Assembly: GCF_009730915.1 (NCBI RefSeq)
Contig: NW_024086870.1
Location: forward strand, 1 to 64,000
Reading direction: 5' to 3'
Length of the DNA stretch: 64,000 nt
From: Dioscorea cayenensis subsp. rotundata
Lineage: Eukaryota; Streptophyta; Magnoliopsida; Dioscoreales; Dioscoreaceae
Shown here in pieces: positions 1 to 64,000 of the stretch. The first letter of the stretch is position 1. The number at the start of each line of letters is the position of its first letter. The notes beneath the pieces are model-generated. The model had not been told where the DNA came from. It searched no databases and saw nothing but the letters and a program-made list of their open reading frames with translations. Both the position numbers and the translations under genes were made by a program.

Positions 1-2378
1 CGTCGGCAGTTCATGACACTGGTGGTGGTTAGTGAGTTGTTCGTGGGTGGAATGATCATGGGTTTGGTGTCTGAGTTGGGGTTGTGGTTGGTGGTGTTCA
101 GGCAGCTCGTTTATCGCCTGTTCGTTCAAACAGTGGGTGGGGCTGGCGGGCTGCGGTGAACGCGGATGGTGGTTCAGGGCCCTATGGGTGAGCCTCAAGT
201 TAGCCAATGATGACATAGTCATGCTCTGCTCATCTCTGCTCCTCCCCAGCCATACATGCTCTCTCCTCATGGAGTCTAATGAGACCTCGATAGAACGTTT
301 ATGGTGGTCATGGACCATTTGGGGTTTCAGTTTGCTCAAACAGTCGTTGTTCAATTAGTCAGACAGGGTCAAACCAGGCTGGTTATGTGGAATTTGGTTT
401 CTGAGACGAGACAACTGTCGGACCCGGTTCTTGGGCTCCGCAGACAGGCTCAGGCTCAGATCTCAGCCAGTGTGGACAGGGCTCGATGGCGGACAGGGGT
501 TCGTGAGATGTTCATATCCAGTCATGGTTAATCAGTGTCTAATGCAGCCTGGGGTCTCAGGAGGTCACAATTTCTCACTCAGGGTTCAGGCCCATGTGGG
601 GTTTGGATCACTCAGACAGACATGCACAATTTCAGCACGCTGCGTTCCTCAGGGGTCAAGTCGGTCTTAGCCAAAATATTTTTGCGTCTCATTCTTTTGT
701 AATGTGTCCGTTCTTAAAACAGGGCAATGGGTTCGTTTTCGTGGGACCATCGTTTTTAAGGCATCGTTTCTTCGTGGAGAACTCGTTTTAGACCTCGTTT
801 TTAAGCAGTTCATCGGAATGATGATTTGCGGTGGGTTGATCAGTTATCATCGATTAATCCTCTTGTCGTTCGTGTTGGGATTGGAACAGGCGATCATTTG
901 TTGAGCGTGGGCGCAGTGTCGCGGGAATGTCGATCGGATTAGGCTCGGGACAGCGGGCATGGGAACGGTCGGATTGTTTGTTATGTGGATAATGATGTTT
1001 ACATTAAAGATTGGGTTGTGGAAGTTGGGTTAGCATGATTCGATTCTCTTCTGAAAACAGACTTTCTCTTCTAAACAAAAGAATTGGAGTTAACGCATGA
1101 AAAAGAAGCCATCGTCTCATTGCCATCGAAAACTCAATTGTCGCTTCGCCATGAGCTTCATTTTCATAATCTCCATCATTCACTCAAACTCATTCTTCTT
1201 GACCGCCGTTTTTTAAATAGAAAACTCATTTTTTAAATAGAAACATTGATATTTAAACAAAAAAAAATCAATATTTACATGACAAATTAATCCTGGGTAT
1301 AAAAACTAATTAATCTTGGCCACTCGTACATATTTAAATAGAAACAACGATATTTAAGCACTTTTTTAAACGTAAACGCAATATATTAAACAGAAACATC
1401 AATAGTTAAACAAAGACAAACAAGCATAAAGATGGTCGTTTTTTATTATATGGAGATAATGATATTTACATTAAAAATTTAATAAGTTTGTGGGAAAAAT
1501 TTAGGTTAGCATGATTATATTTTAACTACAAACAAACTTATAACTACAAATAAAATAATTTAGGTTAGCATAAAGAGTAATGCATGTACTCATTTCTTAA
1601 ACAGAGAATTCTTAAACAGAGCTCATTTCTTAAACAGAAATCTAACAGAAACCTCATTTCTTAAACAGAAATCTCATTGTTTTAAACAGAAAACTCATTT
1701 TTTAAACAGAAACATTGATATTTAAATAGAAAAACCAATATTTGCGGGACAAATTAATCCTGGGTATAAAAACTAATTAATCTTGGTCACTCGTACATAT
1801 TTAAATAGAAACAACGATATTTAAGCACTTTTTTAAACGTAAACGCAATATATTAAACAAAAACATCGATAGTTAAACAAAGACAAACAAGCATAAAGAT
1901 GACCATTCTTTATTATATGGAGATAACGATATTTACATTAAAAATTTAATAAGTTTGTGGAAAAAATTTAGGTTAGCATGATTACATTATAACTACAAAC
2001 AAAAGAATTTAGGTTAGCATGAAGAGTAATGCATGTACTCATTTCTTAAACAGAAAATTTATTTTTTTAAACAGAACCTCATATTTTAAATAGAAACCTT
2101 ATATTTTAAACAGAAGGCTCATGTTTTAAATAAAAACTTATTGCACCCAAAGGCATTATAGTTAAACCCTGTTACACTTGCCACAGCTTCCCACATAAGA
2201 GACAATTTCGTCAAAAAAATTTCAAATTAACTATATCAATCACTATGCTTGAGGGGTTTAAAAAATCATTATATGCAAAAGAAAAAGATTTTTATGAATA
2301 TTCAAATTTAGGGGGAGAATCTGTGCATATTGCAAACTTTGGGGGTGTTTTTAGCAATTTCCACTACAAAATAACATA
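1..2378. mobile_element. Right-hand part of a non-autonomous TIR element (candidate)
   Basis: No gene is recognisable here. Bases 1-980 are richer in G and C than the neighbourhood and hold only short unconvincing reading frames. Bases 980-2130 carry a degenerate tandem array with many TTAAACAGAAA-like motifs. The last 60 bases (about 2317-2378) resemble the right end of the element at 57615-60051: both read, in order, a CAAA(A)TT block, a GGGGA block, an AAACTTT block, GGGGTRTTT and GGCAATT/AGCAATT, and end near CAC. I infer that the window begins inside a related element whose right end is near 2378. The left end is outside the window, so neither a target duplication nor the inverted partner can be seen. 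Confidence 0.42.
980..2130. repeat. Three-copy degenerate tandem array, period about 465 bp
   Basis: The phrase 'ATGGAGATAATGATATTTACATTAAA' (broken here as ATGGAGATAATG + ATATTTACATTAAA) followed by GGTTAGCATGATT occurs near 1450 and 1917, with a diverged copy near 985. The spacing is about 455-470 bp. Inside each unit a short phrase of the form TTAAACAGAAA(C) recurs many times, with CATTTCTT or CATTTTTT spacers. No coding potential is seen. Confidence 0.7.
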
Positions 2379-2433
2379 TTATCCTAACTTTTATATTAAT
2401 GCATTTTCCATAAATGCAAAGACAACCTCAGCA

Positions 2434-2457
2434 ATATATATATATATATATATATAA
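2434..2457. repeat. (TA)n microsatellite
   Basis: A clean TA dinucleotide run lies downstream of the DUF1664 gene. The stretch 2379-2778 otherwise holds only AT-rich sequence that probably includes that gene's 3' untranslated region. Confidence 0.9.
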
Positions 2458-2778
2458 ATACACCCATCAGGCAAGCCAAATGAATAAAAAGAACAGGGTC
2501 ATATAACAAGTTCAATTTATATTCATGATAAACTCAAGTAAACTTGATCAACAAAATGAGTAACCTACCAACAGTTAAGCCAAGGAAGAGAAACACCCTT
2601 ATTTTTAAAATCTTGTACGCGACAAATCCAGTAGAGGAGTGTGGACGGTATATACAGTGTCTCTCACAACTCACAGTAACAAGAATAGAGTAATTAATAC
2701 GCCAGTGATTCACTTGGTCCACTTCTAGCAGAGTGGCCTACATGCTTCATTGGACTTGGGTTAACATAACAATCTACA

Positions 2779-5700
2779 TCACCACTTTATGGAAGCAGTC
2801 CTGCAAGAGAATCACTGGTGTTAGAAAGATTAAAAGCCTGGATGGTTTCTTGTTTTGAAGAGGGAAAAAAATCCCTAAACGTTACTGCAAGAATTCATAA
2901 AAAATAATCAATTTGATGTTAGATAAACAAATAGAATTGATCAAGATGATGATCAGCCATAAGACTGCCCTGCTCCACAAAAGTGTCATGAAAAATTTTA
3001 GAGACAGCATTATCATGTAATATGGGCATGGTTGTAGGTTTCATAGCTGTTTGTCTGCTGTTATAGCAAGGTAACAGTAAATATTTTTCAGACCTGTAAT
3101 GTAACAAACAATTCTTGCAATTGAATAATGCACACATCTATACAAACCCTCAACCGGACAAGAGCATTGAAAAGCCGTTAACTGTGCCTAGGCTAACATT
3201 CATATTAGTTTTAATATAATTTGAGTGGTAGAGCCTGTTTTCAAAATCTTCGTCAGGGAAACATGGGATATGTCCTACCACAAAAAATGGAGATTGGATG
3301 GCAAGGAAGCATAATTAGTTAGAACATTTTTCTTTATTCATAGTCAGACAACACATAAATAACCTTCAAACATGAGAGGCAAGATCTGATATTAGACACT
3401 GCATTAAATCCTTGTGCGCTAAGCATGAATTGCATCACACATGATCATCACCAAATATGAATTTGCAAGTGGCATGGGCATAATAATTTTGGTTCATACA
3501 TTCACAACCATGACTGCTGAATTATAATATGAAAAAGACTAGTTCAAACCTGGACACTCCCTTCAGGTCCAAATCATTTTGCAAGCCCGCATCTATTTTG
3601 GACTCGTCAAGATTTCCAGATTCTGCTATGTGCTGAAGACCCTGTTAGGAGAGCAAAAGAAAGATAGCAACAGATGTCAGGCAATCTCTTTGAGTAATCA
3701 ATTTTTTCTATAATCGGAAACTTTGAACTTAATGAAAATTATTAAGTATGGACCCAATGATATGGTGGACCCAATGATATGAATGCAAAATCATGGAAAA
3801 ATGAACAAATCACAAACACTATATCAGGAGGAGAGAGTATAGAAAAACTCAAACGAGTTCCTCAAAAACCATTTTGAATTTCCACTTTAGAATTTTGGAA
3901 TAGGACCTTCAAAATTCCGTCTCCATGATTAATGTAAAGGCGCTTTCCAGAAGGCTTGGGCAAATCCTGCAAAGTTCATCAAAAGTATCTTAAAAATATG
4001 GGATGGAAATATTCCAGTTTGTACACAACAGTCAAAAAGAGCTTGGCATTTTACTTGCACACTAAAAAAATCTCAGTAAAGAACCATTAATCATTGGAAA
4101 TATGGGATGGAATAAAAAAACATACAAAAAGTAAAGTCGGAGGATTTTCTAGGCTTCGAAATACTGAATATCAAAAGTTTCTCAACTCAATGAGAATGCG
4201 TAACACATTTTACTACTACATGCGAACACCATCACATCAATATCACACAGAATCCCGTTAAGATATCCTTCACGTTTTCATTACAAAAATATTATCAGCT
4301 TGCCGTGTAAAACAAATGAGCTTTTCACACAAGCTTAGGAGAATGGCATTCTATTTCATGTGCAACAGAAACACAGTTTAGAGAACAATAATTAATAATG
4401 AGTACAAATACTCATGTCAATCAAAACAAATACTCATGCCAATACTCATGTCAATCAAAACAATGCACAGTGGCAGAGAGTCATTAAAAGATAATCAATG
4501 TACTGGAAAACACAAATGCAATGTGTTATACCCCTCAAAACATAAAATCTATAACAAGATGAGCATAAAATAATGAAGGAAATAATTTCACAAACCTGCA
4601 GGTAATCAGGCAATTTTGCACCTCTTTCTCCAATGAAATTGCAGATATATGCGACGCCAGCACAAGTGAAATCCTATTATTGCAATTTGTCAATAAAAAA
4701 AATACCAGATAACTCCATAAAGTGTCTAGCATGTAATTTAAATAAGCTTCCTTAAACATAATAATAAATAAGACCAGACAATTTATCAGGAGATCAAGAG
4801 ATTTTTGCTTTGTGCTATTATTTCTAGATTATATAGCAAATTTAGGTATTATGAGCAAAGAAAAGGTACATATATATCCGTCAAAATGAAAGAAATATAA
4901 CATACTCTAATTTTTTCTTTGTCAAGAATGTCTCATGAGATTTTAAGTCCATCACATATTTCATATTTCAAGAAAAGTTACATATAAACTATTGGCCCAC
5001 AATTATCATAGTACAATTTGCATTCAAACACACATATCGCAAATCAGATGTTATCATTACCTTGTGGAAGAATATGCAACACTAAAATGCAGCAGGCATA
5101 GAAAATACGATTGGTATGATTTAAAATGAATTCTGGTTACATTTCAAAGGACACCAAGTTTTTCAAACACCAACTTGGAAGCTTATCTGATACTGATCAA
5201 CATGATTTAAAAATCAGTTACATTTTCAATCCAAAATGAAACAAAATTCCTACAGTTATTTTGATCACAACTTCAGCAATCAAGGTTTTAGTTAATTCTT
5301 TGTAATAAATGCCTTTAAAACAGTAAAATATTCTAAAATTTCATAAAAACACCACAAATATTCTTAACAAAATTTTTATCTCCGTAACTAAAATAATATA
5401 CTTTTAGCCCATTTTATTATTTGAATTATTATAAATGTAGTGTCATCTTTCATTTACTCTTCCCATCACTCACCACAGCAGAGTGTGGCAACATCTGTAT
5501 TCAACAATCAACAGACCAAACTCCCATGTCATACAACTTCCACGAATTAAAGGCTTGCTTTTCCAACACTAAGGCTTAACAATAACCTACATTCTCCATC
5601 TACCAACCAGCTTGCTGGGATGAAATGAACATGTCCATATCTTGAATTGAATCACATAAAATTGTTTATCAAAATTTTTTGCCTTTGACAGGAAACAGAA

Positions 5701-8700
5701 AGTATTTGCGTTTGCATTACGATGATGTGAATTAGAATTTATTCATAATAAGTTTTTCATCCTCCTCATGCTATATAAATGTTTATCAAAAAAAAAATAA
5801 TAATAATAATAATAATTGAACAATTATTCAAGTGTCCCTCTTAATGAGAAGATTAAATTAGTAGAAAATATCTACACATAAAAATCTATGTTAGTTAGCA
5901 TGGTTTTACTCATATTGATTTCTCATATCAGGATTGGAATATTACTTGCCTATTCGCGTTACATCATTTTCAATAGCAAAATATCAGAAAATTTCAAAAA
6001 TTTTGTCATTCAGCCTAAGCCAATATTATAGCCCACCTGCTTGTCTTCCATTGCATCCACCTTCCCATTCTGCAGAAGGAAAATTATATTAGCATTGTAA
6101 GCAGATCATAAATTTATTTGCTTAAAGAGGTATGAGATATTATGACTAATACAGTTGTAAAGCAAACACTTACTAGACCCCAAACAAGCTGCTGGAGTGA
6201 GTTCAATTCAAAACCAATATTCTCAAGTTTGTTGCGAGCATCAGTAACCTGGTTTGGAATGTTAAAAAAGGTCAGACATTAACTTGGGGAAGCATTTCCA
6301 TTGTTTAAAAATTCAAACAAGATGTAGTTTTCTCGACCATTAGTATCAAAACATAGTGATTTTGCAGAGGTTTACAAATCACAGGCATGGATAGAAATTC
6401 AGAATTTGTTACCTCATTCTTTATTTCCACCGACATTTCCTTCTGCTCATCCAATTTATCATCCAAGTGCTGAATTCGCTGTGTCAAATGCTTTTTTGTT
6501 GCCTAAGAAGATCAATAAACAGTTAAGAAATCAACAGAAATGTCACAAGAGTTCTGAAAATTATAAGGCAGATGATTCCCATCACAGTCAAAGAGATGCT
6601 ATTTCAAGGGATAAGTCAGCAAAGCATAACTTAAATGCTACAATCATTGATTTTCTAGTAGTGTAAGATATCATATGTGCATTGCCACATAGGTCAAAAA
6701 CTCAAAACCAATCTCTTATGCAAAGTACAACCAAAACTCTGGGTATGGTATTTTGATGTAATCAGTACAAATTGAAACCAACACCTTTGAACATGAGAAA
6801 CTCCAATTGCCATAATAAAGAACAAAATTCTTAAACAAAAGGGCCTCTTACCTATAATCTAGTATCAATAAAATGAATGGCTCTCACACATGCAAGATTA
6901 ATGTCAACTAATATGCAAGATTATAGATGCATCTTTCTTTATGGAGAAACATTCATTGTGCACTTATTTATCTTGTAAATTCACTTGACAGCATTGTTTC
7001 ACAAAGCATCCATGCTTTTAACACCCAACAAAAAACCAAACATGTGAGAGTCATTTAAAATACAAGACTATTACTTTCAGTGGTGTTTAGTGGTGGGATA
7101 AACTGGGTTGTCCCACCACCTCAAACCAAACACCACTATAAGATAGTGCAAGATGTAGGCAAAGGGGATATTCAAATTTAAGAACCAGTGATAAATTTAT
7201 GGTGGAATTCTTTCAAATATATCTACTATTGCATCAACTAAGTGTAGCTTGTATAGTTGAATCATTAGAATTTGTAAAATTGTATCATCCACATCAAGCA
7301 CTTGATCATGTGTCTATGTTAACTTTAAAATTCTGAAGGGAAAGATCAAATTTCTTAGAATTGGCAAGTTATTGAAGCATATGCTTGAATGATATATGGT
7401 ATGAGTAACCAAGCAATATTGCCGCAGTGGGTGAGATTGAAATTTACTTCTTTGCAATTATACTGAGCATACTAAAATGAAAAAAAAAAAATGAGTGTGT
7501 GGACCCTACAGCTAGAGCAGCAGAAACTTGCTCCAGATGTTTTGTCATGCTTGAAACAGCATTGGCCATATTACGTTTGGTAACATACATGAGATCAGAG
7601 AAAGAGATACCCTGCACATTCAGAAAGAAACTAGTGAGTCATCGCAAACACCAGCTTACAATCTTAAAAGCATACCAGCTATAGAATCAATAACACATAA
7701 ATAAGTGAAGCATTGTAAAACCAAAATAAAAATGGTAACACAAATTATGGCAATAAAAACACACCTTCCACCACATGTATCCATACCCCAATGCCCCCAT
7801 GGTTGCTGCCGGCACCGCAAGTGATGCCATATTTCCTGGAAGAGCATCAAAAGAAGTTATTAATGCATGTTAAAAAGCTTACAGCACTAAAAATAACTAC
7901 CAACTGTATAGTGATATGCATCTCTAGTCAAAAAGTAGGCCATCATAAATAGGTAGCCTATGCTAGTTCTAATAATCAAGCCAAAAAAATAGGGCCTATG
8001 TTGCAATGCAAGACAAAAGCAGAAAAAGTGTCCCAAGTAGAGAACAAAATAGTATTGAGGTCTAACAATCCAAGCAAAATAGGAATAAATAATTAATAAA
8101 ATCAATCAAGATGAAAGCACAGCAAAAGCAAGGAAGGGCTTTATCAGTATTGTTAAGGGTAGGCTTCACCATGAAGCATTGAAGTTGCTACGAAATAACA
8201 TATAGACAGCTGACCAAATCGTAATTGATTGAAAAATTCTGAGAATGTTGTGAAATATACCAGAACTTCCATTAAGAACAGTAATAGGACGTGCAGAAGC
8301 AAGTTGTCTAACCTCCAAGGCCAACCGCTTCACCTATAAGCTCATCCAGAAGAATATGTTAGTAGGTTCAAAGTTCTTTCGGCTTACCAATGCCTTACAT
8401 CATACAGTGCATTCAAAAATAGATTCATGCACAAGCCATAAGATCAGTAGTCTATTTTACAACAGCAAAACACCAGCAAGCTAAACATGTTAGGGTACTT
8501 ATGCTGATAAAGACAGAATAATCCTCAACAATGTATAATGAAACTAAAATTCCAGCTGGTGCGTAATAAATGAAGCAAGAGAATAGTGTTCACCAGAACT
8601 CTGATGGGCAAACATAACAGAAACTCAGATGGTTATAGAATCTTGTTTGAAGTGCCAATATGTCTCAGTGCCCAAACAATATTAACCAAAAAACTAGTGG

Positions 8701-9551
8701 CGGCACTAATCAGAATAATAAACAAGCAATTGAGGTAAAAATTACTTGGTAAGACATCTCCTTACATCATCAGTACACAGATAAACCAAACACAAAGTCA
8801 AGAAGAATTGACAAATTCGAAGCAACTCAGTTCCCAATCAAGATGTTTCTTTCAAATAAGAACTTATCAGATGATAAAAGAAAATTCGATTATAGCTAAT
8901 CCCAAGAAGTATAAGACTCAATGGCATTCTTTATACTAGCTGTCCAGGTAACTTTGATGAACAGGTTATTATAATATTTCAGTTAAGTATACGCCAAGTT
9001 TAAGATTAGCTTGTATGGGACATGATTCAGAAATTGATGGCATTGAACATCATAAATCAATAAAAATCCCTTCACCTAATTGAATACAACTTACCTGCAT
9101 AGCAAGAACTTCGCCATACTCAGATTCGTCACCGGAGTTATCTGCGGACTTCTCCTTGAGCAAGGTCTGCACAGCCGCAACAAATCACATCAATAACGTA
9201 GTTTTCAGAGATCTCAGACTTCCTCCTTCTTTCACACCAACATCAATTCACACACAATCCTTTATCCAACTCCCAATAAACAAATTCACCAACACCAGAG
9301 AACAAAGGAAACAAAGTCAAGCACAGGAACAGTAAAACCGATCAGTACCTGAAGCTCGGACAGGATGTCAGATAGCTTTACGTTCCGGAGCATGATCGAG
9401 CCAGCAAAACCTAGAAAACCAACAAAAACGACAGGTTAAACGGAAAGAAGATGGGATCAATGGAAAATCTAGACAAAGATGAGGGCAGACGCTAACCAGT
9501 TCCAACCAATAGGAAGACCTTGGAGAGCCCCATTCCAGCTTGCATCGCCAT
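2779..9551 (-). CDS. DUF1664 family membrane-anchored coiled-coil protein, 13 exons
   Basis: Exons (5' to 3' on minus): 9551-9497, 9410-9349, 9166-9095, 8333-8261, 7835-7765, 7611-7510, 6502-6413, 6248-6174, 6069-6037, 4673-4596, 3966-3886, 3641-3550, 2800-2779. They join in frame to 301 residues. All introns are GT-AG; the donor at 3886 is the least certain. The protein starts MAMQAGMGLSKVFLLVGTGF, a hydrophobic N-terminal segment (about residues 6-24). A second hydrophobic stretch rich in Gly/Ala (about 89-110, ending GYGYMWWK) is followed by a heptad-like coiled coil (about 115-200, including a TQRIQHLDDKLDEQKEMS segment). This order is typical of plant DUF1664 proteins, whose molecular function is unknown. 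The second in-frame Met (residue 3) is an alternative start. Introns hold no other gene. Confidence 0.88.
7079..7137. repeat. 59-bp foldback (inverted repeat)
   Basis: AGTGGTGTTTAGTGGTGGGATAA-type sequence is followed after a short loop by its near complement, ending in AAACACCACT. It lies in an intron of the DUF1664 gene. It could be a very short foldback transposon relic. No clear target duplication was found. Confidence 0.6.
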
Positions 9552-9857
9552 GGATTCGACCACGAGGAAACCCTAGCTCCGGAGAGGGGATCAAAGCATT
9601 CAAGAAATCAAACCCTAGCTGCGGAAAAAAAGACAGAGAAAAGCAGTGGGGCCCACACTCAATATCGGGTCCGAGGATATCGGATCTAAATCCAAACCCG
9701 ATTAGTGGCGGTGGTTGCGGAGCAATGGTGGTCTTCAAGCTCGTTAGTCACCAATTTGACTATTTGGGCCCTTAACGGGTCGGGTTAGGACTTTGAAGGG
9801 TTTATTTATTTATTTATTTTGCATATATAACCTTATAAAAATGGATTATTTAAATAG
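9552..9857. other. 5' flank of the DUF1664 gene
   Basis: The first 200 bases upstream of the start are GC-rich and then give way to AT-rich DNA with a (TTTA)n run near 9808. No separate gene is seen. This flank should hold the promoter and the 5' untranslated region, but no core element is clear. Confidence 0.4.
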
Positions 9858-9963
9858 AGTTTTTGCTTATATACCTTATAAAAATAGATAATTGGATACC
9901 TTTAAAAATTCAACATTCAAATGAAATTATTTAAGAAATATGTTTTAATTTTTACAAATCAGG

Positions 9964-10192
9964 TTAACCATTGGATAGCCTAATAGTATGACACCAAAGT
10001 ATAAAAAGGAAGTCATGGGCTCAAATCCCTCCCCCAATAGTACTGTTTACCGTACTGTTCATATACTGTTCATCCGGAATTCTTAACAAATTCTCATACT
10101 GTATATACATTGTATATCTGGGTTCTAGTACTGTTAGGTACTGTTTATATTCATATAAAAAGGGCGCTTATCATTTATTATTAAAATTTTTT
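9964..10192 (+). mobile_element. tRNA-derived SINE with 15-bp target duplication
   Basis: An internal RNA polymerase III promoter is visible. The A box TAGCCTAATAG (9976-9986) fits TRGYNNARNNG, and the B box GGCTCAAATCC (10018-10028) differs by one base from GGTTCRANNCC. The element ends in a T-rich tail. It is flanked by TTTTTACAAATCAGG (9949-9963) and TTTTTGCAAATCAGG (10193-10207), a 15-bp duplication with one difference. The unoccupied site is present once in the paralogous copy, at 16281-16295. An odd point is that the 3' part of the SINE shares GGGCGCTTATCATTTAT with the first bases of the adjoining LINE. Confidence 0.75.
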
Positions 10193-10207
10193 TTTTTGCA
10201 AATCAGG

Positions 10208-13200
10208 GCGCTTATCATTTATCATTTATTATCCCACAACTGGATCACTTTATTTCCCAGATCTTCTCAACTGGTCCTCCCCAGATTTGGCTCGGACCAT
10301 TCTCCCATTTGCCTTGACTTCGGAGATAACTCTTCGCGTCCCCGATCGTTTAAGTTTGAGAAATTTTGGTACAGTGATCCTCAACTTGTCTCCCTTATTC
10401 AAGATTGGTGGGCAGAATCGAACCCTGTGGGTTGTGGTGCCTTCATTTTCTCTAAAAAACTTGCTTATCTGAAATCCAAGCTTCGCTTTTGGGCCAAGAA
10501 CACCTTTGGTGCTTCCAAACTACTTAAATCCAGCCTCCTCTATGAACTTAATGCCATTGACGTCATTGGTGAATGTAGACCCCTCTCTGAGGACGAATCC
10601 TCCCGACTCTCCCAGATTCGATCTGAGCTCTATACTATCCTAAATCAGGAGGAAATCCTTTGGAAGCAACGTTCTAGAATCACTTGGCTCAAAGAAGGGG
10701 ATTCAAATACTAAATTTTTTCATCTTGTCGCAAATGGCAGGAGAAATTTAAACTTTATCCCTCGCATCTTTCATAATGATCTTTGGATTGATGGAAATGA
10801 GCAAATTGGTAGGATCTTTACTGATCACTACCATTCTCTCCTTGGCTCTCCTTATCCAAACAGATTCATCCTTGACTGGCACTTCCTTTTTGATTATAAA
10901 GAAAGAGTTGACCTTTCCCATCTTGATTCACCTTTCACTCTTGTTGAAATTAAACAAGCTGTTTTTGATCTCAACCCTGACAAAGCTCCTGGACTGGATG
11001 GTTTCCCTATTCTCTTTTTTCAAAATCACTGGACCCTCCTTCAGGATCCTATTGTTAATTTATGCAATGACTTTTTTGCGGGCTCTATCAATCTTGAGCG
11101 TATTAACTGGATCAACATCGCTCTTATCGCAAAAAATAACACGCCAGGAAATGTTGCTGATTTTAGACCCATCAGTCTTATCAATTCTACCTGTAAAATT
11201 ATTTCTAAGATTCTCGCTAATCGGCTTAGCAAAGTAATCAGTATTCTGGTGGACGATTCTCAATCTGGCTTCATTAAAGGAAGATGCATCACGGAAAACA
11301 TTGTTGGAGCCCAAGAAACTATTTTTAATTTGCAGAAACGAAAATGCCTTGGTTACGCTTTCAAAGTGGACTTTGCTAAATCTTTTGATTCCCTTGACTA
11401 GAACTTTCTCTTTGATATTCTTGCAGTTAGAGGATTTGGTCCTAAATGGATCTCTTGGATTCATACTATCCTTAGCACTGCCAAGATTCAGTTCCTCATT
11501 AATGGTACCACTCAAGGCTATGTCAGATGCAAAAGAGGTTTGAGGCAAGGAGATCCTCTTTCCCCCTTACTCTTTGCCCTCGCTGCTGATGCCCTGAGTG
11601 CAATGTTCTTTCATGCACTAAGATCCAAAGTACTTGTGGGCGTACCTTTAAATCAATCGGTTAATTTTTGTCATTTTCAATACGCTGATGACCTCTTAAT
11701 CTTCACTGCTGGAGGTCAAGAAGATCTTCTGGCTTATCCATAAATTACTCAAAAAGCTGCTTGTTCTCTACAAACTACGGATTCCAACCACACCACTCTT
11801 CTGCCAGAATCCTAAATTGCTCCAGAAATTGCCTACCAATAACTTATTTAGGGATTCCTCTTTCTGGCCGTAGACCAAGGCGTTTAGACTGGGCAAAACT
11901 CACTAGCATGGTCCGATCTAGACTCACATCTTGGAAAGCAAATTACTTATCCCTTGGTGGACGCTTAACCCTTGTGAACTCTGTTCTCTCCACCATTCCA
12001 GTTTACTGGATGTCTGTCTTTAAGCTTCCTATTTGGGTGATCAAAGAAATTGATCAAATCCGAAGGGATTTTCTTTGGAAGGGCCCTGACCTGGGCCCTA
12101 AAGGAATTAGGCTGATCGCCTGGAATAGGATTTCTAGACCACGCGAAATGGGAGGATGGGGTATTCTCAACCTTCAGGAATTTAATAAAGCTTTACTTGG
12201 GAAGTGGTGGTGGAAATTATCTTGCAATCTTAACTGTGGGTGGGCTAAAATCATACAAGCTAACTACTCTCTCACCGGTTCTAACGGTTTATTGTACCAC
12301 ACTCCTCCTAAAAATAAATCCTTCTTTTGGGCCGGAGTGACCTCCACTTTACTACCCTTTCGATCTTGCCTAAGCAAAACTATCAGAAGTGGTTCTAACA
12401 CATCTCTTTGGTTTGATCGTTGGCACGCTGGGCTTGTTCTTAAAGATATTTGGCCAATTCTCTTCTCGCAATGTACTTTCCCTGGGATAACCATTAGGCA
12501 ATTTTCTCAACTTCTTAATAATCTTGAGATGTTATTCCCTTCTGTCACTCGCGACTTGTTATCTCCTATTCTGGAAATTATCCCTGATTGCTCCCCTAAC
12601 CAAGATGACACTCCTACCTGGGCCCTTGAAAAAAATGGAATTTTCACGGTCAAATCCTTTTACAAATTCCTTATTGATGGTGGCTTGCGCAGCTCACATC
12701 ACTCTCTCTTTTGGAAAATTCGTTGCCCTAGGAAAATTACTCTTTTCTGTTGGCTTGCAGGGGAAGACAAAATTCTTACTCTTACAAACCTTTTCAAGAT
12801 TGGGTGTAATACTCTAAATTCCTCGGATACCTGTGTCCTTTGTCATAATGCCTCTGAAAGCCTGAATCACCTTTTCCTAAACTGTGATTTTTCTAAGCGT
12901 ATTTGGGCTTTTTACGCTCAGGCCTTAGACTTAAATTCTTCACCTCAATCTATCACCTTGCTGTGGAACTCTTGGATTTCTACCCTCACCTCGGAGCTTC
13001 GTATTCTCTGGGATCTTATCTCCCGTACAATCCTGTGGAACATTTGGATCGAACGAAATTCGCGTATTTTTCACTTGAATGCGTTACCGCCTTACAATAT
13101 TATGTTTAAAAGTGCTAATATGCTTTTTTCTTGGTTCTCAACAGCCGCTGAAAGCCATCAGCAATCTTTCAATGACGCTTCACAGAAGATCAAGCGCTCA

Positions 13201-13455
13201 CTCAACTTTCTCAGTACTAGAGCCCCAAATCCTGTTGGCGACTCTGACCCTGATGCTGCACAGGAGTAGTTGCTTCTGATGTCTTTCTAGGAAGGCCTGA
13301 GATGCTAGACGGTGTCTTCCGCCTACTTAGATTTTTCTCCTTGTATTTTTTCCTACTTTGCTGTATGTTGTCTCTCCTCACTTCTGGTGATAGGAGTTTC
13401 CTACTTTGTACTGTCTTTCCCTTTTCAATAAAACTGTGGTTTATCCACATTTATT
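10208..13455 (+). mobile_element. 5'-truncated, broken LINE (L1-type plant non-LTR retrotransposon)
   Basis: The coding part runs from the end of an apurinic endonuclease domain (LPRFGSDHSPICLDF, 10196-11401 frame) into a reverse transcriptase with the boxes DKAPGLDGFP, DFRPISLINS, GFIKGRCITENI, RQGDPLSPLLF and catalytic FQYADD, and then a zinc-finger zf-RVT region (CPRKITLFCW ... CVLCH ... HLFLNC) up to the stop at 13267-13269. A TAG at 11399-11401 replaces the usual Trp codon after SLD. After YADD the frame changes near 11740, apparently through a short internal deletion. The 5' UTR, the first ORF and most of the endonuclease are missing, so the copy is dead. The 3' UTR reaches about 13455; no clear poly(A) tail or target duplication is seen. 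Confidence 0.92.
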
Positions 13456-13605
13456 TCAGGATCTGGGTAAAATTATAATATGATTTTTCTAGGAACAGAA
13501 AATATATAAATGCTTCATTAATATAATTGATTAATTAGGCCATTTATCAATAATCACTTGAATATATATATATATATACACACACAATTAAGGAAATAAT
13601 TGAAC

Positions 13606-14627
13606 TCATTTTGCAGATGATCTGAGTTTATGAGACACATAAAATCCAACGGAGAGAGCAACAACAGCAACAAGAATAACCTTCTTGTTGTTGTTAATCC
13701 TCTCAATCAAACTATCAAGCATTCCATGGTCTAACCATCCTTCTTCTCTGAACTTTCTCTTGCAGAGAAGTCCAATTTTTTTCTCATCTTGATCATCAGT
13801 GACCTTCTCCTTTGAACCTTCATCTTGAATATGATCACTCTTCTTCTCATTTGAAGGTGAAACCTTTGTTTGTGATATTTGATCAGCTGCCACCTTTTCT
13901 CTCTCCTCAATCTTCTTCTCATGATCAGTTGGAGGTGAAGTCATTGGTTGTGGTATTTGATCAGCTGCCACCTTTTCTCTCTCCTCAAGCTTCTTCTCAG
14001 AAGTTGGAGTTGAAGTCTTTGGTGGTGATATTTCATCTGCCACCTTTTTACTCCCCTCAATCTTCTTCATCTTCTCAACTTGTAGTGCATCCTGCTTCTC
14101 TCCTTGTTCAATCTTCTTGCTATCAATAGAAGAAGGAAGAGGTTTTAGTGGTTCTTGATTAATCTCGTTTGGTTTCTTTTCTTCAGGTGCCATTGGCTTA
14201 ACCATCTTTGGTATAGTAAGAACAAGGCATCCATCATCAAACTTGCCGGCGATCTTCTTATAGTCTGAATCTTGAGGCAGATTGTAGATCCCATCAAGGA
14301 GGACATAAGTGTTCTTCTCTGACTGTCTTCTTCCCTTGATTGTTAGCTTTCTTGTTTGGTCTACTTGAACACTGAAGTCCTTCCTATTGAAACCTTCATA
14401 TCAAAACCAGAAGGTCATAAGCTATATATTAAAGAAACTAAACAAGAAGAAACAAAAATAATTAATGCATATATATATATATATATATATATTAGGAGTT
14501 GAGACAAAGAGAGACCTGGAAGATTCACTCTAAGAAGGTAATTGGAACCTTCATCAGACCGTTCAAAGTTTGGGGAAAAGTTTACAGTGGTTGGTGGGAG
14601 GGTTTTCATTCTTCTAGTTCTATCCAT
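13606..14627 (-). CDS. RTM2-like protein A: HSP20/alpha-crystallin domain plus C-terminal membrane anchor
   Basis: Exon 1 is 14627-14516 and exon 2 is 14393-13606, joined in frame through LPG|FNRKDF to 299 residues. The first 105 residues form a small-heat-shock fold: a NYLLRVNLPGF beta strand, then DFSVQVDQTRKLTIKGRR, then KKIAGKFDDGCLVLTIPK. A Lys/Glu/Pro-rich charged linker follows (about 110-245), with roughly one intact and two diverged 26-residue repeats (REKVAADQ type). A conserved end comes last: WLDHGMLDSLIERINNNKK, a hydrophobic anchor VILVAVVALSVGFYVSHKL and four residues. This architecture matches plant RESTRICTED TEV MOVEMENT 2-like proteins, some of which restrict potyvirus long-distance movement in phloem; that role is not shown for this copy. 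The intron holds (TA)n. Confidence 0.86.
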
Positions 14628-15586
14628 GAAGATAAGATATTAGTTTGCAAGGTTTTGGTGGATGCAAGGCTTGTGTGGATGGGGAGATATATATATGTGT
14701 ATGTGTGAAGTTGTATATATATATATGCATGAAGAGGTTGAATAATGTGGGGGTGTTATGTTCCAAACTTTTCTTGGATGGTGTTTTTTCTTTCATGGTG
14801 AATGGGAGGCAAAGATAACATTCTTTGCTTTTTTGAGACGTTTTATAAGAAGTCTTTATAAGCATGCTTTGGACTTTGGAGTACCAATTTGTGTTTGCTT
14901 GGCAAGATGATGCTATATCCCTATCCTTAAGAAAAAAAAAACAAATGCATGGTAGTATATTTTTTTTTTATTGGTGAAATTAAGAAGAGAGAGTCCAACA
15001 TAGGAGTTTGTATATATATATATATATATATTAATGGCTATAGTAAAAGCGTATAAGTACGTCCAAGAAGAGAAAGAGTATTAAAAAAGAAACAAAATTA
15101 TTCAGGCCATACAATAAATTCTTGCACGTTCATATAGGTTTTTTTTAGGTATTAAATCATAACATAAAAGGAAATTAGTGAAAATAATTATTGGGGTTTA
15201 ATTAGTGATTTGCTTTATGATTTATAAAAAAAAAATTTGTTTTATCCGAATAGTTTTATTTATCATATTAAAAAATCTTTTTAGTTATGTCATGTCATTT
15301 ATGTTAAAATATAAATAGCAACAAGAATTATTTTAAATTCTTTTTTATTATCTTGCAAACAATTTCTCACCAAAATTATGGGGAGTTTAAAATTTTTCAT
15401 TTCTATTTTATTGATCATTTGCTTTCTTCTTCCTTTGCAATTTTATCAATTAATTAATTAAATTTTATTATAACCACAACCATATATCATTTAAACCAAG
15501 TTTCAAATATTGTCACAGTGTTAGTCCATATATATTTATCCTTATAATTAGATTGGTCTAGTTTTCATATATGCTAAAATTATATA

Positions 15587-15617
<31 letters not shown>

Positions 15618-16188
15618 ATTAAATTTTGGTTGTATTAGTTCAATTTATATAAATATTTCTATAATCAATAAAATAATTTTTAAAAATATCAAACCATAGA
15701 GAAATGAGCATCTTTCATTAAATGTACGTATATATTTTATTTGTCTAATATTTAAAAAATAAATTATTTAACTCATGGTAAAAATTATATATTTTTTGAA
15801 TTTAAAAATAAAATAATTGTTTGGATACTTTTTGTAGAGGATTTAAATTTAAAATGACACTTTTAAATATATTTAAACTCAATAAGATAAAAAATATTTG
15901 GTACTATATCTGATAAGTGGCTAGAACGAGAATTAAATATATAACCCACATGCATCTAAACCTCACATGACAATCATGTGAGACTTACTTTATAGATTAA
16001 AATTCTACATTTTGAATTACGCTCAAATTTAACTCAGTTCAAAATCCATCAAATCGATAAACCATTGTAGTTCAAAATCCATTAACTAGTTTTTTCAAAT
16101 CCACCTAAATAAATAAAGAATTTTCAATGACTTTGTAATTCTAATTACATGAAGTTCTAAATCCTATGCAACAAACACTACCCTAATG
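14628..16188. other. Gene-free AT-rich spacer with (TA)n tracts
   Basis: This is the upstream flank of RTM2-like A. A TATATATA run lies about 60-70 bases upstream of its start codon (14686-14697), which could serve as a TATA element. (TA)n runs lie at about 15012-15031 and 15584-15612. Bases 15614-16188 have no counterpart in copy B. No reading frame looks genuine. Confidence 0.5.
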
Positions 16189-16457
16189 GAGTTTTTGCTT
16201 ATAAACCTTATAAAAATAGATAATTGGATACCTTTAAAAATTCAACATTCACATGAAATTGTTTAAGGAATATGTTTTAATTTTTGCAAATCAGGGAATT
16301 AAAGGATGATGTGGATAAAATTGTAACATGATTTTTATAGGAACAGGATATATGTATATATATATATGCTTCATTAATAATATATAATAAATTAGGCCAT
16401 TTAAGAATAATCACTTGAATATATATATATATATACATACAATTAAGATAATTGAAT

Positions 16458-17922
16458 TCATTTTCTAGATGATCTGAGTTTATGAGACACATAAAATCCA
16501 ACAGAGAGAGCAACAACAGCAACAAGTATAACCTTCTTGTTGTTGTTAATCCTCTCAATCAAACTATCAAGCATTCCATGGTCTAACCATCCTTCTTCTC
16601 TGAACTTTCTCTTGCAGAGAAGTCTAAATTTTTTCTCATTTTGATCATCAGTGATCTTCTCCTTTGAACCTTCATCTTGAATATGATCACTCTTCTTCTC
16701 ATTTGGAGGTGGAACCTTTGTTTGTGATAGTTCAGCTGTCACCTTTTCTCTCTCCTCAATCTTCTTCTCATGATCAGTTGGAGGTGAAGTCTTTGGTTGT
16801 ATTATTTGATCAGCTGCCACCTTTTCTCTGTCCTCAATCTTCTTCTCATGATCAGTTGGAGGTGAAGTCTTTGGTTGTATTATTTGATCAGCTGCCACCT
16901 TTTCTCTGTCCTCAATCTTCTTCTCATGATCAGTTGGAGGTGAAGTCTTTGATTGTGGTATTTGATCAGCTGCCACCTTTTCTCTCTCCTCAAACTTCTT
17001 CTCATGATCAGTTGGAGGTGAAGTCTTTGGTTGTATTATTTGATCAGCTGCCACCTTTTCTCTCTCCTCAATCTTCTTCTCATGATCAGTTGGAGGTGAA
17101 GTCTTTGGTTGTGGTATTTGATCAGCTGCCACCTTTTCTCTCTCCTCAAACTTCTTCTCATGATCTGTTGGAGGTGAAGTCTTTGGTTGTATTATTTGAT
17201 CAGCTGCCACCTTTTCTCTCTCCTCAAACTTCTTCTCATGATCAGTTGGAGGTGAAGTCTTTGGTTGTGGTATTTGATCAGCTGCCACCTTTTCTCTCCC
17301 TTGGATGGGCTTCATCTTCTCAGCTTGTAGTGCATCTTCCTGCTTCTTTCCTTGTTCAATCTTCTTTTCATGATGGAAAGGAGAAAGAGCATGTAGTGGT
17401 TGTTGCTTAATCTCTTCTGATTTCAGCTTTTCCTCAGGCATTGGCTTAACCATCTTTGGTATTGGCAGAACAAAGCGTCCATTAGCAAACTGGAAGGTCA
17501 TCTTTTTATTGTTGTCTGAATCTTGAGGCAGATCGTAGGTTGTATCAAGAAGGACATAAGTGTTCTTCTCTAACTGTCTTCTTCCCTTGAATATTAGCTT
17601 TCTTCCCTGGCTTACTTGAACAGTGAAGTCCTTCCTATTGAAACCTTCATACCAAAATTAACCAAAAGGTCATAAGCTATTAAAGAAACTAAACAAGAAG
17701 AAACAAAACATTCAATTCATCATTAGGCTTCCTGCATGCATGCATATATATATATATATATATATTAGAAGTAGTAAGAGATATATAGAGACAGAGAGAG
17801 AGAGAGAGACCTGGAAGATTCACTTTAAGAAGGTAATTGGAACCTTCATCAGACAGTTCAAAGTTTGGGGAAAAGGTTATAATGGTTGGTGGGAGGGTTT
17901 CCATTTTTCTATCCATGGCCAT
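16458..17922 (-). CDS. RTM2-like protein B with expanded 26-residue repeat array
   Basis: Exon 1 is 17922-17811 and exon 2 is 17644-16458, joined as in copy A to 432 residues. The start MAMDRKMETLPP is used; the Met at residue 3 is equally possible and aligns with MDRT in copy A. The HSP20-like region covers about residues 10-110 (NYLLKVNLPGF, DFTVQVSQGRKLIFKGRR, MTFQFANGRFVLPIPK). The linker holds seven complete 26-residue repeats of the type REKVAADQI(P/I)QPKTSPPTDH..KK(F/I)E(E/D), then a diverged eighth. The conserved C-terminal WLDHGMLDSLIERINNNKK and membrane anchor VILVAVVALSVGFYVSHKL are nearly identical to copy A. RTM2-like identity is by architecture, and function is inferred only. 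Confidence 0.86.
16752..17302 (-). repeat. 78-bp in-frame minisatellite inside RTM2-like B
   Basis: Seven tandem 78-bp units each encode a 26-residue charged repeat. The phrase GATCAGCTGCCACC recurs every 78 bases (for example near 16808, 16887 and 16965). Units differ by a few bases, mainly at the I/P, F/I and E/D positions. Copy A has only about one intact unit at the same place, so the array expanded or contracted after the duplication. The period is a multiple of three, so changes in copy number keep the frame. Confidence 0.92.
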
Positions 17923-18341
17923 GAATATAAGATATTAGTTTGCAAGGTTTTGATGAATGCAAGGCTAGCTTGTGTGGATGGCCGGGGATATATATATATA
18001 TGTGTGTGTGTGTGAAGTTGTATATATATATATATATATGTGCATGAAGAGGTTGAATAATGTGGGGGGTGTTATGTTCCAAACTTTTCTTGGATGGTGT
18101 TTTTTCTTTCATGTTGAATGGGAGGCAAAGATAACATTCTTTGCTTTTTTGAGACGTTTTAAAAGAAGTCTTGTATAACTATAAGCATGCTTTGGAGTAC
18201 CATCTGTGCCAATTTGTGTTTGCTTGGCAAGATAATGCTATATGCTCATCCTTAATAAAAAAATAAAAAAAATAAAAAAATAAAAAAATTTAAAAATTTT
18301 AAAAAACAAATGCATAGTAGTATATATATATATTTTTTTAT

Positions 18342-18624
18342 GGTGTACATATCAAAATGGTTTCTCTATTTTGTGTTTTTCACCTTTTTAATCCCTCTAA
18401 TATAAAATCCGTTCATTTAGTCCTCGTATTAGCACATTTTCATCTTTTAGCTGTAAAATCCTCTTTTTTTATCCTTATATTTACACATTTTTATTATATT
18501 TGGTCCCTTTAGTTCATCAGCTAGAAGGACAGAAAGGCAGATCTGTCAATTTGATGGACCAAAAGAAAAACAAAAACTAAAAAGACAAAAAATATAAAAT
18601 AGAAGAACCATTTTGATATTTTAA
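18342..18624. mobile_element. MITE-like insertion, about 283 bp
   Basis: The left end GGTGTACATATCAAAATGGT and the inverted right end GTTAAAATATCAAAATGGT form imperfect terminal inverted repeats. The flanks TTTTTTAT on both sides suggest an 8-9 bp target duplication. The corresponding place in copy A (about 14960-14985) is uninterrupted. No coding capacity is seen. The superfamily is not resolved, but the duplication length fits hAT or Mutator. Confidence 0.6.
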
Positions 18625-19336
18625 CTTTTTTATTGATGAAATTAATTAAAAAGACAGAGTCCAAGATAGGAGTTTGTATATATATATATTAATGGCTATA
18701 GTAAAAGGGTTTAAGTATATATATATATATATATATTAATGGCTATAGTAAAAGGGTTTAAGTATCTCCAAGAAGAGAAAGAATATCTAAAAAGGAAACA
18801 AAAATATTCAGGGCATACAATAAATTCTTGCACGTTCATATAGGTTTTTTTTAAGGTAGTAAATCATAACATAAAAGGAAATTAATGAAAATAATTATTG
18901 GGACTTAGTGATTTGTTTTATGATTTATCAAAAAAAAAAAATGTTTTATCTAAATAGCTTTTTTGTCATATTGAAACTTTTTTTTATTCATGACATGCCA
19001 TTTATGTTCAAATAAAAATAGCAGCAAGAATTATTTTAAATACTTTTTTTGTTATATTACAAACAATTTCTCCCCAAATTATGGGCAGTTAAAAAATTTT
19101 CATTTTTATTTCTTTGATCATTTGCTTTTCTTCTTCCTTTGCAATGTTATCAATTTATTAATTAAATTTTATTATAACCACAACCATATAAAAGAATTAT
19201 CATTTAAACTAATTTTCATATATTTTTACAGCTGTTACAATGTTAGTCTATATATATATATATATATATATATCCTTATAATTTGATTGATCTAGTTTTC
19301 ATATTTACTAAAATTATATATATATATATATATATA

Positions 19337-20616
19337 TATCTCTTCAAAATGTCACCCATTACAATTTTAATATATATACATGTACTTCCACTTTTAGCAA
19401 TATAGATGATTGCCCTAGCTTAATATAAATACATAAAATAATACATGATATATATATTTGATCAATAACAACAAAGTAAAACATGAGGACCAATGTCCAG
19501 TCTGTAAGAATGAGGTTTAAAACTACAACATAACACGTGCTCTTTTTTAGTGTCTAATTGCAGTGGACTGCCTCAAAGGTGTGGGTGTGGACACCTCCTG
19601 TGTACATTTTGAGCTCAGTGGAGGAGTTTTTGCATTTGTTCATGCAAATTTTGATGATGATAAAAGGACGAAAAACATAAAATAGAAAGACTATTTTGAA
19701 TTTTTTTTCTTTCATATGAGTTTCAATTAATTATATTAATTAATCTATCTGCGAATCAAGTAACTCATTGTCTTGCTAGATCTTCCATTTCGAATTGGAA
19801 TATAATGGAAATGAAGACCACCCCCTCCATCTTTCGTTGTACAGCTTTTACATCCAATGGCATGAGATGTTTTATTTTCAAAAATTATGATTTTACATTA
19901 ATTTTAATATAGACTAAGTAATTAAATTTTTATTAGTAAAATAAAAACACAAAATAAGTTACATCAAAAAAGAAAAAAAAAAGTTCTACCTTATAATTTA
20001 TTTATTCTATGAAAGTTATCAGTTACATGTGATATTGATAAGTTCAAATATACATTGATAGCAGAACTAAAAAATAAAAATACATGTAGCAAAACTATAT
20101 ATATAGTGTATGCGTTTTTTGGGGATGCCCCCAGAAAACAAATCTATGAATATTTTCACAACAACCATTAGATCACATATCTAATGGTTGTTGTTTCATT
20201 TTTAACTCCAGAAATATAGTTAGTGATGCTAACCCCGGGGTTAATTAGTTTTATAATAAAACAACAACCGTTAGATTGTGGATGTTTCTAGTTAGATTAC
20301 CGGTCATCATATATATATATATATATATTGTGTCTCATCCCTTATGGATATTTTTCTTATAATTTTTGTCAAATTTTCCTGAAATTGGTGAGCCAAATGT
20401 GGTTCAACCACATTATATTAAAAAAGTAATAAGAAAAAAATATCCATGCAACATTTAATCATTCAGTTGAGAGCTTGAGATTAATAAATCTAAATATATT
20501 CACAGCTTAAATTCAAATCCTTGTTTTTCCATACAAATATAAATTAATCATTAATATCTCATGCATACAATATATATAATTGCATGGATTGCATGCATGA
20601 TGAGTACATAACCAAC
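19337..20616. other. Gene-free spacer with a perfect hairpin
   Basis: The stretch is AT-rich, with (TA)n near 20308-20328 and no credible gene. At 20158-20194 ACAACAACCATTAGA is followed, after a 7-base loop, by its exact complement. A related ACAACCGTTAGATTGTGG lies near 20264, suggesting a small foldback or MITE relic. A partial likeness to the MITE at 18342 (right-end part) lies near 19660-19700. Confidence 0.4.
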
Positions 20617-21766
20617 TCATTTCCCTGCTGTCTTGAGTTTATGAGACACATAAAAACCAACAGAAAAAGCCACAAAAGCAACAGAAATAACCTTCCTGTT
20701 CCTATTCATTCTCTCCAACAAACAATCCACCACTCCATGCTCCAACCAGCAAACCTTTGAACTCTCACAATATTTCTCACTAGTCTTCATCACTTTCTCT
20801 TCATCCTTCTTCTTTTTCTCATGATCATCATGATCACCTTTCTGACCATCATGATCTGCAGGAATTAAGTTTTGTTCTTGTTTCTGTTGTTGTTGTTGTT
20901 GTTGTTGTTGATCATTAGATGAAGATGATGGTTTCTTTTGATCTTGAGAAACTTTTCTAGGGATGACCAAAGTGAGACATTCATGATCAAACTTTCCAGT
21001 GATCTTGTCATGGTCTGAATCTTTTGGGACATTGTATGTTTGATCCAAGGCCATGAACTTGTTCTCTTCTAATTGTTTCTTTCCTTTCACTGTTAGTTTC
21101 CCTTGATGGTCTATTTGAACAGTGAACTCCTCCTTCTTGAAACCTTCATATATATATATATATATAACACGACAAACATATTAAGAAGAGATTAGCTTAA
21201 ATATTGGCATGTTGAGGTTTTGTTATATTATTAATGTGAAATTTTTATTCATCCACATTTCTCAAAATAAAAAAATAATTTATAAATTTGTTGAAGGGCC
21301 GCATATATATGTAAACTCAATTTAATTTGTTAGTGATATATATAGATATATATTATATACATTTTATAGGAGTGTATATAAGGGAAAAAAAGAACCTGTA
21401 TTGAAAAAGAGTGTAACATGTGTGTATAGAAACAAGAATACAAGAAAATTCATTAAATAAATTGATCACTCTTATTTTTCATATTTTTGATATTTTTTAG
21501 TAAAACTGAAAATTGTTTAGCATGAACTCTTTGCTTTAGAAAATAATTAAATCATGTAAATCACTATTACATGAAAAAGAGGGAAATGAAATTAAATAAA
21601 TGAAAACGCCATCATTTACATATATAGGGGGCAAAAATAAGGGTGCTATATAAAAACCTGGAAGAAAAACTCTGAGGGTGTAATTGCCAGGTTCCACATT
21701 CCAATCAGAGTTTGGATGAAAAATTTCATAACATGGTTGAACTCTTCTCTTTCCTTTGGTATCCAT
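20617..21766 (-). CDS. RTM2-like protein C with polyglutamine tract
   Basis: Exon 1 is 21766-21658 and exon 2 is 21143-20617, giving 211 residues joined at FLPG|FKKEEF. The HSP20-like core (NYTLRVFLPGF, EFTVQIDHQGKLTVKGKK, DKITGKFDHECLTLVIPRK) spans about residues 27-100. It is followed by a linker that lacks the 26-residue repeats of A and B and instead has nine consecutive Gln (CAA/CAG run near 20887-20912). An Asp/His/Lys-rich patch and the conserved end CWLEHGVVDCLLERMNRNRK plus hydrophobic anchor VISVAFVAFSVGFYVSHKL close the protein. It is a more diverged member of the cluster, older than the A/B duplication. Function by family only. Confidence 0.85.
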
Positions 21767-22649
21767 TTAATTAGAAGATAGTTTTTGGTTTCTAAAACTT
21801 AGAAGATGGTTTTGAATGAATTGTTTTAGAGTATATATATGATAATATATCTACACGTCAAATTAAGAGGGATTGCATTCAAATTTGGGTAGTTATTATA
21901 TTCCAAACTTATCTTGCATTGCATTGTTACATTGCATGGTGTCTCTCTCTTTCTTGGTTGGGTTTCATACTTTCAATGAAACAGGGCAAATATATTCTTT
22001 GCCGTGCTTGTAGAGTTTGGGAGTAGTATGTTTCAAAAGTAACATACTCTCCTTAATTACTTATGACTTTGGGTTTTTATTTTATATATCAAGAAAAATG
22101 GCTGATTATTAATATATCCATATAAAATAATATTTGCTTATATACTGTTTATGAATCATCATTATTTTAATTATTTATCACTTAACTAAAAAAATCTTCT
22201 AGAAAAATCAAAATGTATGCACAAATCAGCCCATTAAAACTCAAACTCAAGATCTCTTAAATGTCTTACGCTCACTTGTAGCAAAAGAGTTGATACCTAT
22301 GAACTACGAGTGCTTTGGTTAATTCCATATATATATACATATATAGACTTTGTTGGTGTTGTATTACACCAACAAAGCCAGAATTAGTACAAACTATGCA
22401 AATCTATTCAAATTCAACCAAACCATAATTCTCTCTTTTTTCCAATTTTTTTTTTTTTTGGGAAAATACAAAGACCATATACCCCTTGAATTATTTTACA
22501 AACAAAGATTTTACAATTTTGAACATAAAAAGCATTCTTTTGAAGGATTAATCTACAAGAGTAAATATTTCTGAAACAACATAATTCCAAGAAGGACACA
22601 TACAATGCTGCCTCTTTATAATCTAAGATGATGATGATGATGACATGCA
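21767..22649. other. Gene-free spacer upstream of RTM2-like C
   Basis: This holds the promoter side of RTM2-like C and the 3' flank of isochorismate synthase. A 12-bp perfect inverted repeat (CTTTGTTGGTGT / ACACCAACAAAG) lies at about 22349-22378. No gene is seen. Confidence 0.4.
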
Positions 22650-29277
<6,628 letters not shown>

Positions 29278-31248
29278 GGAGGAAGCGTTGGCGAGCGTGG
29301 AGTGGTCTTATTAGTGCTTGCGGGATATGAAGATATAAGGTTAGCGATGAGGGAGATAACTGATAAGGAGTTCTGATTTCCATGTGGGTCCCTTTTTTCA
29401 AAATCCACACTTCATATACAAATTATTATTATTTAATTTTTTTAAATTTATTTGTACATAGAAATCTCACAAAGCCCAATAATTGCGTCCTAATTGCAAA
29501 TATGTGTTTATGCCCGCCATCGTTTAAAACATTACCGTGTGTTACACGTTAATTTGGGAAAAATAATTATAATTAAAATTGTAAAACTAATAATATTATG
29601 TATGTTTACGTGCAACGACCCTTGGGTCAATTGGTACTAAATTTTTTATGTAGGGCTTTCATTTTTCGATAGAGTGTGACTCTTCTAATTCAATCCTTGC
29701 CAACGCAAGATGAGGCGTTAATGGCGTAGAGTGTGGCTCCCTCACGCCTGCCTCTTAATTAACCGTTTGTCGTCTTTTTTTCAAAATCATTGTATGTTAA
29801 TAGTAAATATGTTTTTAAATGTGCGAACAATAATTGCATAATGCATGTATAGTAGTAACTAAATTTTTATTTAGACTATTTTATATGAGATGACATCACC
29901 CTTTCATATATAAAAAAATTATTACATAAATTCTCACACACCCCGCACAATAGCAATCATAGATTCATAGCAATGGTTGAATCATCTGCAGCCTGCAGGG
30001 GCACCTTTAGAATTTTAATCCCCAGATGACATACATTTCCAAATACCCTCAATGTTTCTACACAACAAAGCTCAATAACTGCATGTTAATAACAAGGCCT
30101 ATGTTTTTCAATGTTTCTAAATAATTATGTACTAATAGTACAATATTAACGTGCATCAATCTTTTCAGAATTATTTTCAACATTTGCATCTTTTCCAAAT
30201 AATTTTCAACATTTCCACTTATAAATTTCTACTGTTGCTTGAAAATTTAGGTAAAATTACATACTAATAGTACAATATTAATGCATAACTTTTTCAAAAT
30301 AATTTACTGTTGCTTGGAAATTTAGGGAAAATTACATGTCCCCCCAACCCAATGTTTCTACGTCACGAAGCTCAATAATTGCGTGCTAATAGTAAATATA
30401 TGTACTACATTCCTGTGCACCAATGTTTTCCACATAATTTTCAACATTTCTACTCATAACTTTGCTTAAAATTTTCTGGAAAAATACATGTCAGGCCAAG
30501 CTCGCAACCGTACATAGAGAGTAAGCACAAAATAAAGATGCATAAATATGAACCCTGTTATTAAGAAATGATTATTATTTTTTTTTAAAAAAAATAAACC
30601 TTTACTACCACTTATAAACATGCGACAGATGGCAACGGATGGGAGGGAAAATATAAGGCCGCGACATGTATAAAGAACCAAAAGTAATAATGATAATAAT
30701 AAATCAATTATCCTGATACTCCTGCAGGCCTATCAAATACAGCAACTACGTTCAATAGAGACTACCAACACCAGCATGCCATATCAATCTCTGAAGAGCA
30801 AGAAAATGGGAAGAACCGAAGTAAATGACCACAATACTATCAATATGCATTCAGAATTGCAGAAGAAACAGAGAAGCTGAAATCATAAACATAACATGAT
30901 GCGAGACGACAATTCCACACCATTCAAACAAGATAGGTACCGCAGACATTGAACTAAAATAAAATAATCAGTGCAGTCAAGGTTGATACCAATCCTCTAC
31001 ATGCAGATTCACAAATGTGAAAGATATCAGCAAGTGTAACATATGGGAGGTAATCAGATTCAACAGTTTATCCTAATTATTTCCATACGGACAGAAATTC
31101 AAAACCTGCCATTTCCCGTAACGTAAAGAAGAAAACAAGGACTAAAAAGAATTTGATAATGAATTTTTTTTTTCAGTTCAAATTAAAATTGCATTCTATG
31201 AATAGCACTCAGAGAAGTGCACCTCCACTAAAACCAAATCTTCTTCCA
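29278..31248. other. ICS upstream region and VDAC 3' flank; no gene
   Basis: Bases just above 29278 should contain the isochorismate synthase promoter. From about 29940 to 30480 the sequence is a degenerate repeat: phrases such as CTAATAGTACAATATTAA, AATTTTCAACATTT, CTCAATAA(C/T)TGC and GTTGCTTG(A/G)AAATTTAGG recur at least twice. The remainder is AT-rich and includes the VDAC 3' UTR just below 31249. No reading frame is convincing. Confidence 0.5.
29940..30480. repeat. Degenerate tandem repeats
   Basis: The ordered phrases CTAATAGTACAATATTAA, GTTGCTTG(A/G)AAATTTAGG, AATGTTTCTAC and AAGCTCAATAA(C/T)TGC recur in overlapping order. Copies are diverged, so unit boundaries are not sharp. Confidence 0.5.
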
Positions 31249-34200
31249 TTAGGGTTTGAGCACAAGGGAAAGACCAACCTTCGAGCCCTTCTCAATTGAC
31301 TTAGTGTCCACCTCCCCAGACAATGTTATGAGCGATTTGGGCCTCCACTCATGCTGGATGAGAGCACTAGCCTTACCATAGTTATTAATTCGCGCCTTAA
31401 CAATAGTCTGAGGGTCCAGTGCATGTTGTGTCCCAAAAGTCATAGTGTTCTCATTGCTGGAGAAGCTGTGGGTAATTTCACCCCCAACAGCGGTGCTCAA
31501 CAATGGATTGATCAAATGATAATATGAAGCAGTCAGACTATCTCCATTGTTGTTCCTGTGGGCCAAAATCATTTTTCCCCAGTCAAGGCATACAGTAATG
31601 ATACCAAACTTTGCATTCAAGGGGTCAACATGATAAATTTGGATTTTCAAAAATCACTCACAAGGCTATGGAGGCAATGAGATCAACATTGGTAAAACTC
31701 ACTGCACTGTTATATTTGGTGAAATTCCCGGTGGCGGTATCAAATGCTACATCCACGCCAGTAGCAAAAGTATTAGTTCCAATAACACCAGATAGGTTCA
31801 GTAGGGGGTTCCGAGTCAACCCAATAGCAGCATTGACTCCTGCATAATCATGGAGGTACTGCAGTTCAGCCTGAAATCACAACAAAAATAGAATGACACC
31901 ATAAATAGCCAAACAAGAAATATAAGACACACGATGTAGAAAAAAAAAATGGTTCTGTTTACCTTTCCGGACTTTTGATCTGGTACAACAAAACTGCAGA
32001 TTGTTTTCAACCCAGGAGTAGCGACATCATTGGCGGTAACAGTTGTTAAAAGCTAACAAAAAACACCAAATATTAATCAACAATAGACTCTTAGGTCACA
32101 TAGTTTTGAGAAAAAAGCTAACAAATGAATAGCTCAATCAATGCATTAGAAGTAGAACAGTTAGTAGTGAGATGATATTAATTAAACAAAAACCTGTAGA
32201 TAAAATCAGTTCGATCAAGTTAATTCATGCATCATAAAACTGCATTAACATATAATATAGGACAAGAACGCATTGGATCAGGACTTTACAATTATCCGCT
32301 ACAAAAAAAAATTGGCACATGCTATACACACATGAAAGTCCATGCAAAATAAGGTCAACCTTCCAGCACATGGTTTAGTCTTGGATGCATGCGATGCATG
32401 CCAAACAACTCAAGAATCCTCCAAGATACATTTTTCTTGGTTGCGTTTGGAATTTAAAAAGATCAAGAACACATGTGGTAAGGCACATAAAAAAAAGGTG
32501 GCAAAAGATATTTGATCAAATGAAGGTAGAGATGAATATAAGGAAAGCAGATGTAAATCGATTATGAAACAGAAGCTTTAATGAGTCAGCCTAAGAAGAA
32601 AATATAAAGCCCCGAATGATGTAGCTTATACCCTCTTGCATATTCCTTATGTAATCTATTGCAATTCACATAATAGTGACAAAGCAAACATGCATTTGAA
32701 CATTGAATGGTAAGCCATAGAAATCGGAATATCATAACCTCGAGAAGAAAAATAGCTCAGATAGACCAAAAAAGACTTGCACAGATATTGTTATTTGTGC
32801 ATATTACAACAGTCCCAAACTGCATAATCAATTAAACTTTCTGTTCTATGGGTCACAAACAACTCCTGAATAAAGTATCTTACATGATGAACATACACTA
32901 ATTAAAATCTTGTGTAAACATGTAAATCAGTTTTTTCATTTCTGGATGAAGTCAAATGGCTCTGATCTCCCCTATGACGTAAAAGTGACCCAGAAATTAG
33001 GGCAAAATATTTGCAACAAACATTACGAAATATATTACTGCCCATGATTGGTTAATTATTTGTTTCAAAATAAATTGGCACGGTGGGATTTAAGATACAC
33101 TTACACTAGAGTCTGAGTTTGCCTTGACATCAACTGTCACATACTTGTTCTTCAGTTGAGTTTGGATCTCGCCAAAAATTAGGTCACTTTTCTTTGTCCC
33201 GGAAGCTGTAATAGCCTGCAGATCAAACAAAAAATTAGAAAAGATACTAACGTTTAACCAATTCACATGGCAAAAGGGCTTAGATAGGAACTCATCAAGA
33301 GAAGGGAAGATGGCAATGACATATATTAATTGACATTTTACGCCATTGCCACTATGTGAAAACCACAAAGTCTTCATATTACTCCCCTTATCATGTTCCC
33401 TAATGCAAAGCAATAAGCAAACAAAAGAACATGACATTATAAGAAGGTTAAAATGGGCAGGTCCTGAATCAATTTGCAGTGAATACATAATCCCATATCA
33501 TCATACCTTAACAGTATTACATGACAAGATTTTTATGTTCATTAGAAATCTTCACATAAGATGCCACCAATTGTGACCACACTTATAGCAACTTCATAGC
33601 ATGTCAAGAATTCATCCTATATCAGAATATACTGAAAAAATCCTACAAGGCATAATATAAGTTAACATAGGATGCTGAATACAGCAATGTGAGTCATCAC
33701 AAGGTATAAATCCATATTTTCCCCATACCCAATCATAAAATTGAGCCTTCCAAAGGATAAGCATGAGAATGGCAGTTAATAAAAGAAAATTTTCAAAAAG
33801 TTATCAACCAACACAACAAAATACTCGATACAAGCCATACATAAGGTACTAAAATATCCTCTTCTCAAGCAAATGATCAGAGAAGAAATGTAGAGAATAA
33901 AATTTTGCTCTGTTAGCAACAATTCATTAATTAGTTTTGCAAGAAGAAGCCTAAGTGACAAGGTGATTTAACTAAAAACAGGCACTGGGGAAGTCTTCCA
34001 AATTGTGGAGAACCAAAACAAGAAATATAAGCAATTTTCAGAGGGTGGGTCTCTTTAAACTTGCAATATCCATAAGCTAGTCCAGCAATATCCAAGCCTC
34101 GCTCAACTAATAAGTAACAATAGGCTAATTGCCACAATATATATTTGCAATTTTGCACAAACAGGATAAGAACCACATCCAGAAAAATCCTTAATTGTGT

Positions 34201-34837
34201 ATCAATTACTATTGAAGAATATTTAATTACTACTTCTATAAATGTTATCACTTCAGACATATTTAACATCAAGGAATACAATTTATCTATGATAATATTA
34301 ATCCAAATGATAAATTCCAACCAGCGATCCCAGATTCCTCAACACCATTCCTCATATAATTTGCAGCAGAGAAATCACTCTATTCATTCCAGCATTCCGA
34401 TCACACAACTGGATAATAATCACAACCATTAACACACAATGCAACACAGCACCATTTCGCAAACATAATAGTCAAGAAATTACTTCTAATCATACAAAAT
34501 AAAAACCGTTTTCATGTCAAAATGTACAAAACCACTCTCATCCCCAAAAACAATAATCAAGAGAAGGTCAAGAGCCAGAAAATCAAACCAAGAAACCGTA
34601 AAAATGAATGGAAAAATTAGAAAGGAGAAGCTTACAAATCCATTAGGGGTGCAGGTTGTGAGAGTGAACTTCTGATCAGTCTGGTAATCCTTGTAGAGAA
34701 GATCTACAACCAAACCCAAGCCAAAAAAATTCAGAAAAAAACACAAAATCGAAGAAAAACAACATAGACAAACCAAAGAAGCATCAACCTCTGGCCTTCT
34801 TCCCGATTTCGGAGTAGAGCCCAGGCCCCATCGTCAT
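31249..34837 (-). CDS. VDAC: Mitochondrial outer-membrane porin (voltage-dependent anion channel)
   Basis: Exons: 34837-34789, 34703-34636, 33215-33105, 32052-31963, 31870-31662, 31555-31249, giving 277 residues, the normal VDAC length. The start [20 protein letters not shown] matches the family N-terminal helix, MxxGPGLY.EIGKKARDLLY; the Met at residue 3 is an alternative. Downstream motifs include [48 protein letters not shown] and, near the C terminus, [32 protein letters not shown] and the terminal [10 protein letters not shown]. It forms the 19-strand beta barrel that passes metabolites and ions across the mitochondrial outer membrane. The last intron (31661-31556) is short and partly open, so the apparent start MKIQIYHVD inside it is not part of the protein. 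No inactivating change is seen. Confidence 0.96.
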
Positions 34838-34866
34838 GGCTTCGATCGCAACCGCGCGCAGGAAAC

Positions 34867-34909
<43 letters not shown>
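34867..34909. repeat. (GA)n tract in the VDAC 5' untranslated region
   Basis: A 43-base GA-rich run, read as CT-rich on the VDAC strand, lies 30-70 bases upstream of the start codon. Pyrimidine-rich tracts near transcription starts are common in plants. Confidence 0.85.
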
Positions 34910-34911
<2 letters not shown>

Positions 34912-34935
34912 TTGGGCGAGGGGAAATGGAGGGGT

Positions 34936-34943
34936 TATATATA
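34936..34943 (-). promoter_or_regulatory. Candidate TATA box of VDAC
   Basis: TATATATA on the VDAC strand lies about 100 bases upstream of the start codon, just upstream of the CT-rich leader. The spacing fits a TATA box with a transcription start in or near the pyrimidine tract. Inferred from position only. Confidence 0.4.
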
Positions 34944-35174
34944 TGGAAATTTGTTGGTCTCCGATCTCGAGGAGTAATCATGGCCGTTGGATTTGATGGC
35001 TTGCGATCGATGGCAGTGGCGTCACTGGCGTGTCTACCGTGCGATTTAAATTCCATTCATTAAGATTGGTGCTTCTGGCCGATTTATTCGATTAGGACCG
35101 TTCGATTTCTCTGGCTCTCCGTGATTGAACAAGTGGCTGTGGGACCCACTGAAACAGCTTGGCCCGATATGTGA

Positions 35175-35180
35175 CACGTG
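35175..35180. promoter_or_regulatory. G-box (CACGTG)
   Basis: CACGTG within ACACGTGG lies about 340 bases upstream of the VDAC start codon. It fits an ABRE/G-box bound by bZIP or bHLH factors, but a single site can occur by chance. Confidence 0.3.
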
Positions 35181-36276
35181 GTCCGAATTTGAAGGCATCT
35201 AGAAGGTTTATTCTTTTCCGAGATTCTCACGACTCGTTTCCGAGATATTGGGTTTTTTAAAATTTAAACGATGTTTTGCATATACCACCCTTATCTTTTA
35301 TATATTAAATGGAGTTTCCCTATGTAAATTTACATATAATTTTAAAAAAAAAATAAACCACAATGATTAATATGGAGAAAGTTATAAAGAAAATATTAAG
35401 GAAAAAGTAAAAAAGAATTATTTTTCCACTAATATAAATGCGTAGATACAATTTAAGCAAAACTTATTATACTAAAAAATAATAAGGAACTAAAAATAAA
35501 TTAAAATAGAACTTTTTTTTAAAATGGTGTCAAACTCTATCATCCGTATAAAACTCTTAATAACCCACATAAACAATCTTATTATTAATGAATTTTGAAA
35601 GATATCAAGTATTAAATTAATCATAAAACTTTTAAATTAAAATAATTCATTGGAATTATCAACAACCCAAAGTCACTTTTACAACATGTTTAAAAGTAAA
35701 CAAGCAGCATATATAGAAATTGCTTACAACTTCCTAAACTAATTCGCTTATTTAGACGTGAAATTTATCGATTCTTGTGTGTGTTTTTTTTAATATTTTT
35801 AATCATAAAAAGAGAGGGGAAAATGCAACAAAACGAAACCGCGCAATATGTTTTTATAAAAAAAAAAAAATGAATTTGCATGACAATTGACAAAATAAAT
35901 AATCATCCAATTAATTTTGTAAGACAAAATCGGATGGTGGAAATTCAATCCAAGGATAAAAGTAAAGGAATAAACGGTTAGGATCTAAATCCATGCATGA
36001 AATTCATGACTTCTTCTTCCCTTCGCCGACGCTTGAGGACATCCATTTCCTTGGTTTAATGGACTCTCTTGCTTCTCGCCATGAAGACCATTCCAACCAC
36101 AATTAATGCCTTCAACTTTCCTTCTATAAGTTAACCAACCTTATTCTTTACTTCTCCATTAATATTCATACAAAATTCATCAATCAAATGTAAGTGTTTC
36201 AGTTTCTATTCTTTATTTCCTTCTTCTTATTATTATTAATTATTATTGTTATAATTATATACTATAGTTAAAACAG
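35181..36276. other. Spacer between divergent VDAC and coiled-coil genes
   Basis: This is AT-rich DNA without a gene. Near its right end a likely 5' UTR intron of the next gene is seen: donor AAAT|GTAAGT at 36189-36190 and acceptor AAAACAG just before the ATG at 36277. Confidence 0.45.
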
Positions 36277-36624
36277 ATGGAAGGGGAAGGACATGAGAAG
36301 AAGAAAAAGGATAAGAAGGATAAGAAGGATAAGATTAAAGATATGGATTCAACTAAGTTAAGAGAAAAACTAGAGAAACTTGATGCCAAGATTGATGCTT
36401 TGAGAGAGAAGAAGGAAGCACTGGTTCCTCAGCTTCAAACGGCCTCTGATGGTTGCGCCAGCGCTGATAATGCCGCTGAGAATGCCGGAGAGGCAAACAA
36501 GATAATGCAACAAATAGAGAAGATTGATGCAAAGATGGATGATCTCAGAGCTAAAAAGGAGACTATTATTATGAGGATTAGAGAGATTGATGAACCTGCT
36601 GGAACTGGTTCTCATAATGTTTGA
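36277..36624 (+). CDS. Small highly charged coiled-coil protein, unknown function
   Basis: A single open frame of 115 residues. The start follows a typical acceptor (AAAACAG|ATG) of a probable 5' UTR intron. The N terminus is a Lys/Asp-rich run with KKDK repeats. Two similar helical segments follow: LREKLEKLDAKIDALREKKEALV (about 29-51) and IMQQIEKIDAKMDDLRAKKETII (about 76-98), both with heptad Leu/Ile spacing and the shared phrase KxDAKxDxLRxKKE. This suggests an internal duplication that would form a helical hairpin or dimer. Between them lies a small-residue linker (ASADNAAENAGEAN). I do not recognise a named family, and no signal peptide or membrane segment is present. Confidence 0.72.
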   Translation: MEGEGHEKKKKDKKDKKDKIKDMDSTKLREKLEKLDAKIDALREKKEALVPQLQTASDGCASADNAAENAGEANKIMQQIEKIDAKMDDLRAKKETIIMRIREIDEPAGTGSHNV

Positions 36625-36825
36625 TTAAATTTTGATTTTTTTTTTTTAAAATATTTTTATGTTGTTAATTTTGAGTTTTGTTTTGTTTTCTATCCATTTT
36701 ATTAATTTGTCTTTTTCTTTTTTTATATATAAAAAATAATAATAATTGCGTGTGTGCTCACCAAATTCATCGTCATTTTATCATGTTCAGTCAATCCTGT
36801 GTTTTTTTTTAATTGAAGAGAATTT

Positions 36826-37085
36826 AGTTTTATTTAAAAAAATAGATAAATCACATGTATTAATAAGAAAAATAACATATAAAAAAAATTAAAAAAACAC
36901 ACTAAAATATTCACTAAGCGGGGAGAGTAGCTACATACTAAAAATGACATATAAAAAAAAATTTTAGTTTTTATTTAAAAAAATTGATAAATCACATATA
37001 TCAATAGAAAGAAAAAAATAAAAATTTTAAAAAACACACTGAATTATTCACTAAGTGTGAAGAACAACTACATACTAAAAATGAT
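36826..37085. repeat. Two-copy tandem duplication, about 130 bp each
   Basis: TTTATTTAAAAAAATAGATAAATCACAT... through CATACTAAAAATGA (36826-36950) is repeated with changes at 36965-37085. It lies in the spacer between the coiled-coil gene and the F-box gene. Noncoding. Confidence 0.75.
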
Positions 37086-37513
37086 AAAACAAACAGCAAG
37101 AGCCCCATGTAACTATTAAAACCCAATGGTTACATAGTTTCTGGATTGACGAGCCTTTTATTTTTTTTTTCCATTACCAAAGCTAATGGTTATAATAATT
37201 ATTTAAAAAATAAATTGTTTAATAAGAATACCTCTTCTTTCCCATGTGTTTATCTCAAAAAAAAAAGCAAATAATACAATAATACAATATCGCATTTGTA
37301 TAATTTTATATATAAATCAAGAATCAATTTATAAGGTTCCCATACCTCGCCCCACATAAAATATACACATAATTAATATATAAAAATAAGAAATACATAA
37401 TTATCAACTTTGAGATTCGTGATGGCGGCTTTGAGATTCGTCCCTTTGAATCGAAGTCCTTGTTTCTCTCTCTATTATGAGCGAAACGGGAGCAAACGGC
37501 GCGTGAGCGGGCC

Positions 37514-39408
37514 ATGACGGCGACGTTAGAAGCGAGAGAAGACGACTGGGGAAAGCCGGAGGCGCTAAATGACGAAACTACCCCCGTCGCCGCCATGCCT
37601 GCTCTCCGGCTGCCGGCGGACCTCATCGGCCGTGTCTTCTCGCAGCTCGACTGCGTCGATCTCCTCAGCTGCTCCCTCGTCTGCAAGTAATCAATCCTTC
37701 ACCAATATCTGAAGATTCGTTATGATTTAGAGCTGATTTTTGAGTAGTTTTGATTGTTATTTTGAAAAACCTAGATCTTTGTCTTGAGAGAATCGAATTC
37801 TTGTTTTTTTTTTTTTTTTAATGATTACTGTGTTTTTGAGAGTTAATTAATTCGTTTCAAAATAATTGGCATCGTCGGTGAGTATGATGAGTTGGAGTTT
37901 GCGTCAGTTGAGGTGGAGGGGATGGTGGAGTTTCAAAATGGGGGAAAAAGGCCTTTTTGGTGGGAAAATTTAATGTTATAATTTATAGACATTGAAACAG
38001 TTGAAATTTCTTTGAAATTTGTCTTATCATTGTTACTGAGAAGAATTTCATTGAACTATTGTGCATTTGTGGATTTTTTGTATTTGGAGTACCTTGTTTA
38101 AATTGAGATTATAGGATAGGAAAATGGTCTCTACCATGCGTAATGTGTTGATGAACTCCTATCATTATTGTTGTCTTTTGGGAGTATATGAGTCAGAAGA
38201 GTTTCAAATGGGAAAAAAAAAGTTCTTTTTGATGAGAAATTTTGAAATTTATCTTTTATAAACATTGAAGTAGTTGGATTCTTCTAGTTATTGTTATTTA
38301 TAAGCATTTCATTTGAATTAGTGTGCATGTGGGGATTTTTGGGATTGGAGTATCTAGCTTAAACTGAGATTATTGCACAGGAAAATAATCTTCCTTTGTT
38401 GTTTTTATGAAATGCTTCAAACATCATTGAAACTATATTTGTTGATGCATGGCCAAGTCCTGTCTTATTCCCCTGTTAGCAATTTAGATACTATAACTCA
38501 GTGAATGCACAGGCTCGTCTGACACCTTTGCTAGTCCAAATGTAGCGATGAGATTGTGCAGATGGATTGGTGTTTCTTATTACCAGGTTGACATTGACTG
38601 AAGAGAAACAAATAGCAAAGAGGATTGGAATCCATACTACTGGTATCCATAGTAAAAAGTCCCCTCTCTATTGCTGAGAACTAGCTTGTAGACTGAAGCA
38701 TAAAGTCATAGGCATAACCTTACCAGTACAAAACAAAGCTGCCATACTTGATATTTCAACGAAGAGCTCAATATTTTCCTATGACCTATGGCATACTTGT
38801 GATGATGCCTCATCTGAGGGTGCTAGTTTTTGATGCAGCATTTGGGTTTACCATTATTATTATTTGTTTCCCGAGTTTGTTTTATTATGTTGGCTTGCCA
38901 TTATGGTCATATATCAAAGTAAATATTTGTCTAGTGTGTGTGTGTGTTTTGCCCGAAATGCTTAAACTCTTTGGAGAGAAGTTTAACTCACATTTGAATT
39001 GGAAGATAAAACTTTTCATTCTTCAGGAAATGGTGCATAGACGCTTCGGAGATAAGGGAGGGATGGAAGAATGAATATATAGAAGCATGGAAGTTGTATG
39101 GATTGGGTATTAAACGTGATATCCATCCACCATCTTCCGCTTGTTTGATAAGAGGTGCGCATAGTTGGTGCCCTTGATTTTCTGCTTGCCGTTCTTCATA
39201 TTATCATCTCATTATTACTATGTAGTTGATTATATTATGTTCATTAATTATGATAAATCAAATTATGTATCAAGGGCACATGACATAAGCATGTCTTTGC
39301 TCAACACATTTATATTTCAGATCTTGCAGTCTATCGGTGTTATAATGGGATTATTTTAAGTTGGCTTTGTGCGAAACAATTGGATGTCAGTAAGATCAGG
39401 AAATACTA
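37514..39408 (+). CDS. Small F-box protein, 3 exons
   Basis: Proposed exons are 37514-37686, 39027-39154 and 39320-39408, joining in frame to 129 residues. Exon 1 ends in an F-box: LRLPADLIGRVFSQLDCVDLLSCSLVCK, continued in exon 2 as KWCIDASEIREGWKNEYIEAWKLYGLGIKR, the usual F-box tail. The last exon (DLAVYRCYNGIILSW...) is less certain because no clear homologue comes to mind. F-box proteins bind SKP1 in SCF ubiquitin ligases. Here no large substrate-binding repeat domain follows, so the target side is either very short or encoded differently than I modelled. The first intron is 1,340 bases and carries an internal tandem duplication. Confidence 0.68.
37927..38420. repeat. Degenerate two-copy tandem duplication in the F-box gene intron
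   Basis: GTTTCAAAATGGGGG at about 37930 and GTTTCAAATGGGAAA at about 38202 begin parallel runs. Both contain ACATTGAA(A/G)(C/T)AGTTG, a TTGTGCAT/TAGTGCAT phrase followed by GTGGGGATTTTT-like sequence, and AAA(T/C)TGAGATTAT. The period is about 272 bases. Confidence 0.7.
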
Positions 39409-39932
39409 GATGAAAATTTTCTCATGGAGTTTGTCAACATTATTGCAAAGGTGATATAAGAATCATCCTACTTGTGTAATTGATTAATGAAATGCACATC
39501 TCTTCTTTTATTCAATAGGTGGTATCTCAAGTGCTTTCTTGATTAGAAACTATACTCTGTTTACAGTCATCGCAAATAAGAAGGCATTAGTATGAACGAT
39601 CATATCTTTTATACAAAGTTATTTCTTAAGCTACCTATTTTGGGGTATGGAACCACTAATGGTTGAGAATCTCGAGACACTTGGTATCTACTTTCTTTTG
39701 CTGTAACATTGTGTAGAAAACTTTTTACCTCTACTTCTCTTTTCTGCATAGCTATTGTATGTGGTCTAAAACAAGGTAGTATGCCAATGCTATCGGTATT
39801 GCTATAAGCATACCAATTATAACCCTACAATCACAGAAAGAACAGAAGTCAGCACTAGTTTTAATTTTTTTTTTTTTTCTTTTCTTTTCAAACTGCAAAG
39901 TAGATGATACAAAAGCTTTCTGCAGAAATTGA
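39409..39932. other. Convergent spacer between F-box and PIN genes
   Basis: The 3' ends of the F-box gene (plus) and the PIN gene (minus) face each other here over 524 bases. No gene or repeat of note; both 3' UTRs must lie within it. Confidence 0.5.
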
Positions 39933-41686
39933 TTACCCAGTGCTTAGAATCTCTGGATGCACACCATACTCTCTAGCAAACACAAATGGAACTATTCCTT
40001 GAGGAAGGGCTGCCTGGAATGTATCATGGCGTTCAGTTGTCATGTAAGATTATTGCGGATATTGACCTTATAGTATGTTATGTTGCATGGCTTCATCTGT
40101 CATGTTAAGAATTTACCTGGACAATTGCGATGCTTAACAGAGTGCCCCTAAGTCCAACAGCATAGGAAGAAATTGCCATTAATGCTGGTCCTAGGATGAA
40201 TTTTATTCCCATTGACAGGGCTGCCATTCGAATTCCGCAAGCTACTAACTTAGGTTGGCTTGCCATGAAAAGCCCTGCAAAGTGTCCAAAATATGTTACA
40301 AAGAAAAATAATGTTGGTCTCCCATGTTGTGTATACACACTTTTTCTCAATACCTAAGCTGAACATAGCCATCCCAAGTCCACCATCAGATAATATTGCT
40401 ATGGAGCTTGCAACTATTGCTGGAAGCTTGACTCCCCACCTGCAGTCCAGACAAGCCTTTTGCTTGATGCATGTGTTTTGTTTAGGAAAAAAAAACATAT
40501 ACAGTCAAAGAGTAAACCCATTTCATGGTGAAAAAATAGGATCACCCGCATCTTCATACTTAAAGACAATTAGTGCCCAAATGAAGCCAGCCAAGCATGA
40601 GTGAGTATTAGGATTTTTCAAAAGTTTCCTCCCCACTATCCGCAAAATGTGATGAGTTTTAGTCCCTCGAGGGCTCAATGTTTTGACTTCATCCGTTTCT
40701 GGTTTAATTTGTATTCCTTCTGGTGCTTCTGACTCATCTCCAACATATTTAGCCTTTTCAGAGGAATCGATATTCATGCAGTTTGCTAAAAATAATCCCC
40801 GTCCTATAAAACTCTGATAATAAACAATAGCAACCGCACTGATACTCAAAATAAATGCTAGCGAAGTGTTCAGTTTACTTTCAAAGAACTAGCATGCAGG
40901 TGGCTTTCAATATAAGCCTGAAGCCTCTTCGGCACAGGAAAATTCTTTCCTTGTGATTAGACTGAACAGTATGCTTGTATGGTAATCTAGGATTGCACTA
41001 GATTAGGTTTTGATATAAAATGTTTTATCATTTCAAAAGATTATGAGTAATACACTTCAAATCAGTGACTGATAAAGAGTGTGAACAGCATGTCAATTGG
41101 ATTGGCCTCAGAACTCTTGCAGTTTGTAACAGGAAATTCAGCTCAAGTATTTTAAGAAAAAATTCAAAAGTAAAGTCTTACTTGAGCTGTCAGTTGGATC
41201 AGGAATGATTTCATCAGCAGCCCTGACTTCAAACAGAAAAAGCAGTAGTGTATACCAAACCAAACTCTGTAGGACAATTATCTGGCTGAGCAGTTTGGAA
41301 GCTTCATCTCCATACATAGCTTTTAGTAAAGGAAGCCCGATAATCAAGGTGTTGGGTAGAGTAGATAGAGAGAACCCAGTAATCAGCCAATCCAAACTGC
41401 ATTTGTATCTTAGTTTGACAAAGATGATAAATATGAAGATAGCTAGCAATTTTTGTGTTGTATCTGACAGTATGAGTTTGAGGTTCATTTTGTAAGGATT
41501 ATTGGAGGAGATCACCTGGAAGGATAGTAGAGGGATGGAAAACTTGGCCACAAATTTGTTGATTCCTGAGCACTGATCAGGGGTGAAAAGTTTCCACCAT
41601 TTTTTGGAAATATAAGCTGAAAGCATGGCTACATACAATGGTATTATTGCCTCGAAGACACGGTAGACATTTGCTCCAGAAATCAT
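39933..41686 (-). CDS. Short-loop PIN auxin carrier (PIN5/PIN8-like)
   Basis: Exons: 41686-41182, 40803-40560, 40439-40354, 40274-40117, 40013-39933, giving 357 residues. The start [22 protein letters not shown] is the PIN N terminus; an in-frame Met three codons upstream (41695) is less like the family. [28 protein letters not shown] and [15 protein letters not shown] mark the first membrane half. NPNTHS (about residue 232) opens the second half, which ends [16 protein letters not shown], the standard PIN ending. The central hydrophilic loop is only about 50-60 residues, against some 300 in long PINs, so this is a short PIN. By family these act mainly at the endoplasmic reticulum in auxin homeostasis. 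The reading frame looks intact. Confidence 0.93.
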
Positions 41687-44253
41687 ATTAGACAATGACT
41701 GGAGAGTATTTGAAGATCAGATTTGTGCTAGATATCAGTATAGTCACTTGCACTTTCTTGATTGTTGATGAATAAGGATGTTTGACGGTGACCCCTTCTT
41801 CCCTGGATAGCTTTGTTTGCCTCTAAATTTCTGAGTTGTGGAATGGTGCAGCATTCTTTTGTCGGTTTAAGTATATATACTTGGGACACTCCCTGACAGT
41901 AATACATCAGTTTTTATCGAGAATCTAGCTTTCTTGATGTAGAACGATTACTTTATTAATTTAATTGTTCGCATATTGGCACAGAGTTTTATCCTTCCCT
42001 ATTATTTTGGCTTTTTTTTCAAATTGTTATCTAATCTTTTCCCTTTGAGAAAGTTCTATAAGATTTGTTCTTTTTCTTTGGCTTGAATGTCTTTACCTAT
42101 AAATTTTCTTGGTGATTTTTAGTTTGTGTATCCCAAGTCCTGAGGACATTACCATCACACCAGCATATACATAGACAAGATGTTTATGGTTGTGTGATAT
42201 TTCTGCACAGCGTACTGCATATAACATTTTTGTGTGCATTTATACTGCATTCAGCAAAATATTTACTTCAACGTTATATTTCTTTTGTTTTGCTGTGTTT
42301 CTCCATTTCCACATTCTTTGCATTTCAAAAAATTTTATGGATTTGTTTATAGACTTTAGGGCATTACTCTTCTATTACTAGTTTGAGAAAAAGGGTTCTT
42401 TAGCTGATGTTTCATAGGAAAATGATTCCCTAGCTAGCTGATAACAGTCAGAAACCTTTAGCAGAGTATCCTTGCACAAATCAACAAACACATTCATGAA
42501 CAAGCACTTTACATTTTTCAAGTACCTCTAAGGCCCAAATTATAAACTCTGAACTGTTTTATCACATTCTACTGTTCATATTGGGTTAACAAACTCTGTG
42601 CATGACACATGCTTGCAACATTGAAAAACAGGAGAATCTTGCTTTCCGCTGGAGAAATCACTTTCCTTTTTCTGTTAAATTGCTGTACTATTTTAACAGA
42701 AATGGCTGAAATTAGTGAATTATTGCTGGCCTCTTTAGTCTAATATCAAAAGCATAAAGAAGTAGATGCGCTTTGCTTGATCATTTGTTTAGGCCTAGAT
42801 TGTGAGCTTTGATCTGCTTATCACATTGAACAATTCATGTAGCAATAAACTGTGTGTGTCCATGACACATGAATTCAACAGTGAAAGACAGGAGAATCTT
42901 GCTTTCAATCAGAGAAACCACCCTTTTTTTCTGTTAAACTTCTAACCTATTGTAACAGAAAGGAATGTAATTATAGTGAATTACTCCTGACCTCTCTTGT
43001 CCAGCCACAGTGTCAAAAATAAAAAAATAAAAAAAGAAAAGGAGACAGTTTGCTTGATCATTTGTTACAATCAGTCAGGTATTTTTACTATGAAATGAAA
43101 ATTACCATTTTCAGATGCACCATGTTCCTCTCTCTTTTGTTATTGATATGTGTTCAGTTAAATATATGCATATAAATGTTGTGAAGGCAAGAATAAAGAA
43201 GTGAATTGAAGATGAAGCAAGGGACTGGAATTACCAACAGTGAAGAAGAAAGAATTATTTCCCCTTAAGTCTAAAGTGTGAGAATAAGTGCAGTGAGAAA
43301 CTTGCTTTCAAAACATGGGAATTTTTCCTTAGTAAGTGCCATTGCTTCTTTATTAAAAGCAATTCTTTTTGAATGTCAAAAGCATGGCTTTGCCTGGCAT
43401 TATGCGCCAGATGCAATCCTAGATTTTACTGTCTCTTTTTAATTTGTCCTACTTCTCTTTGCTTTTACTTCCTTATTAACCAACTAAAATCTTGAAAATT
43501 AGAATGGTTTTCCTTTGTCAAAACATCCATTTTTCTTTTTTAACTAATGATATCTTAAATGTTTGGTTAGATGAGGGACTGATCCATTAGAGATTGGGAT
43601 TGAAAATACAATATGGTTATTGTAAAAAATCAGTATATATATATATATATTTTATCAAGATGAGTGGTTAGGTCCCTAAAAAATCAGTATTTGTACAATT
43701 CCATTACTCACACTTCCAAAAATGTGCTATTGCCCATATAATTTGAAATAGTGGTGACTTGTGAAGAACAAGAAGAAAAACCTTTTCTCTCAATTTTTTT
43801 TTCCAAAAATCTTCACCAATCATACTGAGACAAGAACAATGGTAACAACCATTAAATAATAATATTATTAAAAATAAAAAAAAACCATTGTAGGGTTTTT
43901 TAATTTTCATATACAATAAGCGACAATAACAAGGTATGTACTTAAGTATCATGAACTCATTCCACCCAGCAACCCTACCGTATAAAACTGCAACCTAGTA
44001 TATAGGGTACTTTTGCAAACATATAATAAGCATGTATATATATATACATCCACGTCAATCATATCTACAAAATTATCCACTCTGGAAGAACCAGCATACA
44101 ACCATAATAAAGTTTCACATACTAAGCATATCAAACCTTAAATTGGAAATACTTACCTCCTATACAGACACACTACACTTTATTTTTTCATAAGCAACCA
44201 AGAAAACCAGATGAAGTAAATTGGAGACACAACAAACTCAAATTATAAAACGT
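41687..44253. other. Gene-free region between HIR and PIN genes
   Basis: This comprises the PIN promoter side and the HIR 3' flank. It contains a tandem duplication (42530-43070) and a (TA)n run near 43633-43650. Open frames here are short and without recognisable domains. Confidence 0.5.
42530..43070. repeat. Two-copy tandem duplication, period about 259 bp
   Basis: ATGACACATG at about 42602 and 42861 sits in parallel contexts. Both copies share, in order, CAGGAGAATCTTGCTTTC, TTTTTCTGTTAAA, TTAACAGAAA or GTAACAGAAA, TAGTGAATTA, CCTCT and TTTGCTTGATCATTTGTT. They are moderately diverged, which suggests an old duplication. Noncoding. Confidence 0.8.
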
Positions 44254-46813
44254 TCACTGGGACATGGAGTTGGCCTGAAGAAGGCCATCCCTTATCTGCG
44301 AGGCAATGTCCTTAACAGCACCAGGTCCATGAGGGATGAACACCGAATTGGATTTCGAAGAGGCACCGATCTCCTTCATCGTGTCGAAATACTGAGTAAC
44401 CAGAACCATGTCCATGACATCCTTCGCTGTTGTGCCAGGAACATTAACTGAGAACGCAAGTACGCTATCTCTCAGACCATCCACAATTGCCTGACGCTGG
44501 CGAGCTATTCCCAGGCCTGCTAGGTATTTGGATTCTGCATCCCCTTCGGCCCGCTTGATCTGCAATATTTTCTCGGCTTCTGCTTTCTCGTTCGCAGCAA
44601 CCCTTAGCCTGGCAGCTATCATAACAAACAACAGCATTGTCAATTTAGATTAAAAAAAAAAAAAAGAAAAGTGAATGGTAAAATGGCATATTCAACTGAA
44701 TCAAAGAAAAATTGACTGGATTTAAATAGTGAGAATTAAATGTCCACAAAGATGAGGATAAACTTTAACAATGTGCATTCCTAATTTCTCGTCCTAGATC
44801 ATAAGCATCCACCCAAGAACTAAGTTTTCGGTATCAGCAGGTATAAAGAGAAGCTGCCAATTTTGCCTGGTAAATCTGTTTTCACATGCAATCTCTTAAA
44901 AATTCAAAACATCAGGGTCCTGCTCTTCTATAATAGTTGAATATTACCATAAGAAAGGAAAACGGGCACTTAAAGAGAAGTGCACTTTCAAGAATAATAA
45001 AACAGGCAGATGCTTTAAAGCAAGATACCAGAAGAAGAAGGAAAAAACCTACTTAATTATGATAAAAAGGACGGACTATAACAAATAGCATTTCTTAAAA
45101 GCAAAAGACTAAACAATCATTCTTCCTAAATTTCCAAAATGAAACCATTAGACTCACCTGCATTTATCTCGTTCATTGCTCTCTTAACATGCTCATCAGG
45201 TTCAATATCCACAATGAGTGTCTGAACAATTTCATAACCATATGCTGCCATGGCCTTTTGAATGCATATGCAAGAGAAGATGTGGTCATTCAACCACTTG
45301 TTGGAGTACAGGACATAATATTCTATAGAAAATTTATTACCTTCTCCAGCTCCTCTTCTACAGCCTTGGCAATTTCATTCTTTTGCTCAAAGACATCATC
45401 TAAATTCAGCTTGGGAACACTTGCTCTGATCACTGAAACCAGAATAATTTCATTATATCAAACAACAAAGCAAAGCACCTATGAAGACTTCATTCCAGTA
45501 ACGATATTAGACAGTTCAGTAATTTTTGTCAAGGCATGTTACCTAAAGACAAGATGATTCAATTTAGCTGCCTAGAAGAAAGAATTATTTTTTGAAGCAA
45601 TTGAAGTACCCGTAAAACTTTCTTATATCCACTTTAACACACTTCCCTATGTTTAAAAAAAATTATACCTTCTTATTGCAATTCAACATCCATTGTTTTA
45701 GTCAAAATTTCAAGGGCGCAACTGTAGCACCCCAGACACTTGATAGATTGACTTTAGCAAAACTATATTCTGCAATTAATATATAATCTTAGTTTCTTCG
45801 ATTGTTGCGTGTGAAACCAACATATCTAATGGTCACAATGGTAATGCTAAATTGTGTTTTAGCTCTTTTTGCTATGGTGCAATACCATCAAAAACATAGG
45901 ATTGGATTTGCTCCCTTGTATTGCTAAGCTTGTAGAAAGCATCTGATGCGCGGTCAGCCAAGGCACGATACTGAATAGATGCAACAACAGTGACAAAAAC
46001 ATTATCCTGGAAACAAAACAAGAACCACCGTATGAGATACCTCAGCAAATTCCACATCATGCATGTGCATAAAATGAAATGTGAAAGAGAAGAAAGAAGA
46101 TGAGTCACTCAAAAGGAAAAGAAAAAAACCTATCAGGCGTTCCCCAGTTAAAGAGAGAAGAACCTAATTCCTCAATTCTGCCTTGCAAAAGCCAAATGAT
46201 TTTCAAAATCCTATTACTAACTCCAAACATTTGTGTATCATAAATAGCATAACCAATTGCCACCTGTCCAACAACCATTGGTTGCTTCTAACTTTATTTT
46301 ATATGATGAATATAATTACCCTTCTCTTCTTGAAAACAACAAGAAGGTGGCCAAAAAAAGGGAATAGCATTCCTACCCAAAATCTCCATCATCATTCAAG
46401 ATTTTAGGTATTCTATATACTGATAAAACCTACAGAATAAAACCTCAGCAGTTACTAACTGTGGTTTCTAATCTGATTTTAAGTTCATTAATCCTATCCC
46501 ACAGGTATTCATTTACAGACCATACATTTCTTTCCAAGCACTGAAATTGTGATTCACACACAAAAATACATACAACGTAACTTATATGAAATTAATGAGG
46601 ACAAGAAGTCACAAACTCACAGACCTTTGTTTTTGTTTCACAGCGGACATCAAGCTGCTGAACACGCAGTGAAAGATAACCAGCCACTTTCTTCCCAAAA
46701 CACCAAGGTAAGCAGTGACAACCTGGTTCAAGCACATCATCGAATTTCCCAAATGTTTCTCTAATGGCCACTCTGGACTGGTCAACCTGAATGCAACATA
46801 AGGATTGCCCCAT
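44254..46813 (-). CDS. HIR1: Hypersensitive-induced reaction protein (SPFH/prohibitin-like)
   Basis: Coding exons: 46813-46625, 46006-45886, 45432-45341, 45254-45158, 44615-44254, giving 286 residues, exactly the family length. A likely 5' UTR exon ends at 48468 (donor CCAG|GTAATG) and its intron ends four bases before the ATG (CTACAG|AAATGG). The N terminus [19 protein letters not shown] has Gly2 for myristoylation and Cys6/Cys7 for palmitoylation. The SPFH domain covers about residues 6-190 ([43 protein letters not shown]), followed by a coiled coil with [25 protein letters not shown] and the [16 protein letters not shown] end. HIR proteins form plasma-membrane microdomain oligomers linked to immune receptors and cell death. 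Intact. Confidence 0.96.
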
Positions 46814-48560
46814 TTCTGTAGCTACAAAACAGACAGGGATAATAACACTAAGAAATAATAATAAGGCTGTGACTTATGATCAGAGCAACTACAAATGGTC
46901 TATTCCTGTGCCTAATACCAAACAGATGATATCAATTACATTATACAATATAACCATCCTAATGAGCACATCCAACACATCTTTAAAAGAGATCAAATAT
47001 GTGAATCAATCAAGTCAATTGTGTCGTGATATACTTTAATAATCCAAGCAAGGCAACCACTTGAACTGTATACCCACCCAAATCTGAGATAGATCACTCA
47101 TTACTGTATGCCATAGTTTTGCATCAGACAACATAAAATATCCACATAGGCACACAAAAACTCTTTTTTAAATGAGAGTGAGTGCGTGAATCATTAAGTT
47201 TCTTAATTGCTACATTCCCCAATTAACCAAGCATGACAACTACCTCATTGGCATAACATATCCAAATATATGACATATAACTAGATGATAATCTTGCATA
47301 AAACAACATAAACTATTGCATAAGAAAATAAAAAACCAACTTAAAGTGAGAAGTGAGAACAAGTACATGAATAAACCAATTAAAAAAAAATAAAATGAAA
47401 AAAATCAAGTTGCATGATCGAATAATCCAAGAATTAAGAAAAGAAAGTTACCCAAAAATGCAAGAACTACAAAACAGAAACCATAACCCCAATAAGATAG
47501 AGTGGGCAGAAAGGATAAGCCTAAATTATATGGACAGGATAAGAAAAACAGAGAATTCTCAAAGCCTGACAGATAAATACTTGGAAAGTCAACAAGTCAT
47601 GCAACCCTAATATAACTGAGAAAATGATAAAAAAATCAATAATCGAGATATTCTTAAACTATGTTCTCGTACTTTTTCAACACCTAGGGATGCAATATCA
47701 ACTTGAGGATCAAATAAGAGCTGTCCAGAAAGACCGGTCACAATTAGAGTAGAAAATTCAACCCCAAAACCTAATCCAAGCGAATACTTCAACTTCACCT
47801 GTCCACAAATCATAGAGAAACAAAACACATAATTTCTCCAACCCTCGTATGCTACAATCCAATTAAATATCTTCATCATCATCAAAATAATAATTTAACC
47901 AAGGAAAGCAAACAACGCCATCATTTTTATATAAAATAATCCTGATTAAACCCTAAAATTCATCCAACAAAATAATCAATATGAGAATTCAGTATAATCT
48001 TTAAAGAGGCTTTAAGCCCTTCCCAAACCATGCCATACCATGACGATCATTCAAGAAACAAACCCTAGTAATGCAGCAATTCAATCGAAAAACGAAACCA
48101 CAACCTACAAAATCAAAGCACTATAGCCCAGTGGAGAAACATCAGAAAATTAGCGAAAAGTAGAAAAAAAATTCAAGAACAAACGAAAATTGAAAACAAA
48201 AAACAAAAAAGAAAATACTAACCAAACCCTATAAATCCATCAAACTAAAAATCCGCAACAAAATTTCAATATCATTTCAAACCAAAATTCAACCTTTCCA
48301 TACTTATCATACCACCGCAATCATTAATTTAAACCCCCAAAAACTCAAATGCAAAAACATTAAAAACAAAACCACAAAACCACGAAAATTCCATTAAAAA
48401 AAAAAAATCAAAAAATGGGAAACAAGGGGGAATTGAAGACCAAAGAAAGAGACTGAGATTGCATTACCTGGACGAGAAGAATTCAAGATCAAAGACACAC
48501 ACTTAGAAAGCGGGATGAAATCCTCGGCGATTTGGAAAGCTCCTCGAATTCTCTAACACA

Positions 48561-51330
48561 CCTCAAGAAAACGGGCAATCAAGCGGTTTAAAATAGCAAT
48601 AAGATCCGGAGGCAATCCCATTCAGATGAAGTTTTGAACGGTGTGGATTTCGTACAAATTTTGAATTTATTAAATAATATTAACAATAAATTTATAGATA
48701 GGAAATGTGAATATTAAATGCATTTCAATAAAATTATATATATATATATAGATTAGAATTTTAGAATTTAATTTTATTAATAATTAAAATATTATAGCCT
48801 TGTTTTGTTATAAATGTTTTTCGCATTGTAAATTATGCGGACATATACTTAATTTAAGAATTAATTTTAAAATTTAAATTTGTCAATACATTATTTTTAT
48901 TATTGTCACATATGGATGAGAAAAAAAAAATAGACAAAATGAGAAATATAAACTAAATATTTATAAAATTTTTAATTTTAATTATTTTTTATCTCATATG
49001 AAATAGTTAAAATTGTGCTTATAATATAACAGATGAAGTATTTATTATTTAAAAATATACCCCATAAATTTCTATTTTAAAAATATTGCTATTTTATGTT
49101 TTCCTTTCACTTCATATTGTAAGTTCACTAGCAAGCTCACCACGCCCTTAATGAGGCACAAAATAGATAGGAATAAGGATATAATAGTAATTTTATAAAT
49201 TAAAGTAAAAAGATAATTTATTAAAAAAACTTTTTTGGAATATGGGACTTTTTATAGTATTTAGAGAAGTTAAGAGGATTGTTTGAATATATTGGAGGAA
49301 AAGGGTACCATATAGGTTCTTATTTTATATTATTTTAATTTCTCATTATTTATAACAAAACTTCTAGTGGTAGTGTCATGGCATGAATAAAAAGATCCAC
49401 TTTCTTGTTACTAATTATTTTTTTAATTATTTTAAAGAAAACTTATATGAAAATTTTCCAACCGTATAATTCACAACAAAGTCATGAATGGGATGTGGAG
49501 GTGGATTGCAACATTTTTATAGTGGCATCAATATTGCAGAAGATGAAATCAAATGGGTCCAAAGAAATTATATTCCAATTGACTAAAACTATGATAACAT
49601 GCAAATATTAATTAATTTTTTTTTAAATATTAACTTTATATGTTTATTAATTGATGAAAATTTGACAGAAAAATCAAATTTTAGTATAAATTATTGAAAA
49701 ATGAGGCTTAGTACTCATTTGCAAGCCTTGTGCCGTTGATGAATGCAATGATGTAATTTGGAGTCTTTGAACTAAGTTGGATGTATTTTATAATTATATT
49801 ATTTATTGATAGAGAGAGGCGTGAACTTCATAGCATTAATGAAAAGGATGGCAAGTTTAAGCATGGTTTCATGTATAATTAAAAAAAAATAAAGAAATAA
49901 TATATTAAAAAAAATACAAAATAAATAATAAATTATCAATGACATGAGATGGATATTGATTTTTTTATAATAACAAATATGTATATCAATATGTGTAGTT
50001 CAAGAAATTAAATTATTTTTTATGAAGATGGAGTCTAAAACTTCTTTAAATATCCTTGGTCTTAGAACACATCAATTAATGCGTTTTTTATTGATATCAA
50101 TTTTATTTATTATTTTATAGTTTATTTATTATATATTTTTTAAAATTTTCTCATAGTCCCCTTCAAATCAAAGCAGTTTTTTTTAATATATATTCACATT
50201 TTATGTGGAAAATTCACGTATAACTTAGAACTATAATTAGTTGAGTTTAGTAGTTTACCCGGATAAAATTTTAGATATAATATATATATATATATTATAT
50301 ATAAATGTGGTCATTGGACTTGGTCAATGGAAACATATGGACGTTATCTCAAAAAAATTTTGTTTTGTTTTGTTTTTTTATTTTGGATAATTTATGGTCT
50401 GAATACTTTGTAGTTTAATTAATAAAATTTTATTTTTTCTAAATAAAAAATATTTGAAAAGACCCAAACCGTCCTAGATTTTATCTTTCAATCTACGGAA
50501 ACCATTTTTTTAATTTTGTAAACATTTCAAAAATCCTGACATTTCAAAATTTTTATTTTTAAATATATCATTTTAATTTAATTAAAACGATTGCTTCGCC
50601 ACCGTGGACTCCGCCACACACGAGATCACGCTAAGGAAAAATAGAAGGAAGATTAAAATATAACTAAAAAATATTATGAAATAGAGGGTACATAAAAAAC
50701 ACTTTTCTTCTTATTAATTATATATATATATATATATATATGGGAAAAAGGTATTCTGCGGACATCCGTAGTTGATAATAGGTGTAGTTTTTTTTAAAAA
50801 AAAAAATTTTGTATGGTAGATGTTAGTTAAAAATAAAGTTCAACAGTCCTGATTTATACAAATAATAGATTGAAGATTAAAATACTATGCATTCCACTTT
50901 AATCTGGGCAATATTCATCCTACTTTTAACTGTACAGCATAGTAATTATTATTTATTCATAACAAAAAAAATATTGGATCTCAATTCAACGGTCCAAATT
51001 AACATTCATAAATTAATATCCTATGACCGTGCATCCTACTTTTAACTATACAACATAGTAATTATTGTTTATTTATAACAAACAAAAACATTAGATCTCA
51101 ATTCAACAGTCCAAATTAACATTCATAAATTAATATTCTATGACCGTGCACAGAGAATTGATCATACATATATATATATATATATGAGACATGAGAACTC
51201 GTCATCTACAAACGTTCATCTCCGATCATTGGATTTAAAATCCAGTGGTCATCATCATAGTTTACACAGTACACAGTAATTCTCATAATTTATATTATTG
51301 CGAGTTATGAAGAGGAACGGGCCTACCTGA
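48561..51330. other. Gene-free AT-rich region between HIR and the MULE
   Basis: The first 100 bases or so are the HIR upstream region. The remainder is very AT-rich, with (TA)n runs near 48735, 50280, 50717 and 51165. Bases 50740-51230 contain a tandem duplication and may be a decayed transposon. No reading frame looks genuine. Confidence 0.5.
50914..51145. repeat. Two-copy tandem duplication, period about 115 bp
   Basis: The unit CATCCTACTTTTAACT... TCAATTCAACGGTCC ... TATGACCGTG occurs at 50914-51030 and again at 51029-51145 with few changes, and so is fairly recent. Noncoding. Confidence 0.85.
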
Positions 51331-51339
51331 TACAATATA

Positions 51340-51610
51340 GAGTAATGCTACACCAACCGAAAATTTTGTCCGAACTTCAATCCCGAATGACGTGGCTCAC
51401 CACTCTCTCTCCTCATCAGCCCACCCCATTCGTTCTCTCAATTCAGCTAATTTTTTTCATTCAATTTTTTTTAAAAAAGCTCACCACTCTCTCTCCTCAT
51501 AGTCAAAGATGACTCTTGCTCTCATCTCCAGAAGGACAGCAACTAACTAGGGCCTGCGACTTCCTGCAACTTCCGGCAACCTTGTTTTCTCTCCCACGAT
51601 TCTTGCCCTC
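51340..51610 (+). repeat. Left terminal inverted repeat of the MULE
   Basis: Pairs with 56479-56144. Only a few differences are seen (for example TTGTCCG here against TTGCCCG, and CTGCAACTT against CTGCGACTT), apart from the missing block of about 65 bases. Confidence 0.92.
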
Positions 51611-52557
51611 GTGGTGACGACTACAACCTCGCCCACAGCTCTCACCGCCTAGGTCTCCATTAGCGTCGACTCCGGTATCGCCGTCGGTGAGTTGGTATGG
51701 GAGTGAGGAGAGGGTTCAACGATTTGTTTAGGAATGTCGCAATGGTAAGAAGCGCAATATCCATAATCAAGGAAAGGGACCCAATAGATTCGAAGACTAT
51801 GTGATGAGATGAATTGGTGATTTGCACATGGATTAGTTACATAATTAATGATGAATGTTTGTAATTACGAGAGTAAGGAATCAGGGAGGTTGCTATTGTT
51901 TTGGAAAATTGTCATAGCATGGAACATGTTTGTTGAAATGCCAGGTCACTTGTTTGTTTCAATTCGGTTACAATTTTGTATAATCACAACTATAATCACA
52001 AATTAAAGCTTTTTTTAGCCACATATGAATCATTTTGAGTTTCAATTCGGTTACAATTTTGTATAAGCCACATTATACACACAAACACTCAATCCCACGA
52101 GACAAAATAGCAAAACAAAAAAAAAATGAGATAGGAATCAAAGAGCAACCACTCATAAGGATCTTCAGAAGCTGTGTTACACTTTGAGCTATTCAAATAG
52201 TACATAGAAAAATTACAGCAAGAACATATTATGCCAAACCAAACAAGTTTAGACTCCCATAACATTTCATTGTAAGCCAAACCAACATAACATGTTATGC
52301 CAAACCACCATAGTAAGCTAAAAACAACATATGAACAAAAACTTGGGATATTATGCTGAGCATAGGCCAAACAAAACTGGCAGCACAATTTGATTTCCAT
52401 TTAACCAGCATATTAGCAAAGCAATGCCCTGTATCACAAAAAGAACATCTTAATAAAAAACCCAACAAGAAAAGAACACACCAATAAGAAAAAAAAACTG
52501 ATATAACTTACACAGACTAGTCCATTCCTAGGGTACAATATAGAAACCCCGCCATTC
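51611..52557. other. Internal left arm of the MULE
   Basis: The first 110 bases are GC-rich and exon-like, ending in CGTCG|GTGAGT, a good plus-strand splice donor. They might be a second captured gene fragment, but no protein family is recognised. CAATTCGGTTACAATTTTG occurs twice, about 80 bases apart (near 51960 and 52040). The remainder is the 3' flank of the transposase gene. Confidence 0.4.
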
Positions 52558-55184
52558 TTATTGTTGTAACTGCATCACCTTAAACACCAGAAACTATAAG
52601 AAGAAAAACAATGAGAAAATGAAACAATATCCATAATATATACAATTGACATATAACCAATATTACTAGTCAATGTAAATTTTGTTTACCTGTGAAGAAG
52701 CATCAAGGCTATGATTTTGTGAATTGAAACTATCAATAGGCATAGTCATTACATCTACATGAGAATTCGAATTCACCTAAAAAGAACAAAATATAATTCA
52801 ATATATTAAAAATATTTTGTGCAATATCAAGATCATTATAAAGTATGTAACTAAAGATTACCACACTTCCTTGCGTACACAATTCAACTTGTATGTTGTT
52901 TTGAGCTTGTATGTTCTTTTTTGTTTGAATTTTCTGAAATCAACAACATTAATTTTAAACCATAAAAATAGTTATATAACTGAAATGGAATGATGTAAAA
53001 TATAAGTACCTTTCTTTTATTTCTAATGATTAGTTCTTCAACTTTTGACTTCTTTCTCTTTGATGGTGGCCGGCCCTTACTCCGTACTTTTAAAGGAGTT
53101 AGGAATTTTTTGGTTGAAGATGTAATTTGATGGTGCTCATGGCCTTCTTCCAAAAATATTGGTGACATAACTTGATCTGAATGGCTCTCCCAATAGTTTG
53201 TATCATCCATAAGCTTGTCTATTGCGACGTCCACAGATTTCATCAAGAAATGATATTTTTCATTGGATTCTATGGCAATTTCAGCAGCTTTAGAAAAATG
53301 AGAACATAATTTGCTGTAACGTGCTTTTTGTTCATTGGTTTGTGCATCATCATAACAATTCCTCACATAAGTATGCCTCCGTTTAGTATCTTTTCTCCAC
53401 CGGGGTAAAATATATCGAGATGGAATCTCTTTCACATTCTTTTCAATAAGAACTTTGCATATATGTCTACACAAAATTCCTTTAAATTCAAAAAGACGAC
53501 ATGAACATTTGATATCAAATTCAATCTCGTTGTAAGAAATGTTAAATGCCACTTGCCTCCTGAGTCTGCCATCTTTCCCTCTAAAAATGTCAGTCACTTG
53601 AAATGTGCATGTTTGCCCATCTGAATTGGTAAATGCGAGATTGCAATATAACATTCCCCGTAAATCATCTTGGAACAACTTAAAAATTTCATTGGTGTAG
53701 GTTTCTTGTAGTTGCTTCTCAAAATGACAATCAGTTAACATCGGAAAGCTTGTATTGAATGAAGCAAAATCAGCCTTGTTTTCTTTCTCGATCTTACTTT
53801 TTAATGCATTATCATATTGCTCCATAAATTGTTTGAGAGATGTTGTTGGACCAACATAACCATCAAAAAAAGCATTTATACTTTCACTTCTTTGGGTTGT
53901 AGACATTCCAGCCCAAAAAACTCCTTTAACATACACCGGAGCCCATCGTTGACGATTCATGTATAAAGAATTCAGCCACTCATTTTTTTCAATCTTATAA
54001 TCCTTAATCATCTTCAACCAAATATCTTCAAATTCTTCAGTATGTTGTGCCTCATAAACAATACTTTTCAAAACTTTCTTTATTTCTTTATACTGTGTTA
54101 GCCCCCCAAGCTTCTCAGGGACCTTTTTCATAATATGCCAAAGACAAAGACGATGATAAGAATTTGGAAAAACTGCCCTAACTGCACCTTGAATAGCCAT
54201 ACACTGATCTGTAATTATTGCCTTAGGAGCCTTGCCTGACATGCATTCTAACCATGTTCTAAACAACCAAATATAAGTTTCTGTATCTTCCTTTGATAAC
54301 AAACCACATCCAAATAGTATAGTTTGCCCATGGTGATTTACTCCAACAAATGGAGCAAAAGGCATATCATACTTATTTGTTAGGTATGTTGTGTCAAATG
54401 ATATAACTTCACCAAAAGATTCATAGGCTACTATAGATCTTGCATCTGCCCAAAACACATTTCGTAGTCTACCTTCCTCATCCATATCAATCAAATGAAA
54501 AAAATTTGAATTTCTCCTTTGCATGCGAGAAAAATAATTGCCGAGAGCTTCTGCATCCCCAACACCAAGCCTGAACTGTCTTGCTTTTGCAATATAGTTT
54601 CGACAATCTTTTTCTGTATATGTTAGATTTTCAAACCCACCACTTTCAACCGCTAAAGAATGAAAATTTTTACTCAAACCAATACCTGCTTGGTCATTTA
54701 ATTCAAGCCTTCTCTTCACATATGCATCCAATTTTTTATTGCATTTTTGAAATCGAGATTTTTGGGGACTTAGTGCATGATTATGCTCAAAATGAGTACG
54801 AGAAATAGTACAACACCCATCATTACCAACAATAACATTAATCCTAGCTTGACAGTTCGTTTTGGTGGATAGCCTAGGATTGAAAGAATTTTTTGCAGTA
54901 GATATTCTTTTACCACCACGTACACATGCAAGTGTGTAATATTTGATTTTTCCATCTTCTCCTGATTTTGTTGTTCTTTTTGTAATGCCAAACCCCTCTT
55001 GCTGAGCATACTTAACATAAAAATCGTAAACTTCTTCTTCAGAATAAAAAACCATGCCTGCCTTTGGAATAATATTTTCACAATGTAAATCCTCCATATC
55101 TACCATTTTTTCCTTCTCTTTATTTGAGGCTTCAAAACTAGAAGACCTGACTTCTACCTCATTTAGGTTATGTAAATCTGCCAT
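52558..55184 (-). CDS. MULE transposase, FAR1-related (FAR1 zinc finger, MULE DDE, SWIM)
   Basis: Exons 55184-53010, 52933-52862, 52776-52690 and 52578-52558 join to 784 residues. The Met of MADLHNLNEVEV is chosen; an upstream in-frame Met (55226) adds 14 unlike residues. The FAR1 DNA-binding region covers about residues 45-140 (FYVKYAQQEGFGITKR, TNCQARINV, HFEHNHAL). The MULE DDE domain follows with VISFDTTYLTNKYDMPFAPFVGV, KAIITDQCMAIQGAV and LCLWHIMKK; the second and third acidic positions are D in ITDQ and probably E in RSESINAFF. A SWIM zinc finger CSCRLFEFKGILCRHICK lies near residue 575. A nuclear-type basic patch GRPPSKRKKSK ends the long exon. There are no stops or frameshifts. It could be labelled an FRS gene by similarity, but its place between terminal inverted repeats marks it as the element's own transposase. 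Confidence 0.9.
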
Positions 55185-55199
55185 ATTACTACTGGTTCT

Positions 55200-55360
55200 G
55201 TAAATCTGCCATGTAGAAATCAGCAAAAAATTGTTTATATTGATGCCTCAATTTATGGACTACCAACAATTGTTCTTTAAATCTGCCATATTACTTATAC
55301 CTGGCTTCAAAAAAATTTTATATTGATGCCTCAATTTATGGACTACCAACAATTATCAAA
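55200..55360. repeat. Short tandem duplication upstream of the transposase
   Basis: TATTGATGCCTCAATTTATG plus GACTACCAACAATT occurs at about 55237-55271 and 55321-55354, a period of about 83 bases. AAATCTGCCATRT also occurs near 55172, 55203 and 55279. The repeats create the extra upstream Met of the transposase frame. Confidence 0.8.
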
Positions 55361-55768
55361 ATAAATTGTTTGAAGCTGGGCATATTAATTCCCATTTTCA
55401 GTGCATGCTTATATAAATCAGAAATTAAAATAGGAATTGTGAAGGTAAATTAGAACAATTAAATTTCTTTAAAAAAACTAGTTATCACAAATATAAAGGA
55501 AAATACATGTTCTACATATTCATGGAATATAGTAGCATGACTTATGAAACAAATAACTGAATTTAATAATTTCCATTAATAATTTCCATTTTAACCAAAA
55601 GGCAAAGAAAACATCTAGCCCCAGTCCTGGTGATGAAAATAAGTATACTTAGAACATATCCATTTCATGATATGAACCCAAAAGAAAGGAGAACACAAAA
55701 GCATAGCAGCAAGAGATAGAGATCGTAAAAGCATTTATAGAACCAATCCCCAAAATGAAGATATATAC

Positions 55769-56077
55769 CTTGATGAACTCCTGATAAAAAACAGCTGCAG
55801 CCTCAAAATCTGGTGCCGAATTCCCAACCAACGGCAGCGAGCACTGCACAAGAAAACACAATGAAGAAATAAGGGAAATTAGAGAGAAAGGAAGTAGATA
55901 GGGATGGATTCCTCTTACGGCTTTGACGACGAAGCTTCGATTCAAGGAACGTCTCTGGGTGGAGGTCAAGTGGGGAGACCGAGGACATGCAAAGCTGTAC
56001 CTCAAACCATGGAAGGACTTGGGGATGGCAATGGACCCCGGGCAAGGATGGAGTCTCCGGGCGATCGAAGAGAGCAA
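55769..56077 (-). pseudogene. Captured fragment of a chloroplast 2-Cys peroxiredoxin (BAS1-type) gene
   Basis: Two exons with their intron are preserved. Exon 1 (56077-55919) codes 53 residues resembling a chloroplast transit peptide (ARRLHPCPGSIAIPKSFHGL ... RSFVVKA) and ends at a good donor (GCC|GTAAGA). Exon 2 (55843-55769) codes SLPLVGNSAPDFEAAAVFYQEFIK and ends at a GT donor. The family sequence is PLVGN.[24 protein letters not shown], so E-to-A and D-to-Y changes have occurred. The catalytic FVCPTE part is absent. It lies between the right terminal repeat and the transposase, in the same direction, as in Pack-MULE gene capture. It cannot make an active peroxiredoxin. Confidence 0.85.
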
Positions 56078-56143
56078 GGAGTTGGAGATGAGAGCAAGAG
56101 GATGAAAATGATGAGCTTTGACTCTTTTCAGCCTGTGGGGAGA

Positions 56144-56479
56144 GAGGGCAAGAATCGTGGGAGAGAAAACAAGGTTGCCGGAAGTCGCAGGAAGTCGCAG
56201 GCCCTAGTTAGTTGCTGTCCTTCTGGAGATGAGAGCAAGAGTCATCTTTGACTCTTTTCAGCCCGTGGAGAGAGAGTATAATTTGGTTTGTTAGGAGAGA
56301 GAATGAGTGGGGTGGGCTGATGAGGAGAGAGAGTGGTGAGCTTTTTTAAAAAAATTGAATGAAAAAAATTAGCTGAATTGAGAGAACGAATGGGGTGGGC
56401 TGATGAGGAGAGAGAGTGGTGAGCCACGTCATTCGGGATTGAAGTTCGGGCAAAATTTTCGGTTGGTGTAGCATTACTC
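56144..56479 (-). repeat. Right terminal inverted repeat of the MULE
   Basis: Inverse of 51340-51610 plus a block of about 65 bases. The blocks TGATGAGGAGAGAGAGTGGT and GACTCTTTTCAGCC each occur twice inside or next to it, so this arm has an internal duplication that the left arm lost or never had. It probably carries the promoter for the minus-strand transcripts. Confidence 0.92.
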
Positions 56480-56615
56480 TACAATATATTGACAGCTGTA
56501 TATCACACTGTTGGTTTCTCTCTCTTTGCATTTTCTCTCTATCTCGGCATCTTTTTGTTTCTTTCTTTTTAAACTTTGACGATGTTGGCAAGTTGACTTA
56601 TAATTTATATTATAT

Positions 56616-57521
56616 AGGAGTGTATTTGAGCCGAGTCGTTCTTGAGCGGCTCGGTGTTCGGTTCAATAAAAGCTCATTTGCGTTCAGCTCATATTGTAAA
56701 CGAGTCAAATTTGAGCTTCATTTTGGAGCTCGATTAATAAACGAGCCAAGATTGAGCAACCGAAAGTTCGGCTCGTTTTGGCTTGCGAATACAGCTCATG
56801 AACAAGCTTGCTACCTTGAGTCAACTTGAGTCAAACATATAGGGTTGTAAACTACTATTTGAAGGCTCAGCTCATTAAAAGCTATTAAGTTAAATAAGCT
56901 TGTAAGATAAACGAGGCAAGTCTAAACACCACCAAGCTTAACTTGTTAAATATTGCGAACAACTCCTTTATAGTATCATTTGCATTCATTAATATAATCA
57001 TTTATAGTATCATGAACAAGCTTATTTATCGGATCGTTAATAATATTACAAAAAAAAAATTTATAGATAATTACATCACAATGTTTATTTTGTTATTATT
57101 GTAATTGTTTGTTAACTTATTTAATGAAAATTTTAACAAGCTTGAACTAAAACCTTAATAATTCCATAGACAAGCTTATTATTCTTTTACTAAAATGATC
57201 TTCAAACTGAAATCGAGTTGAGTCACACTTGATCATGATTCATTAAACAAGCTTTAAATAATACTTAATTAAATAAAAAATATATATATATCAAATCTTA
57301 ATCAAGCTAACGAGCCAAGTCTAAGCTTCGAATTTCCTTAAAAAGTTGAGCTCGAGCATGAAGCTCGAAATAATCTCGGTTAAAATAGTAACGAACCAAG
57401 CTTGAGTCTGAAAAATGAAGCACGAAGAAAGTTTGACTCAAGCTCGAGCTTGATTAAAATAGTAACGAGTCATGCTTGAACAAGGCAAAGCTCGGCTTGA
57501 CTCAGCTCATTTACAACCATG
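56616..57521. mobile_element. Candidate non-autonomous TIR element rich in GAGCTCG/AAGCTTG words
   Basis: The ends AGGAGTGTATTTGAGCCGAG and, inverted, CATGGTTGTAAATGAGCTGAG share GTA(T/A)(T/A)TGAGC(C/T)GAGTC. Flanking ATATTATAT on both sides (56607-56615, 57522-57530) could be a 9-bp target duplication, but this AT-rich word is weak evidence. The interior has many GCTCGAGC, AAGCTTG and GAGCCAAG words in both orientations. No coding capacity. Confidence 0.5.
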
Positions 57522-57614
57522 ATATTATATATAAATATAGATATATATTCATTTCAAGATATTATATATTCATTTCAAAAGATTATTTTCGCAATACAAC
57601 CATGATTAAATAAA

Positions 57615-60051
57615 GGGGAAATTATTTTTTTTACCCCCTAACAGTTTAAAAAAATTCCCAGACAACCCCTCCGAGTTTTGAATTTGCCGGACATCCCTTC
57701 CTTTTTTGTTTCACTTCATTTTTTCCCCTTTCAGCTAATTCCGTCTAATTCATTTGATTGAATTCCATTTTTACCCTCAACAATGGTGGAAAAAAGCACA
57801 TCATCTTTTTTAAAATAACCCAGTTTTTTCCCATCTTTCAAATATTTTTTGAAAGACCTTGAGCCTCACCGCGGATCTCTGGTGGCCTTCGACCATTTTC
57901 ATCACCACCTTCTGTTGCTATGGGTTCTTCGGGTTTGCCTTGACGATGAAGTCGGTAGGAAAAGCTCGGCCTTGAAAAGGAAGAGGCCGACAAGAATCGA
58001 TATACTAATGAGAGATGTGTTGTACTTTAGAGAATCGAAGAAATCGGACGAACGGAAGGAGGATGAGGAGGGGGAGGGTATTCGGTGTTTTGTAAGAGAG
58101 GAAGGAACGATTTAGAACTTATGTCGATCCCCTTGGAGATTCTTAATTGGTATGTGTGTTTTTTCTTAATTCAAATTCATCCGATTTATGTCGATTCTTT
58201 TTGTATGGATAAATTTGAAATTATCGGAATGTTTATCATGGGGTTGATTGCACAAACTAGGATCGATAAAAGAAAACAAGGTAATTTAAACAAAAATAAC
58301 TATTGTTAAACAGAAACCAAGACTATTAAACGGAAACGCGATACCTTAAACAGAAACCCAAATTATTAAACAGAAACAAGATAACTTAAACAAAAACCTA
58401 TTGTTAAGCGTATAAAATGTATTCGCAAACAAAAACCAAACCTATTAAACAAAAATTAGTAAACTTAATCAGATACGCATTAACATATAATGTAAAACTA
58501 TTGAAACCCAACAAATTAAAAGTAAAACATTTAACAATGCGCTCTAACATAATCGGATAAACAAAAATGAGTAAATTAAACAGTAACCGAGACTGTTAAA
58601 CAAAAACGTGTTAGCTTCAACAAAAACCCGGATTGATAAACGGAAATAAAATAACTTAAACAAAAACAACTATTATTAAACGTAAAACGTTAAAATTTAT
58701 CTTTATGTTTAATGTACTTCTAATTTCGGAAGAAAATATTGATTGGAATCTACAAGATTTAAAAGAGTACTAGTAAAATAGTCTAAAGTTTATAGAACAA
58801 GAATTAATCCATGGTAAAATAGTCTAGAGATTTATCCATATATCCATAAAAAGGTGATTCTTTTATGTTCTAATTCACTAAAGTTCTTATTCCAAGATAT
58901 TTCCTTTTAAACATTATTTTAAGCATTTATTAAAAAAGACCAATTGAATTTGAGTTTAATTTTAATTTTAATTTTTAATCCAATAATTTCTAAAGAGTTT
59001 TGGGATCTAAATTAATCAAAATATAATGTATTATTGTACTAGTAGCTTAACTTAGTCTGCTTCCACTCAATAGTATATGTTTGTGTATAACTAACCTAGT
59101 TTCCGCTTAAATAACCCAGTTTCTGCTTAAGTAACCCAGTTTCCGTTTAAAATTGTATGTTTGTGTTAAACGCTACTCTGTAACTTAAACATGAACCAAT
59201 ATTATTAAACATAAACAATTTTTTTTAAACAGAAAATACCTAAGTTACATGAAAACACATATATTTAAACAGAAACATACTTTAATCTAAAGTTTTCTCC
59301 TAATTCATCTCTGTCTATCTCCTCCGCAACTACATTCTCTTTCTCCTTTGTCTCTTCAACTAGAAACTTAGTATGATTCTCCAAGTTCTCACCTTCCTCA
59401 CTCTTCTCCTTCTCCTCTTCCAATGCCACTAGCTCCTCAACCTCTCCAACGATCTCCACGACCTCTTTCTCCTCAACCCCAACACCAGCAAAGCTTGTCT
59501 ACAGATCCAACTCTCCACCAACGGAGTCCTCTAAAGGGTTCTCCGACTTCAAACCATTGATCTTTATGTCTATCGTTTATTGCCGTCAAGAAAATAAAAC
59601 AACAGGGCAAACACCCATAAATCCAAGAAACGATTGAGGTCCGCTCTGGCGATGGTGCACTTCCGTCGAACTCCCACGCTGTCGCCGGCGGATCTAGGTG
59701 TCTCCACCGTGACTCCGATCTCCAGATTGGATCTGCCAACCCAACCCGAGATCTCACAGATTCCAAATGGAACGAGCAAACATGCCAAAAAAAAGACAAC
59801 CAAGACTCCGGTTAGAAAAAGACCTTTCTTACAAGTAGATAAAAACCGGTATTAAAATAAAAGGTTGCGCTACTAGATGAAGGTCATTGTTGTCAAAAAA
59901 AATTCCCACCCAACTCCGTTTAGTCACTTTAACGACTTGACGGGTTTAAAAATAAGTGGAGAAAAAAGGAGGGTTTTTTTTGGGATACCAAAATTGGAGA
60001 GGGGAAAATGTATATAAACGAAACTTTCAAGGGGTATTTGGCAATTAACAC
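57615..60051. mobile_element. Non-autonomous Mutator-like element upstream of the PPR gene, 2,437 bp
   Basis: TTAAATAAA flanks both sides (57606-57614, 60052-60060), a 9-bp target duplication. The left end reads GGGGAAATTATTTTTTTTAC and the right end inverted GTGTTAATTGCCAAATACCC, each followed by a CCCCT tract, which makes a diverged terminal inverted repeat. Near the left end (57849-58115) and right end (59270-59800) are GC-richer, exon-like blocks, which may be captured gene fragments; no family is recognised. The middle is an array of TTAAACAGAAAC-like words. No transposase is present. The right end resembles 2317-2378 at the window's left edge. Confidence 0.65.
58270..59290. repeat. Array of TTAAACAGAAAC-like short words
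   Basis: The words (A/C)TTAAACAGAAACC, CTTAAACAAAAAC and ATTAAACGGAAAC recur dozens of times at irregular spacing of roughly 15-40 bases, interrupted near 58700-59050. The same word family fills 1050-2130, linking the two regions. Confidence 0.75.
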
Positions 60052-60187
60052 TTAAATAAATAAATAAAATATTAAATATTTGCAGAAAACCCCTTGAATC
60101 ACCAATAACAATATATACGTCCCTATATTTGCGAAAAAAAACCCAAAATGAAAAAAAAACCTCTGCACCATCTTCTTCCGCCGAGAT

Positions 60188-62029
60188 ATGGCAATAACTA
60201 CACAGAACCCCATCGCCATTGTTGAGCTCTGCTCCACTCTCCGGCAACTCCGCCAACTCCACGGCCACTTTCTCGCCGCCGGGGTCCTCCTTGATCCTCC
60301 CCTCTTCGCAAAGTTTGTAGCCGCCGTCGCCCTCTCCCCGAAGACTCCCCATCATCTCCCCTACTCCCATGAGCTCCTTTCCCACTCCCCCCACCACGCC
60401 TCTCTATTCGCTCTGAATTCCATGATCCGGGCTCACTCCAAAAGCTCAACGCCAATCAAAAGCTTCCATTTTTACCGCCAGATCCTCCTCGCCGACGCCC
60501 TCTCGCCAGACAACTACACCTTCACCTTCTTAATCCGCGCCTGCACGCAAGCGTCGGCGCCGGAGGCAGGGCGAGCTGCTCACGCCGCCGCATTGCGCCG
60601 CGGGTTCCTCTCGGACTCCCACGTCCAGAGTGGGCTCATTCACATGTACGCTGAGTTAGGCTCCAGTGACGCGTTCCGGGGAATCTATGCTGAGCTTCAG
60701 AATCCCGACTTAGTCACCCAGACCGCCATGGTTAGCGCTTGCGCGGAGTCCGGGGAGATCAAGCTCGCACGGCAACTGTTTGATGAAATGCCACACAGAG
60801 ATGTTGTTGCTTGGAATGCTATGATTGCTGGGTACTCACACTTGGGCAGGTCTCGTGAGGCTTTGGATTTGTTTGGTTTGATGCAGGTCGAAGGAGTAAG
60901 GATCGGCGAGGCGACGATGGTGTCAGTTCTGACTGCCTGTGCACACCTCGGCGCACTTGAGCAAGGCAAATGGGTGCATGTTTATGTCGAAAAGAACAAG
61001 CTCCGTTTAACAGTGACCCTTGGGACGGCGCTGCTCGACATGTACTTCAAGTGTGGGTGTGTGGCCAGAGCCATGGATGTCTTCTGGAGAATGAAAGAGA
61101 GGAATGTGTATACTTGGAGCAGTGCAATCAGTGGGTTGGCGATGAATGGCAATGGAGGGAAGTGTCTCGAGCTGTTCGAGCAGATGAAGGATGATGGTGT
61201 ACTGCCGAATGAGGTGACTTTTGTCGCCTTGCTTCGGGGATGCAGTGTGGCTGGCTTGGTAGAAGAAGGCCGGGATGTCTTTGAGTCGATGAAGAGTCGG
61301 TATGGTATTGAACCTTGGCTCGAGCATTATGGTTGTGTGGTGGATATGTATGGTCGAGCAGGGCGACTCAAGGATGCCATTAGTTTCATCGATGCGATGC
61401 CTGTGGAGCCACATGCTGGAGCATGGGGAGCTTTGCTGAATGCTTGTAGACTCCATAACAACATTGAATTGGGGGAGTATGCGATGAAAAAGATGATGCA
61501 GCTTGAGTTGAGAAACCATGGTGCGTATGTATCACTGTCTAACATATATGCTGAATCGAGAAATTGGCATGGAGTTAGTGATGTCCGGGAGTTGATGAAA
61601 GCTAAGGGTGTACGAAAAGAACCCGGTTGCAGTGTCATTGAGGTTGATGGCCAACTTCATGAGTTCTTTGTAGGCAATAAATCACACCCGAAATACATAA
61701 ATATAGAGACAACGATGAAGGAGATGATGAGTAAACTAAGATCAGCAGGGTATGTGAGCAGGACCAATCAAGTGTTGTTTGACATAGAAGAAGAGGAGAA
61801 AGAGGATGCACTCTGTTGGCACAGTGAGAAGTTGGCCATTGCTTTCGGCCTAATGTCATTAAGAGATGGTGTCAACATTAGGATTGTGAAGAACCTCAGA
61901 GTTTGCTGGGATTGCCATGAAACATCTAAGTTTGTTTCAAAAGTATTTGACAGAGAGATTGTCATGAGGGACAGGAATAGATTTCATCACTTCAAAGATG
62001 GGGTCTGTTCCTGCATGGATTATTGGTGA
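60188..62029 (+). CDS. PLS-class pentatricopeptide repeat protein with DYW domain
   Basis: A single intronless open frame of 613 residues. PPR motifs fill the front and middle (for example MVSACAESGEIKLARQLFDEMP, AWNAMIAGYSHLGRSREALDLF, VLTACAHLGALEQGKWVH), followed by E and E+ motifs. The DYW cytidine-deaminase domain spans about residues 480-613. It has the zinc-binding HSE (about 545-547) with CWDC (573-576) and a second CSC site, and ends CSCMDYW rather than the usual CSCGDYW. Such proteins edit specific cytidines to uridine in mitochondrial or plastid RNA; the target and organelle cannot be read from the sequence. A transposon lies 137 bases upstream of the start. The frame is intact. 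Confidence 0.95.
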   Translation: MAITTQNPIAIVELCSTLRQLRQLHGHFLAAGVLLDPPLFAKFVAAVALSPKTPHHLPYSHELLSHSPHHASLFALNSMIRAHSKSSTPIKSFHFYRQILLADALSPDNYTFTFLIRACTQASAPEAGRAAHAAALRRGFLSDSHVQSGLIHMYAELGSSDAFRGIYAELQNPDLVTQTAMVSACAESGEIKLARQLFDEMPHRDVVAWNAMIAGYSHLGRSREALDLFGLMQVEGVRIGEATMVSVLTACAHLGALEQGKWVHVYVEKNKLRLTVTLGTALLDMYFKCGCVARAMDVFWRMKERNVYTWSSAISGLAMNGNGGKCLELFEQMKDDGVLPNEVTFVALLRGCSVAGLVEEGRDVFESMKSRYGIEPWLEHYGCVVDMYGRAGRLKDAISFIDAMPVEPHAGAWGALLNACRLHNNIELGEYAMKKMMQLELRNHGAYVSLSNIYAESRNWHGVSDVRELMKAKGVRKEPGCSVIEVDGQLHEFFVGNKSHPKYINIETTMKEMMSKLRSAGYVSRTNQVLFDIEEEEKEDALCWHSEKLAIAFGLMSLRDGVNIRIVKNLRVCWDCHETSKFVSKVFDREIVMRDRNRFHHFKDGVCSCMDYW

Positions 62030-62310
62030 TTCTTTCCTCATTTTTTTTCCTCATATCGCAATGAAGAGATAAGAGTTTTAGTCTGTGCATTTGATGTGAA
62101 ATTGTTTTGACGGTCTTTCATAGAGAGATGATCATGAGGCACAAGAAAAGATTTTATCACTTCAAAGATAGGGTCTGTTCTTGCACGGATTACCTACCGA
62201 TAATTCTTCGGTGAATTCTTTTTTTTCTTTTTCAATTGCAATGCAGAGATAATTTAATTCTGTACATTAAGTGTGAAGTTTTCCAGCAGTAATAGAGAGA
62301 TCGTTGTGAA
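61949..62310 (+). repeat. Tandem duplication of the PPR gene 3' end
   Basis: The coding end (GTCATGAGGGACAGGAATAG ... CACTTCAAAGATGGGGTCTG) and the following 3' UTR are repeated about 170 bases downstream. The second copy, starting near 62119, reads ATGATCATGAGGCACAAGAA ... CACTTCAAAGATAGGGTCTG, then TTATC-type sequence, and ends with the same GCAATG(A/C)AGAGATAA phrase. A third, truncated start (AATAGAGAGATCGTTGTGAA) follows near 62290. The extra copies lie after the stop codon and are pseudo-coding. Confidence 0.85.
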
Positions 62311-62548
62311 TTTGGTCAGTAGTTTACTGTAAAATGTTGCACCGATACGAACTTTGCTTGAGAAATCATGATAATATTAAAAAGAATGGACAGAGGTGTA
62401 CAATGAAAGCAAGAAGCTCAAAGAGGCAAAATTGAAATCCTGAAAACTCATCTGGGAATAACCATGAAGAAAGAATAAATTATCACCTGTGCAGGAGAAA
62501 ACAGTAGATTTTTCTTGTGTTCATTGAATTCGGCAGAGAGCATGAAAT

Positions 62549-63603
62549 TTACTGGATAACACACTGACATTTTCTGTAGCCTTGGTGTTCAAACTCATCA
62601 TCGGACGCAATCTCATCACTGCAGAGAAACAAGTTCTTGTTAAGATCATTGTAGATAGTTTGATTAAATGCACCATATTAATTGAAACAAAATGACATTG
62701 GAAAAAATTGTTCGAAGTCACAACTGCACAACAATGTTCTATTCCAACTATCAATGATTCATTGGACATTGCTCTATTCTTCATCTATGATCAACAATGA
62801 CACAGTTTCTTCAATGTAGGATATGCTTGCAAGCAAGATAAAGTACGAAATTGCAATGAGTTAAAAGAATAGCTTATTTCAGAAATATTGTAGTCTTTAT
62901 CAGACAATGGTCTTAATCCAACCTAAAATTCATCTTCAATTGTATGATTTGTATCTGTATGTATTAATCTTTGTCATCGATATCACAGAATCTTCGTTGA
63001 CACAATACAAAGCCATACACGAGCAGTAAAATCAGAGAAACTAGAAACATACCTGACTTCAAACTCCCTTATCTGAGCAAGCTCTCTCCCACATCCATCT
63101 GTCCAATGGACTTTCCTCCTTTCAGCACAACAAGGCTCATCACTTTGTGCATTATCAATTGTACCATCAACCATCACAGAGCAATCTGCAGATGCCTTCT
63201 TGAGACTACTCTTTCGGCAAACTTTCTGTTTATCCTCCTCAGCAACTTCACTACTATCAACATCGATCTCAACATTATTAGAAGCCGAGGATGAATCTGT
63301 TAGAGCTTCAGATTGCTGAACCGGACCAGTGGCTTCAGAAGGCAATTGTCCATTATTTTGAGATGATGCACGTCCGAAGCATATGAAGGAAGAGCATCCA
63401 TTGGATGCTTGTTTCTTCCTCGAAGCCAGCTGATTATCAGACTCAACTTCTCGGTCGACTAATCTGTAGTGATTCCACGGTGAAACTCTCATGGATCTTT
63501 CTTCATGTTTCTGACCAAGAAACAGAAGGCTAAGCCCCTTGCTATAGCCTGTTGCCGAAGAAGAGAAGAATCCACCTCCCTCAACGGCCAATAGCATTGC
63601 CAC
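62549..63603 (-). CDS. Uncharacterised plant protein with C-terminal CaaX-like box
   Basis: Exon 1 is 63603-63053 and exon 2 is 62618-62549, joining at EFEV|S to 206 residues. The start MAMLLAVEGGGFFSSSATGYSKGLSLLFLGQKHEE and the segment MRVSPWNHYRLVD are strongly reminiscent of a conserved plant family without a known role. The middle is Ser/Glu-rich and probably disordered, with a SSLKKAS patch. KVHWTDGCGRELAQIREFEVSDEDE-like sequence precedes the end, which here reads EFEVSDEIASDDEFEHQGYR. The last residues are KCQCVIQ, where CVIQ fits a CaaX prenylation box (terminal Gln favours farnesyl) and the Cys two before it could be palmitoylated. This suggests membrane attachment. No other domain is seen. 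Confidence 0.85.
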
Positions 63604-64000
63604 TGCTCATCCAACAATAATCCCTTCACAAGGGTTAGCATTCACAAGACTGACATATCAAACAGCTTCATCTCTCAATCTGGCATTACCTTCAGAAGCA
63701 ATCAATGGAACAGCTTCAGATTTCAACCTCATGAATGGCATCAGATCAATCAGATCAAAGACAAGAAGTAAAGCAATTTAGGTATCATTTTTTCAGTTTC
63801 TTTCTTACTTTACATTGATGACAAATCACTATGTTCATCTAACCTGGAAAGGCATACAAAGATATGATTTTTTTTTCAGAAAAAAACACAAAAAAGTAAA
63901 ACTTTTTTCCAGAGGAGATCAACAATGCAACAGCATTGCCACTGGTCACTGAACAAAGACACGAAATAAAGCCATTTCAGCATCAATGTTCTCCTTCTTT
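63604..64000. other. Upstream flank of the last gene
   Basis: Contains the promoter or 5' UTR side of the minus-strand gene; CAATAGCATTGCCACTG-type sequence at 63588-63604 is echoed by AACAGCATTGCCACTGG near 63930. No further gene is seen before the window ends. Confidence 0.4.

Follow-up and report, generated by a model that had tools for sequence, protein, structure and literature searches.

What is a fragment of a peroxiredoxin gene doing inside a transposon that also encodes an open transposase? The question is raised by the window analysed here (the whole 64,000-nucleotide stretch of Dioscorea cayenensis subsp. rotundata contig NW_024086870.1), which contains a 5.1-kb Mutator-like element (MULE) with terminal inverted repeats (TIRs), a target-site duplication (TSD) and an open transposase. 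The initial annotation had proposed such an element with a two-exon fragment of a 2-Cys peroxiredoxin gene (BAS1), and the TIRs, the TSD, the 766-aa frame and the BAS1 match all bear this out. The ends of the element were corrected, and lie at 51340 and 56479, each flanked by TACAATATA.

MULEs were recognized by TIRs of 100-500 bp, a TSD of 9-11 bp and a MULE transposase domain, and the element has all three. The TIRs are ~300 bp long, with two collinear arms, and the TSD is identical at 9/9 bases. Pfam searches of the transposase identified MULE (PF10551, E=2.6e-36), FAR1 (7.6e-14) and SWIM (2e-8) domains. The frame is uninterrupted, as expected for an autonomous MULE; its final ~35 codons may run into an intron. 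Domesticated FAR1/FHY3 genes lack TIRs and TSDs, whereas this element has both. No ULP domain was found by Pfam in the two frames scanned, those of the transposase and of the captured sequence. The inner parts of the TIRs (51519-51582 and 56172-56235) are ~80% similar to sequence adjoining a CCCH zinc-finger fragment in the leader of a related element on contig C1188. Given this resemblance, the TIR may have grown into captured DNA.

Table 1. Features of the MULE and of the host-derived sequences it carries (positions in the window)
Feature	Position	Strand	Remarks
Left target-site duplication TACAATATA	51331..51339	.	
Left TIR	51340..51610	+	in two collinear arms, with 97% and 99% complementarity to the right side
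CCCH zinc-finger (AtC3H23-like) gene pieces, left end of the element	51601..51731	+	sense inward from the left repeat
Transposase ORF	52884..55184	-	766 aa; ATG at 55184, stop 52884-52886
Tandem duplication where captured intron 2 meets the transposase start	55195..55354	.	period 83, 2 copies
Candidate 3' splice site TACATGGCAG of captured intron 2	55206..55215	-	predicted in-frame join of exon 2 and transposase
BAS1 intron 2, 5' part	55211..55768	-	deletions and tandem duplication; intact GT donor
BAS1 exon 2	55769..55843	-	75 nt; encodes peptide PLVGNSAPDFEAAAVFYQEFIK
BAS1 intron 1	55844..55918	-	75 nt, GT..AG
BAS1 exon 1, 3' part	55919..56053	-	transit peptide without start codon
Right TIR	56144..56479	-	
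Right target-site duplication TACAATATA	56480..56488	.	

BAS1 sequence makes up most of the stretch between the right TIR and the transposase ATG, from ~55211 to 56053. It starts in exon 1, of which the 3' part is present, and continues through intron 1 and exon 2 into intron 2; its orientation is that of the transposase (both minus strand), as originally described. The retention of an intron with its splice sites was also seen correctly, as intron 1 is complete. Of the extent first proposed (55769-56077), positions 55769-56053 stand, 56054-56077 are not BAS1, and the capture continues through intron 2 to ~55211. Donor-like sequence terminates at TGCTGATTTCTACAT, ~26 bases 5' of the transposase ATG; the few bases shared at this junction (CAT) are too few for a mechanistic argument. 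BLAST covers 55315-55768 with gaps, and the last bases of intron 2 were placed by alignment with the copies on C11 and C15, because the 83-bp tandem duplication disturbs that region.

A captured transit-peptide start codon had been reported but is missing, as similarity to the donor starts 62 nt past the A of its ATG. Nor does the BAS1 frame contain an ATG in the interval from the last stop upstream to the ATG of the transposase. Thus, neither the peroxiredoxin-started upstream ORF nor the ATG-started chimera envisaged from this codon follows from the capture. The captured frame (153 aa) had no match in Pfam, a query too short to be informative.

Alignment with the BAS1 gene of the same genome, the check that the initial annotation recommended, recovered an intact donor with its introns on contig C14. 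The genome search (window positions 55700-56100 as query) returned at least 16 match rows, one of which is this intact gene model. It has seven exons and encodes 262 aa with an AhpC-TSA domain (E=2.4e-41), and its best PDB sequence match is 5zte ('2-Cys peroxiredoxin BAS1, chloroplastic'). The genome thus holds the BAS1 counterpart on which the proposal had been made to depend, and the element-donor match (E=2.9e-77) is far beyond chance, so chance similarity was rejected. The captured segment corresponds to donor positions 3588-4995 minus 4070-4189 (~1.4 kb), and is clearest in the C15 copy.

Other BAS1-like loci were rejected as donors. A locus on C5 matches the entire protein length, but shares just 49% identity with the C14 protein in exon 1. 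In aligned pieces, similarity of the element to the fragment at C15:10957874 (L013) is mostly 77-80%, with one 36-bp piece at 89%, compared with 84-89% between the C15 copy and the C14 donor. No later BAS1 exons were found at L013 within the 7 kb examined. This locus carries a longer BAS1-like stretch from exon 1 to intron 2 (2072-3195, 79% over 1068 bp). Fragments of BAS1 intron 1-exon 2 also occur at L014 (~3020-3234), L017 (~2443-2706) and L018 (~3039-3246), with 71-78% identity to the donor and 82-86% among themselves; the repeat of the window MULE has no match at these loci. L014 and L018 have ~700 bp in common, which suggests that another dispersed family took the same BAS1 piece earlier.

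The BAS1 capture is present in at least four elements (window, C11, C15 and C138). Donor positions 4070-4189 are missing from all of them, and this shared gap indicates that a single capture event is behind the four copies. Each has its own perfect 9-bp TSD (TACAATATA, AACAAAGAA, TTTTTAAAA and ATATATAAT), all A+T-rich (computed for the window and C15, read by eye for C11 and C138). Insertion of a MULE next to a BAS1 pseudogene was rejected on two grounds: the BAS1 part is enclosed by the TSDs, and the capture is common to four copies at different sites. A fifth element (C16, 1.4 kb) retains ~60 bp of exon 1; a matching TSD was looked for in this element and not found. Without correction, the C15 copy differs from the donor by 11% in intron 1 and, within intron 2, by 3% in the first part and 10% in the later part. 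At the rice substitution rate quoted in the available text of PMC4858842 (1.3e-8), this would place the capture, crudely, at ~1 to 4 million years ago.

How might host sequence act in this position? We consider it probable, with appreciable doubt, that the BAS1 sequence became the spliced, noncoding 5' leader of a potentially autonomous FAR1-type MULE transposase. A FAR1-type MULE took up ~1.4 kb of BAS1, reaching from an exon 1 that lacks the ATG through intron 1 and exon 2 into the first part of intron 2. Transcription may start in the right TIR, by analogy with MuDR; TIR promoters drive the MuDR genes and the internal regions of Pack-MULEs, according to the accessible part of PMC3310237. 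The BAS1 exons would act as a noncoding leader, and both introns would be spliced, the second to an acceptor just 5' of the transposase. Such splicing would remove most upstream ATGs (from 22 to 5, counted from the element end), and translation would begin at the transposase ATG without production of a peroxiredoxin peptide. The leader slot itself may be a permissive landing site whose content is exchanged now and then, since other host fragments are found there in sister lineages. Counting against the leader model, the signal of selection on the transposase is weak, five upstream ATGs persist after the hypothetical splicing, and the intron-2 acceptor is only a candidate, which differs in C15.

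All four copies retain the splice donors of the two introns and the acceptor of intron 1. Also against the model, intron 1 is close to the minimum length of plant introns, and conservation of the leader is loose, as exon 1 is rearranged in C11 and C138 lacks about two thirds of the transposase; C138 also has frame-breaking changes in exon 2. The window copy matches the donor at 87% in exon 1 and 92% in exon 2, compared with 94% in intron 1 and 95.5% and 78% in the first and other parts of intron 2. In the other copies, exons likewise have no consistent lead over introns. Because the captured exons are not better conserved than the introns, selection on a peroxiredoxin peptide is not visible in any copy.

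The exons evolving like introns would also suit a fragment that is neutral cargo, in an element that is becoming a Pack-MULE and whose transposase is poorly expressed or silent. The state of the related copies fits as well. The window copy is the only one of the four BAS1 carriers with an open transposase: when aligned with its frame, the transposases of C11 (722 codons) and C15 (721 codons) contain 4 and 2 stops, respectively, as well as frameshifts (thus 2/4 copies are broken in this way), and C138 has lost the front ~two thirds. Against this stand the fully open window ORF and the pattern of substitution. Window dN/dS is 1.03 versus C11 and 0.55 versus C15 (both broken copies), 0.20-0.28 versus C18, C1 and C14:3161542, and 0.14-0.16 versus C4, C14:5080893, C5 and C1188. 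The post-capture branches (window alone plus the window/C11 stem) carry 21 nonsynonymous and 14 synonymous changes, compared with 50 and 12 private changes in the two broken copies (stops excluded; Fisher p=0.034). The binomial p for 21/35 is 0.0055 at a neutral fraction of 0.799, and 0.009, 0.031 and 0.055 at transition biases of 1, 2 and 3, so the post-capture branches look constrained at the lower biases and the signal is non-significant at 3. From this weak signal, the transposase probably stayed constrained after the BAS1 capture. The results favour, without proving, a transposase that is still useful with its BAS1 leader, and we regard neutral cargo as a less likely but credible account.

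It had also been suggested that the fragment could feed a chimeric protein, with splicing fusing the transit-peptide/peroxiredoxin frame to the transposase as an N-terminal extension. On paper, the exon-2 frame joins the transposase without stops at TACATGGCAG in the window, and a join is possible in C11, but none of the AGs examined in C15 would be an in-frame acceptor. Together with the missing ATG in the captured frame and the unconstrained exons, this makes such a protein very improbable. Another proposal is that element-derived small RNAs matching BAS1 exons and introns lower BAS1 expression, or that the need for BAS1 shelters the element from silencing. The high identity to the donor in exon 2 and at the start of intron 2 is compatible with this, and the available portion of a review (PMC13317346) describes sequences captured in maize as siRNA reservoirs. 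However, the stretches common to element and donor are short, and we consider a silencing link improbable.

The noncoding-leader reading, which we prefer, can be set beside the leaders of related elements. The transposase search yielded 458 first-look candidates, of which 40 were scored. In a transposase tree of 13 rows, the BAS1 carriers form one clade (100/99), adjoined by a clade of C18, C1 and C14:3161542 that has a different leader; the BAS1 carriers, the C18 type, the C4 type and the C5 type are each a supported group. Leaders were compared by BLAST at a sample of nine loci beyond the BAS1 carriers (L048-L056, five of them listed). One leader is common to C18, C1 and C14:3161542 and another to C5 and C14:5080893; a donor was not found for either. 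The leader of the C21 element, examined in translation, likewise yielded no donor. Within the leader common to C4 and C18:9974913, a stretch of 504 bp matches an extensin-like locus on C64 at 85% identity. This stretch recurs in leader-like matches on C416, C1204 and C6:20189343 (outside the 40 scored transposase rows), and on C7 and C1990, as on C64, without most of the leader. The surrounding C64 locus passes Extensin_2 in Pfam; the captured stretch alone gave weak unrelated Pfam and PDB matches, apart from Extensin_2 at E=1.2. It appears to hold an exon end with a splice donor.

The C1188 leader contains a CCCH zinc-finger fragment that matches an open CCCH gene on C8 at 92% along 121 bp. 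This gene is one open frame, so the fragment brings no known host splice site. Pieces of a CCCH gene also lie at the left end of the window element, matching gene positions 470-508 at 90%, 669-743 at 84% and 757-774 at 94%; an open gene of the AtC3H23-like CCCH kind is present on C8 (L068). A separate locus (G000:C9:29735494-29736149) matches positions 454-1171 of the C1188 element leader at 83%, and may be a further captured fragment or a nested insertion.

The three traced leader fragments (BAS1, extensin-like and CCCH) are all in transposase sense, a number too small for a test (n=3). A broader and on balance unlikely interpretation is that the transposase leader has been replaced repeatedly by sense host fragments, aiding expression or escape from silencing. 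The corresponding view of the BAS1 case is similarly doubtful, namely that it supplied a host-derived spliceable leader with complete intron 1 signals and the intron 2 splice donor. If repeated replacement occurs, transposase-bearing elements would be active agents of gene capture, beyond a helper role.

Pack-MULEs were reportedly described by Jiang et al. in 2004. They resemble the window element in their long TIRs, 9-bp TSD, captured host exons and intron, and identifiable donor (available parts of PMC8903248, PMC4858842 and PMC3310237). The element carries a host fragment with a donor in the genome but, unlike Pack-MULEs, has an open transposase, so the strict label is unsuitable. As far as the accessible text of each goes, one MULE census excludes elements that match a transposase (PMC4858842) and a second one files transposase-bearing MULEs as autonomous (PMC8903248); captures by self-sufficient elements can thus be missed. 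The KAONASHI/ULP MULEs of Arabidopsis, melon, rice and grapevine also combine a mudrA-type gene with transduplicated host sequence, but the KAONASHI (KI) type consists of non-TIR elements in which a separate gene, reverse to mudrA, carries the ULP protease domain (excerpts of PMC2528002 and PMC13317346). The window element instead has TIRs and a noncoding 5' BAS1 stretch, and its sister lineages carry other host genes. Grapevine Hatvine-6, Pifvine-3 and a cellulose-synthase-carrying Mutator family have variable or long 5' or internal parts with host exons and introns, but in the available sections of PMC2528002 are not described as leader replacement up to the transposase start codon. The maize Mu1/Mu2 group has a captured CCCH zinc-finger fragment, comparable to the left end of the window element, but is non-autonomous and from a different host (PMC3276141, in the part available).

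Host-gene capture by transposase-bearing MULEs is therefore already known, and repeated leader replacement is what is new. The literature search yielded no Pack-MULE with a peroxiredoxin and, by title or abstract start, no report of MULE leader replacement; most subscription journals were outside the search, so absence is unproven. With transposase-bearing copies that differ in their leaders, and with donors available in one genome, this family allows tests of whether captured host introns and exons alter transposase expression and whether capture is the work of autonomous elements.

Elsewhere in the window, two long plus-strand frames (10196-13269) resemble what we take to be non-LTR reverse transcriptase. 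Two similar minus-strand frames (16732-17298 and 13847-14068) have a nearly identical C-terminal tail and an internal 78-bp tandem repeat, with 7.3 copies in the former and 2.9 in the latter. By their sequence, these frames appear to be neighbouring duplicates that differ in repeat number.
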